Shown here piece after piece: positions 1-64,000 of a stretch of DNA of 64,000 bases. The notes under the pieces were generated by a model, which was not told where the DNA came from, made no database searches, and saw nothing but the letters and a program-made list of their open reading frames with translations. Location: the NCBI RefSeq assembly GCF_000746255.1, contig NZ_JQKW01000006.1, forward strand, positions 124,001-188,000. The letters are read 5' to 3'. This stretch comes from Thermodesulfobacterium hydrogeniphilum (lineage in GTDB: Bacteria; Desulfobacterota; Thermodesulfobacteria; Thermodesulfobacteriales; Thermodesulfobacteriaceae). How positions within the stretch are numbered: position 1 is the stretch's first letter; the number at the start of each line of letters is the position of its first letter. The position numbers were made by a program, and so were the translations under genes.

Positions 1-845
1 TTCACTGGGATCTTGGGGGGTCTGGTTCTAATTTAAGAAGTCCTGCCTGTTGTATGGGTAAATCTCGTTGTGAATGGGCTTTATTTGATACACAGGAAAT
101 TGATTATGAATTAACTATGCATTTTCAGGATGAGCTTCATCGTCCAGCATTTCCTTATAAATTTAAATTTAAATTCTCAGGATGTCCTCTTGACTGTGTT
201 GCAGCTATAGCTCGTGCAGATTTGTCTTTTATTGGAACTTGGATTGATGAGATACAGATTGACCAGGAGGCAGTAAAAGCTTATGTAAATGGTGAATTAA
301 AACCAAATGCAGGTGCATTTTCTGACAGAGACTGGGGTCCATTTGATATTAAAAAAGAAGTAATTGATCTTTGTCCTACTAAATGTATGCATTGGGATGA
401 AAAAGAACAGAAACTTTATATAAATAATAAAGATTGTGTAAGATGTATGCATTGTATTGCGGTAATGCCCAAGGCATTGAAACCAGGAAAAGATAGAGGA
501 GTATCTATATTAATTGGAGCTAAATCAGTTATTTTAGAAGGTGCTCAATTATCTACTCTGCTTATTCCATTCATGAGATTGGAACCTCCTTATGATGATG
601 TAAAAGAACTTGTTTATAAGATTTGGGATTACTGGATGGAGGTTGGTAAGAACCGTGAACGTGTGGGAGAACTTATTCAGAGAATTGGTTTGAACAGATT
701 TATTGTAGATGTTATGGGAATGAAGCCTATACCACAACATGTGAGAATACCTCGTAACGATCCTTACATCTTCTGGAGAGAAGAAGAAGTTCCTGGTGGT
801 TGGAAGAGAGATATTAAAGAATTTAGAAAACGTCATCCTGCTTAG
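1..845 (+). CDS. dsrA: Dissimilatory sulfite reductase alpha subunit (partial, 5' end outside window)
   Basis: C-terminal two thirds of DsrA, the subunit that with DsrB reduces sulfite to sulfide in the cytoplasm. The frame is open from position 3, and the residues before the first ATG (HWDLGGSGSNLRSPACC) match the conserved siroheme region, so the ATG at 54 is not the start. CC...C and the later SGCPLDC supply the siroheme/[4Fe-4S] cysteine pattern. An inserted ferredoxin domain follows, with CPTKC and CVRCMHC. A 56-bp gap separates it from dsrB. The dsrABD order and the presence of dsrD point to the reductive type. Confidence 0.96.
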   Translation, partial: HWDLGGSGSNLRSPACCMGKSRCEWALFDTQEIDYELTMHFQDELHRPAFPYKFKFKFSGCPLDCVAAIARADLSFIGTWIDEIQIDQEAVKAYVNGELKPNAGAFSDRDWGPFDIKKEVIDLCPTKCMHWDEKEQKLYINNKDCVRCMHCIAVMPKALKPGKDRGVSILIGAKSVILEGAQLSTLLIPFMRLEPPYDDVKELVYKIWDYWMEVGKNRERVGELIQRIGLNRFIVDVMGMKPIPQHVRIPRNDPYIFWREEEVPGGWKRDIKEFRKRHPA

Positions 846-901
846 TAATTAGATTAAAAAAATAGAAATAAAAAATATGTAAAATAAAAGGAGGGAATAA
901 G

Positions 902-2176
902 ATGGCAGATGAAAAGGTTATTGAAAAATTGAAAGAACTTTGGACAAAGTATGAAGAAATAGATGGTAAATTTGATGAAGAAATGGATCCAGTATTTAAA
1001 GAACCTTATTATCCTGGGGTAGCAGAGAAATTATTTAATCCAGATAAACCAATGGAAAACAGAATTACAGATATAGGTCCACCTTATTTTAGACAGTTTT
1101 TACCGCCTATAATTAAGAAGAATTATGGAAAATGGGTTTCTCATGAAATTATTCAGCCTGGAGTTTTAAAGTATGAATCTGAAACCGGTGATGTAATTTA
1201 TGTGGTAAGATGTGGAACTCCACGTTTGGAAACTACAGATTATATTAGAGAGATTTGTGATATTGCTGATAAATACTGTGATGGTTATGTGCGTTGGACT
1301 ACTCGTAATAATATAGAATTTCATGTTGATTCTGAAGAGAAATTAAAAGCACTTATTGAGGATTTGAAGAATAGAAAACATCCTAATGGTTCTTACAAAT
1401 TTCCTATTGGTGGAACAGGTGCAAGTGTAAGTAATATTGTTCATACTCAGGGATGGATTCATTGTCATACTCCTGCTATTGATGCTTCTGGAGTGGTTAA
1501 GTCTATTATGGATGAACTTTTTGAATATTTTGGTTCCCATAAACTTCCTGCTAAAACAAGATTAGCTTTAGCTTGTTGTTTGAATATGTGTGGAGCTGTT
1601 CATTGTTCTGATATTGCTATTGTTGGTATTCACAGAAAACCCCCTATGGTAGAAGATGACAGGATTCAACATGTATGTGAAATACCTTTAGCTATAGCTG
1701 CATGTCCTTTAGGTGCTATTAAACCTGCTACTGTAGAAATTGATGGACAAAAGAAGAAAACCGTTAGAGTAAATGCTGAACGCTGTATGTTCTGTGGAAA
1801 CTGTTATACTATGTGTCCAGCTATGCCTATTGCTGATGGTGAAGGCGATGGTATTGCTATTGTGGTAGGAGGAAAGGTTACTAATAGAATTTCACCTCCT
1901 AAATTCTCCAGAGTTGTAATACCTTTTATTCCTAATGAACCTCCGCGTTGGCCTACCGCTGTAAAATGGATTAAGCACATTCTTGAAGTTTACTCTCAGC
2001 ATGCTAATAAGTATGAAAGAGTGGGAGATTGGATTGAAAGAATTGGTTGGGAGAAATTCTTTGAATTGACTGACATTCCATTTACTGAAAAGAGTATTGA
2101 TGATTACAGGCTTGCTTATACTACTTATAGAACTTCTACACACTTTAAGTTTACAAAACATATTGAAATTAAATAA
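902..2176 (+). CDS. dsrB: Dissimilatory sulfite reductase beta subunit
   Basis: Partner of DsrA in the alpha2beta2 sulfite reductase. The 424 residues are full length for the family. Cysteines at 188 and in the 225-235 segment ([12 protein letters not shown]) fit the siroheme/[4Fe-4S] region. The ferredoxin domain at about 260-310 has C268 and the run C295, C298, C301, C305. The start is supported by GGAGG eight bases upstream. Co-directional with dsrA and dsrD, almost certainly one transcript. Confidence 0.97.
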
Positions 2177-2199
2177 AAATTAAAAAGGGGTGAGATAAG

Positions 2200-2457
2200 A
2201 TGGATAAAGCAGAATTAAAGCAAAAAATTTTGGAAGTAATGGAAGCTAAGATTAAAAAAGGTGGTAAAACTAAAATTTATTTAAAAGATTTACAAAGAGA
2301 GATTCCAGGTGCTAACCCTCGTGAAATTAAGAATGCTGCTAATGAACTGGTTAGAGAAGGGAAACTGGAATATTTTTCCACTGGTAGCACAGTAATGTTT
2401 GGACTTCCAGGTGTAGGTATGGGCTTGGAAGCTGGTGTAGAAAAACCTGAAGAATAA
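2200..2457 (+). CDS. dsrD: DsrD, activator of dissimilatory sulfite reductase
   Basis: Small winged-helix protein (85 aa) with an N-terminal helical region and the conserved TKIYLKDLQREIPGANPREI segment typical of DsrD. It is known from other sulfate reducers as an allosteric activator of DsrAB, and it is normally encoded directly after dsrB, as here (23-bp gap, AAGGGGTGA upstream). The glycine-rich, acidic tail after residue 68 looks disordered. Last gene before a strong terminator. Confidence 0.95.
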   Translation: MDKAELKQKILEVMEAKIKKGGKTKIYLKDLQREIPGANPREIKNAANELVREGKLEYFSTGSTVMFGLPGVGMGLEAGVEKPEE

Positions 2458-2480
2458 ATATTTTAATAAACTTTTTAAAA

Positions 2481-2516
2481 ATAAAGAGGGAGAGGATTCC
2501 AGCTCTCCCTCTTTAT
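2481..2516. terminator. Bidirectional rho-independent terminator
   Basis: Perfect 14-bp stem (2481-2494 with 2503-2516) around an 8-nt loop. An A-run precedes it and a T-run follows it, so it can end dsrABD on the plus strand and the convergent kinase operon on the minus strand. Confidence 0.9.
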
Positions 2517-2524
2517 TTTTTTGG

Positions 2525-3469
2525 TTAAAGAAATTCTTTAAAAGTTTTATATAATTTAGGATATAAATTATACATCAAATAAAATAGTTTTTTTTCTGCA
2601 ATAGGAATATATGTTTTAAACCAGTGTTTTCCCAAGATGCTTAACTTGCAATAAGCAGCTAAAGCCTGCATCAGTCTTACAATACTTAAAAAATAGAATT
2701 CTTTAAAAAAAGAATTTGCAGAATAATCGGTCATTTCTAAATAATATTCAATCCATAAGGATATTGTTTTTAAATCATTGAAAAATCTTACATAAGGATC
2801 ATGAAGTAAAGAAACCAAGTCATAAGATGGAGGTCCTATTCTTGCACCTTGAAAATCAATCAAATAAATTCTATTATTTTTTATCATTAAATTTTTACTT
2901 TGAAAATCTCTATGCATAACAACTTGATCTATAAACTTTGCTTCTTCTTTAGCCCAATAAAATATTTCTTTTATAAAACTATCAGGTAAGATGATTTTTT
3001 TATATTTTTTCATATACCAATCTAAAAAATATTTAATTTCTTTTTCCCATAAAAAATTAAAATCATAAACAGAATTATCTAAGGTTTTTTCAATAGGGAA
3101 CAAAGAAACAAGTTTTTGGAATTTTATTAAAATTTGAATGCTTTCTTTATAATATCTATGAGAAAAATCTTTAATATCAAAGAGTCTTATATTTCCTAAA
3201 TCTTCTACTAAAAGAATACCTTTTTCATGATCAAAAAATTCTATTTTAGGAACAGGAATGTTATTTTTATAAAAAAATTTTCCTAATTCATAATAACTAC
3301 AGGCTTCTTTTAAACCATATTTTCCTTCCTGTGGTAAAATAAGGATCAAGGAACTTTTTTTTAAATAAATTCTAAAAAATTTTCTATTTGATCCATCTCC
3401 AATTAATGGTTCTATTTTATTATGAGAAAGATTTATTTTTTTTAAAAACTCAGTTATAATTTTTATCAT
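2525..3469 (-). CDS. Sugar kinase of the aminoglycoside phosphotransferase family (AmgK-like)
   Basis: ATP-dependent small-molecule kinase. The APH-type motifs are visible: the catalytic HRDFQSKNLM and the metal-binding DFQGARIGPPSYDL. The family includes AmgK (anomeric MurNAc/GlcNAc kinase). I chose the ATG at 3469 because it overlaps the upstream stop codon as ATGA. An upstream TTG at 3481 is possible. It directly follows a nucleotidyltransferase, the same pairing as AmgK-MurU, so the two probably make an activated sugar together (phosphorylation, then NDP transfer). The sugar cannot be read from the sequence. Confidence 0.82.
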   Translation of the reverse strand: MIKIITEFLKKINLSHNKIEPLIGDGSNRKFFRIYLKKSSLILILPQEGKYGLKEACSYYELGKFFYKNNIPVPKIEFFDHEKGILLVEDLGNIRLFDIKDFSHRYYKESIQILIKFQKLVSLFPIEKTLDNSVYDFNFLWEKEIKYFLDWYMKKYKKIILPDSFIKEIFYWAKEEAKFIDQVVMHRDFQSKNLMIKNNRIYLIDFQGARIGPPSYDLVSLLHDPYVRFFNDLKTISLWIEYYLEMTDYSANSFFKEFYFLSIVRLMQALAAYCKLSILGKHWFKTYIPIAEKKLFYLMYNLYPKLYKTFKEFL

Positions 3470-4350
3470 ACTAAAATACAATTATTATAAATCCCTGTTT
3501 TTATATAAGCTCCTTTCCAGGAGACAGTTTTTGACAAAATTGTATTATCTTCTATAAAAGTTCCATTGTCTATAAAAACCCAATTTTTAAAGATTACATT
3601 ATTGCCAACTTTAGCATTTTTTATTACAATTGAATTAGCATAAGAAAAAGGGACAAAGGGAATATTTATTTTTTTTATCAAAATATCCTCATGACAAGCT
3701 AAATAATTTGAAATTGTTCCAATGTCTTTAAAATAATCATTGTTAGAGATAAAAGCAAAAATTTTTATTCCTGAATTCAATAAATCTTGATAAATTTCTA
3801 TAAGGTCAGTTTTATAAGAAAAATGAGAAATTATATCAGGATTAATAATTTGTATTCCTGCATAGTTAAAAAGAACCCCTTCTTTTAATCTAAATCCTGA
3901 AACAGTATTAGATTTGTGGTCTATCAAAACATTGTTATTTTCACCTTTATAAAGCACCATAGTAATAGGAAAAGCTGAAGAAAAATGATGATCAAACAGA
4001 GTTTTGAAATTTAAGTTAGTAAGGATGTCAGAATTTATGATCAAAGTAGGTTCTTTAAAAAAATTTTTAGCATTTAAGATTGCGCCACCAGTCCCTAAAA
4101 GTTTAGGTTCTTCAAAAATTTGAAGTTCAATTTCAGGATGTTTTTTCTGATAATTTTTTAAAAAATTGATAAGTTTATTTTTAAGATGAAAGGTATTTAT
4201 TCCAATTCTTTTTATTCCTGTATTTATTAACTGCTCAAGAATTATATTTATTATAGGCTTTCCTAAGATAGGGAAAAGAGGTTTAGGAATAATATTAGTA
4301 AAAGGATATAAACGTGTTCCTTTACCAGCAGCTAAAATAAAGGCTTGCAC
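3466..4350 (-). CDS. Sugar-1-phosphate nucleotidyltransferase (MurU-like)
   Basis: NTP:sugar-1-phosphate transferase with the N-terminal signature LAAGKGTRLYPFT and the lysine in IPKPLFPILGKP. Rossmann-like fold to about residue 220, then a short C-terminal stretch of hexapeptide-like repeats (NAKVGNNVIF...NGTFIEDNTIL) suggesting a left-handed beta-helix tail, which short MurU proteins lack. Start is GTG. Overlaps the kinase start by 4 nt, so translation is probably coupled. Substrate could be MurNAc-1-P, mannose-1-P or a heptose-1-P. Confidence 0.8.
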   Translation of the reverse strand: MQAFILAAGKGTRLYPFTNIIPKPLFPILGKPIINIILEQLINTGIKRIGINTFHLKNKLINFLKNYQKKHPEIELQIFEEPKLLGTGGAILNAKNFFKEPTLIINSDILTNLNFKTLFDHHFSSAFPITMVLYKGENNNVLIDHKSNTVSGFRLKEGVLFNYAGIQIINPDIISHFSYKTDLIEIYQDLLNSGIKIFAFISNNDYFKDIGTISNYLACHEDILIKKINIPFVPFSYANSIVIKNAKVGNNVIFKNWVFIDNGTFIEDNTILSKTVSWKGAYIKTGIYNNCILV

Positions 4351-4359
4351 AATATAAAA

Positions 4360-4596
4360 TTAAGCTTTTTTGGAAACTGCCTCTTCAGAAGAAGTATTGG
4401 TAGTAGCAGAGGGACTATTTTTTTCTTCCAATTTTTCTAAATCTTCTTTGACATCAGCAGCTTTTAAAGATTCTTTAAAAGCCCTAATTCCTTTGCCAAG
4501 TCCAGCTCCTACTTCCGGTAATCTTTTAGCACCAAAAAGGAGTAGTGCTAAAAATAAAATAATAAATAACTCTTGTCCACCTAAATTGGGGAACAT
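4360..4596 (-). CDS. tatA: Sec-independent translocase protein TatA/TatE
   Basis: Pore-forming subunit of the twin-arginine translocase in the inner membrane. Residues 1-20 form a single membrane helix (ELFIILFLALLLFG), followed by the conserved FGAKRLPE and an amphipathic helix (GLGKGIRAFKESL), then an acidic, Ser/Thr-rich tail. 78 aa is normal. It lies 3 bp after tatC. No separate tatB is visible, as in minimal TatAC systems, although one could be elsewhere. Confidence 0.93.
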   Translation of the reverse strand: MFPNLGGQELFIILFLALLLFGAKRLPEVGAGLGKGIRAFKESLKAADVKEDLEKLEEKNSPSATTNTSSEEAVSKKA

Positions 4597-4598
4597 AA

Positions 4599-5348
4599 TT
4601 AACCTCCTTTTTTTAAAGAAGTCATCTTAATTAAAATTATACCTGTTTCATAAAGTAGTGTCAAGGGGATAGCTAAAAGAATTTGATTTAAAGGATCAGC
4701 TCCACCTGTAACAATAGCTGCAATTAAAAAAGCCAAAATAATAGCATAAGGTCTAAATCTTTTTAATTCTTCAACTGAAACTATTTCTAATTTGGAAAGA
4801 AGTAAAAGAAAAGAAGGTATTTGAAAAATAACTCCAAATATAATAAAAAACTTCAGAGTAAAATTAATATAATCTTTTAAAAAAGGTTTAAACACTAAAA
4901 ACTTTTCTCCAAAAGAATAGAGAAATTTTAAAATAGAAGGAAGGAAAATAAAATAAGCTATTATATCACCTGTTAAAAAAGCAAAGCATGTTAAAAAAAC
5001 AGCACTTTTGACCCATCTTTTTTCATGAGGATATAAACCTGGAGCTATAAAAGACCATAATTGATAAAAAATATAAGGACTTCCTAAAATAAAACCTCCG
5101 ATTAAAGAAAGTTTTATATAAATAGAAAACACTTCAGGGAAGGTTTTAAAAAAAACTTTAGATTGAGAAGGAATAGCTTTATATAAAGGAAAAATCAAAA
5201 TATTTATGATCTTCTCAGCTAAAATATAAGCTATAATAGAACCTATTATCCATCCTATAAAAGCTTTAATTAGACAACTTCTTAGTTCAATTAAATGTTC
5301 TACTAAACCTTGCTTTTTATCTTCAGAAAAGGCTTCTAATTCAGGCAT
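4599..5348 (-). CDS. tatC: Sec-independent translocase protein TatC
   Basis: Twin-arginine signal-peptide receptor. The 249-aa protein starts with the family signature HLIELRSCLIKA and contains six hydrophobic segments. SPYIFYQLWSFIAPGLYPHEK is the conserved cytoplasmic loop region. It overlaps the transketolase stop by 8 bp and is followed at once by tatA. Tat export fits a sulfate reducer, which sends folded cofactor enzymes to the periplasm. Confidence 0.95.
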   Translation of the reverse strand: MPELEAFSEDKKQGLVEHLIELRSCLIKAFIGWIIGSIIAYILAEKIINILIFPLYKAIPSQSKVFFKTFPEVFSIYIKLSLIGGFILGSPYIFYQLWSFIAPGLYPHEKRWVKSAVFLTCFAFLTGDIIAYFIFLPSILKFLYSFGEKFLVFKPFLKDYINFTLKFFIIFGVIFQIPSFLLLLSKLEIVSVEELKRFRPYAIILAFLIAAIVTGGADPLNQILLAIPLTLLYETGIILIKMTSLKKGG

Positions 5349-7287
5349 TAATTAACTTTTCCATAGTATTGGCAATGTTTTCTGGATCTAAACCAGATAT
5401 TTTAAATAATTCATGAGGTTTACCAGAAGATAAAGGTCCTTTATGTCCCAAGAATTTTAAATTAACAGATTTGTTATTTAAAGCTAAGAAAGAAGCAATT
5501 TTACTTCCTAATCCAGTTTCAATTAAATGATCCTCAACTACTAAAATATTTTTCAATTCTGAAGATCTTAGTATATCTTTTTCAGGTAATGGTCTAATGG
5601 AGGCGATATTTAATAAACTTACATCTAATCCTTTATCTTTAAGAATTTTCCAGGCAGATAAAGCATAATAGGTCATAGTTCCATAAGTAATGATTACACC
5701 TTTTGATCCATATCTTATCCAATCTGCTTTACCAGCTTCAAATTTATAATTTTTGTCAAAATAAGGAGTTCCATCTTCTTTTGTAATTATAGGAATTTTA
5801 GATCTTCCCATTCCTACAAAAATATTTCCTGGTCTGTTTGCTATGAATCTGATAATATGATCAGTTTGATTAGGATCAGCAGGTATATATATTTCAAAAT
5901 CTGTTAGATTAAAAAGTAATCCTAAATAATCTATGCACTGATGGGTGGGACCATCTTCTCCGACATCAGCTCCTAAGTGAGTTGAAACTATTTTTAAAGC
6001 AGATTTATTAAGGGAATTTATTCTTAATTGATTATATACTTCATCTACTGCAAAAACTCCAAAAGTAGAAAAGAATACCAAGAAACCTTCCTTAGATAAA
6101 GCACCTGCTACAGAGGCAGTATGATGTTCTTGAATACCTGATTCAAAAAAGGCATGAGGTGAATGTTTTTTTAAACCAGTCATTTTAACAGAACCCTCTA
6201 AATCGCAGGTAAGACCAAGAATTTTAGGAGATTGATTGGGTAAATTATTTTTTTCTGACAATTTTAATAATGCTTTTCCATAAGCGCTTCTACAATCTGT
6301 CTTAGTTTCAGGAGAGTAAATAGTAGGTTCAGGTATTTCTATTTTTACAGGAAGAGGATCATGAGATTGATGTGGAAAAGATATATTCCAATTTTTTCTC
6401 TTTGCTTTTAAAATATCAAGTTCAGAGGGATCAAATCCCAGTTCTTCTAAAGCTTTTTTAGCTAAATCTTCTGGTAAAGCCATTCCATGCCATTTCGGAT
6501 CATTTTCCATAAAAGATATGCCTTTTCCCATAATAGTATGGGCTAAAATAGCAGTAGGTTTAGAAGGATCTTCAACCTTACTTTTTAAAGCTTTTCTTAG
6601 AGCTTTAAAAATTTCAGAATAGTTATGTCCATCTATTTCTATAACATTCCATGATGTGGCAAGGATCTCATCTTTTAATTTTTGAGGCATTACTTTATAA
6701 GTATCACCACCTATCTGGAGTTTGTTATAATCTATTAGAGTAACTAAATTATTTAATCCAAATTTAACTGCCCAACGTCTTGCTTCTATTACTTGACCTT
6801 TTTGTTGTTCACCATCTCCCATTAAACAAAAAACATAGTTGTTAAGATTTTTTAATTTTAAGGCTTTGGCCATTCCACAAGCTGCGGATAATCCCTGTCC
6901 TAAATTACCAGTATTCCATTCAATTCCAGGAACAGCCTGTTCTACATGCCCTGCAAATGCAGAACCTGCTCTTCTAAATTCCATTAAAAAAGGTTCTTCA
7001 GAAAAAAAACCATATTCACAAAGCACACTATAAACTCCAGGACTTATATGACCATGGCTAATAACTACTCTATCTCTATCTGGTTTACGGGGATTTTGAG
7101 GATCAACCTTGGCTAAAGCATAAACTACTAAAAGTAAACTTAAAGAAGATAAAGAGCCTCCAGGATGCCCTGATCCTGCCAAAGTAGTAGCAAGTATTAT
7201 CCTTCTGGCACACCTTTTAAAAGCCTCTTCAAAAGCTTTTATTTCTTCAGGTAAAAGCTCCTCTTTTTCTAAATTCAATTTAAGCAT
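5341..7287 (-). CDS. tkt: Transketolase (full-length, split-type sequence character)
   Basis: Thiamine-diphosphate enzyme of the pentose phosphate pathway moving two-carbon units between sugars. Visible motifs are GSGHPGGSLSS, HGHISPGVY, the ThDP motif from GDGEQQKGQ to the Asn in IDYNK, and VGEDGPTHQ in the pyrimidine domain. The 648 aa are near normal for one-chain transketolase, but the ThDP motif resembles the two-gene (split) enzymes more than E. coli TktA. GAGGTGA lies just upstream of the ATG. First gene of the tkt-tatC-tatA operon. Confidence 0.92.
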   Translation of the reverse strand: MLKLNLEKEELLPEEIKAFEEAFKRCARRIILATTLAGSGHPGGSLSSLSLLLVVYALAKVDPQNPRKPDRDRVVISHGHISPGVYSVLCEYGFFSEEPFLMEFRRAGSAFAGHVEQAVPGIEWNTGNLGQGLSAACGMAKALKLKNLNNYVFCLMGDGEQQKGQVIEARRWAVKFGLNNLVTLIDYNKLQIGGDTYKVMPQKLKDEILATSWNVIEIDGHNYSEIFKALRKALKSKVEDPSKPTAILAHTIMGKGISFMENDPKWHGMALPEDLAKKALEELGFDPSELDILKAKRKNWNISFPHQSHDPLPVKIEIPEPTIYSPETKTDCRSAYGKALLKLSEKNNLPNQSPKILGLTCDLEGSVKMTGLKKHSPHAFFESGIQEHHTASVAGALSKEGFLVFFSTFGVFAVDEVYNQLRINSLNKSALKIVSTHLGADVGEDGPTHQCIDYLGLLFNLTDFEIYIPADPNQTDHIIRFIANRPGNIFVGMGRSKIPIITKEDGTPYFDKNYKFEAGKADWIRYGSKGVIITYGTMTYYALSAWKILKDKGLDVSLLNIASIRPLPEKDILRSSELKNILVVEDHLIETGLGSKIASFLALNNKSVNLKFLGHKGPLSSGKPHELFKISGLDPENIANTMEKLINA

Positions 7288-7383
7288 CTCTTCACCTCAT
7301 CTATATTTTTTCCTTAGGAAATTTTACATAGACATTTATAACTTGATAAATAGAAAAATCAAGAGGATATTTTTGAAAAAATT

Positions 7384-7881
7384 TTAAGTAGATTTTTTCT
7401 CTCTTTTCATAGCAATAGTTCCAGTTCTTACAATTTCTTTAATTCCCATAGGTTTTAAAAGCTCTATTACTGCTTCTAATTTATTTTTATCTCCGGTTAC
7501 TTCAACTACATAAGATCTTGGACTAACATCTACAATTTTACATCTAAAAATTTCACAAATTCTAAAAATTTCTTCTCTATTCTCTTTTTCAGCTCTAACT
7601 TTTATTAAAGCCATTTCTCTTTCTACATATTCTCCTTCTTCAGTAACATTAACTACTTTATAAACATCTACAAGTCTTCTGAGCTGTTTAATGATTTGTT
7701 CTATTATTTGATCATCACCATGGGTTACTAAAGTTAAATGAGATAAGGTAGGATCTAAGGTTTCTGCTACACATAAACTATCTATATTAAAACCTCGTCC
7801 ACTAAAAAGTCCTGCGATACGTGCTAAAGCACCTGGAGTATTTTCTACTAACACAGAAAGAGTATGCCTTTTTTCAGACAT
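7384..7881 (-). CDS. ilvN: Acetolactate synthase small (regulatory) subunit
   Basis: Regulatory subunit for valine/leucine/isoleucine synthesis. An N-terminal ACT domain (VLVENTPGALARIAGLFSGRGFNIDSL, residues 8 to about 80) senses branched-chain amino acids, and a C-terminal ALS_ss domain follows. 165 aa is typical (also named ilvH). It lies 12 bp after ilvB in the same operon. Confidence 0.96.
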   Translation of the reverse strand: MSEKRHTLSVLVENTPGALARIAGLFSGRGFNIDSLCVAETLDPTLSHLTLVTHGDDQIIEQIIKQLRRLVDVYKVVNVTEEGEYVEREMALIKVRAEKENREEIFRICEIFRCKIVDVSPRSYVVEVTGDKNKLEAVIELLKPMGIKEIVRTGTIAMKREKKST

Positions 7882-7893
7882 TACTTATCCTCC

Positions 7894-9585
7894 TTATACT
7901 AAAATCATTTCTGTAGTAGCTTTTCCTGCAGGCACCATAGGAAATACGCCTTCTTCAGGAGCTATATGAACATCTAAAATAACTAAGGTATTCATAGATA
8001 ATATTTTTTTTAATGTTGGTTCTACTTCTTCTGGTCTGGTAATTCTTATTCCTACTGCTCCATAGGCTTCTGCTAATTTTACAAAATCAGGTAATACATT
8101 AAATTTAACCGCAGAATATCTTTTACCATAAAATAATTCTTGCCATTGACGAACCATGCCTAAATATCCATTATTCAAAATGATAATTTTTATAGGGAGT
8201 TTTTGCTCCATAGCAGTAGCAAGTTCCTGTATATTCATCTGGATGGAACCATCTCCTGCAATATCTATAACTAATTTTTCAGGATTACCCATTTGAGCGC
8301 CTATAGAAGCAGGGAACCCAAAGCCCATTGTTCCTAAACCACCTGAGGTTATAAGAGTTCTGGGATATTTAAATTTGTAAAAAAGCGCTGTCCACATCTG
8401 ATTTTGTCCTACTTCTGTAGCAACAATAGCCTCGCCTTTGGTTAATTCATAGAGTTTTTCTATTACAAATTGGGGTTTTATATAATTAGGATCTTCTTTA
8501 TAAGAAAGAGGATATCTCTTTTTCCATATATCAATTTGTTCCCACCAATCTTTAAATCTTTCTTTCCAATATTTTTTAGGTCTTCCTACTAATTTAGTTA
8601 CTTCAAGGAGTCTTGTAAGGGCTCTTTTACAATCTGCTACAATAGGTACATCAACTTTTACATTTTTTTGAATAGAAGTGGGATCTATATCAATATGGAT
8701 AATTTTTGCTCCTGGAGCAAAGGCATCAACTTTTCCTGTCACTCTATCATCAAATCTTGCTCCTACTGCTAATAAAACATCACAATTAGCTACAGCCATA
8801 TTAGCATAATAGGTTCCATGCATACCAAGCATTCCCAAGGCTTGATAATGCTCTCCTGGGAATGCTCCTAAACCCATTAAAGTCATTACTACAGGTAAAT
8901 TAAGTTTTTCTGCTAATTTAACAGCTTCTTCTGAAGCATTAGAAGCTATAACACCTCCTCCTAACATTAATACAGGTCTTTCAGCTTGTTCTAACAATGT
9001 ATAAGCTTTTTCTATTTGTTTTATATGGGGTTCATATACAGGATTGTAGCTTCTTAACTTTATCTCTTCAGGATAATTAAATTCTCCTTTAGCTTGTTGA
9101 ATATCCTTAGGAAGGTCTACCAAAACAGGACCAGGTCTTCCTGTTTTGGCAATATAAAAAGCCGCTTTTAATATTTTTGGAAGATCTTCAATTTTTTTTA
9201 CTAAAAAATTATGTTTGGTAATAGGTCTGGTTATTCCTGTGATATCAACCTCTTGGAAAGCATCGTTTCCTATCAATTTAGTGGGAACTTGACCTGTTAA
9301 AACTACTATAGGAATAGAGTCCATATAAGCTGTAGCAATCCCTGTTACTGTATTAGTAGCTCCTGGTCCAGAAGTAACCAAAGCTACACCAACTTTTCCT
9401 GTAGATCTGGCATATCCATCAGCTGCATGAGCAGCTCCTTGTTCATGTCTAACCAAAACATGTTTAATTTCTGGGGTTTTATATAATTCATCATAAATAT
9501 CTATAACAGCTCCTCCAGGATAACCAAAAATAACTTCAACTCCTTCTTTCTTTAGAGCTTCTACTATCATTTTAGCACCTGTCAT
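7894..9585 (-). CDS. ilvB: Acetolactate synthase large (catalytic) subunit
   Basis: ThDP/FAD enzyme condensing two pyruvates (or pyruvate with 2-oxobutyrate), the first committed step of branched-chain amino acid synthesis. Evidence: the N-terminal [15 protein letters not shown] with the catalytic Glu in [15 protein letters not shown], and the ThDP motif [12 protein letters not shown]...LNN. The ATG at 9585 is preferred over an upstream TTG at 9597 because GGGTGAG lies just before it. Forms an operon with ilvN. Confidence 0.95.
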
Positions 9586-9665
9586 TATCTCACCCAAAGC
9601 TAAATCCCCCTCTTTATAAGATTTTAGGTGTACTTTAAAAAGTTTTAAAAGCTATTTGCTTTTAA

Positions 9666-9890
9666 TTAATCTATTTCAACTCCTTCATAATTTTTAATAA
9701 GCTGATATATTTTTTCTTTTATGTGCAATTTTTCTTTTTTAAGCTGTTTAACTTTAACTTCTTCTTCCTGAGTTAGATATAATTTTTTACTTAATTCATC
9801 AACTTCTTTTTCAAGAGCTTGGTGCTTTTCAAATAAATCTTTTATATCAGAATACTTTTCAGCAAACTTTTTAACAAACTCTTTATCCAT
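9666..9890 (-). CDS. DUF465 (YdcH-like) small coiled-coil protein
   Basis: 74-aa highly charged helical hairpin with heptad patterning (FEKHQALEKEVDELSKKLYLTQEEEVKVKQLKKEKL) that matches the DUF465 layout. Function unknown in the family. GGGGGT lies at ribosome-binding distance. It sits alone between ilvB and the slipin gene. Confidence 0.75.
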   Translation of the reverse strand: MDKEFVKKFAEKYSDIKDLFEKHQALEKEVDELSKKLYLTQEEEVKVKQLKKEKLHIKEKIYQLIKNYEGVEID

Positions 9891-9987
9891 AATTTAAACC
9901 CCCTATAATTTTTTTATAATACAAATTTATTTAACAATTTAATACTATATGTGAAAATTTTCTTAATAAAAATCAGATATTTAAAAG

Positions 9988-10734
9988 TCATTTAGAATCT
10001 GTTGAAAGAGCTTTTAATAATTCTAAAGGCAATGGAAATAAAATAGTTGAATTTTTCTCAGTAGCAATTTCTATAAGAGTTTGAAGATAACGAAGCTGTA
10101 AAGCAACAGGATTTTGTGCCATTATTTGAGCTGCATCTAATAAGGTTTTAGCAGCTTGGTATTCTCCATCAGCACTAATAATCTTAGCTCTTCTTTCTCT
10201 TTCTGCTTCAGCTTGTTTAGCCATGGCTCTTTTCATCTCTTCTGGAAGGTCTATTTCTTTTATTTCTACTTTTGAGACTTTTACACCCCAGGGTTCTGTA
10301 TCAGCATCTAAAATTTCCTGAAGTTTAATATTAAGCTTTTCTCTTTCTGCAAGGACTTCATCAAGTTCTACTTGGCCACAGATACTTCTTAAAGTAGTTT
10401 GAGCTAATTGACTGGTAGCATAAGAGTAATCTTCTACTTGCAAAAAAGCTTTTTCAGGATCCATAACTCTATAATAAACTACCGCACTTACTCTTATTGA
10501 AACATTATCTTTTGTAATAACTTCCTGGGGAGGAACATCCAAAGTTACTGTTCTCAAATCTATTTTTACCATTCTATCAATAATAGGAAGCAAAATAATT
10601 AATCCAGGACCTTTTACTGCCAAAAATTTTCCTAATCTTAATACAACAGCCCTTTCATATTCGTTAACAATTTTTATAGAAGCCTGCAAAATAAATAGAA
10701 CAACTATTATAATAAATAAAAGAGAAAGCTCCAT
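9988..10734 (-). CDS. Slipin (stomatin/prohibitin-like SPFH protein)
   Basis: Membrane-anchored scaffold protein. One N-terminal hydrophobic segment (residues 3-20) is followed by an SPFH domain ([15 protein letters not shown]...[21 protein letters not shown]) and an Ala/Glu-rich coiled coil (about 165-215). Slipins often pair with an NfeD protein, but neither neighbour is one. It has its own promoter (10766-10794) and the ribosome site AGAGGTGA. Confidence 0.9.
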
Positions 10735-10765
10735 AACTCACCTCTTTAAAAGCTTATATAAAAAT

Positions 10766-10794
10766 TTTATAATGGAAAATTTCTTTTTGGTCAA
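10766..10794 (-). promoter_or_regulatory. Sigma-70-type promoter for the slipin gene
   Basis: Read on the minus strand: TTGACC (10789-10794), a 17-bp spacer and TATAAA (10766-10771), about 32 bp from the start codon. It is back to back with the feo promoter. Confidence 0.7.
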
Positions 10795-10828
10795 GTTTAA
10801 AAATTTAAAAATTTTTTACGAAGGATAC

Positions 10829-10857
10829 TTGACTTTTTAATTTTTTTATGATATAAA
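10829..10857 (+). promoter_or_regulatory. Sigma-70-type promoter for the feo operon
   Basis: TTGACT (10829-10834), a 17-bp spacer and TATAAA (10852-10857). The expected transcription start (about 10864) falls inside the palindrome at 10861-10881. Confidence 0.75.
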
Positions 10858-10860
10858 AGT

Positions 10861-10881
10861 AATTGAAATTTAATTTCAATT
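10861..10881. promoter_or_regulatory. Fur-like palindromic operator at the feo transcription start
   Basis: Perfect 10-1-10 inverted repeat with core TTGAAATTTAATTTCAA, placed exactly over the predicted start of feo transcription. Its TGA...TCA ends and AT-rich core resemble the 7-1-7 Fur box. Iron-responsive repression of an iron-uptake operon would fit. The regulator identity is inference. Confidence 0.65.
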
Positions 10882-10902
10882 ACCTTGAAAAGGAGGAAAT
10901 AT

Positions 10903-11145
10903 ATGTTACCCTTAGGACTTTTAAAGAGCGGAGAAAAAGGAGAAATCATAAATATTTTATCTACAGGAAGAGGAATGGGAAGAGGTATAATTTTTCGTTT
11001 GGAAAGCATGGGATTAATGCCTGGAAAAATTGTTGAAATTTTAAATAATACAGGTTGGGGACCTATGCTTGTTAAAGTGGATGGATCAAGAATAGCTATA
11101 GGACGAGGAATGGCTATGAAAATAATGGTAAAGAGATTGTCATGA
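10903..11145 (+). CDS. feoA: FeoA family protein (first copy)
   Basis: SH3-like small cytoplasmic protein of the ferrous-iron uptake system: SGEKGEIINI...LESMGLMPGKIVEIL...VKVDGSRIAIGRGMAMKIMV is the FeoA pattern. The ATG at 10903 follows AGGAGG at 7-bp spacing, giving 80 aa. An in-frame TTG at 10885 lies upstream of that ribosome site and is unlikely. First of two FeoA genes ahead of feoB. Confidence 0.88.
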   Translation: MLPLGLLKSGEKGEIINILSTGRGMGRGIIFRLESMGLMPGKIVEILNNTGWGPMLVKVDGSRIAIGRGMAMKIMVKRLS

Positions 11146-11166
11146 GGTTAAGTAGAGAAATTTTAA

Positions 11167-11198
11167 GTAAAACAGGATCTTTAACTGCGATCCTTTAC
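11167..11198 (+). other. Imperfect hairpin in the feoA-feoA intergenic region
   Basis: AGGATC pairs with GATCCT, and the flanking GTAA pairs with TTAC after a 3-nt bulge. No T-run follows, so an attenuator or processing site is as likely as a terminator. Confidence 0.3.
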
Positions 11199-11289
11199 TT
11201 GTGGAATATTTGTTTAATATCCAAAATAAAATTGAATCGTATTTAGGTATAAAAAAAAGATAATTATAAAAAAATTTTTTTAAATAATA

Positions 11290-11320
11290 ATTGAAAATGA
11301 AATACAATTTAAATTTCAAT
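11290..11320. promoter_or_regulatory. Possible second Fur-like site upstream of feoA (second copy)
   Basis: ATTGAAA...TTTCAAT half-sites, also TGAAAT...ATTTCA, repeat the half-site of the feo operator at wider spacing within the 262-bp gap between the two feoA genes. The match is looser than the upstream palindrome. Confidence 0.35.
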
Positions 11321-11407
11321 TTAAAATTAGGGGTTTAATCTGAATAACAGGAGAGGTAATTATTATGCTAAGAGACTTGTAAAAAATCTTATAAGGAGGA
11401 GGGAGGT

Positions 11408-11635
11408 ATGAAACTAAGTGAGCTTAAACCAAAAGAAAAAGGAAAAATTGTAAAACTTACAATTACTGGATCTTTAAAAAGAAGATTGATGGATATGGGG
11501 ATAGTACCAGGTGAAATTGTTTATGTAGAAAAAGTAGCACCTCTCGGAGATCCTATAGATATAGTTATTAAAAACTATCATCTCTCTCTAAGAAAAAGCG
11601 AGGCAGAAAATATAGAGGTTGAGGAGGTGAAGTGA
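11408..11635 (+). CDS. feoA: FeoA family protein (second copy)
   Basis: 75-aa SH3-like protein with [16 protein letters not shown]...[45 protein letters not shown], a textbook FeoA. The GDPIDI...LSLR segment is the common form normally found directly before feoB, so this is the more canonical copy. AGGAGGGAGG precedes the ATG. Its TGA stop overlaps the feoB ATG (ATGA-type), so translation is coupled. Confidence 0.93.
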
Positions 11636-12024
11636 TGAAAGAGATAACCGTTGCAGTGATAGGAAATCCTAACACAGGCAAATCTACTCTCATAAATGCT
11701 ATTGCTGGAACAAGACTTCAGGTGGGAAACTGGCCAGGTGTAACTGTAGAAAAGAAAACAGCTATTTTTGAATTTGATGGGTTAACTGTAAACTTAGTTG
11801 ATCTTCCAGGGACTTATAGCTTAAGTCCTTATACTCAGGAAGAAATTATTGCAAGAGATTTTCTGATAAAGGAAAAACCCGATCTTGTGATAGATGTTGT
11901 GGATACTACTAATCTTGAGAGAAATCTGTATTTACTTTTACAGATTTTAGAGCTTGGAATCCCTATAATAGTTGCTTTAAACATGGTTGATGAAGCTAAA
12001 AAAAAAGATTGGAAATTAACATAA
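11635..12024 (+). CDS. feoB: Ferrous iron transporter FeoB, N-terminal G-domain part (frameshifted gene)
   Basis: GTPase domain of the inner-membrane Fe(II) transporter: P-loop GNPNTGKST, switch II DLPGTYS and the specificity motif NMVD. The frame ends early, just after DEAKKK, because of a run of nine A's at 11998-12006. The rest of FeoB continues in the -1 frame, so this and the next entry are one gene, about 717 aa if read through. GGAGGTGA precedes the ATG at 11635. Confidence 0.9.
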
Positions 12025-13787
12025 AAGGCTTAGAAGAAGCTTTAGGAATAAATGTGGTTCCTACTGTGGCTACTAAAGGAGAAGGGGTAAAAGAACTTCT
12101 TTTTACAGTAAAAAAAATAGCTGGAAATAAAGAGGGTTATAAACCAAAAATCCTTAACTATGGAGAAAAAATAGAAAAAGCTTTAGAAAATCTGGAAGAG
12201 CTAATAAAAAAAGAAAATATGGAACTTGTGGCTAAATATCCTTCACGATGGCTTTGTTTAAAACTTCTTGAAGGAGATGAACTTATATTAAAGGAAACAG
12301 GTCTTATTAATAATTCAGAATTTTTAGAGAAATTGGAGAAAATAAGAGAACCTTTAATAAAGACCTATGATGAAGATATAGAATCAATTTTGGCAGATAT
12401 ACGTTATGGTTTAGCTCATGGTATTGTCAAGGAAATGGTAAAGAAAAAGGAAAAGGTTACTTCAGATTTTACAGAAAGAGTGGATAAAATAGTTTTAAAT
12501 CGTATTTTGGGAATTCCTATTTTCTTAGCTATAATGTGGTTAGTTTTTAAATTGGCTTTTGACTTTGGGGGACCTTTTTGTGATTGGATTGATGGATTTA
12601 TAGGCTTCATAGGGAAATGGGTTTCAGTTGGTCTTGATAATATAGGGGCTGCAGAATGGTTTAAATTTCTTATTGTTGATGGGATAATTGGAGGAGTAGG
12701 GGCTGTTCTTGTTTTTGTTCCCTTAATTGGAATCTTTATGCTTGCTATAACCTTTCTTGAAGGAAGTGGTTATTTAGCAAGAGCAGCTTTTGTAATGGAT
12801 AGAATAATGCATAGTTTTGGTCTTCATGGGAAATCTTTTATTCCTTTGATAATAGGTTTTGGTTGCAATGTTCCCTCTATCTATGGAACAAGAGTTCTTG
12901 AAACAGATAGAGATAGAAAACTTACAGCTCTACTCTGTCCTTGTATGTCCTGTAGTGCAAGACTTCCTGTATATGTTTTATTTGCAGGGCTTTTTTTTGC
13001 TCAATACGGAGGTACTGTAATCTGGTCTCTGTATATTTTAGGGATTATTGTAGCAGTCATTTTAGGAATAATTTTGAGTAAAACTATTTATAAAGGAATG
13101 AAACCAATTTTTGTTATGGAATTGCCACCTTATAGAATGCCTACTTTAAAATACCTCTCTATTTATACTTGGGAGAAATTAAAACATTTTCTTATAAAAG
13201 CAGGAACTTTTATTTTAGCAGCTTCTATTTTGGTCTGGGTTCTTTTAAATATTCCTTACGGTGCTCCAAAGGATAAAACACTTTTAGCAGGTATTGGAAA
13301 AGCTATAAGCCCTGTGTTTTCTCCACTTGGTTTTGGTAAATGGGAGGCTGTTTCAGCTCTTGTTACAGGCATAGTAGCAAAAGAGGTGGTAGTAACCACC
13401 ATGGCTGAGATATATAGTGCTAAAAAGGAAAAAGAAGTAGAAGAAAAAACTTCTTTTGGGCAGGATTTAAAAGAACAAATAATAGGTTTAAGCTCTGCTT
13501 TTAAAGAAGCTGTTAAGAATATGTTTTCTCTAAAATCTGGAATTTTTGAAGCTGAGGAAGAGGAAGGTGGGTGGAAAGCCAATATTAGAAAAGCTTTTAC
13601 TCCTTTGAGTGTTTATTCCTATTTAGTTTTTGTTCTTCTTTATTGGCCCTGCATGGTATTTGCTTTTGCTTTAAGAGCAGAATTTGGTTGGAAACTTTTG
13701 GGACAGACTTTTTTGATTTATACACTACTTCCCTGGATTATGTCTTTTCTTGTGTATAATATTGGTAAATTGTTAGAAATAGGATAA
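12003..13787 (+). CDS. feoB: Ferrous iron transporter FeoB, C-terminal membrane part (continuation in -1 frame)
   Basis: Carries the end of the G-domain ([28 protein letters not shown]), the helical linker and the Gate/FeoB_C membrane domain. Signature segments are [15 protein letters not shown] and [13 protein letters not shown], plus the second gate [16 protein letters not shown]. The only nearby start is a TTG at 12009 with no ribosome site, so it is unlikely to be translated independently. The membrane part has no further damage, which argues against long-standing decay. Confidence 0.9.
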
Positions 13788-13872
13788 AAAGTAAATATTG
13801 AATATAAACTATTGAAAAATTTTTAAAATATGTTAATACAAATTTTTATAAAATTTTACAAAGGAGAAATAA

Positions 13873-14076
13873 ATGGAAAAATTTTCAAACGATATGGCTA
13901 AAATTAAACATCTTATATCTCACTGGATTGAGCATGCTCAAGAGCATGCAGAGGAATTTGAAAGATGGGCTGAGAAAATAAAACAAATAGAAGGTACTGA
14001 GGAAATTTCAGAAGCACTTAAAAAGGCTTCTACGAAATTTAAAGAAGTGGTGGATTTGTTAAAACTCTATAAATAA
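13873..14076 (+). CDS. Small His-rich helical protein in the feo operon
   Basis: 67 aa, no signal peptide, predicted to be all helix. HWIEHAQEHAEEFERWAEKI is rich in His, Glu and Trp and resembles small HWxEHNxxHAxEF proteins that I associate with metal-handling loci. I cannot name a tested function. The spaced histidines could bind Fe(II) or another metal. GGAG lies ahead of the ATG, and it sits between feoB and the porin. Confidence 0.7.
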   Translation: MEKFSNDMAKIKHLISHWIEHAQEHAEEFERWAEKIKQIEGTEEISEALKKASTKFKEVVDLLKLYK

Positions 14077-14093
14077 TATAAAGGAGGGATATC

Positions 14094-15218
14094 ATGAGGA
14101 AAACCGCTTTTGCTTTGGCAATGGGAAGTTTATTATTAGTCCCCAGTATTTCGGTTTTTGCTTATGACTTAAATGGTAAAATCTCTTTTGAGGGTACTTT
14201 TACAGGTGTTTATCAATATTTAGATAAAACACAAGGAAATTTTAAAGATCATGATCGTGGTTCTGGAGCTGTAGATTTGGGTTTATCTTTTACTCCAACT
14301 GATGTGGATGAGTTTCATATTACAGGTAGCTTTGCCAGTGGTAATGGAGTGAAAGATGTATCACCTTTTAATCTTGCACCTAATGCAGATGATTTAGAAG
14401 ATGATGTTAAAAATATAAACGGTCATAAAGATCAAGATGCTGTTTTAGAACTTTGGTATGCTCATGATTTTAACTTTGATAAAGATACTTCCTTAAAATT
14501 GACCTTAGGAATTATTGATGCTACTGTTTATATAGATGATAATAGATTTGCAAATGATGAAATTTCTCAATTCATGAATGATGTATTTGTAAATACCCCT
14601 TTAACTACACCTCCAAGTTATGATCTGGGTGCAGTGGCTGAGTTTAATAAAGGACCTATTTCAATAAAATTACTTGGTATGCAAACTAAGGATACTGATG
14701 TTAATACTTTTTATCAATATTATGCTTTGCAATTGGGATACCATTGGGAAAATTCTCTTGGAGAGGGTAACTATAGAATTTATGGTTTTATGACTAATAA
14801 AAGATTTCCTAATTGGACAAATACTGAAAAAGAGAGGCTTAAAGGGATAGGTATTTCTGTGGATCAAGATATTATAAAAGACAAATTAGGAGCCTTTTTA
14901 AGAGCAGGATGGCAGGATGATAAGGCTCAGATTGATTATGAATATCTTATTTCTTTTGGAGTAAACATTCCCTTTAGTTTTCTTGGTAGAGGAGGAAATG
15001 AACTTGGAATTGGGTATGCCTATTTAGATGGAGCTGATAAAGCTGATATTTCTAATACTCATGCTATAGAAGCTTATGCTAAATTTCCTCTTTTTACACA
15101 AGATAGATTAAGTTCAGATATTACTTTAGATTTTCAGTATTTAAATGATAATTACAAAAGCGATCAAGAAGATAAAGAAGGATTCGTTTATGGTGTAAGA
15201 TGGAACTTGGCATTTTAA
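14094..15218 (+). CDS. Outer-membrane porin (OprB-like beta-barrel)
   Basis: 374 aa with a cleavable signal peptide (MRKTAFALAMGSLLLVPSIS, cut probably after VFA). Alternating aromatic/polar strands follow, ending in the aromatic WNLAF typical of outer-membrane barrels. LTLGIIDATVYIDDNRFANDE resembles the OprB carbohydrate-porin signature (GKIDTTAYFDxNxxANDE). It lies 17 bp after the small feo-linked gene and shares the terminator, so iron passage or an iron-regulated porin role is plausible. Confidence 0.8.
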   Translation: MRKTAFALAMGSLLLVPSISVFAYDLNGKISFEGTFTGVYQYLDKTQGNFKDHDRGSGAVDLGLSFTPTDVDEFHITGSFASGNGVKDVSPFNLAPNADDLEDDVKNINGHKDQDAVLELWYAHDFNFDKDTSLKLTLGIIDATVYIDDNRFANDEISQFMNDVFVNTPLTTPPSYDLGAVAEFNKGPISIKLLGMQTKDTDVNTFYQYYALQLGYHWENSLGEGNYRIYGFMTNKRFPNWTNTEKERLKGIGISVDQDIIKDKLGAFLRAGWQDDKAQIDYEYLISFGVNIPFSFLGRGGNELGIGYAYLDGADKADISNTHAIEAYAKFPLFTQDRLSSDITLDFQYLNDNYKSDQEDKEGFVYGVRWNLAF

Positions 15219-15235
15219 CCTTCATACCACACCTC

Positions 15236-15251
15236 AGCCCCTTCGGGGGCT
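15236..15251 (+). terminator. Rho-independent terminator of the feo-porin operon
   Basis: Six-bp GC-rich stem AGCCCC/GGGGCT closed by a UUCG tetraloop and followed by ATTTTGTTT. Confidence 0.9.
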
Positions 15252-15335
15252 ATTTTGTTTAAAAATCTTGACTTAAATTTTTTATGTTTTACAATTTTCA
15301 AATAAGAGAATTAAAATTAACTTAGGAGTTGGGTT

Positions 15336-15677
15336 ATGGATTGCATTTTTTGTAAAATTGCTAAAAAAGAGATTCCTGCTAACATAATTTATGAAGATGA
15401 TAAAGTATTAGCTTTTCATGATATTAATCCTCAAGCACCTTTTCATATTTTAGTAATTCCAAAAAAGCACATTTCTACACTTTTAGAGCTTACAGAAGAT
15501 GACAAAGATCTTATAGGTCATATTTATTTAGTGATAAATAAATTAGCCAAGGATCTTGGTTTTGCGGATAGAGGTTACAGAGTAGTTGTTAATTGTAAAG
15601 AAGAGGCAGGACAGACTGTATTTCATATTCATTTCCATATTTTAGCAGGAAGAGAAATGGGCTGGCCTCCGGGCTAA
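15336..15677 (+). CDS. hinT: HIT family nucleotide hydrolase (HinT-like)
   Basis: 113-aa histidine-triad protein. [20 protein letters not shown] is the N-terminal signature and HIHFHIL the catalytic triad. HinT proteins hydrolyse AMP-lysine and similar nucleotide phosphoramidates. AGGAG lies before the ATG. It converges on metG across a shared hairpin. Confidence 0.94.
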
Positions 15678-15685
15678 ACCAGCCC
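15659..15685. terminator. Shared hairpin terminator between hinT and metG
   Basis: GGGCTGG (15659-15665) pairs with CCAGCCC (15679-15685). A T-rich tract follows on the plus strand. The stem starts inside the hinT coding sequence. The minus-strand side lacks a clean T-run, so it mainly serves hinT. Confidence 0.6.
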
Positions 15686-15691
15686 TTAATT

Positions 15692-17587
15692 TTATTTAAC
15701 TTTTGCGCCTGGTTCCACCTCTTTTTCCGGGATTATTAAGCAAAGTCCATTTTTATCTTTTGCAGCTAATATCATCCCTTCTGATAATACACCTCTTATT
15801 TTGGCTGGCTTTAAATTTGCTACTAATACCACTTCCTTCCCTATTAAATCTTCAGGTTTATAATATTCCGCTATTCCAGAAACAATTTGCCTTTTTTCAG
15901 GACATAAAATTTCTAATTTTAAAAGTCTGTCTGTTCCTTTAACCTTTTCTGCAGAAATAATTTTACCTATTCTAAGATCTAATTTTTGAAACTCCTCTAT
16001 AGATAATAATTCTGGTTTTTCTTTCTTTTCTTCCATAGACTTTTCTCCTTTTTCAGCTTTTTCTAAAATTTTTTCATCTATTCTTGGGAAAAGAGGTTTT
16101 CCTTTGGTAATTAAAACATCTTCTTTCAAACCCTTGAAATTTAAAACATCTTCCCAAATGAGATTTTTATCATAACCAAGATTATTTAAAAGAATTTGAG
16201 AACTTTCTGGCATAACAGGATAAAGAGCAATAGCAAAACTTTTAATAGCTTCTAATATAATTCTTAAAATGGTAGCAGTTCTTTTTTTATTCCCCTTTTT
16301 TATTTCGTTCCATGGAGCTGTGCGATCTATATAGACATTTCCTTCTCTTATGGCTTCCCAGAGTTTTTCCAAAGCTCTGTGAAATTGAAACCTTGTAAAA
16401 AGATTTTCATATTCTTTTAAAGCTTTCTCAATCAAAGCGAGATAATTTTTATCTTCATCTTTAAGCTCTTCCAACTGCGGAACTTTACTTTCAAAATACT
16501 TTTCTACTAAATTTAAAGTTCTATAAATCAAATTTCCATAATCATTAGCTAAATCTGCATTAATTCTTGTAATAAAAGCTTGCAAACTGAATTCTCCATC
16601 ATAACCAAAAGCCATTTCTCTTAAGAGAAAATATCTTAATTGATCTTTTCCGAATTTTTTAGCAAGTTCTACAGGATCTACAATATTTCCCAAGGATTTT
16701 GACATCTTTAGTTTATCAACTAACCAGTATCCATGAACCAGAAGTTTTTTATAAACTGGTAAATCCAAAGCTTTTAGCATAATAGGCCAGTAAATAGCAT
16801 GAGGTTTCAAGATATCTTTTGCTATAATATGATGGGCATTTTCCCACCAATCTTTCCATTGAGGATTATCAGGATATTCTATTCCTGTTAAATAATTAAG
16901 TAAAGCATCAAACCAAACATAAGTTACATAATTAGTATCAAAAGGAAGCTCTATTCCCCAGGAAAGCCTAATTTTAGGGCGAGATATACAAAGGGGAGGA
17001 AGCTCTTCTTCTAACATATTTAAAACTTCCTCTTTGTAAAATTCAGGATAAATCAAATCGTTCTTATGAATGTAGTCTTTTAACCAGTTTCTGTATTTTT
17101 CTAAATTAAAAAAATAGTTTTTTTCTTTTATATATTCTGGTCTGGTTTTATGATCTTTACACCTTCCTTCTTCATCAAGTTCTTTATTGGTAAGAAATCT
17201 TTCACAACCAAAACAATATAAACCTTCATATTCATCTAAATAAATCTCTCCTTTCTCATAAAGTTTTTGCAAAACAAACTGAACAACCTTTTTATGTTCA
17301 GGATAAGTAGTTCTTATAAATTTATTGTAAGTTAAACCAAAATAATCCCAGTTTTTCTTAAAAACTGAACTAATTTCATCAACAAAAGTCTGAGGATTTT
17401 TTCCTTTATCTTTTGCTGATTTTTGAATCTTATCTCCGTGTTCATCAGTTCCTGTTAAAAAGAAGACTTCCCAATTTTTTAATCTATAAAATCTTGCAAG
17501 TGTATCTACCACAATTGTAGTATAAGCATGCCCTAAATGAGGATAAGCATTAACATAATAAATCGGAGTAGTTAGATAGATTTTCAT
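15692..17587 (-). CDS. metG: Methionyl-tRNA synthetase
   Basis: Class I aminoacyl-tRNA synthetase, 631 aa. N-terminal TTPIYYVNAYPHLGHAYT holds the HIGH-type motif, CFGCE plus the following Cys/His pair forms the zinc knuckle, and KMSKSLG is the KMSKS loop. A C-terminal tRNA-binding (EMAP/OB) domain starts at FQKLDLRIGKI and ends the protein. Last gene of the Trm112-DUF4416-moaA-PSP1-metG operon, 4 bp after PSP1. Confidence 0.97.
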   Translation of the reverse strand: MKIYLTTPIYYVNAYPHLGHAYTTIVVDTLARFYRLKNWEVFFLTGTDEHGDKIQKSAKDKGKNPQTFVDEISSVFKKNWDYFGLTYNKFIRTTYPEHKKVVQFVLQKLYEKGEIYLDEYEGLYCFGCERFLTNKELDEEGRCKDHKTRPEYIKEKNYFFNLEKYRNWLKDYIHKNDLIYPEFYKEEVLNMLEEELPPLCISRPKIRLSWGIELPFDTNYVTYVWFDALLNYLTGIEYPDNPQWKDWWENAHHIIAKDILKPHAIYWPIMLKALDLPVYKKLLVHGYWLVDKLKMSKSLGNIVDPVELAKKFGKDQLRYFLLREMAFGYDGEFSLQAFITRINADLANDYGNLIYRTLNLVEKYFESKVPQLEELKDEDKNYLALIEKALKEYENLFTRFQFHRALEKLWEAIREGNVYIDRTAPWNEIKKGNKKRTATILRIILEAIKSFAIALYPVMPESSQILLNNLGYDKNLIWEDVLNFKGLKEDVLITKGKPLFPRIDEKILEKAEKGEKSMEEKKEKPELLSIEEFQKLDLRIGKIISAEKVKGTDRLLKLEILCPEKRQIVSGIAEYYKPEDLIGKEVVLVANLKPAKIRGVLSEGMILAAKDKNGLCLIIPEKEVEPGAKVK

Positions 17588-17591
17588 AGAT

Positions 17592-18482
17592 TTATTCCTC
17601 CTCTTCTAAAGTTTTAAGATGGTCTTCAGTTATATCTTCTGCATGTTCTTCTATAAAAGATTTTATGTCATTTACAGGTATTTGAATTATCATACCATCT
17701 TTATTTTCCAGATATACAGCTTTTTGGAAGATGTTATATTTAAGAATTTTATAAGATTCGCCATTGATTCTAATTTTATTACCTATTTTAGGAAGATTTT
17801 CTAAAAATTCTTTATAAACATTCATTTCATAGGCTAAGCAACAGAGAAGTCTGCCACAGGGACCTGAAATTTTATTAGGATCCAAAATAAGCCCTTGTTC
17901 TTTTGCTATTCTTATGGATAGAGGTGTAAATTGTTTTAAAAACCTGGCACAGCAGAATTCCCTCCCACAAAATCCTATTCCTCCTATAAGAGCTGTTTCA
18001 TTTCTTACCCCTATTTGTCGCATTTCAATCCTCATTCTTAAAGCTCTGGCTAATTCCTTTACTAGTTGTCTAAAATCTATTCTTCCATCTGCAGTATAAT
18101 AAAAAATAATTTTGCTTCTGTCAAAAAAACAATCTACTCTTACTAAATTCATCTGTAATCCTAATTCCTTAGCAAATTGAAGACAAAATTCTTTACCTTT
18201 TTCTTCAAGTTCTAATTTTCTCTCAAACTCTTTCCTCTCTTTTAAATTGGCTTTTCTTAATACCACAGGAAGACCTTCTATATCAAAAGGTATTTTATAA
18301 GAAACTTGAGTAAGTATAAAAACTTCCTTTCTTTGATCAGGAAGTTCTACAAGAACATAAGTTCCCTTAGGGAGAGGTTTATAAAGTTTCAAAGCTCTAT
18401 CAGGGAATTCAGATTTTAAAGTTCCAGAGCTAATCCAGATTTGGTGTCTTTTCTCTTGCGCTTTCCCTCCTTTTTTAGACAT
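17592..18482 (-). CDS. PSP1-domain protein (RicT/YaaT-like)
   Basis: 296-aa PSP1 protein. The cysteine clusters GFCGREFCCARFL and GPCGRLLCCLAYE are the hallmark of RicT-type proteins, which in Bacillus form an Fe-S-containing Y-complex influencing mRNA processing. A role here is inference. The extreme C-terminus is acidic. It starts one base after the moaA stop. Confidence 0.88.
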   Translation of the reverse strand: MSKKGGKAQEKRHQIWISSGTLKSEFPDRALKLYKPLPKGTYVLVELPDQRKEVFILTQVSYKIPFDIEGLPVVLRKANLKERKEFERKLELEEKGKEFCLQFAKELGLQMNLVRVDCFFDRSKIIFYYTADGRIDFRQLVKELARALRMRIEMRQIGVRNETALIGGIGFCGREFCCARFLKQFTPLSIRIAKEQGLILDPNKISGPCGRLLCCLAYEMNVYKEFLENLPKIGNKIRINGESYKILKYNIFQKAVYLENKDGMIIQIPVNDIKSFIEEHAEDITEDHLKTLEEEE

Positions 18483-19442
18483 TTAACCTCCTATAGCTCT
18501 CATAGGTCTTTTAGTAAAATTAAGATGATGTTTAGCAGGTTTAATTCTTAAAGCTCTTTCAAAAGCCTCTTCTAAAGTTCCTTTATTTCCTCTTAGTATA
18601 GGCTTTAAATTTATTTCATTATCTGAAAAAAGACAAGGCCTTAATCTACCATCTGGAGTAATTCTTAATCTATTACATTTATAACAAAAATGTTCAGAAA
18701 TAGGAGAAATTATACCTATTTTTCCTAAAGTATTTTTCCATTTAAAAACCTTAGCAGGTCCTCCTCCTACAGAGTTAGAGGGAATTAAAGGAGAATATTT
18801 GTTTAAAATTTCTTTTATTTCCTGGGCTGTTATAATATGATTTTCATTCCATAAAGAATTTTTTCCTATTGGCATAAATTCTATAAATCTTACCTCTAAA
18901 GGTTTTTCAAAAGTTAATTTAGCAAGTTCTAAAATTTCATCGTCATTAAAACCTTTAATTACAACAACATTTATTTTAACAGGATTAAAACCTAAATCCA
19001 AAGCTAAATTTATTCCTTTTAAAACTTTCTCAAAAGCATCTACTCCTGTGAGTATTTTAAATTTTTCTTTATTTAAAGTATCCAAGCTTATATTTAAACG
19101 TTTAAGTCCGGCTTTTTTTAATTTTCCCCCAAGCTCTTCTAAAAAGAACCCATTGGTAGTTAAACTTAAATCTACAATTCCGGGAATTTGAGACAATTTT
19201 TCTACAAGGATTTCTATATTTTTTCTTATAAGTGGTTCTCCTCCTGTTAATCTAATCCTTTTTACTCCTAATTTAGCTCCTACTTTAACAATTTTTTCTA
19301 TTTCCTCAAATCTCAAAATTTCTTTATGAGAGAGCCATTTCCAATTCTGATGAGTTGAACAATAAATACATCTAAAATTACAACGATCTGTAACAGAAAT
19401 CCTTAAATATTCTATAATTCTTCCTAAATGATCTATAAGCAC
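18483..19442 (-). CDS. moaA: GTP 3',8-cyclase MoaA
   Basis: Radical-SAM enzyme starting molybdenum cofactor (molybdopterin) synthesis. The SAM cluster motif is CNFRCIYC near residue 20, the C-terminal cluster is FCYKCNRLRITPDGRLRPC, and the protein ends with the essential GG. 319 aa is normal. It supplies cofactor for tungsten/molybdenum enzymes. It overlaps the DUF4416 gene by 10 bp. Confidence 0.96.
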   Translation of the reverse strand: MLIDHLGRIIEYLRISVTDRCNFRCIYCSTHQNWKWLSHKEILRFEEIEKIVKVGAKLGVKRIRLTGGEPLIRKNIEILVEKLSQIPGIVDLSLTTNGFFLEELGGKLKKAGLKRLNISLDTLNKEKFKILTGVDAFEKVLKGINLALDLGFNPVKINVVVIKGFNDDEILELAKLTFEKPLEVRFIEFMPIGKNSLWNENHIITAQEIKEILNKYSPLIPSNSVGGGPAKVFKWKNTLGKIGIISPISEHFCYKCNRLRITPDGRLRPCLFSDNEINLKPILRGNKGTLEEAFERALRIKPAKHHLNFTKRPMRAIGG

Positions 19443-19975
19443 TGTAATCCTTTTAATTTATTTTTATACCATTCTCTTGCTTTATTAAAAGTGGCTATGA
19501 TTTGAGGTTGTTTGTAATCAGGATAGGTCCAAGGAAGCTCTGTAAAGCTTTTTCCTTTAAATATTAGAGTAACTTCAGCAAAAACACCTTTACCAATGTA
19601 AACTCTATGTGAAAAGTCTTTAAAAGTAGATAAGACAATTTTGGAAAGAGCTATATATCCAGGATCAAGATTTACTGTTCTATTTCCAGAGGGCTCAGCC
19701 AGTTCTCTTTCAATTTCATAGCATGTATGTTTTAAATCTATTAAAAATTCAGGTTCTCTCAGTCTTTCAAAAAAATAAAATCCCTTTTTGAGAGTCTCTC
19801 CCATTTCTTTAGCATAATAGGAAGTAAAAGAAGAAAAATCATATATTTCTGATTGTAAAACAACTTTTCCCAAATCAGGTTCTAAATTAATTAAAACTTT
19901 TTCCCATAAAGAAAGATCTTTTCCAGTAATAGCAAGAAAAAAAAGATTAGGAAAAGGTTTTTGAGGATGACTCAT
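19433..19975 (-). CDS. DUF4416 family protein
   Basis: 180 aa with the family's NLDPGYIALSKIVLSTFKDFSHRVYIGKGVFAEVTL core and a terminal WTYPDY segment. Function unknown; the family is common in deltaproteobacterial and thermophilic sulfate reducers. It lies tightly between the Trm112-like gene and moaA, so it is co-transcribed. Confidence 0.82.
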   Translation of the reverse strand: MSHPQKPFPNLFFLAITGKDLSLWEKVLINLEPDLGKVVLQSEIYDFSSFTSYYAKEMGETLKKGFYFFERLREPEFLIDLKHTCYEIERELAEPSGNRTVNLDPGYIALSKIVLSTFKDFSHRVYIGKGVFAEVTLIFKGKSFTELPWTYPDYKQPQIIATFNKAREWYKNKLKGLQCL

Positions 19976-19976
19976 T

Positions 19977-20165
19977 TTAATCTAATTTTACATTTTCAGC
20001 TTCTTCAATAAGCATTACAGGAATATCATCTACAATAGGATAAAAAAGCTGACATTTTTTACAATAAAATCCCTGTTTTCCATCCCAGGTTTTGTATTCT
20101 AAATCCCCTTTACATTTAGGACAGGCTAAAACTTTTAAAAATTCATCAATTCTATCTTTTTCCAT
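19977..20165 (-). CDS. Trm112 family zinc-ribbon protein
   Basis: 62 aa with CPKC and CKKC zinc knuckles and the YPIVDDIPVML tail, the full Trm112/YcaR pattern. In other organisms such proteins act as small activator or adaptor proteins for methyltransferases. First gene of this operon; GGGGTTTT precedes the ATG rather than a strong Shine-Dalgarno. Confidence 0.88.
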   Translation of the reverse strand: MEKDRIDEFLKVLACPKCKGDLEYKTWDGKQGFYCKKCQLFYPIVDDIPVMLIEEAENVKLD

Positions 20166-20295
20166 AAAACCCCTTTATTATAATATCACTTTTCAAAGTT
20201 TATGCAATTGCAAAAATATTATTCCTTAATCTTGTTTGACAAACAACATATTAAACTGGTAAAGAAAAAATACATCTTAATAGCTTTTAAATTTT

Positions 20296-20646
20296 TCACA
20301 AAATAGGTTGTATATTTTTTTTGATAATTTCTAAAAATGTTTCTACAGTTTTTATGATTTTTTCAGGCTCTTTTTCTTCAGAAAATAATATGTTTTTAAT
20401 ATTTTTTAATTTATCTACATCTTCAGGTTCTACAGATTCTAAGGTTTTTTTCCACAATTCTTCCAAAGAAGGAGGTTTTTCTGGAGGATTTATTTGTGAT
20501 AGAGACCAAATAGCTTTTAAACCTATTTTAAAGATTTCTTGAGCCTTTCTTTTAAGATCTTCAGGTTTTTTTAAAAAATGGGGTAGATCTTTATATAAAT
20601 CCAAGGCATATCTATAATAGCTTTTAGCTCTTATAAAATAAACCAT
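20296..20646 (-). CDS. Hypothetical helical protein downstream of efp
   Basis: 116 aa, predicted all-helical, rich in Lys/Glu and prolines (NPPEKPPSLEELW). I do not recognise a family; a HEPN-like helical bundle is possible but unproven. Its start abuts the preceding gene's stop with no gap, so it is part of the bpsA-efp operon. Confidence 0.6.
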   Translation of the reverse strand: MVYFIRAKSYYRYALDLYKDLPHFLKKPEDLKRKAQEIFKIGLKAIWSLSQINPPEKPPSLEELWKKTLESVEPEDVDKLKNIKNILFSEEKEPEKIIKTVETFLEIIKKNIQPIL

Positions 20647-20856
20647 TTAAGAAGATTTCTTTAAAACTTCTTCTCCCCATTTTTTATAAAAATGTTTACT
20701 TATAACTTCGTCTACCAGTTCGCAAATCTCAAAAAGAAGCTCAATCATATCAAGCATTTCTGCTTGACCATCAGGCGGTCTCATTTCAAAGTCTTCTATA
20801 AAAGCACCACTTTCTAAATATTCTTTAAATTCCTGAAGTTTTTTAAGAGTAAGCAT
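20647..20856 (-). CDS. Hypothetical small acidic protein downstream of efp
   Basis: 69 aa, helical, with a run of acidic residues and Met (DMIELLFEICELVDEVISKHFYKKW). No recognised family. It lies 1 bp after the efp stop and directly before the 116-aa protein, suggesting the two act as a pair. Confidence 0.6.
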   Translation of the reverse strand: MLTLKKLQEFKEYLESGAFIEDFEMRPPDGQAEMLDMIELLFEICELVDEVISKHFYKKWGEEVLKKSS

Positions 20857-20857
20857 T

Positions 20858-21421
20858 TTAACTTGTCCTTTCTATGTATTCTCCTGTTCTTGTGTCCACT
20901 TTTATCTTATCACCTTTATTTATAAATAAAGGAACCTGAATAACAGCTCCGGTTTCTAAGGTAGCAGGTTTTGTGGCAGAACCTACAGTATCACCTCTTA
21001 CCCCTGGTTCTGTGTCTATAACCTCTAACTCCACAATGTTAGGTAGTTCTATTCCTATAACTTTTCCTTTATAATACATTACATACACATTAAGATTTTC
21101 TTTTAAAAACTTACCTGCTTCTCCAATATCTTTTTCATCTACATAGATCTGATCATAGTCTTCAAGATCCATAAAGACATATTGATCTTTGTCTTTATAT
21201 AAATATTGCATTTCTTTTTCCTGAAAATCCGGTTTTTCAAATTTCTCTCCGGCTCTAAAATTTACTTCTAAAACTCTACCAGTAATTAAATCCTTTAATT
21301 TTGTTCTTACAGTAGGTTGATTTTTAGAAACTTTTACATGTTGATATTCTAAAATTTCGTATGGTTTCCCTTCCCATTCTATTTTAAGACCTCTTTTAAA
21401 ATCAGAGGTAGTATAAGCCAT
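20858..21421 (-). CDS. efp: Elongation factor P
   Basis: 187 aa, three OB-like domains; helps ribosomes through proline stretches. The C-terminal signature GDTVGSATKPATLETGAVIQVPLFI is clear. The domain-I loop tip, usually PGKG, reads VSKNQP here, with Lys33 at the position normally modified. That is an unusual loop for the family. It lies 14 bp after bpsA. Confidence 0.95.
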   Translation of the reverse strand: MAYTTSDFKRGLKIEWEGKPYEILEYQHVKVSKNQPTVRTKLKDLITGRVLEVNFRAGEKFEKPDFQEKEMQYLYKDKDQYVFMDLEDYDQIYVDEKDIGEAGKFLKENLNVYVMYYKGKVIGIELPNIVELEVIDTEPGVRGDTVGSATKPATLETGAVIQVPLFINKGDKIKVDTRTGEYIERTS

Positions 21422-21435
21422 ATTGTATCACTCCT

Positions 21436-22476
21436 TTATTTATTTTTTTCTAAGTAAGAGGGTAAAGGGGTTGCCCAGGATTCATCATCAAAATATAATT
21501 CTTCTAAATTTTTGGGAACTTCTATATCTATAATTTTAGGACCTTCTACAACTTCAAATCTTAATAAACAGGATTTATACCAATCTACTGTAGGAAGGTT
21601 CAAATCAAATTCTTTCATAATTTTATAAGTTTTATAAAAATCTTCCCATTGATTTTCTTCTTCAGGATAAATAGTAAAATCTCTTAAAATATCAGTTAAT
21701 ACAAAGCCAGAATCTATAAGAAACTTTTGAAAATCATGCCATTTTTTTAAAGAGGCTTCTCTATGTGTAAATCCCATATAACCTACAGACCCTTCACCTT
21801 TTAAAGCACTAATACATCTACTTACAAAAAGAAAAAGCCCTTTTTGTGTTTCTACAGGATCTGTAACAAATACATCAAATTGTTTATGCAGATGTTCTGG
21901 AAGGCTGTCAATTACATTATAATTATAAACTTCTATATTTTTATAACCTATTTCTTCAGCCTTTTCTTTTATAAATTTGTTAATTCTCTCATCAATCTCT
22001 ACTACTACAATTCGTTTAGGAAGTTTAGTGAGTGCCATACTTAAGGAAATTAAATCATCATCTCCAAGTATAAAAATTTCTGTATCTTCCAGATCTCCTC
22101 TCTCATATATAAAAGCAGTTCTTTTTAAAGTATCTTCAGGTCTTACAAAGCCCTGATCAAAATCACTGGTAGGTAAAGGCCTGTTTTTGGTAATTTCTAA
22201 AAATTTATTTAGGATCTTTTTCCAATAAGGATTTTTAGAAAAAGGAGAACAATGGAGACATCCTGGATTGTTATAAGGATTTGTATTAATATCTTTTTTA
22301 ACTAAATAAAAATAAGGTTTTTCATATTTAATAATACCGGAATTCATTAAATCTTTTATAGCATTAAGAAAATTAACCAGATGGGAATCTTGATAATTAA
22401 TTAATTCCCAAAAAGTAGCAGGATTTTTAACAAGATGTCTTAAAATTTGGTTTTTTATTCGTTCAATTTCTCTCAC
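21436..22476 (-). CDS. bpsA: Branched-chain polyamine synthase BpsA
   Basis: Aminopropyltransferase making N4-bis(aminopropyl)spermidine-type polyamines in thermophiles. 346 aa: an N-terminal winged-helix-like region (to about 60), then a Rossmann domain with FILGDDDLISLSMAL and VVEIDERI (binding decarboxylated SAM) and the catalytic-region motif TDPVET. The family (formerly DUF43) is almost restricted to thermophilic archaea and bacteria, which supports a hot habitat. Operon with efp. Confidence 0.88.
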   Translation of the reverse strand: MREIERIKNQILRHLVKNPATFWELINYQDSHLVNFLNAIKDLMNSGIIKYEKPYFYLVKKDINTNPYNNPGCLHCSPFSKNPYWKKILNKFLEITKNRPLPTSDFDQGFVRPEDTLKRTAFIYERGDLEDTEIFILGDDDLISLSMALTKLPKRIVVVEIDERINKFIKEKAEEIGYKNIEVYNYNVIDSLPEHLHKQFDVFVTDPVETQKGLFLFVSRCISALKGEGSVGYMGFTHREASLKKWHDFQKFLIDSGFVLTDILRDFTIYPEEENQWEDFYKTYKIMKEFDLNLPTVDWYKSCLLRFEVVEGPKIIDIEVPKNLEELYFDDESWATPLPSYLEKNK

Positions 22477-22551
22477 TTTTCAACTCCAGTTATGATTTAA
22501 TTAAAAAGACCTCCCAATTTGATAAATAACAAGAATTACTTTTAAGAGAAA

Positions 22552-22628
<77 letters not shown>

Positions 22629-22643
22629 ATCTTAAACTAAATT

Positions 22644-22673
22644 AAAATATAATAAATTTTTAAAATATGTCAA
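22644..22673 (-). promoter_or_regulatory. Promoter of the initiator tRNA gene
   Basis: Minus strand TTGACA (22668-22673), an 18-bp spacer and TATTTT (22644-22649), ending 15 bp before the tRNA. The -35 is perfect and the -10 is weaker. Confidence 0.55.
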
Positions 22674-22748
22674 GATCAAAACCTCTTGTCTATTGAATTT
22701 TTAAAATAATACTTTAAAATTTTTACAAAAATTCTAAAGTTTTTAATT

Positions 22749-24119
22749 ATGAACAGACATGAAACCTTAATTTCTACCACTGACTTTAAAGAAAAACTTT
22801 ATTTTACTGTTAAAGAAATTGCTTTAAATCTAAAAAATCTTATTGAAAAGAATTTCCCGGTTTTGTGGGTAGAAGGAGAGATCGCAAATTTACGTTATAG
22901 TCAGAACGGTAATGTTTATTTTAATCTTATAGAAGAAGAGGCTTCTCTTAAAGCTATGATTTTTAGTTCAGATAAAGATCAGAGTATTGTTCCTTATTTA
23001 AAAAACGGTTTAAAAGTTTTATGTTTCGGAAGACTTAATTTTTACCTCCGCTCTGGGGATTGTTATTTTATTGTTAGAAGAATAGAACCCTTAGGTAAAG
23101 GCTTATTAGCTTTAAAAAAAGAAGAACTTATAAGAAAATATAAACCCCTTTTTGATCCTAATAGAAAAAAAGCTTTACCTTTATATCCTAAAAAAATAGC
23201 AATCATTACTTCGCTTTTTGGAGCAGCTTTAAAAGATTTTTTAAAAATAAGTCATAATAGATGGGATCTGGAAATTTTAGTATATCCTGTGAGAGTTCAA
23301 GGAGAAGGTGCAGAAAAAGAAATATCTCAAGCTGTAGAAGATATAAATCTGTATTTCAAGGATGTAGAAATTATTGTTATTACAAGAGGTGGTGGCTCTT
23401 TTGAGGATCTTGCTCCTTTTTATACAGAAGAAATAATTCTTAGTATAAAAGATTCAAAAATTCCTGTAGTTTCTGCAGTAGGCCATGAGATAGATTATAC
23501 CATTTGTGATCTTATTGCAGATAAAAGATGCCCAACTCCTACTGCTGCAGCAGAAGATGTGGTTCCTGATAAAGAAGAAGTTTTTAAAAGACTTGAAATT
23601 TATAAAAAGAAATATCAACAACTTTTAGAAATAATTATCTCTAAAAGAGAAAAACAACTTTATGAATTAAAATTGACTCTTGAAAATAGAAATCCTTTTA
23701 AAATTATTAATAATCTGGAAAAACAGCTTAAAGATTATACGCATAATTTGATTTTAAGAATGGAAAAATTTTTATCCTTTAAAGAAAGCCGTTTAACAGA
23801 AATAAAAAACAGATTAAGAAAAAAACATCCTCAGGAAAAAATAAGTTTGGAAGAAGAAAGGCTTAAATTTTTAAAAAATAGATTAAAATCAGCCTTGAAC
23901 AACTTTTTAGAAACCAAAGAAAGAAAGTTGGAGAGTTTACAGAAACTTCTTGATTCTTTATCCCCTTTAAATATTTTACAAAGAGGATATAGTATAGTAA
24001 AAAGTTATCCTGATGGTAGAATAATAAAAATAGCTCAAGATGTTAGTGAGGGACAATTTTTGGAAATTTATTTTTCTAAAGGTAAAGTTTTAGTTGAAGT
24101 GAAAAAAGTGGAGACATAG
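22749..24119 (+). CDS. xseA: Exodeoxyribonuclease VII large subunit
   Basis: 456 aa. N-terminal OB domain (FPVLWVEGEIANLRYSQNGNVYFNL), a catalytic domain with ITRGGGSFEDL and VVSAVGHEIDYTICDLIADKRCPTPTAAAE, and a coiled-coil C-terminus. Degrades single-stranded DNA together with XseB, encoded 4 bp downstream. First gene of the xseA-xseB-ispA-dxs-rel operon. No obvious ribosome site before its ATG. Confidence 0.96.
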   Translation: MNRHETLISTTDFKEKLYFTVKEIALNLKNLIEKNFPVLWVEGEIANLRYSQNGNVYFNLIEEEASLKAMIFSSDKDQSIVPYLKNGLKVLCFGRLNFYLRSGDCYFIVRRIEPLGKGLLALKKEELIRKYKPLFDPNRKKALPLYPKKIAIITSLFGAALKDFLKISHNRWDLEILVYPVRVQGEGAEKEISQAVEDINLYFKDVEIIVITRGGGSFEDLAPFYTEEIILSIKDSKIPVVSAVGHEIDYTICDLIADKRCPTPTAAAEDVVPDKEEVFKRLEIYKKKYQQLLEIIISKREKQLYELKLTLENRNPFKIINNLEKQLKDYTHNLILRMEKFLSFKESRLTEIKNRLRKKHPQEKISLEEERLKFLKNRLKSALNNFLETKERKLESLQKLLDSLSPLNILQRGYSIVKSYPDGRIIKIAQDVSEGQFLEIYFSKGKVLVEVKKVET

Positions 24120-24123
24120 CTGT

Positions 24124-24381
24124 ATGATAGAAAATAACAAAGATTTAAATTTTGAAGAGGCTTTAAAAAGAATAGAATATATTTTAAAACAGCTTGAGAA
24201 TAAAGATCTTGATTTAGAAACAGCCATAGAACTTTATGAAGAAGGGCTTAAACTAATTTACTATTGCGAACAAAAGCTTAAAAATGCCAGAACAAGAGTA
24301 GAAGTGATTATTAAAGAAAAAGAAGGTTTTAGATTAGAAGAATTTGAAAAAGCTATAGAGATTCTTAAAAATGGCAATTAA
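24124..24381 (+). CDS. xseB: Exodeoxyribonuclease VII small subunit
   Basis: 85 aa with the family pattern LNFEEALKRIEYILKQLENKDLDLE...YEEGLKLIYYCEQKLKNAR. Helical subunit of ExoVII. Overlaps ispA by 11 bp. Confidence 0.95.
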   Translation: MIENNKDLNFEEALKRIEYILKQLENKDLDLETAIELYEEGLKLIYYCEQKLKNARTRVEVIIKEKEGFRLEEFEKAIEILKNGN

Positions 24382-25273
24382 TTTTGATTTAAAATCTTAT
24401 CTAAAAGAAAAAAAAGAAAAAATAGAAGAAATTTTATTTAAATATTTTCCAGAAGAAAAAGGATACGGGGCAAAGGTTATCACAGCTGCCAAGTATAGTC
24501 TTTCTGCTGGTGGAAAAAGAATTAGACCTGTGCTTTGTTTGGCAGGTTGTGAGGTGGTAGGAGGAGATTGGAGAAACATTTTGCTTTTCGCAGCAGGTAT
24601 AGAGTGTATTCATACTTATTCTTTAATTCATGATGATTTACCAGCTATGGATGATGATGATTACAGAAGAGGCAAACTTTCTTGTCATAAAGCCTTTAAC
24701 GAAGCTACTGCTATTTTAGCAGGAGATGGTCTTCAATCACTTGCTTATGAATTTTTTACTCATCCAGACTTGGTTAAAAAAGTCAGCAAAACAAGACTTT
24801 TAAAAGCTATTTATATAATTTCCAAAGCTATTGGTTTTGAGGGCATGGTTGGTGGTCAGATGGCAGATCTTCTTATGGAAGGTAAAAAAGGAAGCATAAA
24901 AGCTTTAAAATGGATTCATTTTAATAAAACCACTCGTCTTATAGAGGCCTCTATCGTTAGTGGAGCTTTGTTAGGGGGAGGTAAGACAAAAGAGATTAAA
25001 GTTTTATCTTCTTATGGAAAAAACTTGGGTCTGGCTTTTCAAATAGTGGATGACCTTTTAGATATTATAGGTGATGAAAAGAAACTTGGCAAAAAGGTTT
25101 TTTCTGATGTAAAGAAACAAAAATTGACTTATCCTGCTCTTTTAGGTTTGGAAAAAACTAAGGAACTTGCTGAGGCATATATAAATAAAGCAATCTCTGT
25201 TTTATCCATTTTTGGAGAAAAAGCCCAGCCTTTAAAAGCTATAGCAGAATTTGTTTTGAATAGGGTCTATTAA
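24371..25273 (+). CDS. ispA: Polyprenyl (farnesyl/geranyl) diphosphate synthase
   Basis: 300-aa trans-prenyltransferase. The first Asp-rich motif is HDDLPAMDDDD (about 93-103) and the second DDLLDIIGD. It condenses IPP with allylic diphosphates for quinone and cell-wall lipid carriers. The residues before the first DDxxD (IHTYSLIHDD) suit a short-chain C15-C20 enzyme. Adjacent to dxs, an isoprenoid precursor gene. Confidence 0.93.
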   Translation: MAINFDLKSYLKEKKEKIEEILFKYFPEEKGYGAKVITAAKYSLSAGGKRIRPVLCLAGCEVVGGDWRNILLFAAGIECIHTYSLIHDDLPAMDDDDYRRGKLSCHKAFNEATAILAGDGLQSLAYEFFTHPDLVKKVSKTRLLKAIYIISKAIGFEGMVGGQMADLLMEGKKGSIKALKWIHFNKTTRLIEASIVSGALLGGGKTKEIKVLSSYGKNLGLAFQIVDDLLDIIGDEKKLGKKVFSDVKKQKLTYPALLGLEKTKELAEAYINKAISVLSIFGEKAQPLKAIAEFVLNRVY

Positions 25274-25276
25274 AGT

Positions 25277-27145
25277 ATGGCTAAGTTTTTAAAAATGATT
25301 AATTCACCAGAGGACTTAAAGAAAATGAAAATTTCACATTTAAAAGCCTTGGCTCAAGAGATTAGAGATTATATTATAGAAGTAGTTTCTAAAAATGGAG
25401 GCCATCTTGCTCCTAATTTGGGAACTGTGGAGTTAACCTTAGCTTTACATTATGTTTTTAATTCTCCCAAGGATAAGATTATATGGGATGTAGGGCATCA
25501 GTGTTATACTCATAAAATAATTACAGGTAGAAGAAATAGTTTCCCAACTTTAAGAAAATATAAAGGGATTGCGGGTTTCCCAAAGAGGAGTGAAAGTTCT
25601 CATGATATTCTGGATACAGGACATAGTAGCACCTCTATTTCTGCTGGGCTTGGTGTAGCTACAGCTTTAAGGATAAAACAAGAAGAGGGTAAAGTTATAG
25701 CTGTTATCGGAGATGGAGCCATTACTGCTGGACTTGCTTTTGAAGGTTTAAATAATGCAGGTTTTCAAAAAGAAGATCTTTTGGTGATTCTTAATGATAA
25801 TGAAATGTCTATAGCTCCTAATGTAGGAGCTTTGTCTTCTTTTGTGTCTAAAAGATTAACAAGTAATTTAGTAAGATTTATAAAAAAAGAGATAGAACAT
25901 CTGGCTTATAAATTTCCTGGAGGAGATAACATAATAAATTTTCTAAAAAAAGGCGAAGAAATTTTAAAAATAGCAATTTCTCCTGGAGCTTTGTTTACTG
26001 CTTTAAATTTTGAATATATAGGTCCTATAAATGGTCATGATTTAGAATCACTTATTACCATTTTAGAAAACATCAAAAATATAAAGGGGCCTGTATTACT
26101 TCATGTTATTACTAAAAAAGGTAAAGGATATCCTTATGCTGAAAGGGATCCAGAGACTTTTCATGGGGTTGGACCTTTTGATGTAAAGACAGGAAAGGTT
26201 TTGAAAAAGAAAGATGCTCCTCCAACTTATACTGAAATTTTTGGTAAAACCATGTTAAGATTGGCAGAAATTGAACCCAGACTTGTTGCTATAACAGCTG
26301 CGATGAGGTCAGGAACAGGGCTTAAAGCTTTTTCAGAAAAATATCCTGATAGATTTTTTGATGTAGGAATTTGTGAACAGCATGCTGTAACTTTTGCTAC
26401 TGGTTTGGCTTTAGAAGGATTTATTCCTGTTTGTGCTATATATTCTACTTTTTTACAAAGGGCTTATGATCAAATTATTCATGATGTAGCTTTAAATAAT
26501 GTTAAAGTTATTTTTGCTATAGATAGAGCAGGGTTAGTAGGAGAAGATGGTCCTACTCATCATGGGGCTTTTGATCTTTCTTATTTAAGACCTATTCCTA
26601 ATTTGATTATAATGGCGCCTAAGGATGAAAATGAATTGCAGCACATGCTTTATAATGCTTTAAAATATCCTGGAGCCGTGGCTATTAGATATCCAAGAGG
26701 AGAAGGAGAAAATGTAGAATTAGATTGGGATTTTAAAGAAATTCCCTTAGGTAAAGCGGAGTTACTTAAAGATGGGAAAGATTTGACTATCATTGCTATA
26801 GGCAATATGGTTTATCAGGCTTTAAAAGCATCTCAAGAATTGGAAAAAGAAGGAATATCTGTAGGTGTAATAAATGTGAGATTTTTAAAACCTTTGGATA
26901 AAGATTTGATTATAGAACAAGCTAAAAAAACCCAAAGGATTTTAACTGTAGAAGAAAATGCAAAACTGGGAGGTTTAGGGTCTGCTGTTTCTGAATTATT
27001 AATTGAGGAAGGTATTTCAGTAAAATTTAAAAAAATAGGCCTGCCTGATAAATTTGTAGAACATGGAGATCTCAAAACTCTTAGAGAAATCTATGGTCTT
27101 ACTTATCAAAATATCATTTCAGAAGTCAAAAAGATTCTCCTTTAA
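25277..27145 (+). CDS. dxs: 1-deoxy-D-xylulose-5-phosphate synthase
   Basis: ThDP enzyme, first step of the MEP isoprenoid pathway (pyruvate + glyceraldehyde-3-phosphate). 622 aa with DVGHQCYTHKIITGR, the ThDP motif from GDGAITAGLAFEGLN to the LND, and DRAGLVGEDGPTHHG. It lies 3 bp after ispA, so precursor and chain-elongation steps are co-expressed. Confidence 0.96.
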   Translation: MAKFLKMINSPEDLKKMKISHLKALAQEIRDYIIEVVSKNGGHLAPNLGTVELTLALHYVFNSPKDKIIWDVGHQCYTHKIITGRRNSFPTLRKYKGIAGFPKRSESSHDILDTGHSSTSISAGLGVATALRIKQEEGKVIAVIGDGAITAGLAFEGLNNAGFQKEDLLVILNDNEMSIAPNVGALSSFVSKRLTSNLVRFIKKEIEHLAYKFPGGDNIINFLKKGEEILKIAISPGALFTALNFEYIGPINGHDLESLITILENIKNIKGPVLLHVITKKGKGYPYAERDPETFHGVGPFDVKTGKVLKKKDAPPTYTEIFGKTMLRLAEIEPRLVAITAAMRSGTGLKAFSEKYPDRFFDVGICEQHAVTFATGLALEGFIPVCAIYSTFLQRAYDQIIHDVALNNVKVIFAIDRAGLVGEDGPTHHGAFDLSYLRPIPNLIIMAPKDENELQHMLYNALKYPGAVAIRYPRGEGENVELDWDFKEIPLGKAELLKDGKDLTIIAIGNMVYQALKASQELEKEGISVGVINVRFLKPLDKDLIIEQAKKTQRILTVEENAKLGGLGSAVSELLIEEGISVKFKKIGLPDKFVEHGDLKTLREIYGLTYQNIISEVKKILL

Positions 27146-27196
27146 ATAACTTTTAACTTGTAAAAAAACAAATAGAATTTAAATTTAATATTTAGG

Positions 27197-29365
27197 ATGG
27201 TTACATTAAGTAAGATTTTAGACCAAATTCAGAGTTATTTACCGGGATGTAATACCCGATTGGTAGAGAAGGCTTACGAATGGGCTGCTCGTCTGCATGA
27301 AGGTCAAGTTAGAAAATCAGGAGAACCTTATCTTTCTCATCCTATGGAAGTAGCTTATATTTTGGCCCAGATGAAATTAGATTTACCTACTATTGCTGCA
27401 GGGCTTCTTCATGATGCTGTAGAAGACACCTCTATTACTTTGGAAGATATAGAAAAAGAGTTTGGTAAAGAAGTAGCTTTTATTGTAGATGGTGTTACCA
27501 AGTTAAAAAACTTGCCAGGTCCTATAAATAAGATCAGTAAACAAGCAGAAAATATAAGAAAAATTCTTTTTGCAATGTCTAAGGATTTAAGAGTAATTTT
27601 AGTTAAACTGGCAGATAGACTTCATAATATGAGAACTCTCCAGTATCAACCAGAGCACAAAAGACAGAGGATTGCTAAAGAAACTCTGGAGATTTATGCT
27701 CCTTTAGCTGGTAGATTGGGTATTGATTGGGTAAAGAGCGAACTGGAAGATCTTTGTTTTAAATATCTTTATCCTCAAGAATATGAAAAATTAAAAGAGG
27801 AGGTAGAAAAAAGAGTAGCAGCCTCTCAAGAATATGTGGAAAAAGTAAAGTCTATTTTACAAGATTTATTAGAGAAAAATAATATCAAAGGGAAGGTTCT
27901 TGGAAGAGTTAAACATTTATATAGTATTTATAAAAAACTTCAGAAATATAATCTTACTATAAATGATTTAGACCAAATTTATGATATTATTGGTTTCAGA
28001 GCTATTGTGAATACAGTAGAAGAATGTTATAAAACCTTGGGTTTGGTACATGCCCTTTGGACCCCTATTCCTGGAAGGTTTAAAGATTATATAAGTCTTC
28101 CCAAACCTAATATGTATCAGAGTCTCCATACTACGGTGCTTGGTCCTGAAGGTAAAAAGGTAGAAATTCAGATTAGAACTAAATATATGGATCAGATAGC
28201 TAATGAAGGAATTGCTGCACATTTTCTTTATAAAGAGGGTTTTTTTTCTTCAAAACATCACCAATATAAATATTTAGAATGGCTTAATAAATTGGTAGAA
28301 TTACAAAAAGAATTAAAACACCCCAGAGAATTTCTTGATTCTTTAAAATTAGATTTATTTCCAGAGGAAATATATGTATTCACTCCAAAAGGAGATGTTA
28401 TAACTCTTCCTATAGGAGCTACACCACTTGATTTTGCTTATACTATTCATACAGAAATAGGAAATAGATGTGTAAGAGCCTATGTTAATGACAAGTTGGT
28501 GCCTTTAGACTATAAACTTCAGACAGGAGATATAGTGAAAATAGAAACCTCACCTTATCAAAAACCAAGCAGAGATTGGTTAAAAATTGTAGTTACAGGT
28601 AGAGCAAGAAGCCGGATTAAACAATGGTTTAACAGAGAAGAAAGAGAACGACTTGTCTCCTTGGGTAAAGAATTACTAATTAAAGAATTAAAAAAATTTG
28701 ATATATCTCCTCATGTACTTTCTAAAGAATTAGATTTTCGTTCTGTACTTAAAATTTTAAAGATCAAGACCATAGAAGATTTATTTTATTATGTGGGAAG
28801 TGGAAAAATTACATCTAAGCAAGTAGCTAAACTTTGCAGAGAAAAATTTAAAGAGACTATATCCTTAGAGAAAGAAGTTATTCCAGAGCAATTAGAAAAA
28901 ATAGAGATTTTGCCTCAACCTTCAAAAGATGTAATTATAGTGGATGGAACAGAAAATGTTTTATTTCATTTAGCTCAATGTTGTAGACCAATTCCTGGAG
29001 ATGAAGTGATAGGTTATATAACAAGAGGAAAAGGTATATCAGTACATAGAATAGATTGTCCTAATCTTAAAGATTTAGATCCAGAAAGATTTATAGAAGT
29101 AAAATGGGGTAAGCTTGATAATAGAACTTATCCTGTTCATTTAAGAATAGTGTGTATAGATAGAAAAGGGCTTTTAGCAAATATATCTTCAGCTATTTCT
29201 ACTTCAGAAAGTAATATTTTGAAAGCTGAATTAAAAACAACTTCAGATAAAAAAGCCTTTTTTGACTTTTATATAGAAGTATCAAATAAAAATCATTTAG
29301 ATAAAATTATATCTAACATTTTCAAAGTAGAAGGAGTTTTAAGTGTAGAAAGAAAACTAATTTAG
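27197..29365 (+). CDS. rel: Bifunctional (p)ppGpp synthetase/hydrolase Rel
   Basis: 722-aa RelA/SpoT homologue. The HD hydrolase site is intact (YLSHPMEVA, LLHDAVEDT). The synthetase domain contains PGRFKDYISLPKPNMYQSLHTTV and IQIRT. A TGS domain (about 385-445) follows, then a zinc-finger/CC-type region (QCCRPIPGDEVIGY) and a C-terminal ACT domain. Controls the stringent response. Its stop codon overlaps the rpmB stop on the other strand. Confidence 0.95.
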   Translation: MVTLSKILDQIQSYLPGCNTRLVEKAYEWAARLHEGQVRKSGEPYLSHPMEVAYILAQMKLDLPTIAAGLLHDAVEDTSITLEDIEKEFGKEVAFIVDGVTKLKNLPGPINKISKQAENIRKILFAMSKDLRVILVKLADRLHNMRTLQYQPEHKRQRIAKETLEIYAPLAGRLGIDWVKSELEDLCFKYLYPQEYEKLKEEVEKRVAASQEYVEKVKSILQDLLEKNNIKGKVLGRVKHLYSIYKKLQKYNLTINDLDQIYDIIGFRAIVNTVEECYKTLGLVHALWTPIPGRFKDYISLPKPNMYQSLHTTVLGPEGKKVEIQIRTKYMDQIANEGIAAHFLYKEGFFSSKHHQYKYLEWLNKLVELQKELKHPREFLDSLKLDLFPEEIYVFTPKGDVITLPIGATPLDFAYTIHTEIGNRCVRAYVNDKLVPLDYKLQTGDIVKIETSPYQKPSRDWLKIVVTGRARSRIKQWFNREERERLVSLGKELLIKELKKFDISPHVLSKELDFRSVLKILKIKTIEDLFYYVGSGKITSKQVAKLCREKFKETISLEKEVIPEQLEKIEILPQPSKDVIIVDGTENVLFHLAQCCRPIPGDEVIGYITRGKGISVHRIDCPNLKDLDPERFIEVKWGKLDNRTYPVHLRIVCIDRKGLLANISSAISTSESNILKAELKTTSDKKAFFDFYIEVSNKNHLDKIISNIFKVEGVLSVERKLI

Positions 29366-29559
29366 CCTACAGCTTTTTGAACTTTTCCAGCTTTTAAACA
29401 ACGGGTACAAACTTTTATTCTCTTAACCTGTCCATTGGGTAATTTTACTCTTATTTTCTGAATATTAGGATACCACCATCTACTTGCTCTTTTTCCAGAA
29501 TGACTAACTTTATTTCCTACACGAGGTCTTCTACCACAAATTTCACAAATTTTGGACAT
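29362..29559 (-). CDS. rpmB: 50S ribosomal protein L28
   Basis: 65 aa, the zinc-ribbon form of L28: CEICGRRPRVGNKVSHS at the N-terminus and CTRCLKAGKV near the C-terminus give four cysteines. GGAGG lies ahead of the ATG. Confidence 0.96.
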   Translation of the reverse strand: MSKICEICGRRPRVGNKVSHSGKRASRWWYPNIQKIRVKLPNGQVKRIKVCTRCLKAGKVQKAVG

Positions 29560-29687
29560 ATCACAATCCTCCTTCTAAATATATTCAACAAAAAGCACTT
29601 TATAATATATTCCAAAGTTTTCAATTTTCAAGTAAAAGTTTTAAATCTCTTTAAAAGATAATTTTGTTTTGGTTTCAAATAAGATAT

Positions 29688-29714
29688 TAAAGTTTTTCAA
29701 AGGATTGCCGATAA
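29688..29714 (+). promoter_or_regulatory. Sigma-28 (FliA) promoter of the flagellin gene
   Basis: TAAA (29688-29691), a 15-bp spacer and GCCGATAA (29707-29714), a perfect match to the flagellar late-gene consensus, about 50 bp before the flagellin start. Confidence 0.93.
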
Positions 29715-29762
29715 ATATATACAGAAAAAAGAAAACAACAAAAACAAAAGGAGGTGGCTCAT

Positions 29763-31250
29763 ATGGCTGTAAGAATTAACTTTAACGAAGCAGCTGCACA
29801 AACACATACAGCCCTTATAAGAAATGAAAGGGCTATGAACAAAAGTTTATTAAGACTTTCTACAGGTTTAAGAATTCTCAGTGCTGCAGATGACTCTGCA
29901 GGACTGTTCATCGCGGACATGCTTGGGACAATTGCCAAAGCTTATGATCAGGGTAATAAAAACATCCAGACAGGAATTTCTGCTTTACAAATTGCTGAGT
30001 CTGCTGCTGGTCAAATTTATGATAAATTACAAGAAATTTATGTAAGAACTCAAAATGCAGCTAATGATATTAATGATCCAAATGCTCGTTCAGCTTTACA
30101 ACAGGAAATCATGAATTTTGTAGATGCTATTCAGAAAATTGCTAATGATACAGAATACAACGGAATTAAGCTTCTTAACGGAAATTTTAGTGATAAGTAT
30201 ATCCATTATGGTGTGAGAATGGAGCAGACTGTATATATTAGTATTTCAGATGTAAGAGCTCAAAATATTGGTGCTCACATGATTCATTCTCAAGGAAGTG
30301 TTGGTTCTGGTACAGGAGCTATTACAAATTTAACTAATTATGTGTTGACAAGCGGTACCACGGTTGCTGTTGGAGGAAGATCCATCACTGCAACTTATAA
30401 AAATGGAAGTAACTATATTATAGATGCTGCAAAGATAGCAAATGAAATTAATACTAAATTATATGATGTGGGATTTGAAGCTAAAGCAGTAAATGTAAGT
30501 ATTGCTAATGAATATAATGCTATTGCAAGTGGAACAGGGACTGTATCTTTGACATTTTATGTAGGAGATAAGAGTTTTAGTCTTACAAATATAGATAGAA
30601 CAATAACATTGACCGATCTTATAGAACAGATTAATAGAGAAGCTGCTACTGTAGGAGCTAATCTTACAGCTAAGGAAGACAATGGAAGACTTGTTCTTAC
30701 AGCTACAAACGGAGAAACTATAGGTGTGGAAGTAACAGGTGTTGGTACCAGTGATACAGTGAATTTGGATCAGTTGATTCAGGGAGCTACTGCCCAAAGT
30801 GGAGCAAGTAGTGCTGCAGCTATAAGAGTAGGTGAATTGTTCATTGCAGATGATGATAGTTTTTCAGCAGATTTAAGCGGTATTTCTTCAGCTTTAGGCA
30901 CCATAGACATTGGTAGCACTACAGCTTCTGAATTTAAAAACTTATTTGCTATAGATGTAACAGATAACTCTGGAGCTGAAACAGGAATGATGATAGCAGA
31001 AATAGCCATGAAAAAAGTTGACAAGGTGCGTGCTCAAATTGGTGCTACTATGAATAATTTGCAGTCTATTTATGACTCTCAGAAAACTGCTTATGATAAC
31101 ACCAAACAGGCTGAATCTGTCATTAGAAATACTGACTATGCTAAAGAAATGGCTGAGTTCACCACCTATCAGATTAGAATGCAATCTACTATAGCAATGC
31201 TTGCTCAGGCTAACTCCTTACCTCAGTTAGTCCTTCAACTCTTGAGATAA
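29763..31250 (+). CDS. fliC: Flagellin
   Basis: Filament subunit, 495 aa. N-terminal D0/D1 helices (RLSTGLRILSAADDSAGLFIAD...ESAAGQIYDKLQEI) and C-terminal D1/D0 (SVIRNTDYAKEMAEFTTYQIRMQSTIAMLAQAN...VLQLLR) are intact. The middle (about 145-385) is a Ser/Thr/Gly-rich variable domain, a possible site of O-glycosylation. The ATG at 29763 follows GGAGG; a GTG at 29754 lies inside that site. Transcribed from the sigma-28 promoter as a single gene. Confidence 0.95.
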   Translation: MAVRINFNEAAAQTHTALIRNERAMNKSLLRLSTGLRILSAADDSAGLFIADMLGTIAKAYDQGNKNIQTGISALQIAESAAGQIYDKLQEIYVRTQNAANDINDPNARSALQQEIMNFVDAIQKIANDTEYNGIKLLNGNFSDKYIHYGVRMEQTVYISISDVRAQNIGAHMIHSQGSVGSGTGAITNLTNYVLTSGTTVAVGGRSITATYKNGSNYIIDAAKIANEINTKLYDVGFEAKAVNVSIANEYNAIASGTGTVSLTFYVGDKSFSLTNIDRTITLTDLIEQINREAATVGANLTAKEDNGRLVLTATNGETIGVEVTGVGTSDTVNLDQLIQGATAQSGASSAAAIRVGELFIADDDSFSADLSGISSALGTIDIGSTTASEFKNLFAIDVTDNSGAETGMMIAEIAMKKVDKVRAQIGATMNNLQSIYDSQKTAYDNTKQAESVIRNTDYAKEMAEFTTYQIRMQSTIAMLAQANSLPQLVLQLLR

Positions 31251-31265
31251 TAAGAATATAATTTA

Positions 31266-31302
31266 AAAATCTGAACCCTCCTTGTGGAGGGTTCAGATTT
31301 TT
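31266..31302. terminator. Strong terminator after flagellin, also facing the chemotaxis operon
   Basis: Stem of about 16 bp ending in CCCTCC/GGAGGG around a TTGT loop, followed by a T-rich stretch on the plus strand and preceded by an A-rich stretch. It can serve the convergent minus-strand chemotaxis operon too. Confidence 0.92.
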
Positions 31303-31466
31303 GTTTTTTCTTTAACATTTTCTATATTATTTTATTTTTCTGACATAAAAACATAGTTGTAAAAAACTATTCTTAACACCAGAAAAAGATTTTTTTAAAA
31401 AATATAACATCTGACTTTTAGATTTTTTAAAACGATTTTAGTAAGTGATTATATTAGTATTAGAGC

Positions 31467-32696
31467 TTAAAAAAAAGTAACCCCTTCCTCATCTTCTTTC
31501 TTTTCTGAAATTTTCACAAGTTCTTCCAAAGTTTTTCTTGCTATTTCTCTTTCCTTTTCCATAGTATAATAATTTTCCAGTTCTTTTAAAATCTCAGTTT
31601 TTATTCCTGCTTTAACCAAATCATCTTTTAATTTGTCCAACTCATTTTCTTCTATTTCTTCTTTTATTTTTTCTATTATTTTTAAGGTATGCTGGTTCAT
31701 CTGGTTAGTTATGTCTTCGAATTGGAGGTTAAAGATAATCTGGTTAATATTTTCGTAAATGTTAGAATGTTTTTTAATAAAATTTTGATGTTCTTTTTTT
31801 ATTTTTATTATATTTTCTATTAATTCCTTTGCAAATTTTTCAATTAAATTTAATCTTTTTAAGATTTCTACTGTTTCTTCAGCAAAAATAACATATAAAG
31901 ATTCAAACTTTTTTATATTTTTTTGAAATTCTAAAATGATATCTTTAATTTCATTTACAAATTTAGAGCTAAAATCTGCTAATTTTTTTATTTCATTAGC
32001 AACCACTGCAAAACTTTTACCATGCTCTCCAGCTTTTGCAGCTTCAATAGTTGCATTTAAAGCTAATAATTTAGTTTGTTTTGCAATATCAGCAATTCCT
32101 TCTGAAATTTTACTAATATTTTCGATATTTTCTACCAAAGTTTTTATCCTATATTTTCCTGTAATTTCCTTAGTAAACTCACTATCTTCTACAGAAGAAA
32201 CTACTTTTTTTAAAAATTTTTTTAATTCTATATAAATTTTTTCACTATTATTCAAATTTTGACATAATTTTTCTTTTTGACATTCTTCTTTGAACTCGCA
32301 AGATTTACCTTCTAATCTAAAACCAACCATTTCACAAAGATTAAAATTTACTTTTTTATGAATTAAGTCAATTTTTTCTACATCTGAAGCAGCAATTTTA
32401 TCAAATTCTTCTGAAAGCTCCATAAATTTACTAATACTTTCTTGAGTAGCGGTAGAAATATTAGAAGTAGCAGATTGAATAGTTTCAGAAATTACATTCA
32501 ACATTTCTTTCTGTCTTATAAAAATTTTTTTTACATTTATTAAATTTTCTGTCAATTTCTCAATTTCTTTTTCCAATAGTTTATTTCTTTTTTTAAGTTT
32601 TTTTATATTGCTCTCTTTTTTTAATATTATGAAAAGAGAAATTACTCCAAAGGTAATAAACAATAAAACTACAATTCCTAAGACAAGTAAATTCAT
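31467..32696 (-). CDS. Membrane MCP-like chemotaxis protein with a CheZ-type motif
   Basis: 409 aa. One membrane helix (3-25) is followed by a coiled coil, a four-cysteine patch (C121, C133, C139, C145) and an MCP signalling tip (203-241, [20 protein letters not shown]). A helical C-terminus contains LQFEDITNQ (324-332). D328-xxx-Q332 copies the catalytic Asp/Gln spacing of the CheY-phosphate phosphatase CheZ (DFQDLTGQ). The chain ends EEGVTFF, a short aromatic tail. It may combine CheA control and CheY-P dephosphorylation. Last gene of the che operon. Confidence 0.72.
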
Positions 32697-32713
32697 AAAA
32701 GGCTCCTTTTTTT

Positions 32714-35623
32714 TTAAATAATTTTTTCTGGATTTAAAACCAGAACAACATTTCCATCACCCATAATCGTTACTCCAGAAACAAATTCTATGCCTAAAAG
32801 AATATCAGGAACTGGTTTAATTGCTATCTCATTTTTTTTATGAAGTTTATCTACCAGAATACCAAACTTTCCTGTGCGGGTTTTTAAAACCACAATAGAA
32901 ACTTCTTTTTCTTTTTGAAAATTTCTTTTAGAACTTCTTTCATTTTTATAGAGTAAATTTGTTAATTTTTCGCAAGGTAAGATAGAACCTCTATAGTATA
33001 TTCCTATTCTATCATGAAGAGTTTTTAGCTCTACTGCAGGAATTTTAAGAGTCTCTAAAACATAATCAATAGGAATAGCAAAGATTTTATTATTTTCTTC
33101 TATTAGAAGGGCAGATGTTATACCAATGCTGGTAGGAATTACTAAAGTAACTTCTGTGCCCCAATCTTTTTCTGAGCTAATATATACTTTTCCGCCTAAG
33201 GATTCTACTGTAGTTTTAACTACATCCATCCCAACACCGCGTCCTGAAATATCTGTAGCTTTTTCTTTAGTGCTAAATCCTGGCATAAAAATAACATTTA
33301 AAAGCTCTGGATCATCTGGTGATTGAAAATTGAAGCCCTTTTCTTTAGCTTTTTCAAAAAGTTTCTCTCTATCAATTCCTTTTCCATCGTCAATTATCTT
33401 AATAATAAGATTGCTTCCTTCTTGAAAAGCATTTAAAATAACTGTACCTTCTTCTGGTTTCCCTTTGGCTTTTCTTTCATCAGGAGGTTCAATTCCATGA
33501 TCACATGCATTTCTAACTAAATGAATTAAAGGATCAGAAAGCATATCTGCAACTTTTTTATCTATTTCTGTCTCCTCTCCCTCAGTAATAAGTTTTATTA
33601 ATTTACCTTGTTTTCTTGCTATATCTCGTACTGCTCTATGGAATCTCTGAAATATATTCTTTATAGGGATCATTCTCAGAGACATTACACCCTCTTGGAG
33701 ACTGTAAGAGAGTCTGGTAAGTTGATAAAGATTATCTTTAAATGCACGTAAAAATTGTCTATCAAGCTCAAAAAGATTAATTAGAGAATTTAATAAATAT
33801 TCATAAGTATTCCTTACTACCACTAATTCCCCTATAAGATTGGTTAAATTATCAATCTTCCTTTCATCAACTCTCATTGTTTTAATTTCTTCTTCTGCCT
33901 TAACAGTAACCTTAGAACTAAGTTGAGCACCTGTTTCCATAAGTCTCTGCTTTTTAAGTGCTTCTTGCACATCTTCTTTTTTAATCTTTCCTTCTTCAAT
34001 CAAAATTTCCCCTATCTTTTTCTGTTTAGATAAAGCTTCTTTTAAATCTTTTTCAGTAATTTTTTGATCTTCTAATAAAATTTCGCCTAATTTTTTAGCT
34101 CCTCCAGATAAAAGACCTTCTAAAAAGGCTTCAATGCTTTTTAATTCTTTTTGAAAATCTTCAATTTTTTTCTCTTCATGAAGAGATAACGCTCTTTCTA
34201 CCATTTGAGAAAGAGTATAAAGTCCAATATAAGAAGCTGAAGATTTTATACTTCTCAAAGCTCTTAAAATAATTTTTAAATTCTGCTCATCTAAACCCTT
34301 AGGAAGATAAATTTTTATGATATCTCTAAATTGAGAAGCCTGATCTAAAAAAATGTTAAGTGTGTCTTCCGGAGGCAAAGTTTCCTTAGATAAGATTGGT
34401 TTCTCCTTTAAAGATTCTTTAGAAGATAAAATCTCTTTTAACTCATTTTCTATCTGATGAATAGTAGAAGGATACCCTTTATTAGTTTTTAAATTAACAA
34501 TAGTAATTCTTAGAATATCTATAGCTTTCAACAAAGTATCTATAATTGTTGGAGTTCTTTTAACTTTTCCAGATCTTAATCTTTCAAGGAGTGTTTCCAA
34601 ATTATGACAAAATTTAGCTAAAACATTTAGACCAATATAATCAGCATCTCCTTTTAAAGTATGCACAGCTCTAAAAATTGCATTTAACGCTTCTAAAGAA
34701 TTATCCTTTTCATAAGCAAGGATATTTTTTTCTATAGTGTCTAAAGCTTCAAAAGCATCTATCATGAATTCATTAAAAACATCTTTATCTATAGCTTCAA
34801 AAGGAATAAATTCTTCAGCTTCCTCAGGAACTTTAAACTGTAACGATAAGTCTATAATTTCAATTAAAGTTTCATCAAAAACTAAGTCTTTTATCTCTTC
34901 TGTATTTAAATCTGTTGCGATATAAATTACAGGTTGCAAATAAAGAGTTAAAGGATTAAAATCCTTTAAAGGAGGAACGGTGGAAATATCTGTTATAGCT
35001 TGATAGTAAACTGTATTGGATTTTAGATTTTTAAGAAAAATTAAAGGATCAAAACCATTTACATATTCATCTGTAGTATATTTTACCAATATTTTATATA
35101 CTTTATAACCTCTTTCATAATAATCCTTTAAATTTTCAACTATATCTAAAGGTATTTCTTCTTTTTTAATAGAAACTGCTTCTTCTTTATGTATCTTTTC
35201 AGAAGTTTCGATATCTCTAATATTTTCAGATTCTTTGTTTGGAATAGCAAAACTTTTAAATTTTTCTATTAATTCATAATTTATCTCTGGTTTAAGTCCT
35301 TTTTCACAATCTTCAATCATTTTAGCTATATAGTCAAGTCCATTTAAAATTATATCCACAATTTCAGAGGTAAGTTGTATTTCTCTATTTCTTAATTTAT
35401 CAAGTAAAGTTTCTAAGTGATGAGCAAATTCTGATATTTCTTCCAGTTCAAATCCACCTGCACTTCCTTTAATAGTATGAACCCCTCTAAAGATAGAATT
35501 AAGGAGTTCTATATTATCAGGTTCTGTTTCAGCTTTTAAAACATCTTCGGTTGCCTTTTCTATAATTTCTTTAGCTTCTATATAGAATTGTCTACGATAA
35601 TATTCCATTTCATCCATCATCAT
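32714..35623 (-). CDS. cheA: Chemotaxis histidine kinase CheA (multi-HPt)
   Basis: 969 aa from the ATG after AAGGGGTG. Order: HPt1 with H49 ([10 protein letters not shown]), a linker or P2-like region, HPt2 with H321 ([13 protein letters not shown]), a third HPt-like domain in which Arg457 replaces the His ([13 protein letters not shown]), and two MshEN-like repeats (about 511-560, [19 protein letters not shown]). Then come the dimerisation helix pair, the ATPase ([23 protein letters not shown]) and a CheW-like domain. Phosphorylates the CheY proteins encoded just upstream. Confidence 0.95.
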
Positions 35624-35635
35624 ATTTAACACCCC

Positions 35636-36004
35636 TTATCCTATAATTTTCTTTACTACACTTACGAGGACATCTGGTTTAAAAGGTTTTACAATCCAAG
35701 CTTTAGCTCCTGCTTTCCTTCCTTCTTCTTTTTTGGCTTCTTGACTTTCTGTAGTGAGCATTATTACTGGAATAAATCTATACTTCATATCTGCTTTTAA
35801 AGTTTTAATTAGTTCTATTCCATCCATATTAGGCATATTTAAATCGGTAATTATTAAATCTACCTTACCTACCGAAGAAAGTTTGGTAAGAGCATCTTTT
35901 CCATCAGAAGCTTCTACAACCTCATATCCGCTTTTCTTCAAAGTCATAGCGACTAATCCTCTCATAGAAGCAGCATCATCTACAATAAGAATTTTTTTAC
36001 CCAT
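35636..36004 (-). CDS. cheY: CheY-type response regulator
   Basis: Single receiver domain, 122 aa from the ATG preceded by AAGGAGG (a start 7 codons upstream lies before that site). The acidic pair VDD, phospho-acceptor Asp in DLNMPNMDG, Thr in MLTTES and Lys in VKPF are all present. Probably the output regulator phosphorylated by the adjacent CheA. Confidence 0.94.
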   Translation of the reverse strand: MGKKILIVDDAASMRGLVAMTLKKSGYEVVEASDGKDALTKLSSVGKVDLIITDLNMPNMDGIELIKTLKADMKYRFIPVIMLTTESQEAKKEEGRKAGAKAWIVKPFKPDVLVSVVKKIIG

Positions 36005-36014
36005 AAAAACCTCC

Positions 36015-36290
36015 TTAAATTTCAATTCCGTAGAGAGTCTCTATTTCTTCTAAACTCTTCTTTCCTTTAGGAAATCCTATATTGAATCCCGAGTTTTTTA
36101 AAGATATCAAGATTTGAAAATAAGAAGTATCTATATTACACTCCTTAGAAGGAATGATTTCAAATTTTTTTATTTTTTTATTCTTAACAATTTTTGTGAT
36201 TTCATTATAAAATTCCTCTATTTCCATAATAGAACAAGTTTCCTTTAAATAAATTTTTACAGTGCTGTTTTTCTTTTTTATTTCAAACAT
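36015..36290 (-). CDS. STAS-domain-like small protein
   Basis: 91 aa. The C-terminal half (IIPSKECNIDTSYFQILISLKNSGFNI) follows the STAS pattern of a beta strand, DTS, then a helix ending in a Gly turn. STAS proteins sometimes occur in chemotaxis operons as phosphorylation-switched binding partners. It lies between two cheY genes. Confidence 0.6.
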   Translation of the reverse strand: MFEIKKKNSTVKIYLKETCSIMEIEEFYNEITKIVKNKKIKKFEIIPSKECNIDTSYFQILISLKNSGFNIGFPKGKKSLEEIETLYGIEI

Positions 36291-36293
36291 AGT

Positions 36294-36665
36294 TTATTCT
36301 CCTCCTAAAAGCATTTTAATATGTGTAATTAAAGCCTGAGGTTTAACAGGTTTTACTATATACAAATTAGCTCCCGCTTCGTATCCTTTTTGTCTATTAA
36401 TAGCTTCTTCTTGAGTGGTAATAATAATTATGGGTGTCTCTTTATCTAATTCTCTATACTTCTTAATAAAAGTTAATCCATCCATTCTTGGCATATTTAT
36501 ATCACAAAGAATTAAATCATATTCATCTGTTAAAGCTTTTTCCAAAGCCTCCACTCCATCTGCAGCACCATCTACTTGAAAACCTGCTGATTTCAAAATA
36601 TTTCCATGGAAACTTCTAACTACGTGGGAATCATCTACTATTAAAACCTTTCTTATCTTCTTCAT
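36294..36665 (-). CDS. cheY: CheY-type response regulator (second copy)
   Basis: 123-aa receiver with VDDSH, the phospho-acceptor in DINMPRMDG, ITTQE and VKPVKPQAL. Clearly diverged from the other CheY in the operon, so the two probably have different partners (for example the motor, or a phosphate sink). It lies 5 bp from the cheR stop. Confidence 0.93.
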   Translation of the reverse strand: MKKIRKVLIVDDSHVVRSFHGNILKSAGFQVDGAADGVEALEKALTDEYDLILCDINMPRMDGLTFIKKYRELDKETPIIIITTQEEAINRQKGYEAGANLYIVKPVKPQALITHIKMLLGGE

Positions 36666-36669
36666 AACT

Positions 36670-37509
36670 TTACTCCTTAGTATAAACTATATGTCCCCCT
36701 AATCTTTTAATTTTAAAGGCATTGGTAATACGAGCTAAAGATTCAGAACTTCCAAGAAAAATATATCCCCCTTTATTTAAGGCAATATAAAAATGATCCA
36801 CTACTTTTTTGCGGGAAATTTCATCAAAATAAATAAGAACATTTCTACAAAAAATGAAATCAAAACCCCGTTTTTTTCTTAAAACTGGAAAATCCATTAA
36901 ATTTAAATGCTCAAATTTAACCAATTTTTTAACCTCATCTTTTATTTTGTATTTATCTTTTATTATTTCAAAATATTTTTTTAAATATTCTGTAGGAACA
37001 TGTTTTACACTTCTCCAATCGTAAATTCCTTCTTGAGCTTTTCTTAAAGCTTCCTTATCAATATCAGTTGCTAAAATTTCAATACTCCAGCTATTAACAT
37101 CTTCTAACATTTCATATAAAATAATCGAAATAGTATAAGGTTCTTCTCCTGTGGAACAGCCTGCTGACCAAATTTTTAAACTATCATCCCTTATTTTTAT
37201 CTTTCTTTCCACCACCTCAGGCAAACAGTATTCTGCAAAGGCTTGAAGTTGAGGAAAATCTCTAAAAAAATAGGTCTCATTTATAGTAATAAGATCAACT
37301 AAATTTTGGAGTTCTTCACCGTTTTTATCTCCAAATTTAAGTCTCCTTAAATAAGCAATGGGATCTGTAATACCCAATTCCTGCATACGTTTTTCTATTC
37401 TCTTAGAAAGAAAATAAAATTTTTTTTGATCAAAACGGATACCAGTTTTTCTATAAATAAAATCTGCAAATTTTTCAAAATCTTCTAAAGTAAGATTAAT
37501 TCCTTCCAT
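36670..37509 (-). CDS. cheR: Chemotaxis methyltransferase CheR
   Basis: 279 aa from the ATG; a GTG at 37524 is an alternative. N-terminal helical domain (DFADFIYRKTGIRF-like), then the SAM-binding motif IWSAGCSTGEEPYTI and FIFCRNVLIYF. Methylates glutamates of the MCPs, opposed by CheB. It overlaps the end of the HEAT gene by 14 bp. Confidence 0.95.
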   Translation of the reverse strand: MEGINLTLEDFEKFADFIYRKTGIRFDQKKFYFLSKRIEKRMQELGITDPIAYLRRLKFGDKNGEELQNLVDLITINETYFFRDFPQLQAFAEYCLPEVVERKIKIRDDSLKIWSAGCSTGEEPYTISIILYEMLEDVNSWSIEILATDIDKEALRKAQEGIYDWRSVKHVPTEYLKKYFEIIKDKYKIKDEVKKLVKFEHLNLMDFPVLRKKRGFDFIFCRNVLIYFDEISRKKVVDHFYIALNKGGYIFLGSSESLARITNAFKIKRLGGHIVYTKE

Positions 37510-38389
37510 TAAAACAACCCTCACCTAAATAGGTTTTTAGTCCTTCCTCTACAGTAGGGTCGTCTTTAATGTATTGATAAATATTATAAATTTGCTCTAA
37601 TTTTTTTAATTCTGGAAATCTTTGACAAATTTTAATTAAAAAATTTATTAAATCGTAAGCATAAGCTGGATCATATTTAACAATCTCTAATAAATAGATA
37701 ATATCATCTTTTTCGCCTAAATCTGCTACTAATTTTATAAGTTCTGGCAAGAAAATTATATTCTCCTCTGTAACCTTTTTTTCAGGTAAAACCATTTTGA
37801 TAATATCTTTTATTTTAAATCCTTCTTTTATTTCTCTTAAAGCATGTAAAATTGAAACTCTAAGCATGGGCTCAGGATCTTTTTTAAAAAGTTCTATCAA
37901 TTCTGGTAAACTTTCTTTATCTCTCAATTTTCCTAAGTATTCTACAGCTGTAATTTGAACATTTTTAGAAGAGTCATAAAGAGAAGCCCTTATAGCCATA
38001 AGAGCTGATGGTGTGCCAAGCCCAACTAAACTATCTAAAATAAGTTTTCGAACTTCTTTATTAGAGTGATCAAGTTTAGAAGCTAAAAAGGCTACAGCTC
38101 CTTCTTTATCTAAACTTGAAGCAAAAATTTCTACAGCTGCATTCCTTAAATAGGCATCTGGAGAAGAAAATAGTTCAAAAAGTCTTTCATAAATAGAAGA
38201 AATATCCATATTTTTTAAAGCTTCTACTATAGCGTCTTTAACCGCTATGCTTTCGTCAGTGACTAATTTTTCGACTAAATCTGGAAGAAGTTCAGTAATA
38301 TTATTGTCCATAATATCATGCACTGTATAAATTCTTTCAGCTTCGTCTGGATGGTTTAATTTTTTTCTTAATTCTTCTACACTATCCAT
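37496..38389 (-). CDS. HEAT-repeat protein in the chemotaxis operon
   Basis: 297 aa from the ATG with GGAGGGA just upstream. About seven helical HEAT-like repeats with LRNAAVEIF, VRKLILDSLVGLG, VQITAVEYLGKL and LRVSILHALREI. Such scaffolds bind partner proteins. Position between cheB and cheR suggests a role in organising adaptation enzymes, which is inference. Confidence 0.88.
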   Translation of the reverse strand: MDSVEELRKKLNHPDEAERIYTVHDIMDNNITELLPDLVEKLVTDESIAVKDAIVEALKNMDISSIYERLFELFSSPDAYLRNAAVEIFASSLDKEGAVAFLASKLDHSNKEVRKLILDSLVGLGTPSALMAIRASLYDSSKNVQITAVEYLGKLRDKESLPELIELFKKDPEPMLRVSILHALREIKEGFKIKDIIKMVLPEKKVTEENIIFLPELIKLVADLGEKDDIIYLLEIVKYDPAYAYDLINFLIKICQRFPELKKLEQIYNIYQYIKDDPTVEEGLKTYLGEGCFNGRN

Positions 38390-38406
38390 AAGTCCCTCCA
38401 AAGCTA

Positions 38407-39495
38407 TCAATTAGCTAAACGATTTACCGCTTTTATTATTTCTTCTGCTATTTGATAACTTGGAGCTATAATTTCAGCTCCTCCCCTTTCTATAGCTTCC
38501 TTAGGCATACCGAACACTATAGCTGTTTCCTCAGATTCTGCGATAGTAACACCACCTGCTTTTCTTATTTTCACCATGGCATTAGCTCCATCATCTCCCA
38601 TTCCTGTAAGAAGAACCCCTACAGTATTCCTTCCAAAAACATTTAAAACTGATTCCATCATTATATCTACAGAAGGTATAAAAAGGTGTGGAGGATTAGT
38701 AGAAAGTCTTATTCTAATAACCTTTGATGCTTTCTTTAATAAGAGATGATATCCGCCTTTTCCTAAATATCCATAAGATTTTTTAACAATATCCCCTGCT
38801 TCAGCTTCTTTAATAAAAATTTGAGAATAGGCATCTAATCTTTTAGCAAAAGAATTAGTAAAAGATGGAGGCATATGTTGAACAATAAATATTGCAGCAG
38901 GAAGATCTGCAGGTAATTCCGGAATAATATCCATTAAGGTTTTAGGACCTCCAGTAGAAGCTCCTATAGCTACTGCTACAGGAATTTCTTTGGCAATTTC
39001 TTTTATTTCTGGTATAGATGGTTTAACAACTTTTCTTCTGGGAGGAATTCTTTTTTTAGCTCTTTTTAAAAGTTTATAAAAAATTAATTTCTTTTTAGCT
39101 GCTGCCTTTACTTTTTCTATAATTTCATCAGCTACTTGTTTTAAATTTAGTGATATAGTCCCCCCTGGTTTAGCAACATAATCAAAAGCTCCTAATTCTA
39201 AAGCTTGAAAAGTAATTTCAGCTCCTTCTTGGGTCAATGAACTTACCATAACTACTGGACAAATTTCTTCTTCTACAATATGCTTTAATACAGTTAATCC
39301 ATCCATACCCGGCATATTTACATCTAATGTAATCACATCAGGTTCGAGTTTACGTGCCTTTTCTAAGGCATCTTCCCCATCTCGAGCTGTAGCTATTACC
39401 TCTATTTCAGGATCTGATTCCAAAATTTCTCTTAACATTTTTCGCATTAAAGCTGAATCATCAACTACCAGAACCCTAATCTTCTTTTTCATCAT
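38407..39495 (-). CDS. cheB: Chemotaxis glutamate methylesterase CheB
   Basis: 362 aa. N-terminal receiver (VDDSALMR, DVNMPGMDG), a linker rich in Lys/Arg, and a methylesterase domain with the catalytic Ser in AIGASTGG, His in VQHMPPSFT and Asp in TGMGDDGA. Removes methyl groups from (or deamidates) MCPs when phosphorylated by CheA. Overlaps the CheW gene end by 20 bp. Confidence 0.96.
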   Translation of the reverse strand: MMKKKIRVLVVDDSALMRKMLREILESDPEIEVIATARDGEDALEKARKLEPDVITLDVNMPGMDGLTVLKHIVEEEICPVVMVSSLTQEGAEITFQALELGAFDYVAKPGGTISLNLKQVADEIIEKVKAAAKKKLIFYKLLKRAKKRIPPRRKVVKPSIPEIKEIAKEIPVAVAIGASTGGPKTLMDIIPELPADLPAAIFIVQHMPPSFTNSFAKRLDAYSQIFIKEAEAGDIVKKSYGYLGKGGYHLLLKKASKVIRIRLSTNPPHLFIPSVDIMMESVLNVFGRNTVGVLLTGMGDDGANAMVKIRKAGGVTIAESEETAIVFGMPKEAIERGGAEIIAPSYQIAEEIIKAVNRLAN

Positions 39496-41377
39496 CTTTT
39501 ATCCTTTTAAGTGTTTTTTTCTTTCTTTTAGGTTTTTCATCAGAAGGTTCTGGAACTGTAGTTTCTTCAGAAGATATTAAAGTTTCTAATTTTTCTTTTT
39601 CTTCATCACTTAAAACATTCAGAATATTTATTACTAAAATTATTTTATCTTTTTTTTCCAGTTTGCAAATTGCTTTAATGAAACGAGTATCTATATTTTC
39701 AGCAATAATTTCTGGTGGAGTCTCTAAACTATCCTTTGGAACTCTCAAAACCTCAGAAACTGAATCTACTACAAAACCAACCAATTTATCTTGCAATTTT
39801 ACTATAATTACTTTAGTTGTTTCATCATATGGGCGAAATTCCATTTCAAATCTCTTTCTTAAATCAATAACAGGGATTACATTTCCTCTAAGATTCATAA
39901 CACCTTCTACAAAATAAGGAGCTCTTGGAACAGAAGTTATACTTTCCACTCTGTTAATTTCCTGAACATCTTCTATAGGAATAGCAAAATCAACTTCAGC
40001 AAGTCTAAAGGTAACTAATTGAATTTCTTCTGTAACTGTAGTAACTTCTTTTTCTAATTTTTCTTCTTTTTTAATCATTTCCTTTAACTCCTCAATAGTT
40101 TTTTTATCAAATAAGCTTTCTTCAGAAATAAGCATAATTATTCTTTTTCCTTCTTCCAATTTTGCTATACCTTTTAAATTGTCACTTTTTTCGGTTTTTA
40201 AAATCTCAGGCGGTTTTTCTATAGAATCTTTTGGAACTCTAATTACTTGTTTTATTCTATCTACTAAAATACCTATAGGGATATTAAAGATTTCCAGTAC
40301 CAAAATTCTTTGATCTTCTTTAATGTCTTCAGAAATAGCTTCTTTTAAATTTTTAAAATGCCTTTTTAATTTTTCAAATACAGATAACATGTCATTTTCA
40401 AAAAATTGCAGGGCTGATTCTTTACTATGTTCTTTAACCTTTTGTAAAGTTATTTTAGCCAGTTCATGAAAAAGTTGGTGGTCTTTTTTCATAGATTCAA
40501 TAGCTTGATTTATCTTTTCACTTGAAGTAATAAATTTTTTCATCCACAAACCAAAGCTACATTTATTATGATCAAGTTCACCTCTAAAGGGACTTCCTGT
40601 TTCTATGGAATTTTTTAAATCTCTTACAAAATCTTCATGTTCTTTCAAAATTTTATCTACTTCCTCATTTATATCTTCTGCTAAATCTGAAAAACCGAAT
40701 AATTTTCTTAAATCTATTACAGGAAGTAAAGTATCTCTTACAGCCAAAATTCCAAGAATATACTCAGGAGTTTCTGGAACTTCAGTAATATTACCCACTC
40801 TCAAAATTTCTCTTACTATTTCTATAGGAAAAGCGTATTCTTCTTCAGCAATTGAAAAAGTAACTAATTGAACTTCCTCTATATGCTTTTTTTCTTCTTC
40901 CTCCTGTTCCTCTTTAAATATTTGGGTACTTCTTTTAGTTTCTGAAGTGGTTATTTCAATTTTACATAAATTTTCTAAATTAAGTTTAAGAATAAGCTGA
41001 CCGTTTTTCCTTATAACTCCAGAAATATATTCTTTTTCTATTTCAGAAGATAAAACTTGAGGAGGCGGTTCAACTTCATCCTCCTCTACATCTATTACTC
41101 CTTTTACCTGATCTACTATTAATCCCAAAAAAGTTTTACCTATATCTAAGATTAATACCCTGGTATGAGGAGTAATTTCTATATCAGAAATACCCAGCTT
41201 AATACGAGTATCAATAACTGGGATAATAATTCCTCTTAAATTAGCCAGACCTTTTAAATATTTAGGAGCTCGGGGGATCTCGGTGATTTTTGGATATCTT
41301 ATAATTTCCTTTATTAAATTAGTATCTATACCAAATATTTCTTTTCCTAATTGAAAAGTAACTATTTGATTTCCCAT
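39476..41377 (-). CDS. Triple CheW adaptor with inserted CZB zinc domain
   Basis: 633 aa from the ATG that follows GGGGGT; an in-frame upstream start would overlap the MCP gene. CheW1 is about 1-140. CheW2 starts near 168 and is interrupted after IDLRKLFGFSD by a CZB domain (about 235-345: H247, H270, C273 in DHNKCSFGLWM, H300/H304), then resumes at about 356-430. CheW3 is about 465-590, and a Lys-rich tail follows. It couples MCP to CheA. CZB domains bind zinc and sense zinc or HOCl in other proteins. The only CheW of this operon. Confidence 0.88.
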   Translation of the reverse strand: MGNQIVTFQLGKEIFGIDTNLIKEIIRYPKITEIPRAPKYLKGLANLRGIIIPVIDTRIKLGISDIEITPHTRVLILDIGKTFLGLIVDQVKGVIDVEEDEVEPPPQVLSSEIEKEYISGVIRKNGQLILKLNLENLCKIEITTSETKRSTQIFKEEQEEEEKKHIEEVQLVTFSIAEEEYAFPIEIVREILRVGNITEVPETPEYILGILAVRDTLLPVIDLRKLFGFSDLAEDINEEVDKILKEHEDFVRDLKNSIETGSPFRGELDHNKCSFGLWMKKFITSSEKINQAIESMKKDHQLFHELAKITLQKVKEHSKESALQFFENDMLSVFEKLKRHFKNLKEAISEDIKEDQRILVLEIFNIPIGILVDRIKQVIRVPKDSIEKPPEILKTEKSDNLKGIAKLEEGKRIIMLISEESLFDKKTIEELKEMIKKEEKLEKEVTTVTEEIQLVTFRLAEVDFAIPIEDVQEINRVESITSVPRAPYFVEGVMNLRGNVIPVIDLRKRFEMEFRPYDETTKVIIVKLQDKLVGFVVDSVSEVLRVPKDSLETPPEIIAENIDTRFIKAICKLEKKDKIILVINILNVLSDEEKEKLETLISSEETTVPEPSDEKPKRKKKTLKRIKDDEKED

Positions 41378-41390
41378 TTTATACCCCCTT

Positions 41391-43340
41391 TTACATACTC
41401 TGCAATTCATCAGCAAGAGAAGCTATCTCTTCTATCGCCTGAGAAAGTTCTTGAATTCCTCTGGCTTGCTCTTCTGCGGCTGCAGCTGCTTCTGCAACAG
41501 CTTTAGCAGCTTCTTCAGATGCAGAGGCAATTTGATCTATAGCCTTTTTAGATTCTTCAATAGCTCTTAAGGCTTCCTGAGCAAGCTCTAAACTTTCTGC
41601 AAGTGCTGTAAGTGTATCTTTTATATTTTCATCTATTTTAACAAGAGATTGAGAGGCTACCTTTGATTTTTCTGCTTCCCCTTTAGCAGTTTTAGCTGCA
41701 AGTTCTATTTCTTGCATACATACATTAATTATATCTTGTAAATTTCTTACCAAATCTTTAATTTTATCTGCATTTTCCGCTGATTCTGTAGCAAGATTTC
41801 TTATATCACTTGCTACTACAGAAAAACCTTTACCATATTCCCCTGCTCGGGCTGCTTCAATAGAACCGCTTACAGCAAGCATATTAGTTAAAATTGTTAC
41901 ATTCATAATAACCTCAACTATTTTTTCAATCTTCCTGGTGTGTTTTTCTAAAGTTTTTATATTTTCCAAAGCCTTTAAATTATCCTCAGCAGATTGTTTA
42001 ATATTTTCAATCATGCTCTCTACATTAATTTTATTTTCATTTACCAATTTGCTGACCTCTTCACAATCTTTTACAAGTTGATTTGCTCTACCTTCTATTT
42101 GTTTGGCAGAAGCTATAAGTCTTTCTGCTATTTCACTGGCATTTTGAGTTTCTTTGGCTTGAAGATCTGAAGCAGTTTTTATTTGATCAATAGCCTGAGC
42201 AAGTTCTTGAGCAGCTGTACTGGTTTCTTCTATATTAGCAGAAAGCTCCTCTGCCATAGCAGCTACTTCTTCAGCAGATTTTTTAGTATCTGTAGAAGTT
42301 TTCAATTCTTCAGCTACCTGTGCCAATTCTTGAGCAGCTACAGACATCTCACCCAATGCTTTGGATTGCATTTCTGTCCCTTTCCTTGCTTCCTCTGCTG
42401 AAGAAGCAAGTTCTTCCGCTGCTGTAGCAATTTGTTCTGCACTTTTCAAAAAGTTTCTTGCTTCCTCTAAAGTTTTATTTGCTACATCTACTATTTCTTC
42501 AGTAGCTTTTAAAAATTCATCCATTTTTTGAGTTATATTTTGTAGTTCCTCTCTTATTGTTTTCCCTTTTTCAGCCTCATTCTTAGCATTATTACTTATT
42601 TGATTAATTTCATCTACCACTGTTCTTACTGAATTTTGAATTTCCGCCACTAATTCTCTTATATCTCGGGCACTTTTCTCCGAAGTCTCAGCAAGATTTC
42701 TAACTTCATCAGCTACTACTGCAAAACCTCTTCCGTGTTCCCCTGCACGAGCTGCTTCAATAGCTGCATTTAAAGCCAGCAAATTGGTTTGATCAGCAAT
42801 CCTCACTACTGCTTGAACAATATTTCCTATCTCCTCTGATTGTTTTTCAAGTTCCTCTATTAATTTAGAAGTTTCAAGAGCGGCTTCAGAGGCATTATGA
42901 ACACCTTCAATTAAAAGTTCAATTTGAGAAACAGTGCCTTCGATTAAATTTTTGACATTTTTAACTTTTTCTAAATTCTGTTTAGCATTTTGGGCTATTC
43001 TTGTAGAGCCCTTTTCTATTTGAACTACAGAGGCACGAATTTGTTCAGCAGCACCACTTGTTTCTTCAGCACCAGCAGCAATCTGTTCCATAGAACGATT
43101 AAGTTCTTCTGCAGCAGCACTTGATTCTTCAATAGCTGAAGCAAGTTCTTCTGACGCTGCAGCTATTCTTTCAGCTATTTGCTGCTGTTTAGCAAGAGTT
43201 CGAGCACGAGCTTTTTCTTGAGCAAGTTTTTTAGCTTTCTCTCTTTTAAGAGACAAACCTTCTTCAGCTATTCCTTTAGGATGCTCTTCTGGTTTAGCTA
43301 AACCTTTAGATTTAATCCCCAATTTTTTTTCTTCAGCCAT
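41391..43340 (-). CDS. Soluble methyl-accepting chemotaxis protein with two signalling tips
   Basis: 649 aa with no membrane helix and no recognisable sensor domain. Almost entirely Ala/Glu-rich coiled coil, with two MCP hairpin tips: a canonical one (about 178-216, [20 protein letters not shown]) and a variant (about 478-516, [20 protein letters not shown]). The tips are exactly 300 residues apart, suggesting internal duplication. EE-rich candidate methylation helices flank both. Probably the operon's main receptor. Confidence 0.9.
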
Positions 43341-43402
43341 TTCTACCTCCCTCTTTTATTTTTGTATTTTTTAATACTAATCAGCCTATCTTTTAGCTTG
43401 TT

Positions 43403-43426
43403 AAAGAGGGATGGTATCCCCTCTTT
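43403..43426. other. Hairpin inside the chemotaxis operon
   Basis: AAAGAGGG pairs with CCCTCTTT, with a T-run only on the plus strand. In the direction of the operon no T-run follows, so it may be an mRNA processing or stability element between the TPR and MCP genes. Confidence 0.35.
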
Positions 43427-43440
43427 TTTATTATCATCTC

Positions 43441-43878
43441 TTAAGATTGCAAAATTTGTAAATTTTCTTTAAGAATGGAATTCTCTGGAAAATTTTTTAT
43501 TCCCTCTTTAAGAATTTTAATCGCCTCTTCTTCTCTCCCTACTTCAGCATATAATACTGCTAAATTATTTATTGCTTTTGCATTAGGTTTTAATAAATTA
43601 GAAAGACGATAATAAAATATAGCTTCTTCAATTAAACCTTCATCCTCACATCTTAAACCTATTTTAAAAAACAAACGGGAAAGCTCTGGAATATTTTTAA
43701 AAATTTGAACTATCAACTGATGAGTTTCCTGAAGCAGAAAATTGATATCTTTTTCTTTAAGTGCAACTTTAACATTTTTTATACTTTCTAAAATTTCAGG
43801 AATTTCAGGATAAACTCCAGAAACTTGAAAAAGTATATTTTCTTTTATTAACTCTTTAAGTTTTACACCTTTTGCCAT
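43441..43878 (-). CDS. TPR-repeat protein
   Basis: 145 aa with an N-terminal helical region and two clear TPR units (EEAIFYYRLSNLLKPNAKAINNLAVLYAEVG / EEAIKILKEGIKNFPENSILKENL). Likely a docking protein. It lies 2 bp after the ParA-like gene, suggesting joint work in placing the chemotaxis array. Confidence 0.82.
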   Translation of the reverse strand: MAKGVKLKELIKENILFQVSGVYPEIPEILESIKNVKVALKEKDINFLLQETHQLIVQIFKNIPELSRLFFKIGLRCEDEGLIEEAIFYYRLSNLLKPNAKAINNLAVLYAEVGREEEAIKILKEGIKNFPENSILKENLQILQS

Positions 43879-43880
43879 CT

Positions 43881-44627
43881 TTAAACTCCTAAAAGAAGTT
43901 CTTCAGCAAGCATGTGAAAATCGTAGGCAGCTTTGGATCGAGGAGCATATAAAATAATTGGAAGCTGATGCCAAGCAGCTTCAGATATTTTTATATCTAT
44001 CCTAATACCTCTTTTGATAACATCATTTCCAAATGTATCTTTTAACTCTTTTAAAATTGCATTAGCGTGTTTGGTTCTCATATCAACCATTACTGGAATA
44101 ATGCCAGATAAAATAATATTAGGATTATATTTTTCTGAGATAGTATATAAAAACCCTAATAATTGAGCCAGACCTTCCATTGCAAGAAATTGAAGAGGCA
44201 TAGGAACCATAAGCTCGGTAGAAACCGAAAGACAAAAAGTTAAAATATCTTCTCTTCCTGGAGGAGTATCTATCAGAATAAAATCGTATTTTGAACTTAT
44301 TTCAGAAAATATATCTTTATACTTCAACTCAGAACCATAAAGTATATAAGAATTGTCTTTATGAAACGAAGGAATTATATCAAAAAGTTTATGAGAGGGA
44401 GTTTTTATTAGATTTTCAATATGATAATTATTAAAAAGTGAACCTGCTCCTTTTAAAGGAGAATAAGGATTAAGCCCTGAAATTAAAGTAGCATGACACT
44501 GAGGATCTAAATCAACCACTAAGCATTTTTTACCTTTTTGTCCCAAAACTGCAGCTAAATTTACTACTGTAGTAGTTTTTCCACTTCCACCTTTTCTATT
44601 ACCAAAAGTTATAATTCTTGCAGACAT
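43881..44627 (-). CDS. ParA-family ATPase (ParC-like)
   Basis: 248 aa with the deviant Walker A KGGSGKTTTVVNLA, VDLDPQ (Walker A') and LIDTPPG (Walker B). ParA-like ATPases encoded in chemotaxis operons (ParC, PpfA) position arrays at poles or across the cell. First gene of the operon, with the start only about 8 nt from the predicted transcription start and no clear ribosome site. Confidence 0.88.
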   Translation of the reverse strand: MSARIITFGNRKGGSGKTTTVVNLAAVLGQKGKKCLVVDLDPQCHATLISGLNPYSPLKGAGSLFNNYHIENLIKTPSHKLFDIIPSFHKDNSYILYGSELKYKDIFSEISSKYDFILIDTPPGREDILTFCLSVSTELMVPMPLQFLAMEGLAQLLGFLYTISEKYNPNIILSGIIPVMVDMRTKHANAILKELKDTFGNDVIKRGIRIDIKISEAAWHQLPIILYAPRSKAAYDFHMLAEELLLGV

Positions 44628-44641
44628 AATTTTTATAAAAA

Positions 44642-44670
44642 ATTATATTATAACTATAATAATTTGTCAA
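44642..44670 (-). promoter_or_regulatory. Consensus sigma-70 promoter of the chemotaxis operon
   Basis: Minus strand TTGACA (44665-44670), exactly 17 bp, TATAAT (44642-44647): a perfect consensus. Expected start near 44635 leaves about 8 nt before the ATG. Confidence 0.82.
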
Positions 44671-44994
44671 TTTTTTTTTATTCAATTTTTAAAATTTTTT
44701 CGTTTTTTATTAGAAAACTTATATGAACAATTTTGGTTGGTTAATTTAAGAATAATAGTTAATATTTTAAAAATAAAATTTTTTAAAATAATAACAATTT
44801 TTAGTATAAAACCAAAGATTAAAAAAGAATAGTATTTTTTTTGAAAATTTTTTTATGAAGATAAAGAATATTACAAGTAAAATATAGAAAGAATTGAAAA
44901 TCAAAAAGCAAGTAACGAAATTCAAATCAAAACCCCGTCTTATAAAATTTAAGTATTCTTAGCAAGCATAATTATTTATAAAAGTTATATCTAC
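44671..44994. other. AT-rich divergent intergenic region
   Basis: Between the two divergent promoters (gene-free from 44628 to 45055). Very rich in A/T runs. I see no ORF, tRNA or sigma-28 or sigma-54 site in it. Confidence 0.6.
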
Positions 44995-45023
44995 TTGGCA
45001 AAAACAGGTTTTTCGTATAAAAT
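44995..45023 (+). promoter_or_regulatory. Sigma-70-type promoter of the sapC-glycan region
   Basis: TTGGCA (44995-45000), a 17-bp spacer and TAAAAT (45018-45023). AAGGAGG and the start codon follow. Confidence 0.6.
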
Positions 45024-45055
45024 TTTTTAAAATCTCTGTAAGGAGGAAAATTTTT

Positions 45056-45757
45056 ATGTTTGCACCATTTAGAGCTTTTAAAAATCCTGTTTTACTTGAT
45101 GAAAAAGAGCACAAAGATTTAAAAATCAAAAAACCTTTAAACTATGCTTTTATGAAAGAGGTAGAAATTGTACCGCTTGGGTTTTCTGAAATTCTACCTG
45201 CTACTATGTATTATCCTGTAATGATCGGAAGCCATGAAGGTGAACTTTTCCCTTTTGCAGTAATGGGAGTTGATAAAAAAAATATTTTTATAAATGAAGA
45301 AGGTTTTTTTAAAGTAGAGGCAATACCTAAGGTATGTGAAATGTATCCTTTTTCAGTAATAAAACAAAGATTTGAAGGAAGAGAAGAATGGGCTGTAGTG
45401 GTGGATCTTGCCTGCATTAATGAAGAGGGAGAAAGACTTTTTACTGAAGAAGGAGAAGAAACTTCTTATTTTTCTGAAATTAAAGCCAAATTAACAGAAC
45501 TTGCTATAGATTTTCAAAAAGCTATTGAATTTTGCCAGGAGATTACTCAAGCAGGGTGTGTGCAATCGGTAAATTTAAAAATAGAGTGTAAATATGGAAA
45601 AGCGGTTTTTAAAAATGTTTTTATAGGAAATATAGAAGCTTTGAGAAAAATTCAGCCAGAAAAACTTTATTATCTCAATACCTCTGGATATTTACCAATA
45701 ATCTATGCCATTTATTTTAGTGCCAGGAATTTTAAACTTTTTGATTTAATTAATTAA
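45056..45757 (+). CDS. SapC family protein
   Basis: 233 aa. YYPVMIG...LFPFAVMGV...NIFINEEGFFKVEAIPKVCEMYPFSV is the SapC pattern. In Campylobacter fetus sapC is linked to surface-layer protein genes, but its biochemical role is unclear. AAGGAGG lies before the ATG. It opens the surface-glycan region and reads into rfbG (13-bp gap). Confidence 0.82.
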   Translation: MFAPFRAFKNPVLLDEKEHKDLKIKKPLNYAFMKEVEIVPLGFSEILPATMYYPVMIGSHEGELFPFAVMGVDKKNIFINEEGFFKVEAIPKVCEMYPFSVIKQRFEGREEWAVVVDLACINEEGERLFTEEGEETSYFSEIKAKLTELAIDFQKAIEFCQEITQAGCVQSVNLKIECKYGKAVFKNVFIGNIEALRKIQPEKLYYLNTSGYLPIIYAIYFSARNFKLFDLIN

Positions 45758-45770
45758 ATTTTTATAAAAA

Positions 45771-46811
45771 ATGTTTGAAGATTTTTATAAAAATAAAAGA
45801 ATTTTCATTACCGGACATACAGGTTTTAAAGGAAGCTGGCTTACTTTATGGCTTATAAATCTCGGTGCAGAAGTTATAGGATATTCTTTAGAACCACCTA
45901 CCAAACCAAGTTTGTTTGAAGTTTTAAATATCAAAGAAAATATTGTTAATATAATAGGAGATATAAGAGATGAGAGAAAATTAAAAAAAGTTTTCAAAGA
46001 ATATAAGCCTGAAATAGTTTTCCATTTAGCTGCTCAATCTCTTGTAGGATTTTCTTATAAAGAGCCAAAAATTACCTATGAAACAAATGTCATAGGAACT
46101 CTAAATCTTTTAGAAGCTGTTAGAGAAACGCAAAGTGTTAAGGTTGTAATAGTTGTAACCAGTGATAAGTGTTATGAGAATAAAGAATGGTTTTATGGTT
46201 ATAGAGAAATAGATCCACTTGGAGGATATGACCCCTATAGCTCAAGCAAAGCTTGTGTGGAAATTTTGGTTAGTTCTTATAGAAGATCCTTTAGGCTTCC
46301 TCTTGCTACTTGCCGTGCAGGGAATGTAATAGGAGGAGGGGACTGGCAGATTGATAGGCTCATCCCAGATTGTGTAAAGGCTCTTTCTAAAGGAGAGTCT
46401 ATTAAAATAAGAAATCCCAAGGCTATAAGACCATGGCAGCATGTTTTTGAACCGCTTTCAGGTTATCTTCTCCTTGCTATGCGTATGTGGGAAGAGCCGA
46501 TAGAATACTCAGAAGCCTGGAATTTTGGGCCTTTTGAAAAAGATTTAGCCACAGTAAGGGAAGTTGTAGAGAAAGTAATTGATCTTTGGGGAGAAGGAAA
46601 ATACGAAGTAATAGAAGATAAGTACTATCATGAGGCAGGTATATTAAGGCTTGATATAAGCAAAACCATGTTAAAACTTGGCTGGAAGCCAAAGTGGAAT
46701 CTGGATACAGCTTTAAAGAAAACTATAGATTGGTATGAGTGCTTTTATAAACAAAGAGAAAATATAAAAAAGCTTAGCTTAAAACAATTAGAGGAGTATA
46801 TGAAAGATTAA
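45771..46811 (+). CDS. rfbG: CDP-glucose 4,6-dehydratase
   Basis: 346-aa short-chain dehydrogenase. NAD site TGHTGFKGSWLTLWL (family-specific), VVTSDKCYEN (the catalytic Ser/Thr region), YDPYSSSKACVE (Tyr-x3-Lys) and IRNPKAIRPWQHVFEPLSGYL. Converts CDP-glucose to CDP-4-keto-6-deoxyglucose for dideoxy or branched sugars. Its usual partner rfbF is present twice at 58953-60495, about 12 kb away. Confidence 0.94.
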   Translation: MFEDFYKNKRIFITGHTGFKGSWLTLWLINLGAEVIGYSLEPPTKPSLFEVLNIKENIVNIIGDIRDERKLKKVFKEYKPEIVFHLAAQSLVGFSYKEPKITYETNVIGTLNLLEAVRETQSVKVVIVVTSDKCYENKEWFYGYREIDPLGGYDPYSSSKACVEILVSSYRRSFRLPLATCRAGNVIGGGDWQIDRLIPDCVKALSKGESIKIRNPKAIRPWQHVFEPLSGYLLLAMRMWEEPIEYSEAWNFGPFEKDLATVREVVEKVIDLWGEGKYEVIEDKYYHEAGILRLDISKTMLKLGWKPKWNLDTALKKTIDWYECFYKQRENIKKLSLKQLEEYMKD

Positions 46812-46831
46812 ACGGTAAGAGGTGGATTTAT

Positions 46832-47677
46832 ATGGACTGGAAATTTTTACAGAGTATTAAACTGGTATTTGCTACTGGAAGTCCAAAATCTGGAACAACT
46901 TTTTTACAGATGATTTTAAACAACCATCCCGAGGTTTCCTGTCCTGCTGAACATTATTTGTTTGAATTGCTTACTGAAAAACTTCCGAGATTTTTAGAAA
47001 ATTATAATAAAAGCGTAATTTTTATAGATAAAGTTACAGCTAATCAAGGAGCCCCTGTTTTTACTGAAGAAGATATAAAAGAAATCGGAAAATTTATTAT
47101 AAAACTTGCAGGATATAAGGGTGCAAAGGGTAGAAGGGTTAAATGGTATGGAATAAAAGATGATCAGTTGACTGAAAGAAATGGTTTTAGTTTCTTGGAA
47201 AAACTCTTTCCTGAAGCGAAGTTTATAGGGATAATAAGAGATCCTCGTTCTGTAGTAGTTTCTGCTTGGCATTTTAATATTAGAATACATTCAGATTTTT
47301 TAGAAAGCATCGGAAATAATAAAGAAAAGTGGATTGAATATGCTGCTAACTGCTGGCTACGAGATAACAATAATCTTATCAATTTTTTTAAGAAAAGTCC
47401 TTCCAAGGTGTTTCTTTGCAAATACGAAGATTTGTTATTAAATTCTTTTGAAAATTATAAAAAAATTTTTGAATTTTTAGAAGTAAATACCGATGATACT
47501 TTAATAGAAGAAATAATTGAAAAAACTTCTTTCAAAAAATTTAAAGATGGTAAATTTTTTAGGAAGGGAAAAGTTGACAGTTGGAAAGAGGAGTTAACAC
47601 CTTTAGAGATAAAAACTGTAGAAAAAGTCTGTGGATCATTAATGAATTTTTTGGGATATAAAACTGTATATTGGTAA
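46832..47677 (+). CDS. Sulfotransferase
   Basis: 281 aa with the 5'-phosphosulfate motif GSPKSGTTFLQ at the N-terminus and the 3'-phosphate motif IRDPRSVVVSAW in the middle. Transfers sulfate from PAPS to a hydroxyl, probably on a surface glycan. GAGGTGG precedes the ATG. Lacks the Rossmann module of the later sulfotransferase-like gene. Confidence 0.88.
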   Translation: MDWKFLQSIKLVFATGSPKSGTTFLQMILNNHPEVSCPAEHYLFELLTEKLPRFLENYNKSVIFIDKVTANQGAPVFTEEDIKEIGKFIIKLAGYKGAKGRRVKWYGIKDDQLTERNGFSFLEKLFPEAKFIGIIRDPRSVVVSAWHFNIRIHSDFLESIGNNKEKWIEYAANCWLRDNNNLINFFKKSPSKVFLCKYEDLLLNSFENYKKIFEFLEVNTDDTLIEEIIEKTSFKKFKDGKFFRKGKVDSWKEELTPLEIKTVEKVCGSLMNFLGYKTVYW

Positions 47678-48606
47678 TAAACTTAGTGAAAAATAAAGTG
47701 CACTCAAGTAGATCAAGAAAAAAAATTAGTGTAATTATTCCCACTTTTAATGCAGAAAAGTTTATTGGAAAATTGTTGAAAAATCTTATAAAAAACCAAA
47801 CTTTGAAGCCTGATGAGATAATAGTTGTTGATTCTTCTTCACAGGATAAAACAGTAAAAATTACCAAAAGATATGGGTGCAGAACCATCGTTATTCCTAA
47901 AGAAAAATTTAACCATGGAGGAACGAGGACTTTAGCAGGAAAAGAAGCTAAGGGAGAAATTTTGGTATATTTTACTCAGGATGCCTATCCTTATAATGAA
48001 TATGCTTTGGAAAATTTGGTAAAAATATTTGAAAAAGATGAAAAAATAGCCTGTGCTTACGGAAGACAGATTCCCTACGAAAATACTAACTTTTATGGAA
48101 AGTTTTTTAGATACTTTAACTATCCAGAAAATTCTTTTATAAGAACTTATGAAGATAGACATAAATTTGGGAGAAAAACTGTATTTTTTTCAAATTCTTT
48201 TTCTGCTTATAGAAAAGATCTTTTAGAAGAAATTGGATGGTTTAAAGAAAATTTAATTTCTTACGAAGATATATATATAGCAGCAAGATTTTTGACGAAA
48301 GGTTATAAAATAGCTTATGTAGCAGAGGCAATGGTATATCATTCTCACTCTTTAAGAATATGGCAAGATTTTAAAAGACACTTTAAGCTTGGAAGATTTT
48401 TTAGAGAGGAAGATTGGATATTGAAAAAATTTGGCAAAAAGCCAAAAGATGAAGGATGGAGATTGATAAAAGAGTTTATAAAGTTTGCTTCAAAAGAAGG
48501 TAAAATTTTTACTTTACCTATGTTTTTAACAATAATGTACCTGAGAAAAATTGCATGGATTATGGGTTATTATTATGAAATCAGAAGAAAAATTTTTATA
48601 TATTAA
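47671..48606 (+). CDS. Glycosyltransferase family 2
   Basis: 311 aa GT-A enzyme: ISVIIPTFNAEKFIGKLLKNL...DEIIVVDSSSQDKT, with NHGGTRTLAGKEAKGEILVYFTQDAYP as the metal-site region, which resembles rhamnosyltransferases. FSNSFSAYRKDLLEEIGWF holds the acceptor loop. Start is a TTG at 47671 overlapping the previous stop; a GTG at 47686 is possible. Confidence 0.88.
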   Translation: MVINLVKNKVHSSRSRKKISVIIPTFNAEKFIGKLLKNLIKNQTLKPDEIIVVDSSSQDKTVKITKRYGCRTIVIPKEKFNHGGTRTLAGKEAKGEILVYFTQDAYPYNEYALENLVKIFEKDEKIACAYGRQIPYENTNFYGKFFRYFNYPENSFIRTYEDRHKFGRKTVFFSNSFSAYRKDLLEEIGWFKENLISYEDIYIAARFLTKGYKIAYVAEAMVYHSHSLRIWQDFKRHFKLGRFFREEDWILKKFGKKPKDEGWRLIKEFIKFASKEGKIFTLPMFLTIMYLRKIAWIMGYYYEIRRKIFIY

Positions 48607-49804
48607 AGAATTAGAAGAATGGTTTGAAAAACTTAAAAGTGAAGGTGATAAACAAATTATATTTAAAAATTTTAAATTGTTTGATACATCCTTTATTGAA
48701 AAAGACAATTCCCATAATAAAGTAATCCCTGAAAAATTTTTATCTGATTTATGTCAGAAGTTAAAAGACAATAAATTTATTCTTTATGGTGCAGGGATAG
48801 GAGGTTTTTTATTTTTTAATGCATTTTGTAAAAAATATAATTTATATCCATTTGCAATAGTTGATAAAAATTTTAAAGGCAAAGAAAAATATTTTGATAT
48901 ACCAGCTTATTTTCCTTTAGAGTTTAATTTTACATCTGATTTGTTTGTTATAATTACAATAACTAAACCGTTTTATGTAAAAGAAATTATTGAATTTTTA
49001 TCAAAATTTATTTCTTTGGAAAAGATTATTACTATACCACCAGAAATTTGGGGTTATCTACATTTATCTCTTTCAGGGTTTAAAAGAAAAAATAATTATT
49101 ATTTAAAACCTGTAAAATTTTATTTAGAAAACAAAGATAAAATAATAAAAACACTAAAATTTTTTCACGATAAAACATCTTTAGAACTATATATAAAATT
49201 AATTAAAAGTTATATTTCAGGAAATTTTTATTCTTTACCTTTTTCACCTGCAGATGAGCAATATTTTCCAAGAGATATTAACCTCCTCAAAGGATATAGA
49301 AGATTTATTCATTGTGGAGCTTTTATTGGAGATACTATACGGCAGCTTATGCAAATTGTTGGAAAAATAGAAGCTTTGGTATGTTTTGAACCAGATATTA
49401 TAAATTTTAATGAACTAAAGAAATTTTTAAATTACTATGCTAAAGAAATTGCAGATTATATAATAGCTCTCCCATGTGCTGTGTGGAAAGAAAATACATT
49501 TTTAAATTTTACAAATGGTATGGGTGGTGGTAGTTGTATTGATGAAAATGGAGAGTTTATGGTCTATGGAGTAGCTATAGATGATGTTTTACCTAATTTT
49601 AATCCTACTTATATTACAATGGACATAGAAGGGGCGGAACTTGAAGCTTTAGAAGGAACTAAAAAGACTATTAAAGAATGTCTGCCAGATTTAGCAATTA
49701 GTGTTTATCATAAACCTGAACATTTATGGGAAGTCCCTTTATATATTAAGAGCTTGAATCCAAGTTATAAATTTTTTTACGAAATTATACGGGTGGAATT
49801 TTAG
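48575..49804 (+). CDS. FkbM-family methyltransferase with N-terminal Rossmann module
   Basis: 409 aa from the ATG at 48575. Residues about 61-160 are the shared module (NKFILYGAGIGGFLFFNAFC, LYPFAIVDK, VIITIT...IITIPPEIW). The C-terminal half is an FkbM SAM methyltransferase (FIHCGAFIGDT, VCFEPDIINF, ITMDIEGAELEALEG, DLAISVYHKPEHLWEVPLY). Probably O-methylates a glycan. First of six module-bearing genes. It overlaps the GT2 end by 32 bp. Confidence 0.9.
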   Translation: MKSEEKFLYIKELEEWFEKLKSEGDKQIIFKNFKLFDTSFIEKDNSHNKVIPEKFLSDLCQKLKDNKFILYGAGIGGFLFFNAFCKKYNLYPFAIVDKNFKGKEKYFDIPAYFPLEFNFTSDLFVIITITKPFYVKEIIEFLSKFISLEKIITIPPEIWGYLHLSLSGFKRKNNYYLKPVKFYLENKDKIIKTLKFFHDKTSLELYIKLIKSYISGNFYSLPFSPADEQYFPRDINLLKGYRRFIHCGAFIGDTIRQLMQIVGKIEALVCFEPDIINFNELKKFLNYYAKEIADYIIALPCAVWKENTFLNFTNGMGGGSCIDENGEFMVYGVAIDDVLPNFNPTYITMDIEGAELEALEGTKKTIKECLPDLAISVYHKPEHLWEVPLYIKSLNPSYKFFYEIIRVEF

Positions 49805-49877
49805 AGACTATATTGTATTGTACAATGTAAGTAATAGTTGTTTAAAGTTAAAATTAGTATATAAGGTGTATAATGTT

Positions 49878-51356
49878 ATGAACATAGAACAGATAAGTAT
49901 AAAAGACTTAAAACAATTACTTAGAAATAAAAAAGTCGCAATTTATGGAGCTGGAGCTTTAGGTAAGTACTTAGTGGAATTTTTAAAAAAATCGGATTTA
50001 AATGTAGAGGTAGTTTTTGATAAAAAATTTAGAAAAAAAGAAAAATTTTTAGGGATAACAGCTACTAATTTAGATAATTGGGATATAGAAGATGATTTAA
50101 AAAATTTTTTAGTAATTATTACGGTTACTGGGAAATTTAATCAAAAAGAGATTTATTTAAATTTAAGAAAAAAGGGTTTTAAAGAGATATATGTTGTTTC
50201 TAAGGAATTTTTAAAGCCTATACCTAAAACTTCTCGTAGTTTAAAAATTTTAGAAAAAACTAAAGAAATTGTAAAACAAGAAGGAGGACATTTTTTAAAA
50301 CTATTAGCTTTTTATTTACCTCAATTTCATCCTATCCCAGAAAATGACAAATTTTGGGGTAAAGGATTTACTGAGTGGTTTAATGTAGTAAGAGGGAAAC
50401 CACGGTTTAAAGGACATTATCAACCTCGTTTGCCAGGAGAGCTTGGTTTTTATGACTTACGAGTTCCTGAAGTTCAAGAACAACAAGTTGCCCTTGCAAA
50501 AGAATATGGAATTTATGGCTTTGTTTTTCACTTTTATTGGTTTAATGGTAAAAGACTTCTTGAAAGGCCTATTTTACAATTTATTCAAAATAAAAATATA
50601 AGTTTTCCTTTTTGTATTCATTGGGCTAATGAAAGCTGGACAAGAAGATGGGATGGTTTGGAACATGAAATTCTTATCAAACAAGAACATACTTTAGAAG
50701 ATGATATAGAATTTATAAAATATATCGCAATCACTTATTTTGAACATCCTAACTATATCAGGATAAAAGGAAAACCTTTACTAATTATTTATAGACCAGA
50801 CTTATTTCCTAATATTAAAGAAACTGCAGAAAGATGGAGAGAATGGTGCTATAAAAATGGTATTGGAGAAATTTTTCTTTGTAATATGCATTCTTTTGAT
50901 TGGACAGATCCAAGAGAAATAGGTTTTGATGCCAGCATAGAATACCCTCCTAATGCAATATTATTCAACGATGTAACTGATAAAATAGAAGTTATAGATT
51001 CTTTTTTTCAAGGCAGGGTTTTAGATTATGAATCAGCTATAGATCAGGCATATTTATATGAAAAGCCTGAATATAAAAAATTTAGAGGTGTTTTCCCTGA
51101 TTGGGATAACGAAGCAAGAAGAAAAGGAAAAGGGAGATGTTTTATAAATTCTTCTCCTGAGAATTTTAAACTTTATCTTTCTATTGTGTGCAATTTTACA
51201 ATTCAAAATTTTGAAAAAGAAGAAAGATTAGTCTTTATAAATGCTTGGAACGAATGGGCAGAGGGATGTTATTTGGAACCAGATGCAAAATATGGTAGGG
51301 CTTATTTGCAAGCAGTTAAAGATACCTTAGAATTTTTTAACAAACTAAATATATAA
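49878..51356 (+). CDS. WbsX-type glycan enzyme with N-terminal Rossmann module
   Basis: 492 aa from the ATG at 49878 (AAGGTG upstream). Module at 17-113 (NKKVAIYGAGALGKYLVEF, VVFDKKF, VIITVTG). From about 140 a WbsX domain (GH99-like TIM barrel): AFYLPQFHPIPENDKFWGKGFTEW, FHFYWFNGKRLLERP, HWANESWTRRWDG, NAWNEWAEGCYLEPD. Members occur in O-antigen and capsule loci, and their reaction (transfer or hydrolysis) is not settled. Confidence 0.88.
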   Translation: MNIEQISIKDLKQLLRNKKVAIYGAGALGKYLVEFLKKSDLNVEVVFDKKFRKKEKFLGITATNLDNWDIEDDLKNFLVIITVTGKFNQKEIYLNLRKKGFKEIYVVSKEFLKPIPKTSRSLKILEKTKEIVKQEGGHFLKLLAFYLPQFHPIPENDKFWGKGFTEWFNVVRGKPRFKGHYQPRLPGELGFYDLRVPEVQEQQVALAKEYGIYGFVFHFYWFNGKRLLERPILQFIQNKNISFPFCIHWANESWTRRWDGLEHEILIKQEHTLEDDIEFIKYIAITYFEHPNYIRIKGKPLLIIYRPDLFPNIKETAERWREWCYKNGIGEIFLCNMHSFDWTDPREIGFDASIEYPPNAILFNDVTDKIEVIDSFFQGRVLDYESAIDQAYLYEKPEYKKFRGVFPDWDNEARRKGKGRCFINSSPENFKLYLSIVCNFTIQNFEKEERLVFINAWNEWAEGCYLEPDAKYGRAYLQAVKDTLEFFNKLNI

Positions 51357-51372
51357 ATTGCAGTAAAAAACA

Positions 51373-52923
51373 ATGATTAGTTTTAAAAATTTTGTATATA
51401 AAGATAAAAAGCTAAAAATAATTTGGGAAGAATTAATAGAATTAACAAGCAAGTTTAATTATTTAAAGAGGATATTACAATCTGGAAAATTTTATCTATA
51501 TGGTGGTGGCTGGTGTGGAGAAGTTTTTTATGAGATTTTTTGTAAACCAAATAATTTATATCCCAAAGCTGTATTAGATAAATATGCAGAAGAAAATAAA
51601 ACTAAATTTGATGGTCTCTTAAAAAAATTTGATGAAAATGATAAAAGTCTGGATAAGAATTTTCCAGTAATAGTTACCATTTATAAAAAAAGTACTGTCG
51701 AAAATGTAAAAAAAACTCTTTTAAAATTTGGTTTTAAAGAAGTAATTATTATTCCTCAAGATTTTTGGGCTGATTTGCTACTTATTCAACACATGTTTTA
51801 TTATTTAATAAACAAATATTTTATAAAAAAATTTTTTGATAGAAATAAAGCAGGATATGTAGATTTAGTAGGCGTAAGATTAGATTTATTGGGAGATTTT
51901 TTTATATTTTTACCTTTTTTTCTTGAATATTTAGAAAGGTATAAAAAACATTTGTTTATAGTTAATTCCTTTCACGAAGAGATAGTTAAATGTTTCACTA
52001 AAAATTACTTGTTAATAGAAAGAGAAAAATTTACTAAAAATTTGTTTTACAAAACTAAAATTTTTAAAAATTTGGCAAATTATTTGTCTCAGAAGGGAAT
52101 TAATTTTATTACTTATAGAGGTTATTTAATTGCAGATGAACTAATTGCAAGTTTAAATAGTAAAGAAAAAATTTATTATAAAGGGGATTTTAAAACTTTA
52201 CCAAATTTGGAAATTTTTCAAAAACTATTTGAATGGTATGATAGTTTTTATAATAAAAAAAATTTGTCAAATGTAAAAAATCTAAATAAAATTCAAAGAA
52301 GCGTCTTTTTGCATTCTTCAGAATATGAAAAGGATTATTTCTATCAATTAACTTTACAGGAGATTCAAAATTTAAGGATATTTTATGAAAAAGCTTATGA
52401 TAGGTTTAAAAAATATATTAAAAATAACAAACTTAGTTCTAATTATATCTGTATTATTACCGATGCCTCGCAAAGATATAAAATTTATCCACAAGAAAAA
52501 TGGCAAAAATTACTCAATATGTTACCTAAGGATTGGAAAGTTGTTCAATTAGGAATAAGGAAGATGCCTTTATTTCATCCAAATTTAATTGATTTAACTG
52601 GAAAAACTACTTTAAAAGAAGCTATGCAAATTGTAGCTAACGCAAAATTAGTAATCGGTAATGATACAGGGCTTATGCATCTTGCTTATCTTTCAGGAGT
52701 GCCTACCGTTTGTATTTTAGGAGGAGGACATTTTGGAAGGCTTCTTCCCTGGAAAGAATTTGAAGATAGAGTTATACCAGTTTATAAACAAATGGATTGT
52801 TTTTGTTGTAATTGGCAGTGTAAATATTTAGAAACAAGTTATAAAGCCTATCCTTGTATAGAAAGAATAGAACCTGAAGATATTTTAAAAACTGTGGAGG
52901 TGTTAAATGAAGGAAAAAAATAA
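51373..52923 (+). CDS. GT9 (heptosyltransferase-like) glycosyltransferase with N-terminal Rossmann module
   Basis: 516 aa. Module at 38-132 (GKFYLYGGGWCGEVFYEIFC, LYPKAVLDK, IPQDFW). The rest is a GT-B fold of the ADP-heptose:LPS heptosyltransferase family: VRLDLLGDFFIFLPFFLEYL, VIGNDTGLMHLAYLSGVPTVCILGGG. A Cys-rich stretch (DCFCCNWQCKYLE...YPCIERI) near the end is common in this family. Weak ribosome site. Confidence 0.86.
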   Translation: MISFKNFVYKDKKLKIIWEELIELTSKFNYLKRILQSGKFYLYGGGWCGEVFYEIFCKPNNLYPKAVLDKYAEENKTKFDGLLKKFDENDKSLDKNFPVIVTIYKKSTVENVKKTLLKFGFKEVIIIPQDFWADLLLIQHMFYYLINKYFIKKFFDRNKAGYVDLVGVRLDLLGDFFIFLPFFLEYLERYKKHLFIVNSFHEEIVKCFTKNYLLIEREKFTKNLFYKTKIFKNLANYLSQKGINFITYRGYLIADELIASLNSKEKIYYKGDFKTLPNLEIFQKLFEWYDSFYNKKNLSNVKNLNKIQRSVFLHSSEYEKDYFYQLTLQEIQNLRIFYEKAYDRFKKYIKNNKLSSNYICIITDASQRYKIYPQEKWQKLLNMLPKDWKVVQLGIRKMPLFHPNLIDLTGKTTLKEAMQIVANAKLVIGNDTGLMHLAYLSGVPTVCILGGGHFGRLLPWKEFEDRVIPVYKQMDCFCCNWQCKYLETSYKAYPCIERIEPEDILKTVEVLNEGKK

Positions 52924-53392
52924 TAGTAAAAAATGGTTTGAAAAAAAAGATTTTTCAAAAGCTAAAAATGAAATAGAGCCTTTACCAGAATTTTATAAAT
53001 ATAAAGAAAAAGCAGAAACATTAGAAAAAAAGTTTGTAAATATTTTTAAAAATAATAGTTTTATAATGTATGGGGCTGGAGGAGGAGGATTGTTTTTTTT
53101 AAAAGCTTTTTGTGAAAAGTATAACCTTTATCCAAAAGTAATCCTTGATAAAGAAGGAGAAAAACATCCTAATAAAGACTTTTTTGAAGTTCATAATTTA
53201 AAAATATCTAAACCTGAAAATGAAACTTTTAAAAGATTTCCCCAAAATATTCCTATTGTAATCTCTATAGCTAAAAAGGAATTACAAGAAGAAATAAAAA
53301 ATAATTTACAATTATTAGGATTTAAAAATTTATATTTAATTTCAGAAGATATATTTGACTATTGGTATTTAAAACTATGGGACGCTATATAA
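52907..53392 (+). CDS. Stand-alone Rossmann-module protein
   Basis: 161 aa: a charged helical N-terminus (to about 48), then only the shared module (50-150: SFIMYGAGGGGLFFLKAFCE, LYPKVILDK, IVISIAKKELQEEI, LISEDIFDYW). No enzyme domain follows. It begins inside the preceding gene (17-bp overlap) with GGAGGTG. It may bind the same ligand or partner in trans. Confidence 0.75.
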   Translation: MKEKNNSKKWFEKKDFSKAKNEIEPLPEFYKYKEKAETLEKKFVNIFKNNSFIMYGAGGGGLFFLKAFCEKYNLYPKVILDKEGEKHPNKDFFEVHNLKISKPENETFKRFPQNIPIVISIAKKELQEEIKNNLQLLGFKNLYLISEDIFDYWYLKLWDAI

Positions 53393-53445
53393 AATTCTTA
53401 TTATGTTATAAAAATAATTATTAATTATAAAAAGGAGAAAAATAA

Positions 53446-55110
53446 ATGTATATTATAGGTACAAAATTGTTCCATCATGATTCTGCAATATTTATTTTAG
53501 ATTTTCAGAATAAAGAAATTTTTGCTCTTTCTACTGAAAGAATTACCAGAGTAAAACATGATCCAAGTTTTATTGCTCCTATTTTAACAGGAATAAATAA
53601 AGATATTTTTAAAAAAGCTGAATATATAGTATATAACCCTTTATGGGAAAGAGATTCTTTAGTTAAAAATTTTTTTTATAGATATGGTATAAATGCTAAA
53701 ATAGAAAAAAAAGAACATCATTTATGTCATGCAGCTTCAGCTTATTATTTTTCTCCTTTTTATGGAAAGCCTACTATTGTTTTTACATTAGATGGAAAAG
53801 GAGATGGAAAATATGGTACACTATTTTTATTTAATAAAAATAATTATGAAAAAATCTCTTTTTTTAAAAATCAATATTTAGATAACAAAAAAATAGAATT
53901 TTATGAAACTTCTATTGGAATTTTATATCTTAAATTTACCAGTGTGTTAGGTTTAAAATCCAAAATAAATGAAAAAGCAAAACTTTTTAAAAGAGAATCA
54001 GAGATTGACATTTTAAAAGCTTTAGGAAATGAAGGAAAAACAGAAGCATTAGCAGCTTATGGAGAACCTGATGAAAAACTTTATAGTCTATTAAAAGATG
54101 GATATTCAGTAGATAAAGAAAACTTGTGCTGGAATCATAATTTTGAGGTTTTAAGAAAGTTGCATAATATAGATTTTTTAAAAAAATGGAAAGAAAAAGT
54201 AGGAGATAAAAATTTTGCAGCTACAATTCAAAGGTGGTTAGAAGATACGGTAGTAGAGCTTTTAAATATAGTTTATGAAAAATATAAAATTCCAAGGCTT
54301 GCTATGGCAGGAGGAGTAGTAGCAAATGTAATTATGAATCTAAATATTTTTGAAAGAACTCCTTTTAAAGAAATTTATATTTTTCCAGCAATGGGAGATG
54401 ACGGAACAGCAGCAGGAGCAGCAGTTTTAAAAGCTATAGAATTAGGATACGATATTTCTTGGTTAAAGGAAAAAGAAATGCCTTATTGGGGGCCAAGCTA
54501 TACCAAGGAAGAAGTAGCAAAAGAATTAGAAAAAGAGAGATGGAAAGATAAGATAAAATATACTTATATTGGAGAAAACTGGCAAGAAATGGCAGCAGAA
54601 ATGATAGCAGATGGGAAAATAATTGCAGTTTTTCAAGGAAGAATGGAATTTGGTCCCAGAGCTCTAGGTAATAGGAGTGTTTTAGCAGATCCACGAGATC
54701 CCTATACCAGAGAAAAACTAAATAAAACTATTAAAAGACGTCCTTGGTTTCAACCTTTTTGTCCATCTGTTCTTGAAGAAGAAAGAGAAAGACTCTTTGA
54801 AAAGTCTTATAAGAATAAACACATGACTATTGCTTTTAGAATGAAAAAAGAATTTTGGGATAAACTTCCTTCTGCTATACATATAGATGGAACTGCAAGA
54901 CCTCAATTTGTAGAAGAAAAAGATAATCCCAATTTTTATCGTATTTTGAAGAAATTTAAAGAACGTACTGGATATGGTATAGTTGTTAATACTTCTTTTA
55001 ATTTGCATGGTAGAACAATTGTAATGACACCAGAAGATGCTTTAAAAGATTTTATAGATTGTAATATTGATGCGTTATTTATAGAAGGTTATCTAATAGA
55101 AAGAAAATAA
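53446..55110 (+). CDS. Carbamoyltransferase (NodU/CmcH family)
   Basis: 554 aa. The N-terminal Kae1-like domain has HHLCHAASAYYFSPF (metal-binding His pattern) and FTLDGKGDGKYGT, and MAGGVVANVIMN continues it. The C-terminal half contains FQGRMEFGPRALGNRSVLADPR and VNTSFNLHG. Transfers a carbamoyl group from carbamoyl phosphate to a sugar hydroxyl via a carbamoyl-adenylate. The only gene in the 48575-57973 run without the module. AAGGAG precedes the ATG. Confidence 0.92.
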   Translation: MYIIGTKLFHHDSAIFILDFQNKEIFALSTERITRVKHDPSFIAPILTGINKDIFKKAEYIVYNPLWERDSLVKNFFYRYGINAKIEKKEHHLCHAASAYYFSPFYGKPTIVFTLDGKGDGKYGTLFLFNKNNYEKISFFKNQYLDNKKIEFYETSIGILYLKFTSVLGLKSKINEKAKLFKRESEIDILKALGNEGKTEALAAYGEPDEKLYSLLKDGYSVDKENLCWNHNFEVLRKLHNIDFLKKWKEKVGDKNFAATIQRWLEDTVVELLNIVYEKYKIPRLAMAGGVVANVIMNLNIFERTPFKEIYIFPAMGDDGTAAGAAVLKAIELGYDISWLKEKEMPYWGPSYTKEEVAKELEKERWKDKIKYTYIGENWQEMAAEMIADGKIIAVFQGRMEFGPRALGNRSVLADPRDPYTREKLNKTIKRRPWFQPFCPSVLEEERERLFEKSYKNKHMTIAFRMKKEFWDKLPSAIHIDGTARPQFVEEKDNPNFYRILKKFKERTGYGIVVNTSFNLHGRTIVMTPEDALKDFIDCNIDALFIEGYLIERK

Positions 55111-55131
55111 AATAATTTTTAGGAGGGATTA

Positions 55132-56430
55132 ATGAAAAATTACGAAAAAGAACTTAAAAAAATCTTAAAAAGTTTTGAACAAAACAAAGATATTCAAAAT
55201 GAAAGTATAAGAAAAGAAAAATTAAAAAATTTAATACTTAACAGTTTCAAAACAGAATTGATTGATAGATATAAAACCAGTATAAAAAACGTAGAACAAT
55301 TTGAAAAAGAATTGATACAAACATTAGAAAATAAAAAATTTTTTGTTTATGGAGCAGGAGGGGGAGGGTTTATATTTTTCAAGAATTTCTGTGAAGAATA
55401 TAAAATTTATCCAAAAGCTTTCCTGGATAAAGAAGATAAAGGAGATTTTTACAAAAGTTTTTTAAAGATAAATGGGTGCGTTATAGTAAAAAGTCTTAGT
55501 AATAAATTCAAAGAATTAAACAGATCTTTACCTGTAGTAATTGCAGTAGGAAAAAAAGAATTACAAAAAGAAATAATAAGCTTTTTAAAAAAAGAAGGAT
55601 TTAAAAAAATTATAACTATTCCAGAAGAATTCTGGAGAAAATGGTATAGTCAAGAATTAGATAAAGTATTATCTTTATGGTTTTGGGAGACTTTTATAAA
55701 AATAGAACATTATTTTGAAAAATTTAAAGAAAACTTATTAAAAATTATAGAGTTCTTTGATGAAAATAAAAGTAAAGAAATTTTAGTAACACATGTAAAA
55801 CAGTTTTTGTTTTTAGAAAAAGAAAATATTAATTTTGAACCTTTAGAACAGCACTATTTCCCAGAAGATATAAAAATGGAAAAAGGATATAATGTATTTA
55901 TTGATTGCGGGGCTTATTTAGGAGATACCGTTTACTATCTAAGTAAACACATAGGGAAGATTGATACTTTAGTTTGTTTTGAACCAAATTTAGAATTTTA
56001 TAAAGCTTTAACAAAATATTTAAATGAAGATTATGAAAAAATAGCTAAAAACATTATTTCTATTCCTTGTGGAGTGTATAGTGAAGAAACAATTATAAAA
56101 TTTGTTAATACATCTGCAGGAGATAGTCATATTACTTTTGATAGGGGTAATGAAGAAATTATGGTAGTGGTTCTTGATAGAGTATTATCTGGAATTGTTC
56201 CTACATTTATAAAAATGGATATAGAAGGAACAGAGCTTGAGGCTTTGAAAGGAGCAAAAAGAATTATAAAAACCTATAAACCAGATCTTGCTATTTGTGT
56301 TTATCACAACCCTATGGATTTAGTTGAAATCCCATTTTACTTAAAAAAGCTTGTGCCGGAATATAAATTTTACTTAAGAAAATATGGAGAGCAACCATTA
56401 ACAGAGCTGGTGTTGTATGCAACAGTTTAG
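55132..56430 (+). CDS. FkbM-family methyltransferase with N-terminal Rossmann module (second)
   Basis: 432 aa. Helical N-terminus, module at 67-169 (KKFFVYGAGGGGFIFFKNFC, IYPKAFLDK, VIAVGKKELQKEI, ITIPEEFW), then FkbM (FIDCGAYLGDTVYYL, VCFEPNLEFYKAL, IPCGVYSEE, IKMDIEGTELEALKG). The same architecture as the gene at 48575 with clear divergence, so an older duplication. AGGAGGG lies before the ATG. Confidence 0.9.
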   Translation: MKNYEKELKKILKSFEQNKDIQNESIRKEKLKNLILNSFKTELIDRYKTSIKNVEQFEKELIQTLENKKFFVYGAGGGGFIFFKNFCEEYKIYPKAFLDKEDKGDFYKSFLKINGCVIVKSLSNKFKELNRSLPVVIAVGKKELQKEIISFLKKEGFKKIITIPEEFWRKWYSQELDKVLSLWFWETFIKIEHYFEKFKENLLKIIEFFDENKSKEILVTHVKQFLFLEKENINFEPLEQHYFPEDIKMEKGYNVFIDCGAYLGDTVYYLSKHIGKIDTLVCFEPNLEFYKALTKYLNEDYEKIAKNIISIPCGVYSEETIIKFVNTSAGDSHITFDRGNEEIMVVVLDRVLSGIVPTFIKMDIEGTELEALKGAKRIIKTYKPDLAICVYHNPMDLVEIPFYLKKLVPEYKFYLRKYGEQPLTELVLYATV

Positions 56431-57973
56431 AGTAAATAATATCAAGGAACTTTTAACTTTATTAAAAGATAAAAAATTTATAATATGGGGTGCTGGGGCT
56501 GGAGGATATATATTTTTTAAATCTTTTTGTGAGAAATATAAACTTTATCCTCTATTTGTGCTTGATAAAAAAGTTGAAAAAGAAAAAAAATTTTTAGGAA
56601 TAAAAGCAGTTAATCCTTATTATTACAAATTGGAAAATTTGGATAAAAATTTGTGGATTATAATAACTATTAAAAAGGAATGGATAGTCAGAGATATTGA
56701 AAAATTTTTAGAAGAGAGAGAATTTAAAAATATAATAGAACTTGAATATGATACTTGGTTTGAGTTAGAAAAAAATTTTTGGGAAGATCTTTATAAAACA
56801 ACCTGGAAAACAAAAGAAAAACAGAAAAAACATTCAAAAAATTATACCATTAATGTTTTGCAAAATATAACTCAAAAAGTTTGTGTTATTCATATTGGTA
56901 TGCCTAAAACTGGTTCAACTTCTATACAGATAAGTTTAAGCAATTTTAAAAATGATAAATTCTGTTATCCTAAGTTAGATCCCTTAGGAAATCATTCTTT
57001 TCCTTTAGCATATATTTTTATGAATTATGAAGAATTTATTAAAGTTTTTAACTTATTTGTAAAAGAAAAAAAAGAAAATTTTTTAGAAAAACAAAAATTT
57101 TATTTAAATCAGCTAAGAAAAGCATGTGAAAATGATAGTTCTTCTTTATTTATTTTATCTGGAGAGGCAATTTGTAAGTATTTTGAAAATAATTTAAAAT
57201 ATATAAAAAACTTTTTTAAAAAATATTTTTTCGAAATTAAAATAATAGCTTATATAAGGGAACCTTATAGTTATATTTCTTCATCTTTTCAAGAATATAT
57301 TAAAAATTTTTGCGTAGCTTTAAAAGATTTAAATACTATTTATTTTCAATACCAAACATTTCAAAAATTTTTTGAAGTCTTTGGAGAAAAAAATGTTATA
57401 CTAAAAAAATTTGATTCTTTAAAATTTCCAGATGGATGTGTTGTAAAGGATTTTTGTCAAACCTTAGGAATTGCTATAGAGGAAAAAAGAATCGTACGTG
57501 CTAATGCTTCTTTACCTAAGGAAGCTGTAAATTTGATTTACATCTTAAGGAAGTATTTTTCAAAAATAAACTTTTTTCCTTGGCAGATTGAATATCTTTT
57601 AAATGATTTATTACTGGAAAATATTTTAAAGGATATAGCTTTACATAAATTCAAAATCAGTAAAAAATTAATTAAACCAATAGTGGAAAAACATAAAGAT
57701 GATATAAAATGGATGGAGGAGAAACTTGGAGAACCGCTTATAAATCTAGAAGACTTAGAAAAACCTGAGCCGGATTATGTAATAAAAAGTGAGGAAGATT
57801 TATTAACTATTCCAGAAGAGGTATTTGAAAGATTAAGAGATTATACCAATTACAAACTCAATAAAAGAAAATCTATTCCCCAGCAAGTAGCAGAGATGTT
57901 ATTAACTATCTTGGCTGAAAATTTTCCCGATATAAAAGCTCAGTTAGAAGAGAAGAAAGGATTAATACTTTGA
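56417..57973 (+). CDS. Sulfotransferase-like protein with N-terminal Rossmann module
   Basis: 518 aa. Module at 19-115 (KKFIIWGAGAGGYIFFKSFCEK, LYPLFVLDKK, IIITIKKEW). From about 153 a sulfotransferase-like domain: VIHIGMPKTGSTSIQ (phosphate loop) and AYIREPYSYISSSFQEYIKNF (3'-phosphate region). Donor is presumably PAPS, not provable here. Overlaps the previous gene by 14 bp. Confidence 0.82.
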   Translation: MQQFRVNNIKELLTLLKDKKFIIWGAGAGGYIFFKSFCEKYKLYPLFVLDKKVEKEKKFLGIKAVNPYYYKLENLDKNLWIIITIKKEWIVRDIEKFLEEREFKNIIELEYDTWFELEKNFWEDLYKTTWKTKEKQKKHSKNYTINVLQNITQKVCVIHIGMPKTGSTSIQISLSNFKNDKFCYPKLDPLGNHSFPLAYIFMNYEEFIKVFNLFVKEKKENFLEKQKFYLNQLRKACENDSSSLFILSGEAICKYFENNLKYIKNFFKKYFFEIKIIAYIREPYSYISSSFQEYIKNFCVALKDLNTIYFQYQTFQKFFEVFGEKNVILKKFDSLKFPDGCVVKDFCQTLGIAIEEKRIVRANASLPKEAVNLIYILRKYFSKINFFPWQIEYLLNDLLLENILKDIALHKFKISKKLIKPIVEKHKDDIKWMEEKLGEPLINLEDLEKPEPDYVIKSEEDLLTIPEEVFERLRDYTNYKLNKRKSIPQQVAEMLLTILAENFPDIKAQLEEKKGLIL

Positions 57974-59004
57974 ACTTAGATTTACTTAAAAACAAAAAAA
58001 TTTTTCTTATTGGTGGCACAGGTTTTTTTGGCAGATGGCTTCTGGAAAGATTTGTCCATTTTAACAATACATTTAATTTAAAAACTAGGCTTTTCATTTT
58101 GAGCAGAAATCCAGAAAAATTTTTATCTAATAATCCTCAGTTTAAAAAGCGAAAAGATATGGTTTTTGTTAAAGGAGATGTAAGAAATTTTGAATTTTTA
58201 AAAGAAAAATTTCATTACATTATTCATGCAGCTTTACCTGCAAGTTATACCCAAATTAAACCCATAGAATTGTTGGACATTGGTATAAATGGAACCAAAA
58301 GAGTTTTAGAATTTGCTAAGTATTGTAAAGCTGAAAAATTTTTATTCATAAGCTCAGGGGTGGTTTATGGTAAACAGCTTTCTGAGATAAAAAAACTTTC
58401 AGAGAATTCCTTTGGAAGCTTGGAAATAAATCCAGAAAATCCCAAAATATATTATGCTGAAGCCAAAAGAGTAGGGGAACTTTTATGTTATGAAGCTATG
58501 AAAGAATGGGGATTAAATATCGTAATAGCCAGATGTTTTTCTTTTATAGGTCCTTATATGGAACTGAATTCCCACCTTGCAGTAGGAAATTTTGTCCGGG
58601 ATGCTTTGAAAGGTGGACCAATTATTATTAAAAGTGATGGTAGAAAAATTAATTCCTACATGTATGCAGAAGACCTTGCTATCTGGCTCTGGACTATTTT
58701 ACTGAAAGGCAAACCAGGAGAAGCCTATAATGTAGGCTCTGAAAAAGAAATATCTTTAAAAGAGCTTGCTCAGAAGATAGCAGAGATCTATGCAGAACTT
58801 ACAGGAAAAAAAGTTGATATAATAATAAAAAAACAACCTGAGCCAGGGAAAATTCCAGAAAGATATGTGCCTTCAACTGAAAAAGCTAAAAAAGAACTTG
58901 GGTTAAAAGAAACTGTAAGCTTAGAGGAGGCTATTAGAAAAACTCTCCAGTTTTACCACACTTTCCAGGGAGCTTTTCCTGAAAACCATAGAGAGTCTAA
59001 ATAG
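57970..59004 (+). CDS. NAD-dependent epimerase/dehydratase
   Basis: 344-aa extended SDR. GGTGFFGRWLLERF binds NAD, FISSGVVYG holds the catalytic Ser, and YYAEAKRVGE the Tyr-x3-Lys. Acts on a nucleotide sugar, possibly reducing or epimerising the CDP-4-keto-6-deoxyhexose from RfbG; this is inference. TTG start overlapping the previous stop. The last 15 or so residues (after LQFYH) run through the antisense end of the convergent rfbF gene and may be non-native. Confidence 0.85.
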   Translation: MNLDLLKNKKIFLIGGTGFFGRWLLERFVHFNNTFNLKTRLFILSRNPEKFLSNNPQFKKRKDMVFVKGDVRNFEFLKEKFHYIIHAALPASYTQIKPIELLDIGINGTKRVLEFAKYCKAEKFLFISSGVVYGKQLSEIKKLSENSFGSLEINPENPKIYYAEAKRVGELLCYEAMKEWGLNIVIARCFSFIGPYMELNSHLAVGNFVRDALKGGPIIIKSDGRKINSYMYAEDLAIWLWTILLKGKPGEAYNVGSEKEISLKELAQKIAEIYAELTGKKVDIIIKKQPEPGKIPERYVPSTEKAKKELGLKETVSLEEAIRKTLQFYHTFQGAFPENHRESK

Positions 59005-59717
59005 TTTTTATCTTTAAGAGTCTCCAGAGAATACCAAAATCCTTTGTGTTTATAGGCACTTAGCTGATTTTCTTGATTTAACTTTCCAAGAACATAATTC
59101 CAATCTGTCTCATCACCTTCTATGTAATCTAAAACTTCAGAAGATACAACGAAAAAACCTCCGCAAAACCATCCAAATTCTTCTTGAGGAGCGCTTACAA
59201 TTTCTATTTTATCTTCAAAAATTCTCCATTCTGCATACCGAGCTGGATGTCTTGTTGCAAGAGCTGTTATTTTTTTACCACTCAACTTATGGAATTTGAT
59301 TTCTTCTTCAATATTTACATCAGCTAAGCAATCTCCATAAGTGAAACAGAATATATTTTCATTTTTTAAGTATTTAGCAACTCTTTTAAGTCTCCCCCCT
59401 GTTTGGGTGTTTTCTCCTGTATCAACGATGGTAATTTTCCATGATTCGGCTTTGGAAGAATGATAGGTAATAGAGTTATTTTTGAGATCCACGGTGAGAT
59501 CAGAATTATGCAGGAAGTAATTTGCGAAATATTCTTTGATTATATAGCCTTTATATCCCACACAGATAATGAATTCATTTATACTATAGACAGAGTATAT
59601 TTTCATAATATGCCAGAGTATAGGCTTTCCTCCGATTTCTACCATGGGTTTGGGTTTGAATTCGGTTTCAGGAAAGAGTCTTTCTCCTTTTCCTCCTGCA
59701 AGTATAACAGCTTTCAT
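58953..59717 (-). CDS. rfbF: Glucose-1-phosphate cytidylyltransferase paralogue (second rfbF, diverged C-terminal half)
   Basis: 254 aa. The first half ([33 protein letters not shown]...TYGD) is nearly identical to the upstream rfbF, while the second half differs strongly: YGDCLAD for YGDGLTD, and EIVSAPQEEFGWFCGGFF where the other has [18 protein letters not shown]. The EKP motif that helps hold the sugar phosphate is missing, so activity or substrate may be changed. Ends with APWKVW like its twin. Overlaps the convergent epimerase by 52 bp. Confidence 0.82.
   Translation of the reverse strand: MKAVILAGGKGERLFPETEFKPKPMVEIGGKPILWHIMKIYSVYSINEFIICVGYKGYIIKEYFANYFLHNSDLTVDLKNNSITYHSSKAESWKITIVDTGENTQTGGRLKRVAKYLKNENIFCFTYGDCLADVNIEEEIKFHKLSGKKITALATRHPARYAEWRIFEDKIEIVSAPQEEFGWFCGGFFVVSSEVLDYIEGDETDWNYVLGKLNQENQLSAYKHKGFWYSLETLKDKNYLDSLWFSGKAPWKVW
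59331..59659. repeat. 329-bp duplicated segment, copy A (in the diverged rfbF)
   Basis: Matches 60109-60437 with 7 differences, all transitions, no indels. Identity stops abruptly at both ends. Confidence 0.93.
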
Positions 59718-59718
59718 T

Positions 59719-60495
59719 TTAGTCTTTCCAGACTTTCCAAGGTGCTTTACCTGAGGCCCAGAGTTTTTCCAAGTAAAGTTTATCTCTCAAGGTGTCCATA
59801 GGGTGCCAGAATTCCGTGTGTTTAAATGCTACGAGTTCTCCCATTTCAGCAAGTTTTTTAAGGGGTTCTGCCTCCCAAGGTGTATCGTCTCCTTCTATTA
59901 AATCTAAAACTTTTGTAGATAAAACGAAAAATCCTCCGTTTATCCAGCCTCCGTCTCCAGGTGGTTTTTCTATAAAATCTATTACAGATTCTCCTTCTAT
60001 TTTCAATGCTCCAAATCTCCCAGGAGGTTGGACAGCAAGAATAGTAGCAAGTTTACCATGGGTTTTATGAAATTTTATTTCCTCTGCAATGTTGGCATCT
60101 GTAAGACCATCTCCATAAGTGAAACAGAATATATTTTCATTTTTTAAGTATTTGGCAACTCTTTTAAGTCTCCCCCCTGTTTGGGTATTTTCTCCTGTGT
60201 CAACGATGGTAATTTTCCATGGTTCGGCTTTGGAAGAATGATAGGTAATAGAGTTATTTTTGAGATCCACGGTGAGATCAGAGTTATGCAGGAAGTAATT
60301 TGCGAAATATTCTTTGATCATATAGCCTTTATATCCCACACAGATAATGAATTCATTTATACCATAGACAGAGTATATTTTCATAATATGCCAGAGTATA
60401 GGCTTTCCTCCGATTTCTACCATGGGTTTGGGTTTGACTACAGTTTCTTCCATTAAACGAGTGCCTTTTCCTCCAGCAAGAATAACCGCTTTCAT
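59719..60495 (-). CDS. rfbF: Glucose-1-phosphate cytidylyltransferase
   Basis: 258 aa. [67 protein letters not shown] and a [11 protein letters not shown] tail are the complete family pattern. Makes CDP-glucose from CTP and glucose-1-phosphate, the substrate of RfbG at 45771. One base separates it from the second rfbF copy downstream. Confidence 0.94.
60109..60437. repeat. 329-bp duplicated segment, copy B (in canonical rfbF)
   Basis: Partner of 59331-59659, offset 778 bp. Covers roughly the region encoding residues 20-129. Confidence 0.93.
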
Positions 60496-61670
60496 TATTT
60501 ATATCCTTTACCTCCCCATCCGGGTTTGAAGATAGGTTTTATTATTTCTTGATAAACTTCTAATAACCCTTTTTTAATTTCAATCAAATGAGTTTCTAAG
60601 TCTTTTTTTAAAAAATTTTCTTTTTCAGAGATCTTTTCCAGTTTTTCTTTTAAAATTTGATAATCTTTACAAAGTTCACGAGCCAGATAAACATTAGTTC
60701 TAATTTGTTTGGCAACAATGGGATCATCAATTATATCTGCAATATCAAGAATGTATCTCCATCCTTCATCAGGACGAGGGTTATCAATATAAAGTCCTAT
60801 TCTTGCTGCTATCATTTCTGATAAAAGTCTATCCCAAAGATTAAGTTCTAAATACTTAAAAAAACCTGGCTTCAGTTTTTCTTGTAATATTTTTTCTTCA
60901 TAAATAGTTTTTAATACTTTAACAAAGAGAAAGTACTTCCATCCAATATTTTCTTTTTCCCATCTTTTTAAATCTTCATCTGTCTGAGGGTTCATAGGTT
61001 CTACTATAGGATAATCAATCACTATAGCAGGATCATAGGCAAAGAAATGCAAGAAAAAAAGCACATGAGGAAATGCCGTAGTTTGATAAAGAGGACGATA
61101 TTTTTTGAAAAAGACCTCTTGAATATAATCTTCTCCCCAATCTTTAAACTTTTCCTCTCTGTAAAGAAAATTAAGTATTACTGAGGGAGAATATCCCAAA
61201 AACTGGTTAAATCCCATAAGATTAGCAAATTCTAAAACAGTGCCTTCATAAGTTTTATAACTGTGAGGAGATAATGATGCATTTGCAACATGAATTATAG
61301 CAAAGTTTTTAGCTTTATCAGAATTTAATAAATTCCATACTAAAGGAAATGTGTCTTTTAAAATGATATCATCGTCTCCCATATTCCATATAAATTCAGC
61401 TTTTGTTTTTTCTAAAATTTCATTTGGAATAGGCAAGAATTCCCCCATTTTACACCACTTAGGATATCTATAAGTTACAATGAAAGGAAATTTCTTTTTT
61501 AATTCTTTCAAAACTTTGGGAGTTGAATCAGAGGAATGGTTATCTATTACAAATATTATTACATCCTTTTCAGCTCCTACTTTAACTACCTCTTCAGCAA
61601 TTCTTTTTATACAAATCTCAAGTTTTTTGGCTCTGTTCCATGTTCTTATTTGAAAGGTTAATTTTTTCAT
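60495..61670 (-). CDS. Glycosyltransferase family 2 with C-terminal helical extension
   Basis: 391 aa. GT-A domain to about 260: [40 protein letters not shown] (the DxD-type metal site). The last 130 residues are helical, with a coiled coil ([24 protein letters not shown]). Sits tightly between the GT9-methyltransferase fusion and rfbF, so it probably adds a sugar to the same glycan. Confidence 0.85.
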
Positions 61671-63815
61671 TTATATTTTGTCCTCCCTTCCCCAAATTAT
61701 TTCTGCAGCAGAATAGGAAATACTTCTTTTAATAATTTCTTCCCAATTATCATTGGTGTTCCCTTTTATAGCTAAAGCGTACTGAAAATTTCCAAGAAGC
61801 TGAGAATTAAAAAAAAGAGATTTCATAGCATCAAGCACAATAAGAGAGGTTGCATTTTTGCGAAGGATTATACTTTTACCACCCTCTTGTCTTATTTCAA
61901 CTTCTCTTGGGTTTATTCCATCAAGCAGTGTTTCACTAATAAGAGGTTCGGTAAAAACAAAAATTTTGGAAAAACCAGCAGATTTTAAGGCATAAAATAG
62001 AGTCCAGAATTTCCAGCGAGTTAAATGATGAGGAGGAAAATCAGCTATCCACCATTTGTATTTTTTACATCCCTTTGCCAGATTTTCAAATTTATAAAAA
62101 GAAGGACAGCTTAAAAGTAAAAAGCCATTTTCTTCAAGCATGGAATAAACATCTTGTAAAAATTTCAAGGGATTATCCAAGTGTTCCAGAACTTCAAAAG
62201 CTGTAATTATATTATAAGGACCTTTAAATTCTTCAGGTAATTCTTCAAAGCTTGAGGCTTGGACTACATTTAATCCAAATTTTCCTTTTGCTATTTCCAC
62301 GGCATCTTTTACAGCCTCTATTCCATAAACCTCAAAACCTCTTTTCCTTGCTAATAAAAGAAAATTACCAGAACCACATCCTATGTCAAAAAGTTTACCT
62401 TTGGGAAGAACAGAAAGAATGGGAAGAAGAATATTAAATCTTGGATGTTTTTCCCATTTTTCTATCTCTTTTTCTTCTTCTAACACATTTTTAGTCCAGC
62501 TATAATCCATATTACTGACACTTAATAAATCTTTTTCTTCTTCTTTTTTATAAGCTTTATTGTAATCCATAGCTTTAAAAGGGTATGCGAACTGTAAATT
62601 GCAGGAAGGACACTCAAAAATTCTGTGTTGATTAATAACCTCAAATAAACTAAAATTGCCTTCATATCCACAAAGAGGACATTTTTCAGGCTTTGGATGG
62701 TCTTTTTTGCAAGCAAGCTCAGCATCTTTTAGTGCAAAATAAATTACCTTAGGAGGAATACTATCTAAGCAGGGGCTGTAAAATTGCTTTTTTATTTTGG
62801 CTTCATTGCATGGTTCTTCCAAAGCATGAATCATACAGGGGGAACTGCAGGTTTCTCCTTTATAATTAGGTCTTACAGGAATAACCGTTGGATATGTTCC
62901 GCATCTTAATTCTGGCTCAATAGCTCCTGAAATAAGAACTGTAGGCTTTTTAAATGCTGCTGCAATGTGAACGGTTGCTGTATCTGCTGTAATTACTGCA
63001 TCAGATAAACTTATAGCAGCTATTAAATATTTAATGTTTTTCATAAAAGAAGAGAGATTGGCTGCTCTAATTCCATAAACATCTAAAGCAACTTCAACAG
63101 TTATATCTTCCTCAGGTAAACTGCAAATTACAGGTGCATATTCATCCCAAATTAAATCTTCTATATATTTAAGCAGCCTGGGAGGCAAAGTTCTGTGAAT
63201 GGAGGAGGCAAGATAATGAAAAATCAAAACTTTTTTTCCACCAGACACTTCTCTTATTTTAGCAAAAACCTCTTCAAGTTCTTTTTTTATATTTTCATCA
63301 ACTACAACATCAGGTGTTTCATCTTCTGCAAAGTAAAGATGCATTTTCCAGAGGAAGTATTGCACCATATTCATATTGTCAAACTGGGGCTTTCCTACCA
63401 TTTCTACTGCTTTTACTAAATAGTCAGCCTTTGTTACTTCTTTAAGAGGAGAGGGATGTGGAAGGAGCTTATCTATGTAAGGCAAGCCTTCAAGCACCGG
63501 ACGGGCTCTGCCTGAAATTGCCACCCATAGCTTCATCTCAGGAAAACGCCTCTTTATCTCTCTTAAAGCAGGGGTCATACACAAAGCATCTCCAATTGCA
63601 GCTTGAGCAAAAACAAGTAGTATTTTTCCATTTAAATCCTCTCCTTCATAAAAAGGAGGAAGCACACTATGAGCTTTTTCAAATTGTATCTGTAAATCTT
63701 TTGGAAGAAGTGCAAATACATCATTTGCAAAAAGAAGCTTTTCTTTCCGTTTTAATTTAAATTCATATCCATTAAAAGAAAATTTAAGAGGCGTTTTTGC
63801 TTTGGCTACAAGCAT
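61671..63815 (-). CDS. GT9 glycosyltransferase-zinc ribbon-SAM methyltransferase fusion
   Basis: 714 aa. N-terminal GT9 heptosyltransferase-like domain (about 60-360: LLVFAQAAIGDALCMTPALREIKRRFP, DAVITADTATVHIAAAFKKPTVL), a zinc ribbon (379-405: CPLC, CPSC) and a class I methyltransferase (about 455-640: LFDIGCGSGNFLLLARKRG, AFEVLEHLDNPLKFLQDVYSMLEENG). One chain may add and methylate a sugar. First gene of the minus-strand glycan operon; AATTTGGAGG precedes the ATG. Confidence 0.9.
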   Translation of the reverse strand: MLVAKAKTPLKFSFNGYEFKLKRKEKLLFANDVFALLPKDLQIQFEKAHSVLPPFYEGEDLNGKILLVFAQAAIGDALCMTPALREIKRRFPEMKLWVAISGRARPVLEGLPYIDKLLPHPSPLKEVTKADYLVKAVEMVGKPQFDNMNMVQYFLWKMHLYFAEDETPDVVVDENIKKELEEVFAKIREVSGGKKVLIFHYLASSIHRTLPPRLLKYIEDLIWDEYAPVICSLPEEDITVEVALDVYGIRAANLSSFMKNIKYLIAAISLSDAVITADTATVHIAAAFKKPTVLISGAIEPELRCGTYPTVIPVRPNYKGETCSSPCMIHALEEPCNEAKIKKQFYSPCLDSIPPKVIYFALKDAELACKKDHPKPEKCPLCGYEGNFSLFEVINQHRIFECPSCNLQFAYPFKAMDYNKAYKKEEEKDLLSVSNMDYSWTKNVLEEEKEIEKWEKHPRFNILLPILSVLPKGKLFDIGCGSGNFLLLARKRGFEVYGIEAVKDAVEIAKGKFGLNVVQASSFEELPEEFKGPYNIITAFEVLEHLDNPLKFLQDVYSMLEENGFLLLSCPSFYKFENLAKGCKKYKWWIADFPPHHLTRWKFWTLFYALKSAGFSKIFVFTEPLISETLLDGINPREVEIRQEGGKSIILRKNATSLIVLDAMKSLFFNSQLLGNFQYALAIKGNTNDNWEEIIKRSISYSAAEIIWGREDKI

Positions 63816-63937
63816 TTAAATTCCTCCAAATTTTATATTAAAATTAATTTAAACAAGTTATTTTTGAAAGTCAAATTTATTCAATGTAAATGCAAAATTA
63901 ATACCCAAAAAGAATAAGAAAGAATTTTTAAATAATT

Positions 63938-63972
63938 TTTGATCTTGGGAAGATCAAAGTCAAATTTTTGAC
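63938..63972. promoter_or_regulatory. Two adjacent inverted repeats upstream of the minus-strand glycan operon
   Basis: TTTGATCTT/AAGATCAAA around GGG, followed one base later by GTCAAA/TTTGAC around TT. They lie about 125 bp upstream of the first gene. Operator or short terminator; no T-run follows directly. Confidence 0.35.
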
Positions 63973-64000
63973 AAAGAATAAATATAATAAAAAAATTATA

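Follow-up and report, generated by a model that had tools for sequence, protein, structure and literature searches.

A hybrid gene at the end of a chemotaxis operon

The stretch of DNA analysed here (the window, 64,000 nucleotides) carries a run of chemotaxis (che) genes on its minus strand that ends with the gene P0001 (32696-31467), beyond which a flagellin gene lies on the opposite strand. The P0001 open reading frame was confirmed on the minus strand, which the original prediction had not named, the forward strand at 31467-32696 being riddled with stops. Gene order from 39495 to 31467 (minus strand) and Pfam searches of the operon genes bear out two claims of the original prediction: that this gene closes the operon, and that the operon encodes two CheY proteins and no separate CheZ, CheC or CheX. 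The genes are as follows:

39495-38407, minus strand: CheB, in the che run
38410-37496, minus strand: HEAT protein, in the che run
37524-36670, minus strand: CheR, in the che run
36294..36665, minus strand: the operon's second CheY (DINMP, TTQE; Pfam)
36015..36290, minus strand: small STAS-like protein between both CheY (by position and sequence; without a Pfam hit)
35636..36025, minus strand: canonical CheY (DLNMP, TTES, WIVKPF; Pfam), of the type found beside MCP-CheZ genes elsewhere
32714..35632, minus strand: CheA with three Hpt domains, immediately upstream of the hybrid gene (Pfam)
31467..32696, minus strand: MCP-CheZ hybrid gene P0001, 409 aa, the final gene of the che operon (Pfam, family profile)

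Some neighbouring genes have features of their own. The linker of the CheA (32714-35632, minus strand) contains tandem LGEILxExxxIxxxxLxxAL repeats that also occur in the CheA of N. defluvii (L129) and that resemble MshEN-type c-di-GMP-binding motifs. A soluble MCP-like protein with two signalling tips per chain and without a transmembrane (TM) helix is encoded at 41391-43340 (minus strand), and the protein encoded at 39476-41416 (minus strand) has three CheW-like segments with a CZB-like stretch between them (a zinc-binding chemoreceptor motif, recognised by eye). Elsewhere in the window, two adjoining nucleotidyltransferase genes with nearly identical first halves (58953-60495, minus strand) look like a tandem duplication.

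Features of the P0001 protein

The P0001 protein combines elements of a chemoreceptor with elements of the CheY-P phosphatase CheZ:

32619..32693, minus strand: single N-terminal TM helix, residues ~2-26 (sequence and AF2 helix; predicted to insert into the membrane)
32388..32519, minus strand: CheZ-type N-helix, residues 60-103 ([14 protein letters not shown]; family N-profile)
32262..32336, minus strand: four-cysteine segment C121, C133, C139 and C145, with spacing 11, 5, 5 (alignment)
31737..32147, minus strand: MCP signalling domain, residues 184-320, tip at ~213-229 (PF00015; PDB MCP matches)
31701..31727, minus strand: putative catalytic motif LQFEDITNQ, residues 324-332, with D328 and Q332 (sequence, family alignment)
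31548..31568, minus strand: YTMEKER motif, residues 377-383, conserved in the family (alignment)
31470..31484, minus strand: C-terminal tail GVTFF (end EEGVTFF), in the family [VI]x[LF]F (sequence)

The receptor part is unambiguous, with Pfam MCPsignal (PF00015) matching residues 184-320 at E 2.9e-24, and NCBIfam and PDB sequence searches with P0001 returned MCPs only. Pfam detected neither a sensor domain nor HAMP, and putative CheZ helices lie at the position expected of the methylation region. The D-x-x-x-Q signature lies on a helix and is preceded by a phenylalanine (F326). It had been placed downstream of the MCP tip by the original prediction, whose residue numbering is correct: L324-Q-F-E-D328-I-T-N-Q332 follows residues 184-320. 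P0001 itself is matched by none of the Pfam profiles for CheZ, CheC and CheX.

Within the family described below, P0001 is distinguished by the four-cysteine segment within its N-helix. The cysteines are kept in both close orthologues (L002 and L003), and the AF2 model of P0001 has a low-confidence loop at ~128-140, around this segment. Judging by the residues, the segment that interrupts the N-helix is possibly a metal or redox site or sensor.

P0001 belongs to a widespread family

Two genomes of the same genus encode close orthologues of P0001 (61% identity). We gathered the wider family by scanning the GTDB collection with a C-terminal alignment and motif, and fetched 80 loci, mostly from Nitrospirota, with further loci from Thermodesulfobacteriota, Spirochaetes, Deferribacteres and Delongbacteria and from MAGs labelled Geobacter. 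In the window's own phylum the C-terminal alignment matches 130 of 395 genomes (E<=0.01), some of these matches being standalone CheZ or other proteins. The P0001 family is thus widespread, and it is unannotated. Typical members have 370-450 aa and carry a TM helix, a tip, [LM]QFQDITRQ and YTMESER. A C-terminal profile from which P0001 and its orthologues had been left out still detects P0001 at E = 1.2e-16 (best genuine control MCP, 2.4e-4), so P0001 is a true though divergent member. This value, together with the same motif position in dozens of proteins, rules out a chance motif.

The residues F, D, I, T and Q of the motif are largely conserved across phyla. As the scan pattern itself required D and Q, the invariance of these two in the scanned set is partly circular; in a looser profile search, every MCP-type ORF examined retains both, including the divergent L165 that the pattern had missed. 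Apparently another unannotated relative is formed by proteins of 620-700 aa (L172-L178) in which both halves are MCP-like but degenerate, and which carry QFHDITRQ or QFQDITRQ internally, a YTMxxER motif and a DNVELF/NVEFF-type tail.

Both flanks of the tip are related to CheZ

Because D and Q had been demanded by the scan, we sought evidence for a relationship to CheZ that the pattern did not select. Only one Pfam entry matches the family more often than CheZ does (51 of 58 members at E<=1, best 1.4e-7), the CheZ matches of relatives seen in genome searches falling below the curated cut-off. A profile of 16 standalone CheZ proteins recognised 91 of 95 family members, as against 5 of 89 control MCPs (E<1e-2). 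The N-terminal half of CheZ played no part in selecting the family, and it matches the stretch ahead of the tip in 50/94 members and in 3/89 control MCPs. When the tip was excised, hhalign aligned the family collinearly with standalone CheZ (97.6% probability, E 3.7e-12; 71.8% for the N-helix and 96.3% for the C-helix by itself), while ordinary MCPs treated likewise gave 0.3%. Outside the motif, the hydrophobic pattern tracks CheZ only in register (r 0.71 for the family, 0.55 for P0001), and the hydrophobic stripe rotates at the active site equally in the family and in CheZ.

For P0001 alone the signal is fainter. A family N-profile matches it at E 0.0019 and its orthologues at 1.6e-4 and 3.8e-4, with none of the 89 controls below 1e-3; the CheZ N-half profile reaches its residues 60-103 at a non-significant value (iE 0.56). 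A profile limited to P0001 and the two orthologues is too thin to be decisive and compares weakly with CheZ (24% for the C part; the N part weak and outside the expected register). P0001's own sequence thus matches CheZ weakly, and its relationship to CheZ is one that we infer through the family.

A receptor tip probably placed at the turn of a CheZ-type hairpin

How are the two parts joined? The original prediction of an MCP-CheZ fusion is partly supported: family homology on both sides of the tip, the fixed geometry and the CheY pairing speak for a receptor with a CheZ-type site, and the order MCP-then-CheZ is wrong. A simple end-to-end fusion is rejected because the CheZ N-helix stands before the tip. 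Very probably, the CheZ hairpin instead carries the MCP tip (~155 residues) at its turn, with the N-helix before the tip and the D-xxx-Q helix after it. D lies 115 residues from the tip in almost every member and 114 in P0001, within a total range of 113-117; an uninterrupted helix would have just such a fixed spacing. The AF2 model of P0001 has a single helix (223-350) passing through D328 and Q332, and that of the N. defluvii protein has one tip-spanning helix (113-315); both are monomer models (pTM 0.38), with the dimer and CheY docking beyond their reach. Foldseek returned only MCPs among its significant matches, with CheZ not in the top matches.

A tip-less, TM-anchored relative on a Nitrospirota contig (L139) has a TE-to-D distance of 60, the length of a CheZ hairpin (58-71, mostly 63, in standalone CheZ). 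Its gene follows motA/motB and precedes cheY/cheA, like the MCP-CheZ gene of N. defluvii, and the protein shares a YTMETER motif and an NVTFF tail. Separately, a group of CheZ proteins (L221-L237) is split at the hairpin turn by inserts, many with FPLDxVFQTxYELCTNExVKKHIK. These resemble the hybrid in having CheZ halves parted by a segment inserted at the turn, and differ in that the inserts are not MCP tips.

These data bear on the idea that P0001 is a plain chemoreceptor or array scaffold, its motif being a structural feature of the MCP helix unrelated to CheZ function. The intact MCP tip and the weakness of P0001's own CheZ match speak for it, but against it stand the lack of a CheZ match in ordinary MCPs, the presence of both CheZ helices, the tip-less version at an equivalent site (L139) and the gene's position next to cheY, so we regard it as improbable.

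The hybrid is paired with a CheY

A single-domain CheY gene lies directly downstream of the hybrid gene in 65 of 75 loci, compared with 0 of 30 for other MCPs in the same loci, and CheA is usually next. The pair are also neighbours in another genus (L188). Most adjacent CheY proteins (54/65) have N and E at D+2 and T+2, as does E. coli CheY, and the CheY at 35636-36025 likewise has N and E at both of these variable active-site positions (by eye). On this sequence evidence it is the likely substrate of P0001. The hybrid could in principle serve another receiver (CheB, the other CheY or one of the second cluster), with cross-talk between two CheA systems. The operon does have two CheY and the genome two CheA clusters, yet one conserved CheY type is directly adjacent in most relatives, and we consider this highly improbable.

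We then asked which other phosphatases accompany the hybrid; genome-wide statements of presence or absence rest on profile searches. Such searches found no CheZ and no CheC in the window's genome, and one CheX, another CheY-P phosphatase, whose E-xx-N motif reads GEMTN and whose gene adjoins a second che cluster that includes a further CheA. In G093, Pfam CheZ matches the hybrid alone, and CheX and CheC were not found by profile searches. An intact hybrid accompanies two CheA in G000, G008, G018 and G093. Among same-genus genomes with one CheA, a related hybrid gene is broken in G013 (L186, 7018-7731) and G001 (L187), and none was detected in G010. In the two genomes with the broken copy, the matches of 144 aa are its remnants, which rules them out as a standalone phosphatase. 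Several relatives, such as N. defluvii, have a standalone CheZ as well, and the hybrid is therefore not a simple CheZ replacement.

The residue between T and Q, which is G in CheZ, is R in the family and N in P0001; to judge from the motif, this change could disturb docking on CheY. Alternatively, the CheZ-derived bundle of P0001 might bind CheY-P at the array with its phosphatase activity lost, for localisation, buffering or as a phosphate sink, and CheX or spontaneous decay would end the signal. The replaced G of DxxGQ and the extra phosphatases in several genomes favour such a role. It is nevertheless unlikely in view of the motif residues D, Q, F, I and T, largely retained across phyla (D and Q also in L165), and of systems like G093 without another recognised phosphatase.

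The C-terminal tail is a family feature

The EEGVTFF end, which the original prediction had likened to the short CheY-binding tail of CheZ, is present and is a feature of the family: 52 of 98 family ORFs have a [VI]-x-[LF]-F tail. The likeness itself did not hold, as the standalone CheZ proteins examined end in the usual LLxxLGL/F type. The tail might be a CheR-tethering pentapeptide such as NWETF; similarity to that is confined to the N/D-V-E-L-F forms, and the L139 protein, which has no tip, carries such a tail as well. A copy of the FliM peptide was rejected, since the FliM of this genome has the usual LSQEEIDALL, unlike GVTFF.

A candidate phosphatase within the receptor array

By analogy with the known biochemistry of CheZ, D and Q would act on CheY-P. 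From its sequence and that of its relatives, P0001 is probably an array-embedded CheY-P phosphatase, which we take as the best reading. The hybrid would be anchored in the membrane, with its MCP tip prolonging the turn of a CheZ-type hairpin. A pair of such chains would make up a continuous four-helix rod consisting of a membrane helix, a CheZ bundle with D328 and Q332, and the receptor tip, the bundle substituting for the usual methylation helices. By docking with CheA and CheW, the tip would keep P0001 in the array of its own CheA, where P0001 would dephosphorylate an operon CheY, most likely that at 35636-36025, by the CheZ mechanism: Q332 would position the attacking water and D328 would contact CheY. 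We infer the dimeric rod, the array membership, the phosphatase activity and the choice of CheY; supported here are the family, its CheZ homology flanking the tip, the fixed register, the CheY/CheA linkage and a genome without CheZ or CheC. Tentatively, the continuous coiled-coil rod might also couple receptor to phosphatase, such that signals passing between membrane, bundle and CheA-bound tip switch phosphatase and kinase oppositely within one protein. If so, the array would control CheY-P decay as well as production.

With CheZ of the E. coli type (PF04344), the hybrid shares a hairpin made of a T-E-x-A N-helix and an F-[QE]-D-x-T-x-Q helix, the same register, the same hydrophobic phase and linkage to cheY. 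By contrast with CheZ, it has an MCP tip of ~155 residues in the turn, an N-terminal TM helix, R/N rather than G before Q, and a [VI]x[LF]F rather than an LLxxLGF tail. Like MCPs (PF00015) it has an intact signalling tip and a membrane anchor; unlike them, it has no ligand-binding domain or HAMP that we found, and CheZ helices stand where the methylation region would be. The closest precedents for the hybrid are CheA3 and CheT. The phosphatase region of CheA3 from Rhodobacter sphaeroides is of another type. A study citing Porter 2008 (PMC2829493) describes this CheY6-specific CheY phosphatase as lying within a core array protein; it is fused to a kinase, whereas the CheZ module of the hybrid is joined to a receptor. 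The DXXXQ protein CheT of Sinorhizobium meliloti has a predicted CheZ-like fold and dephosphorylates one of two CheYs; it is described in complex with CheR, and an MCP tip is not described for it (review PMC12654446). Full-text searches of open-access literature returned no account of a receptor with a CheZ module.

In many chemotaxis systems a CheZ has not been recognised. For Geobacter, a survey of 2008 held that the mechanism must be CheZ-independent (PMC2577667), yet the hybrid is present in MAGs labelled Geobacter (L117, L131). If active, the hybrid would provide whole clades with a phosphatase they had seemed to lack, its stoichiometry within the receptor array being fixed, and direct array control of signal decay would become testable. 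Our findings suggest that receptor and CheZ hairpins can replace each other structurally, and the direct adjacency to a CheY gene in most relatives, which span several phyla, suggests an overlooked way of wiring the signal off-switch into the receptor array.
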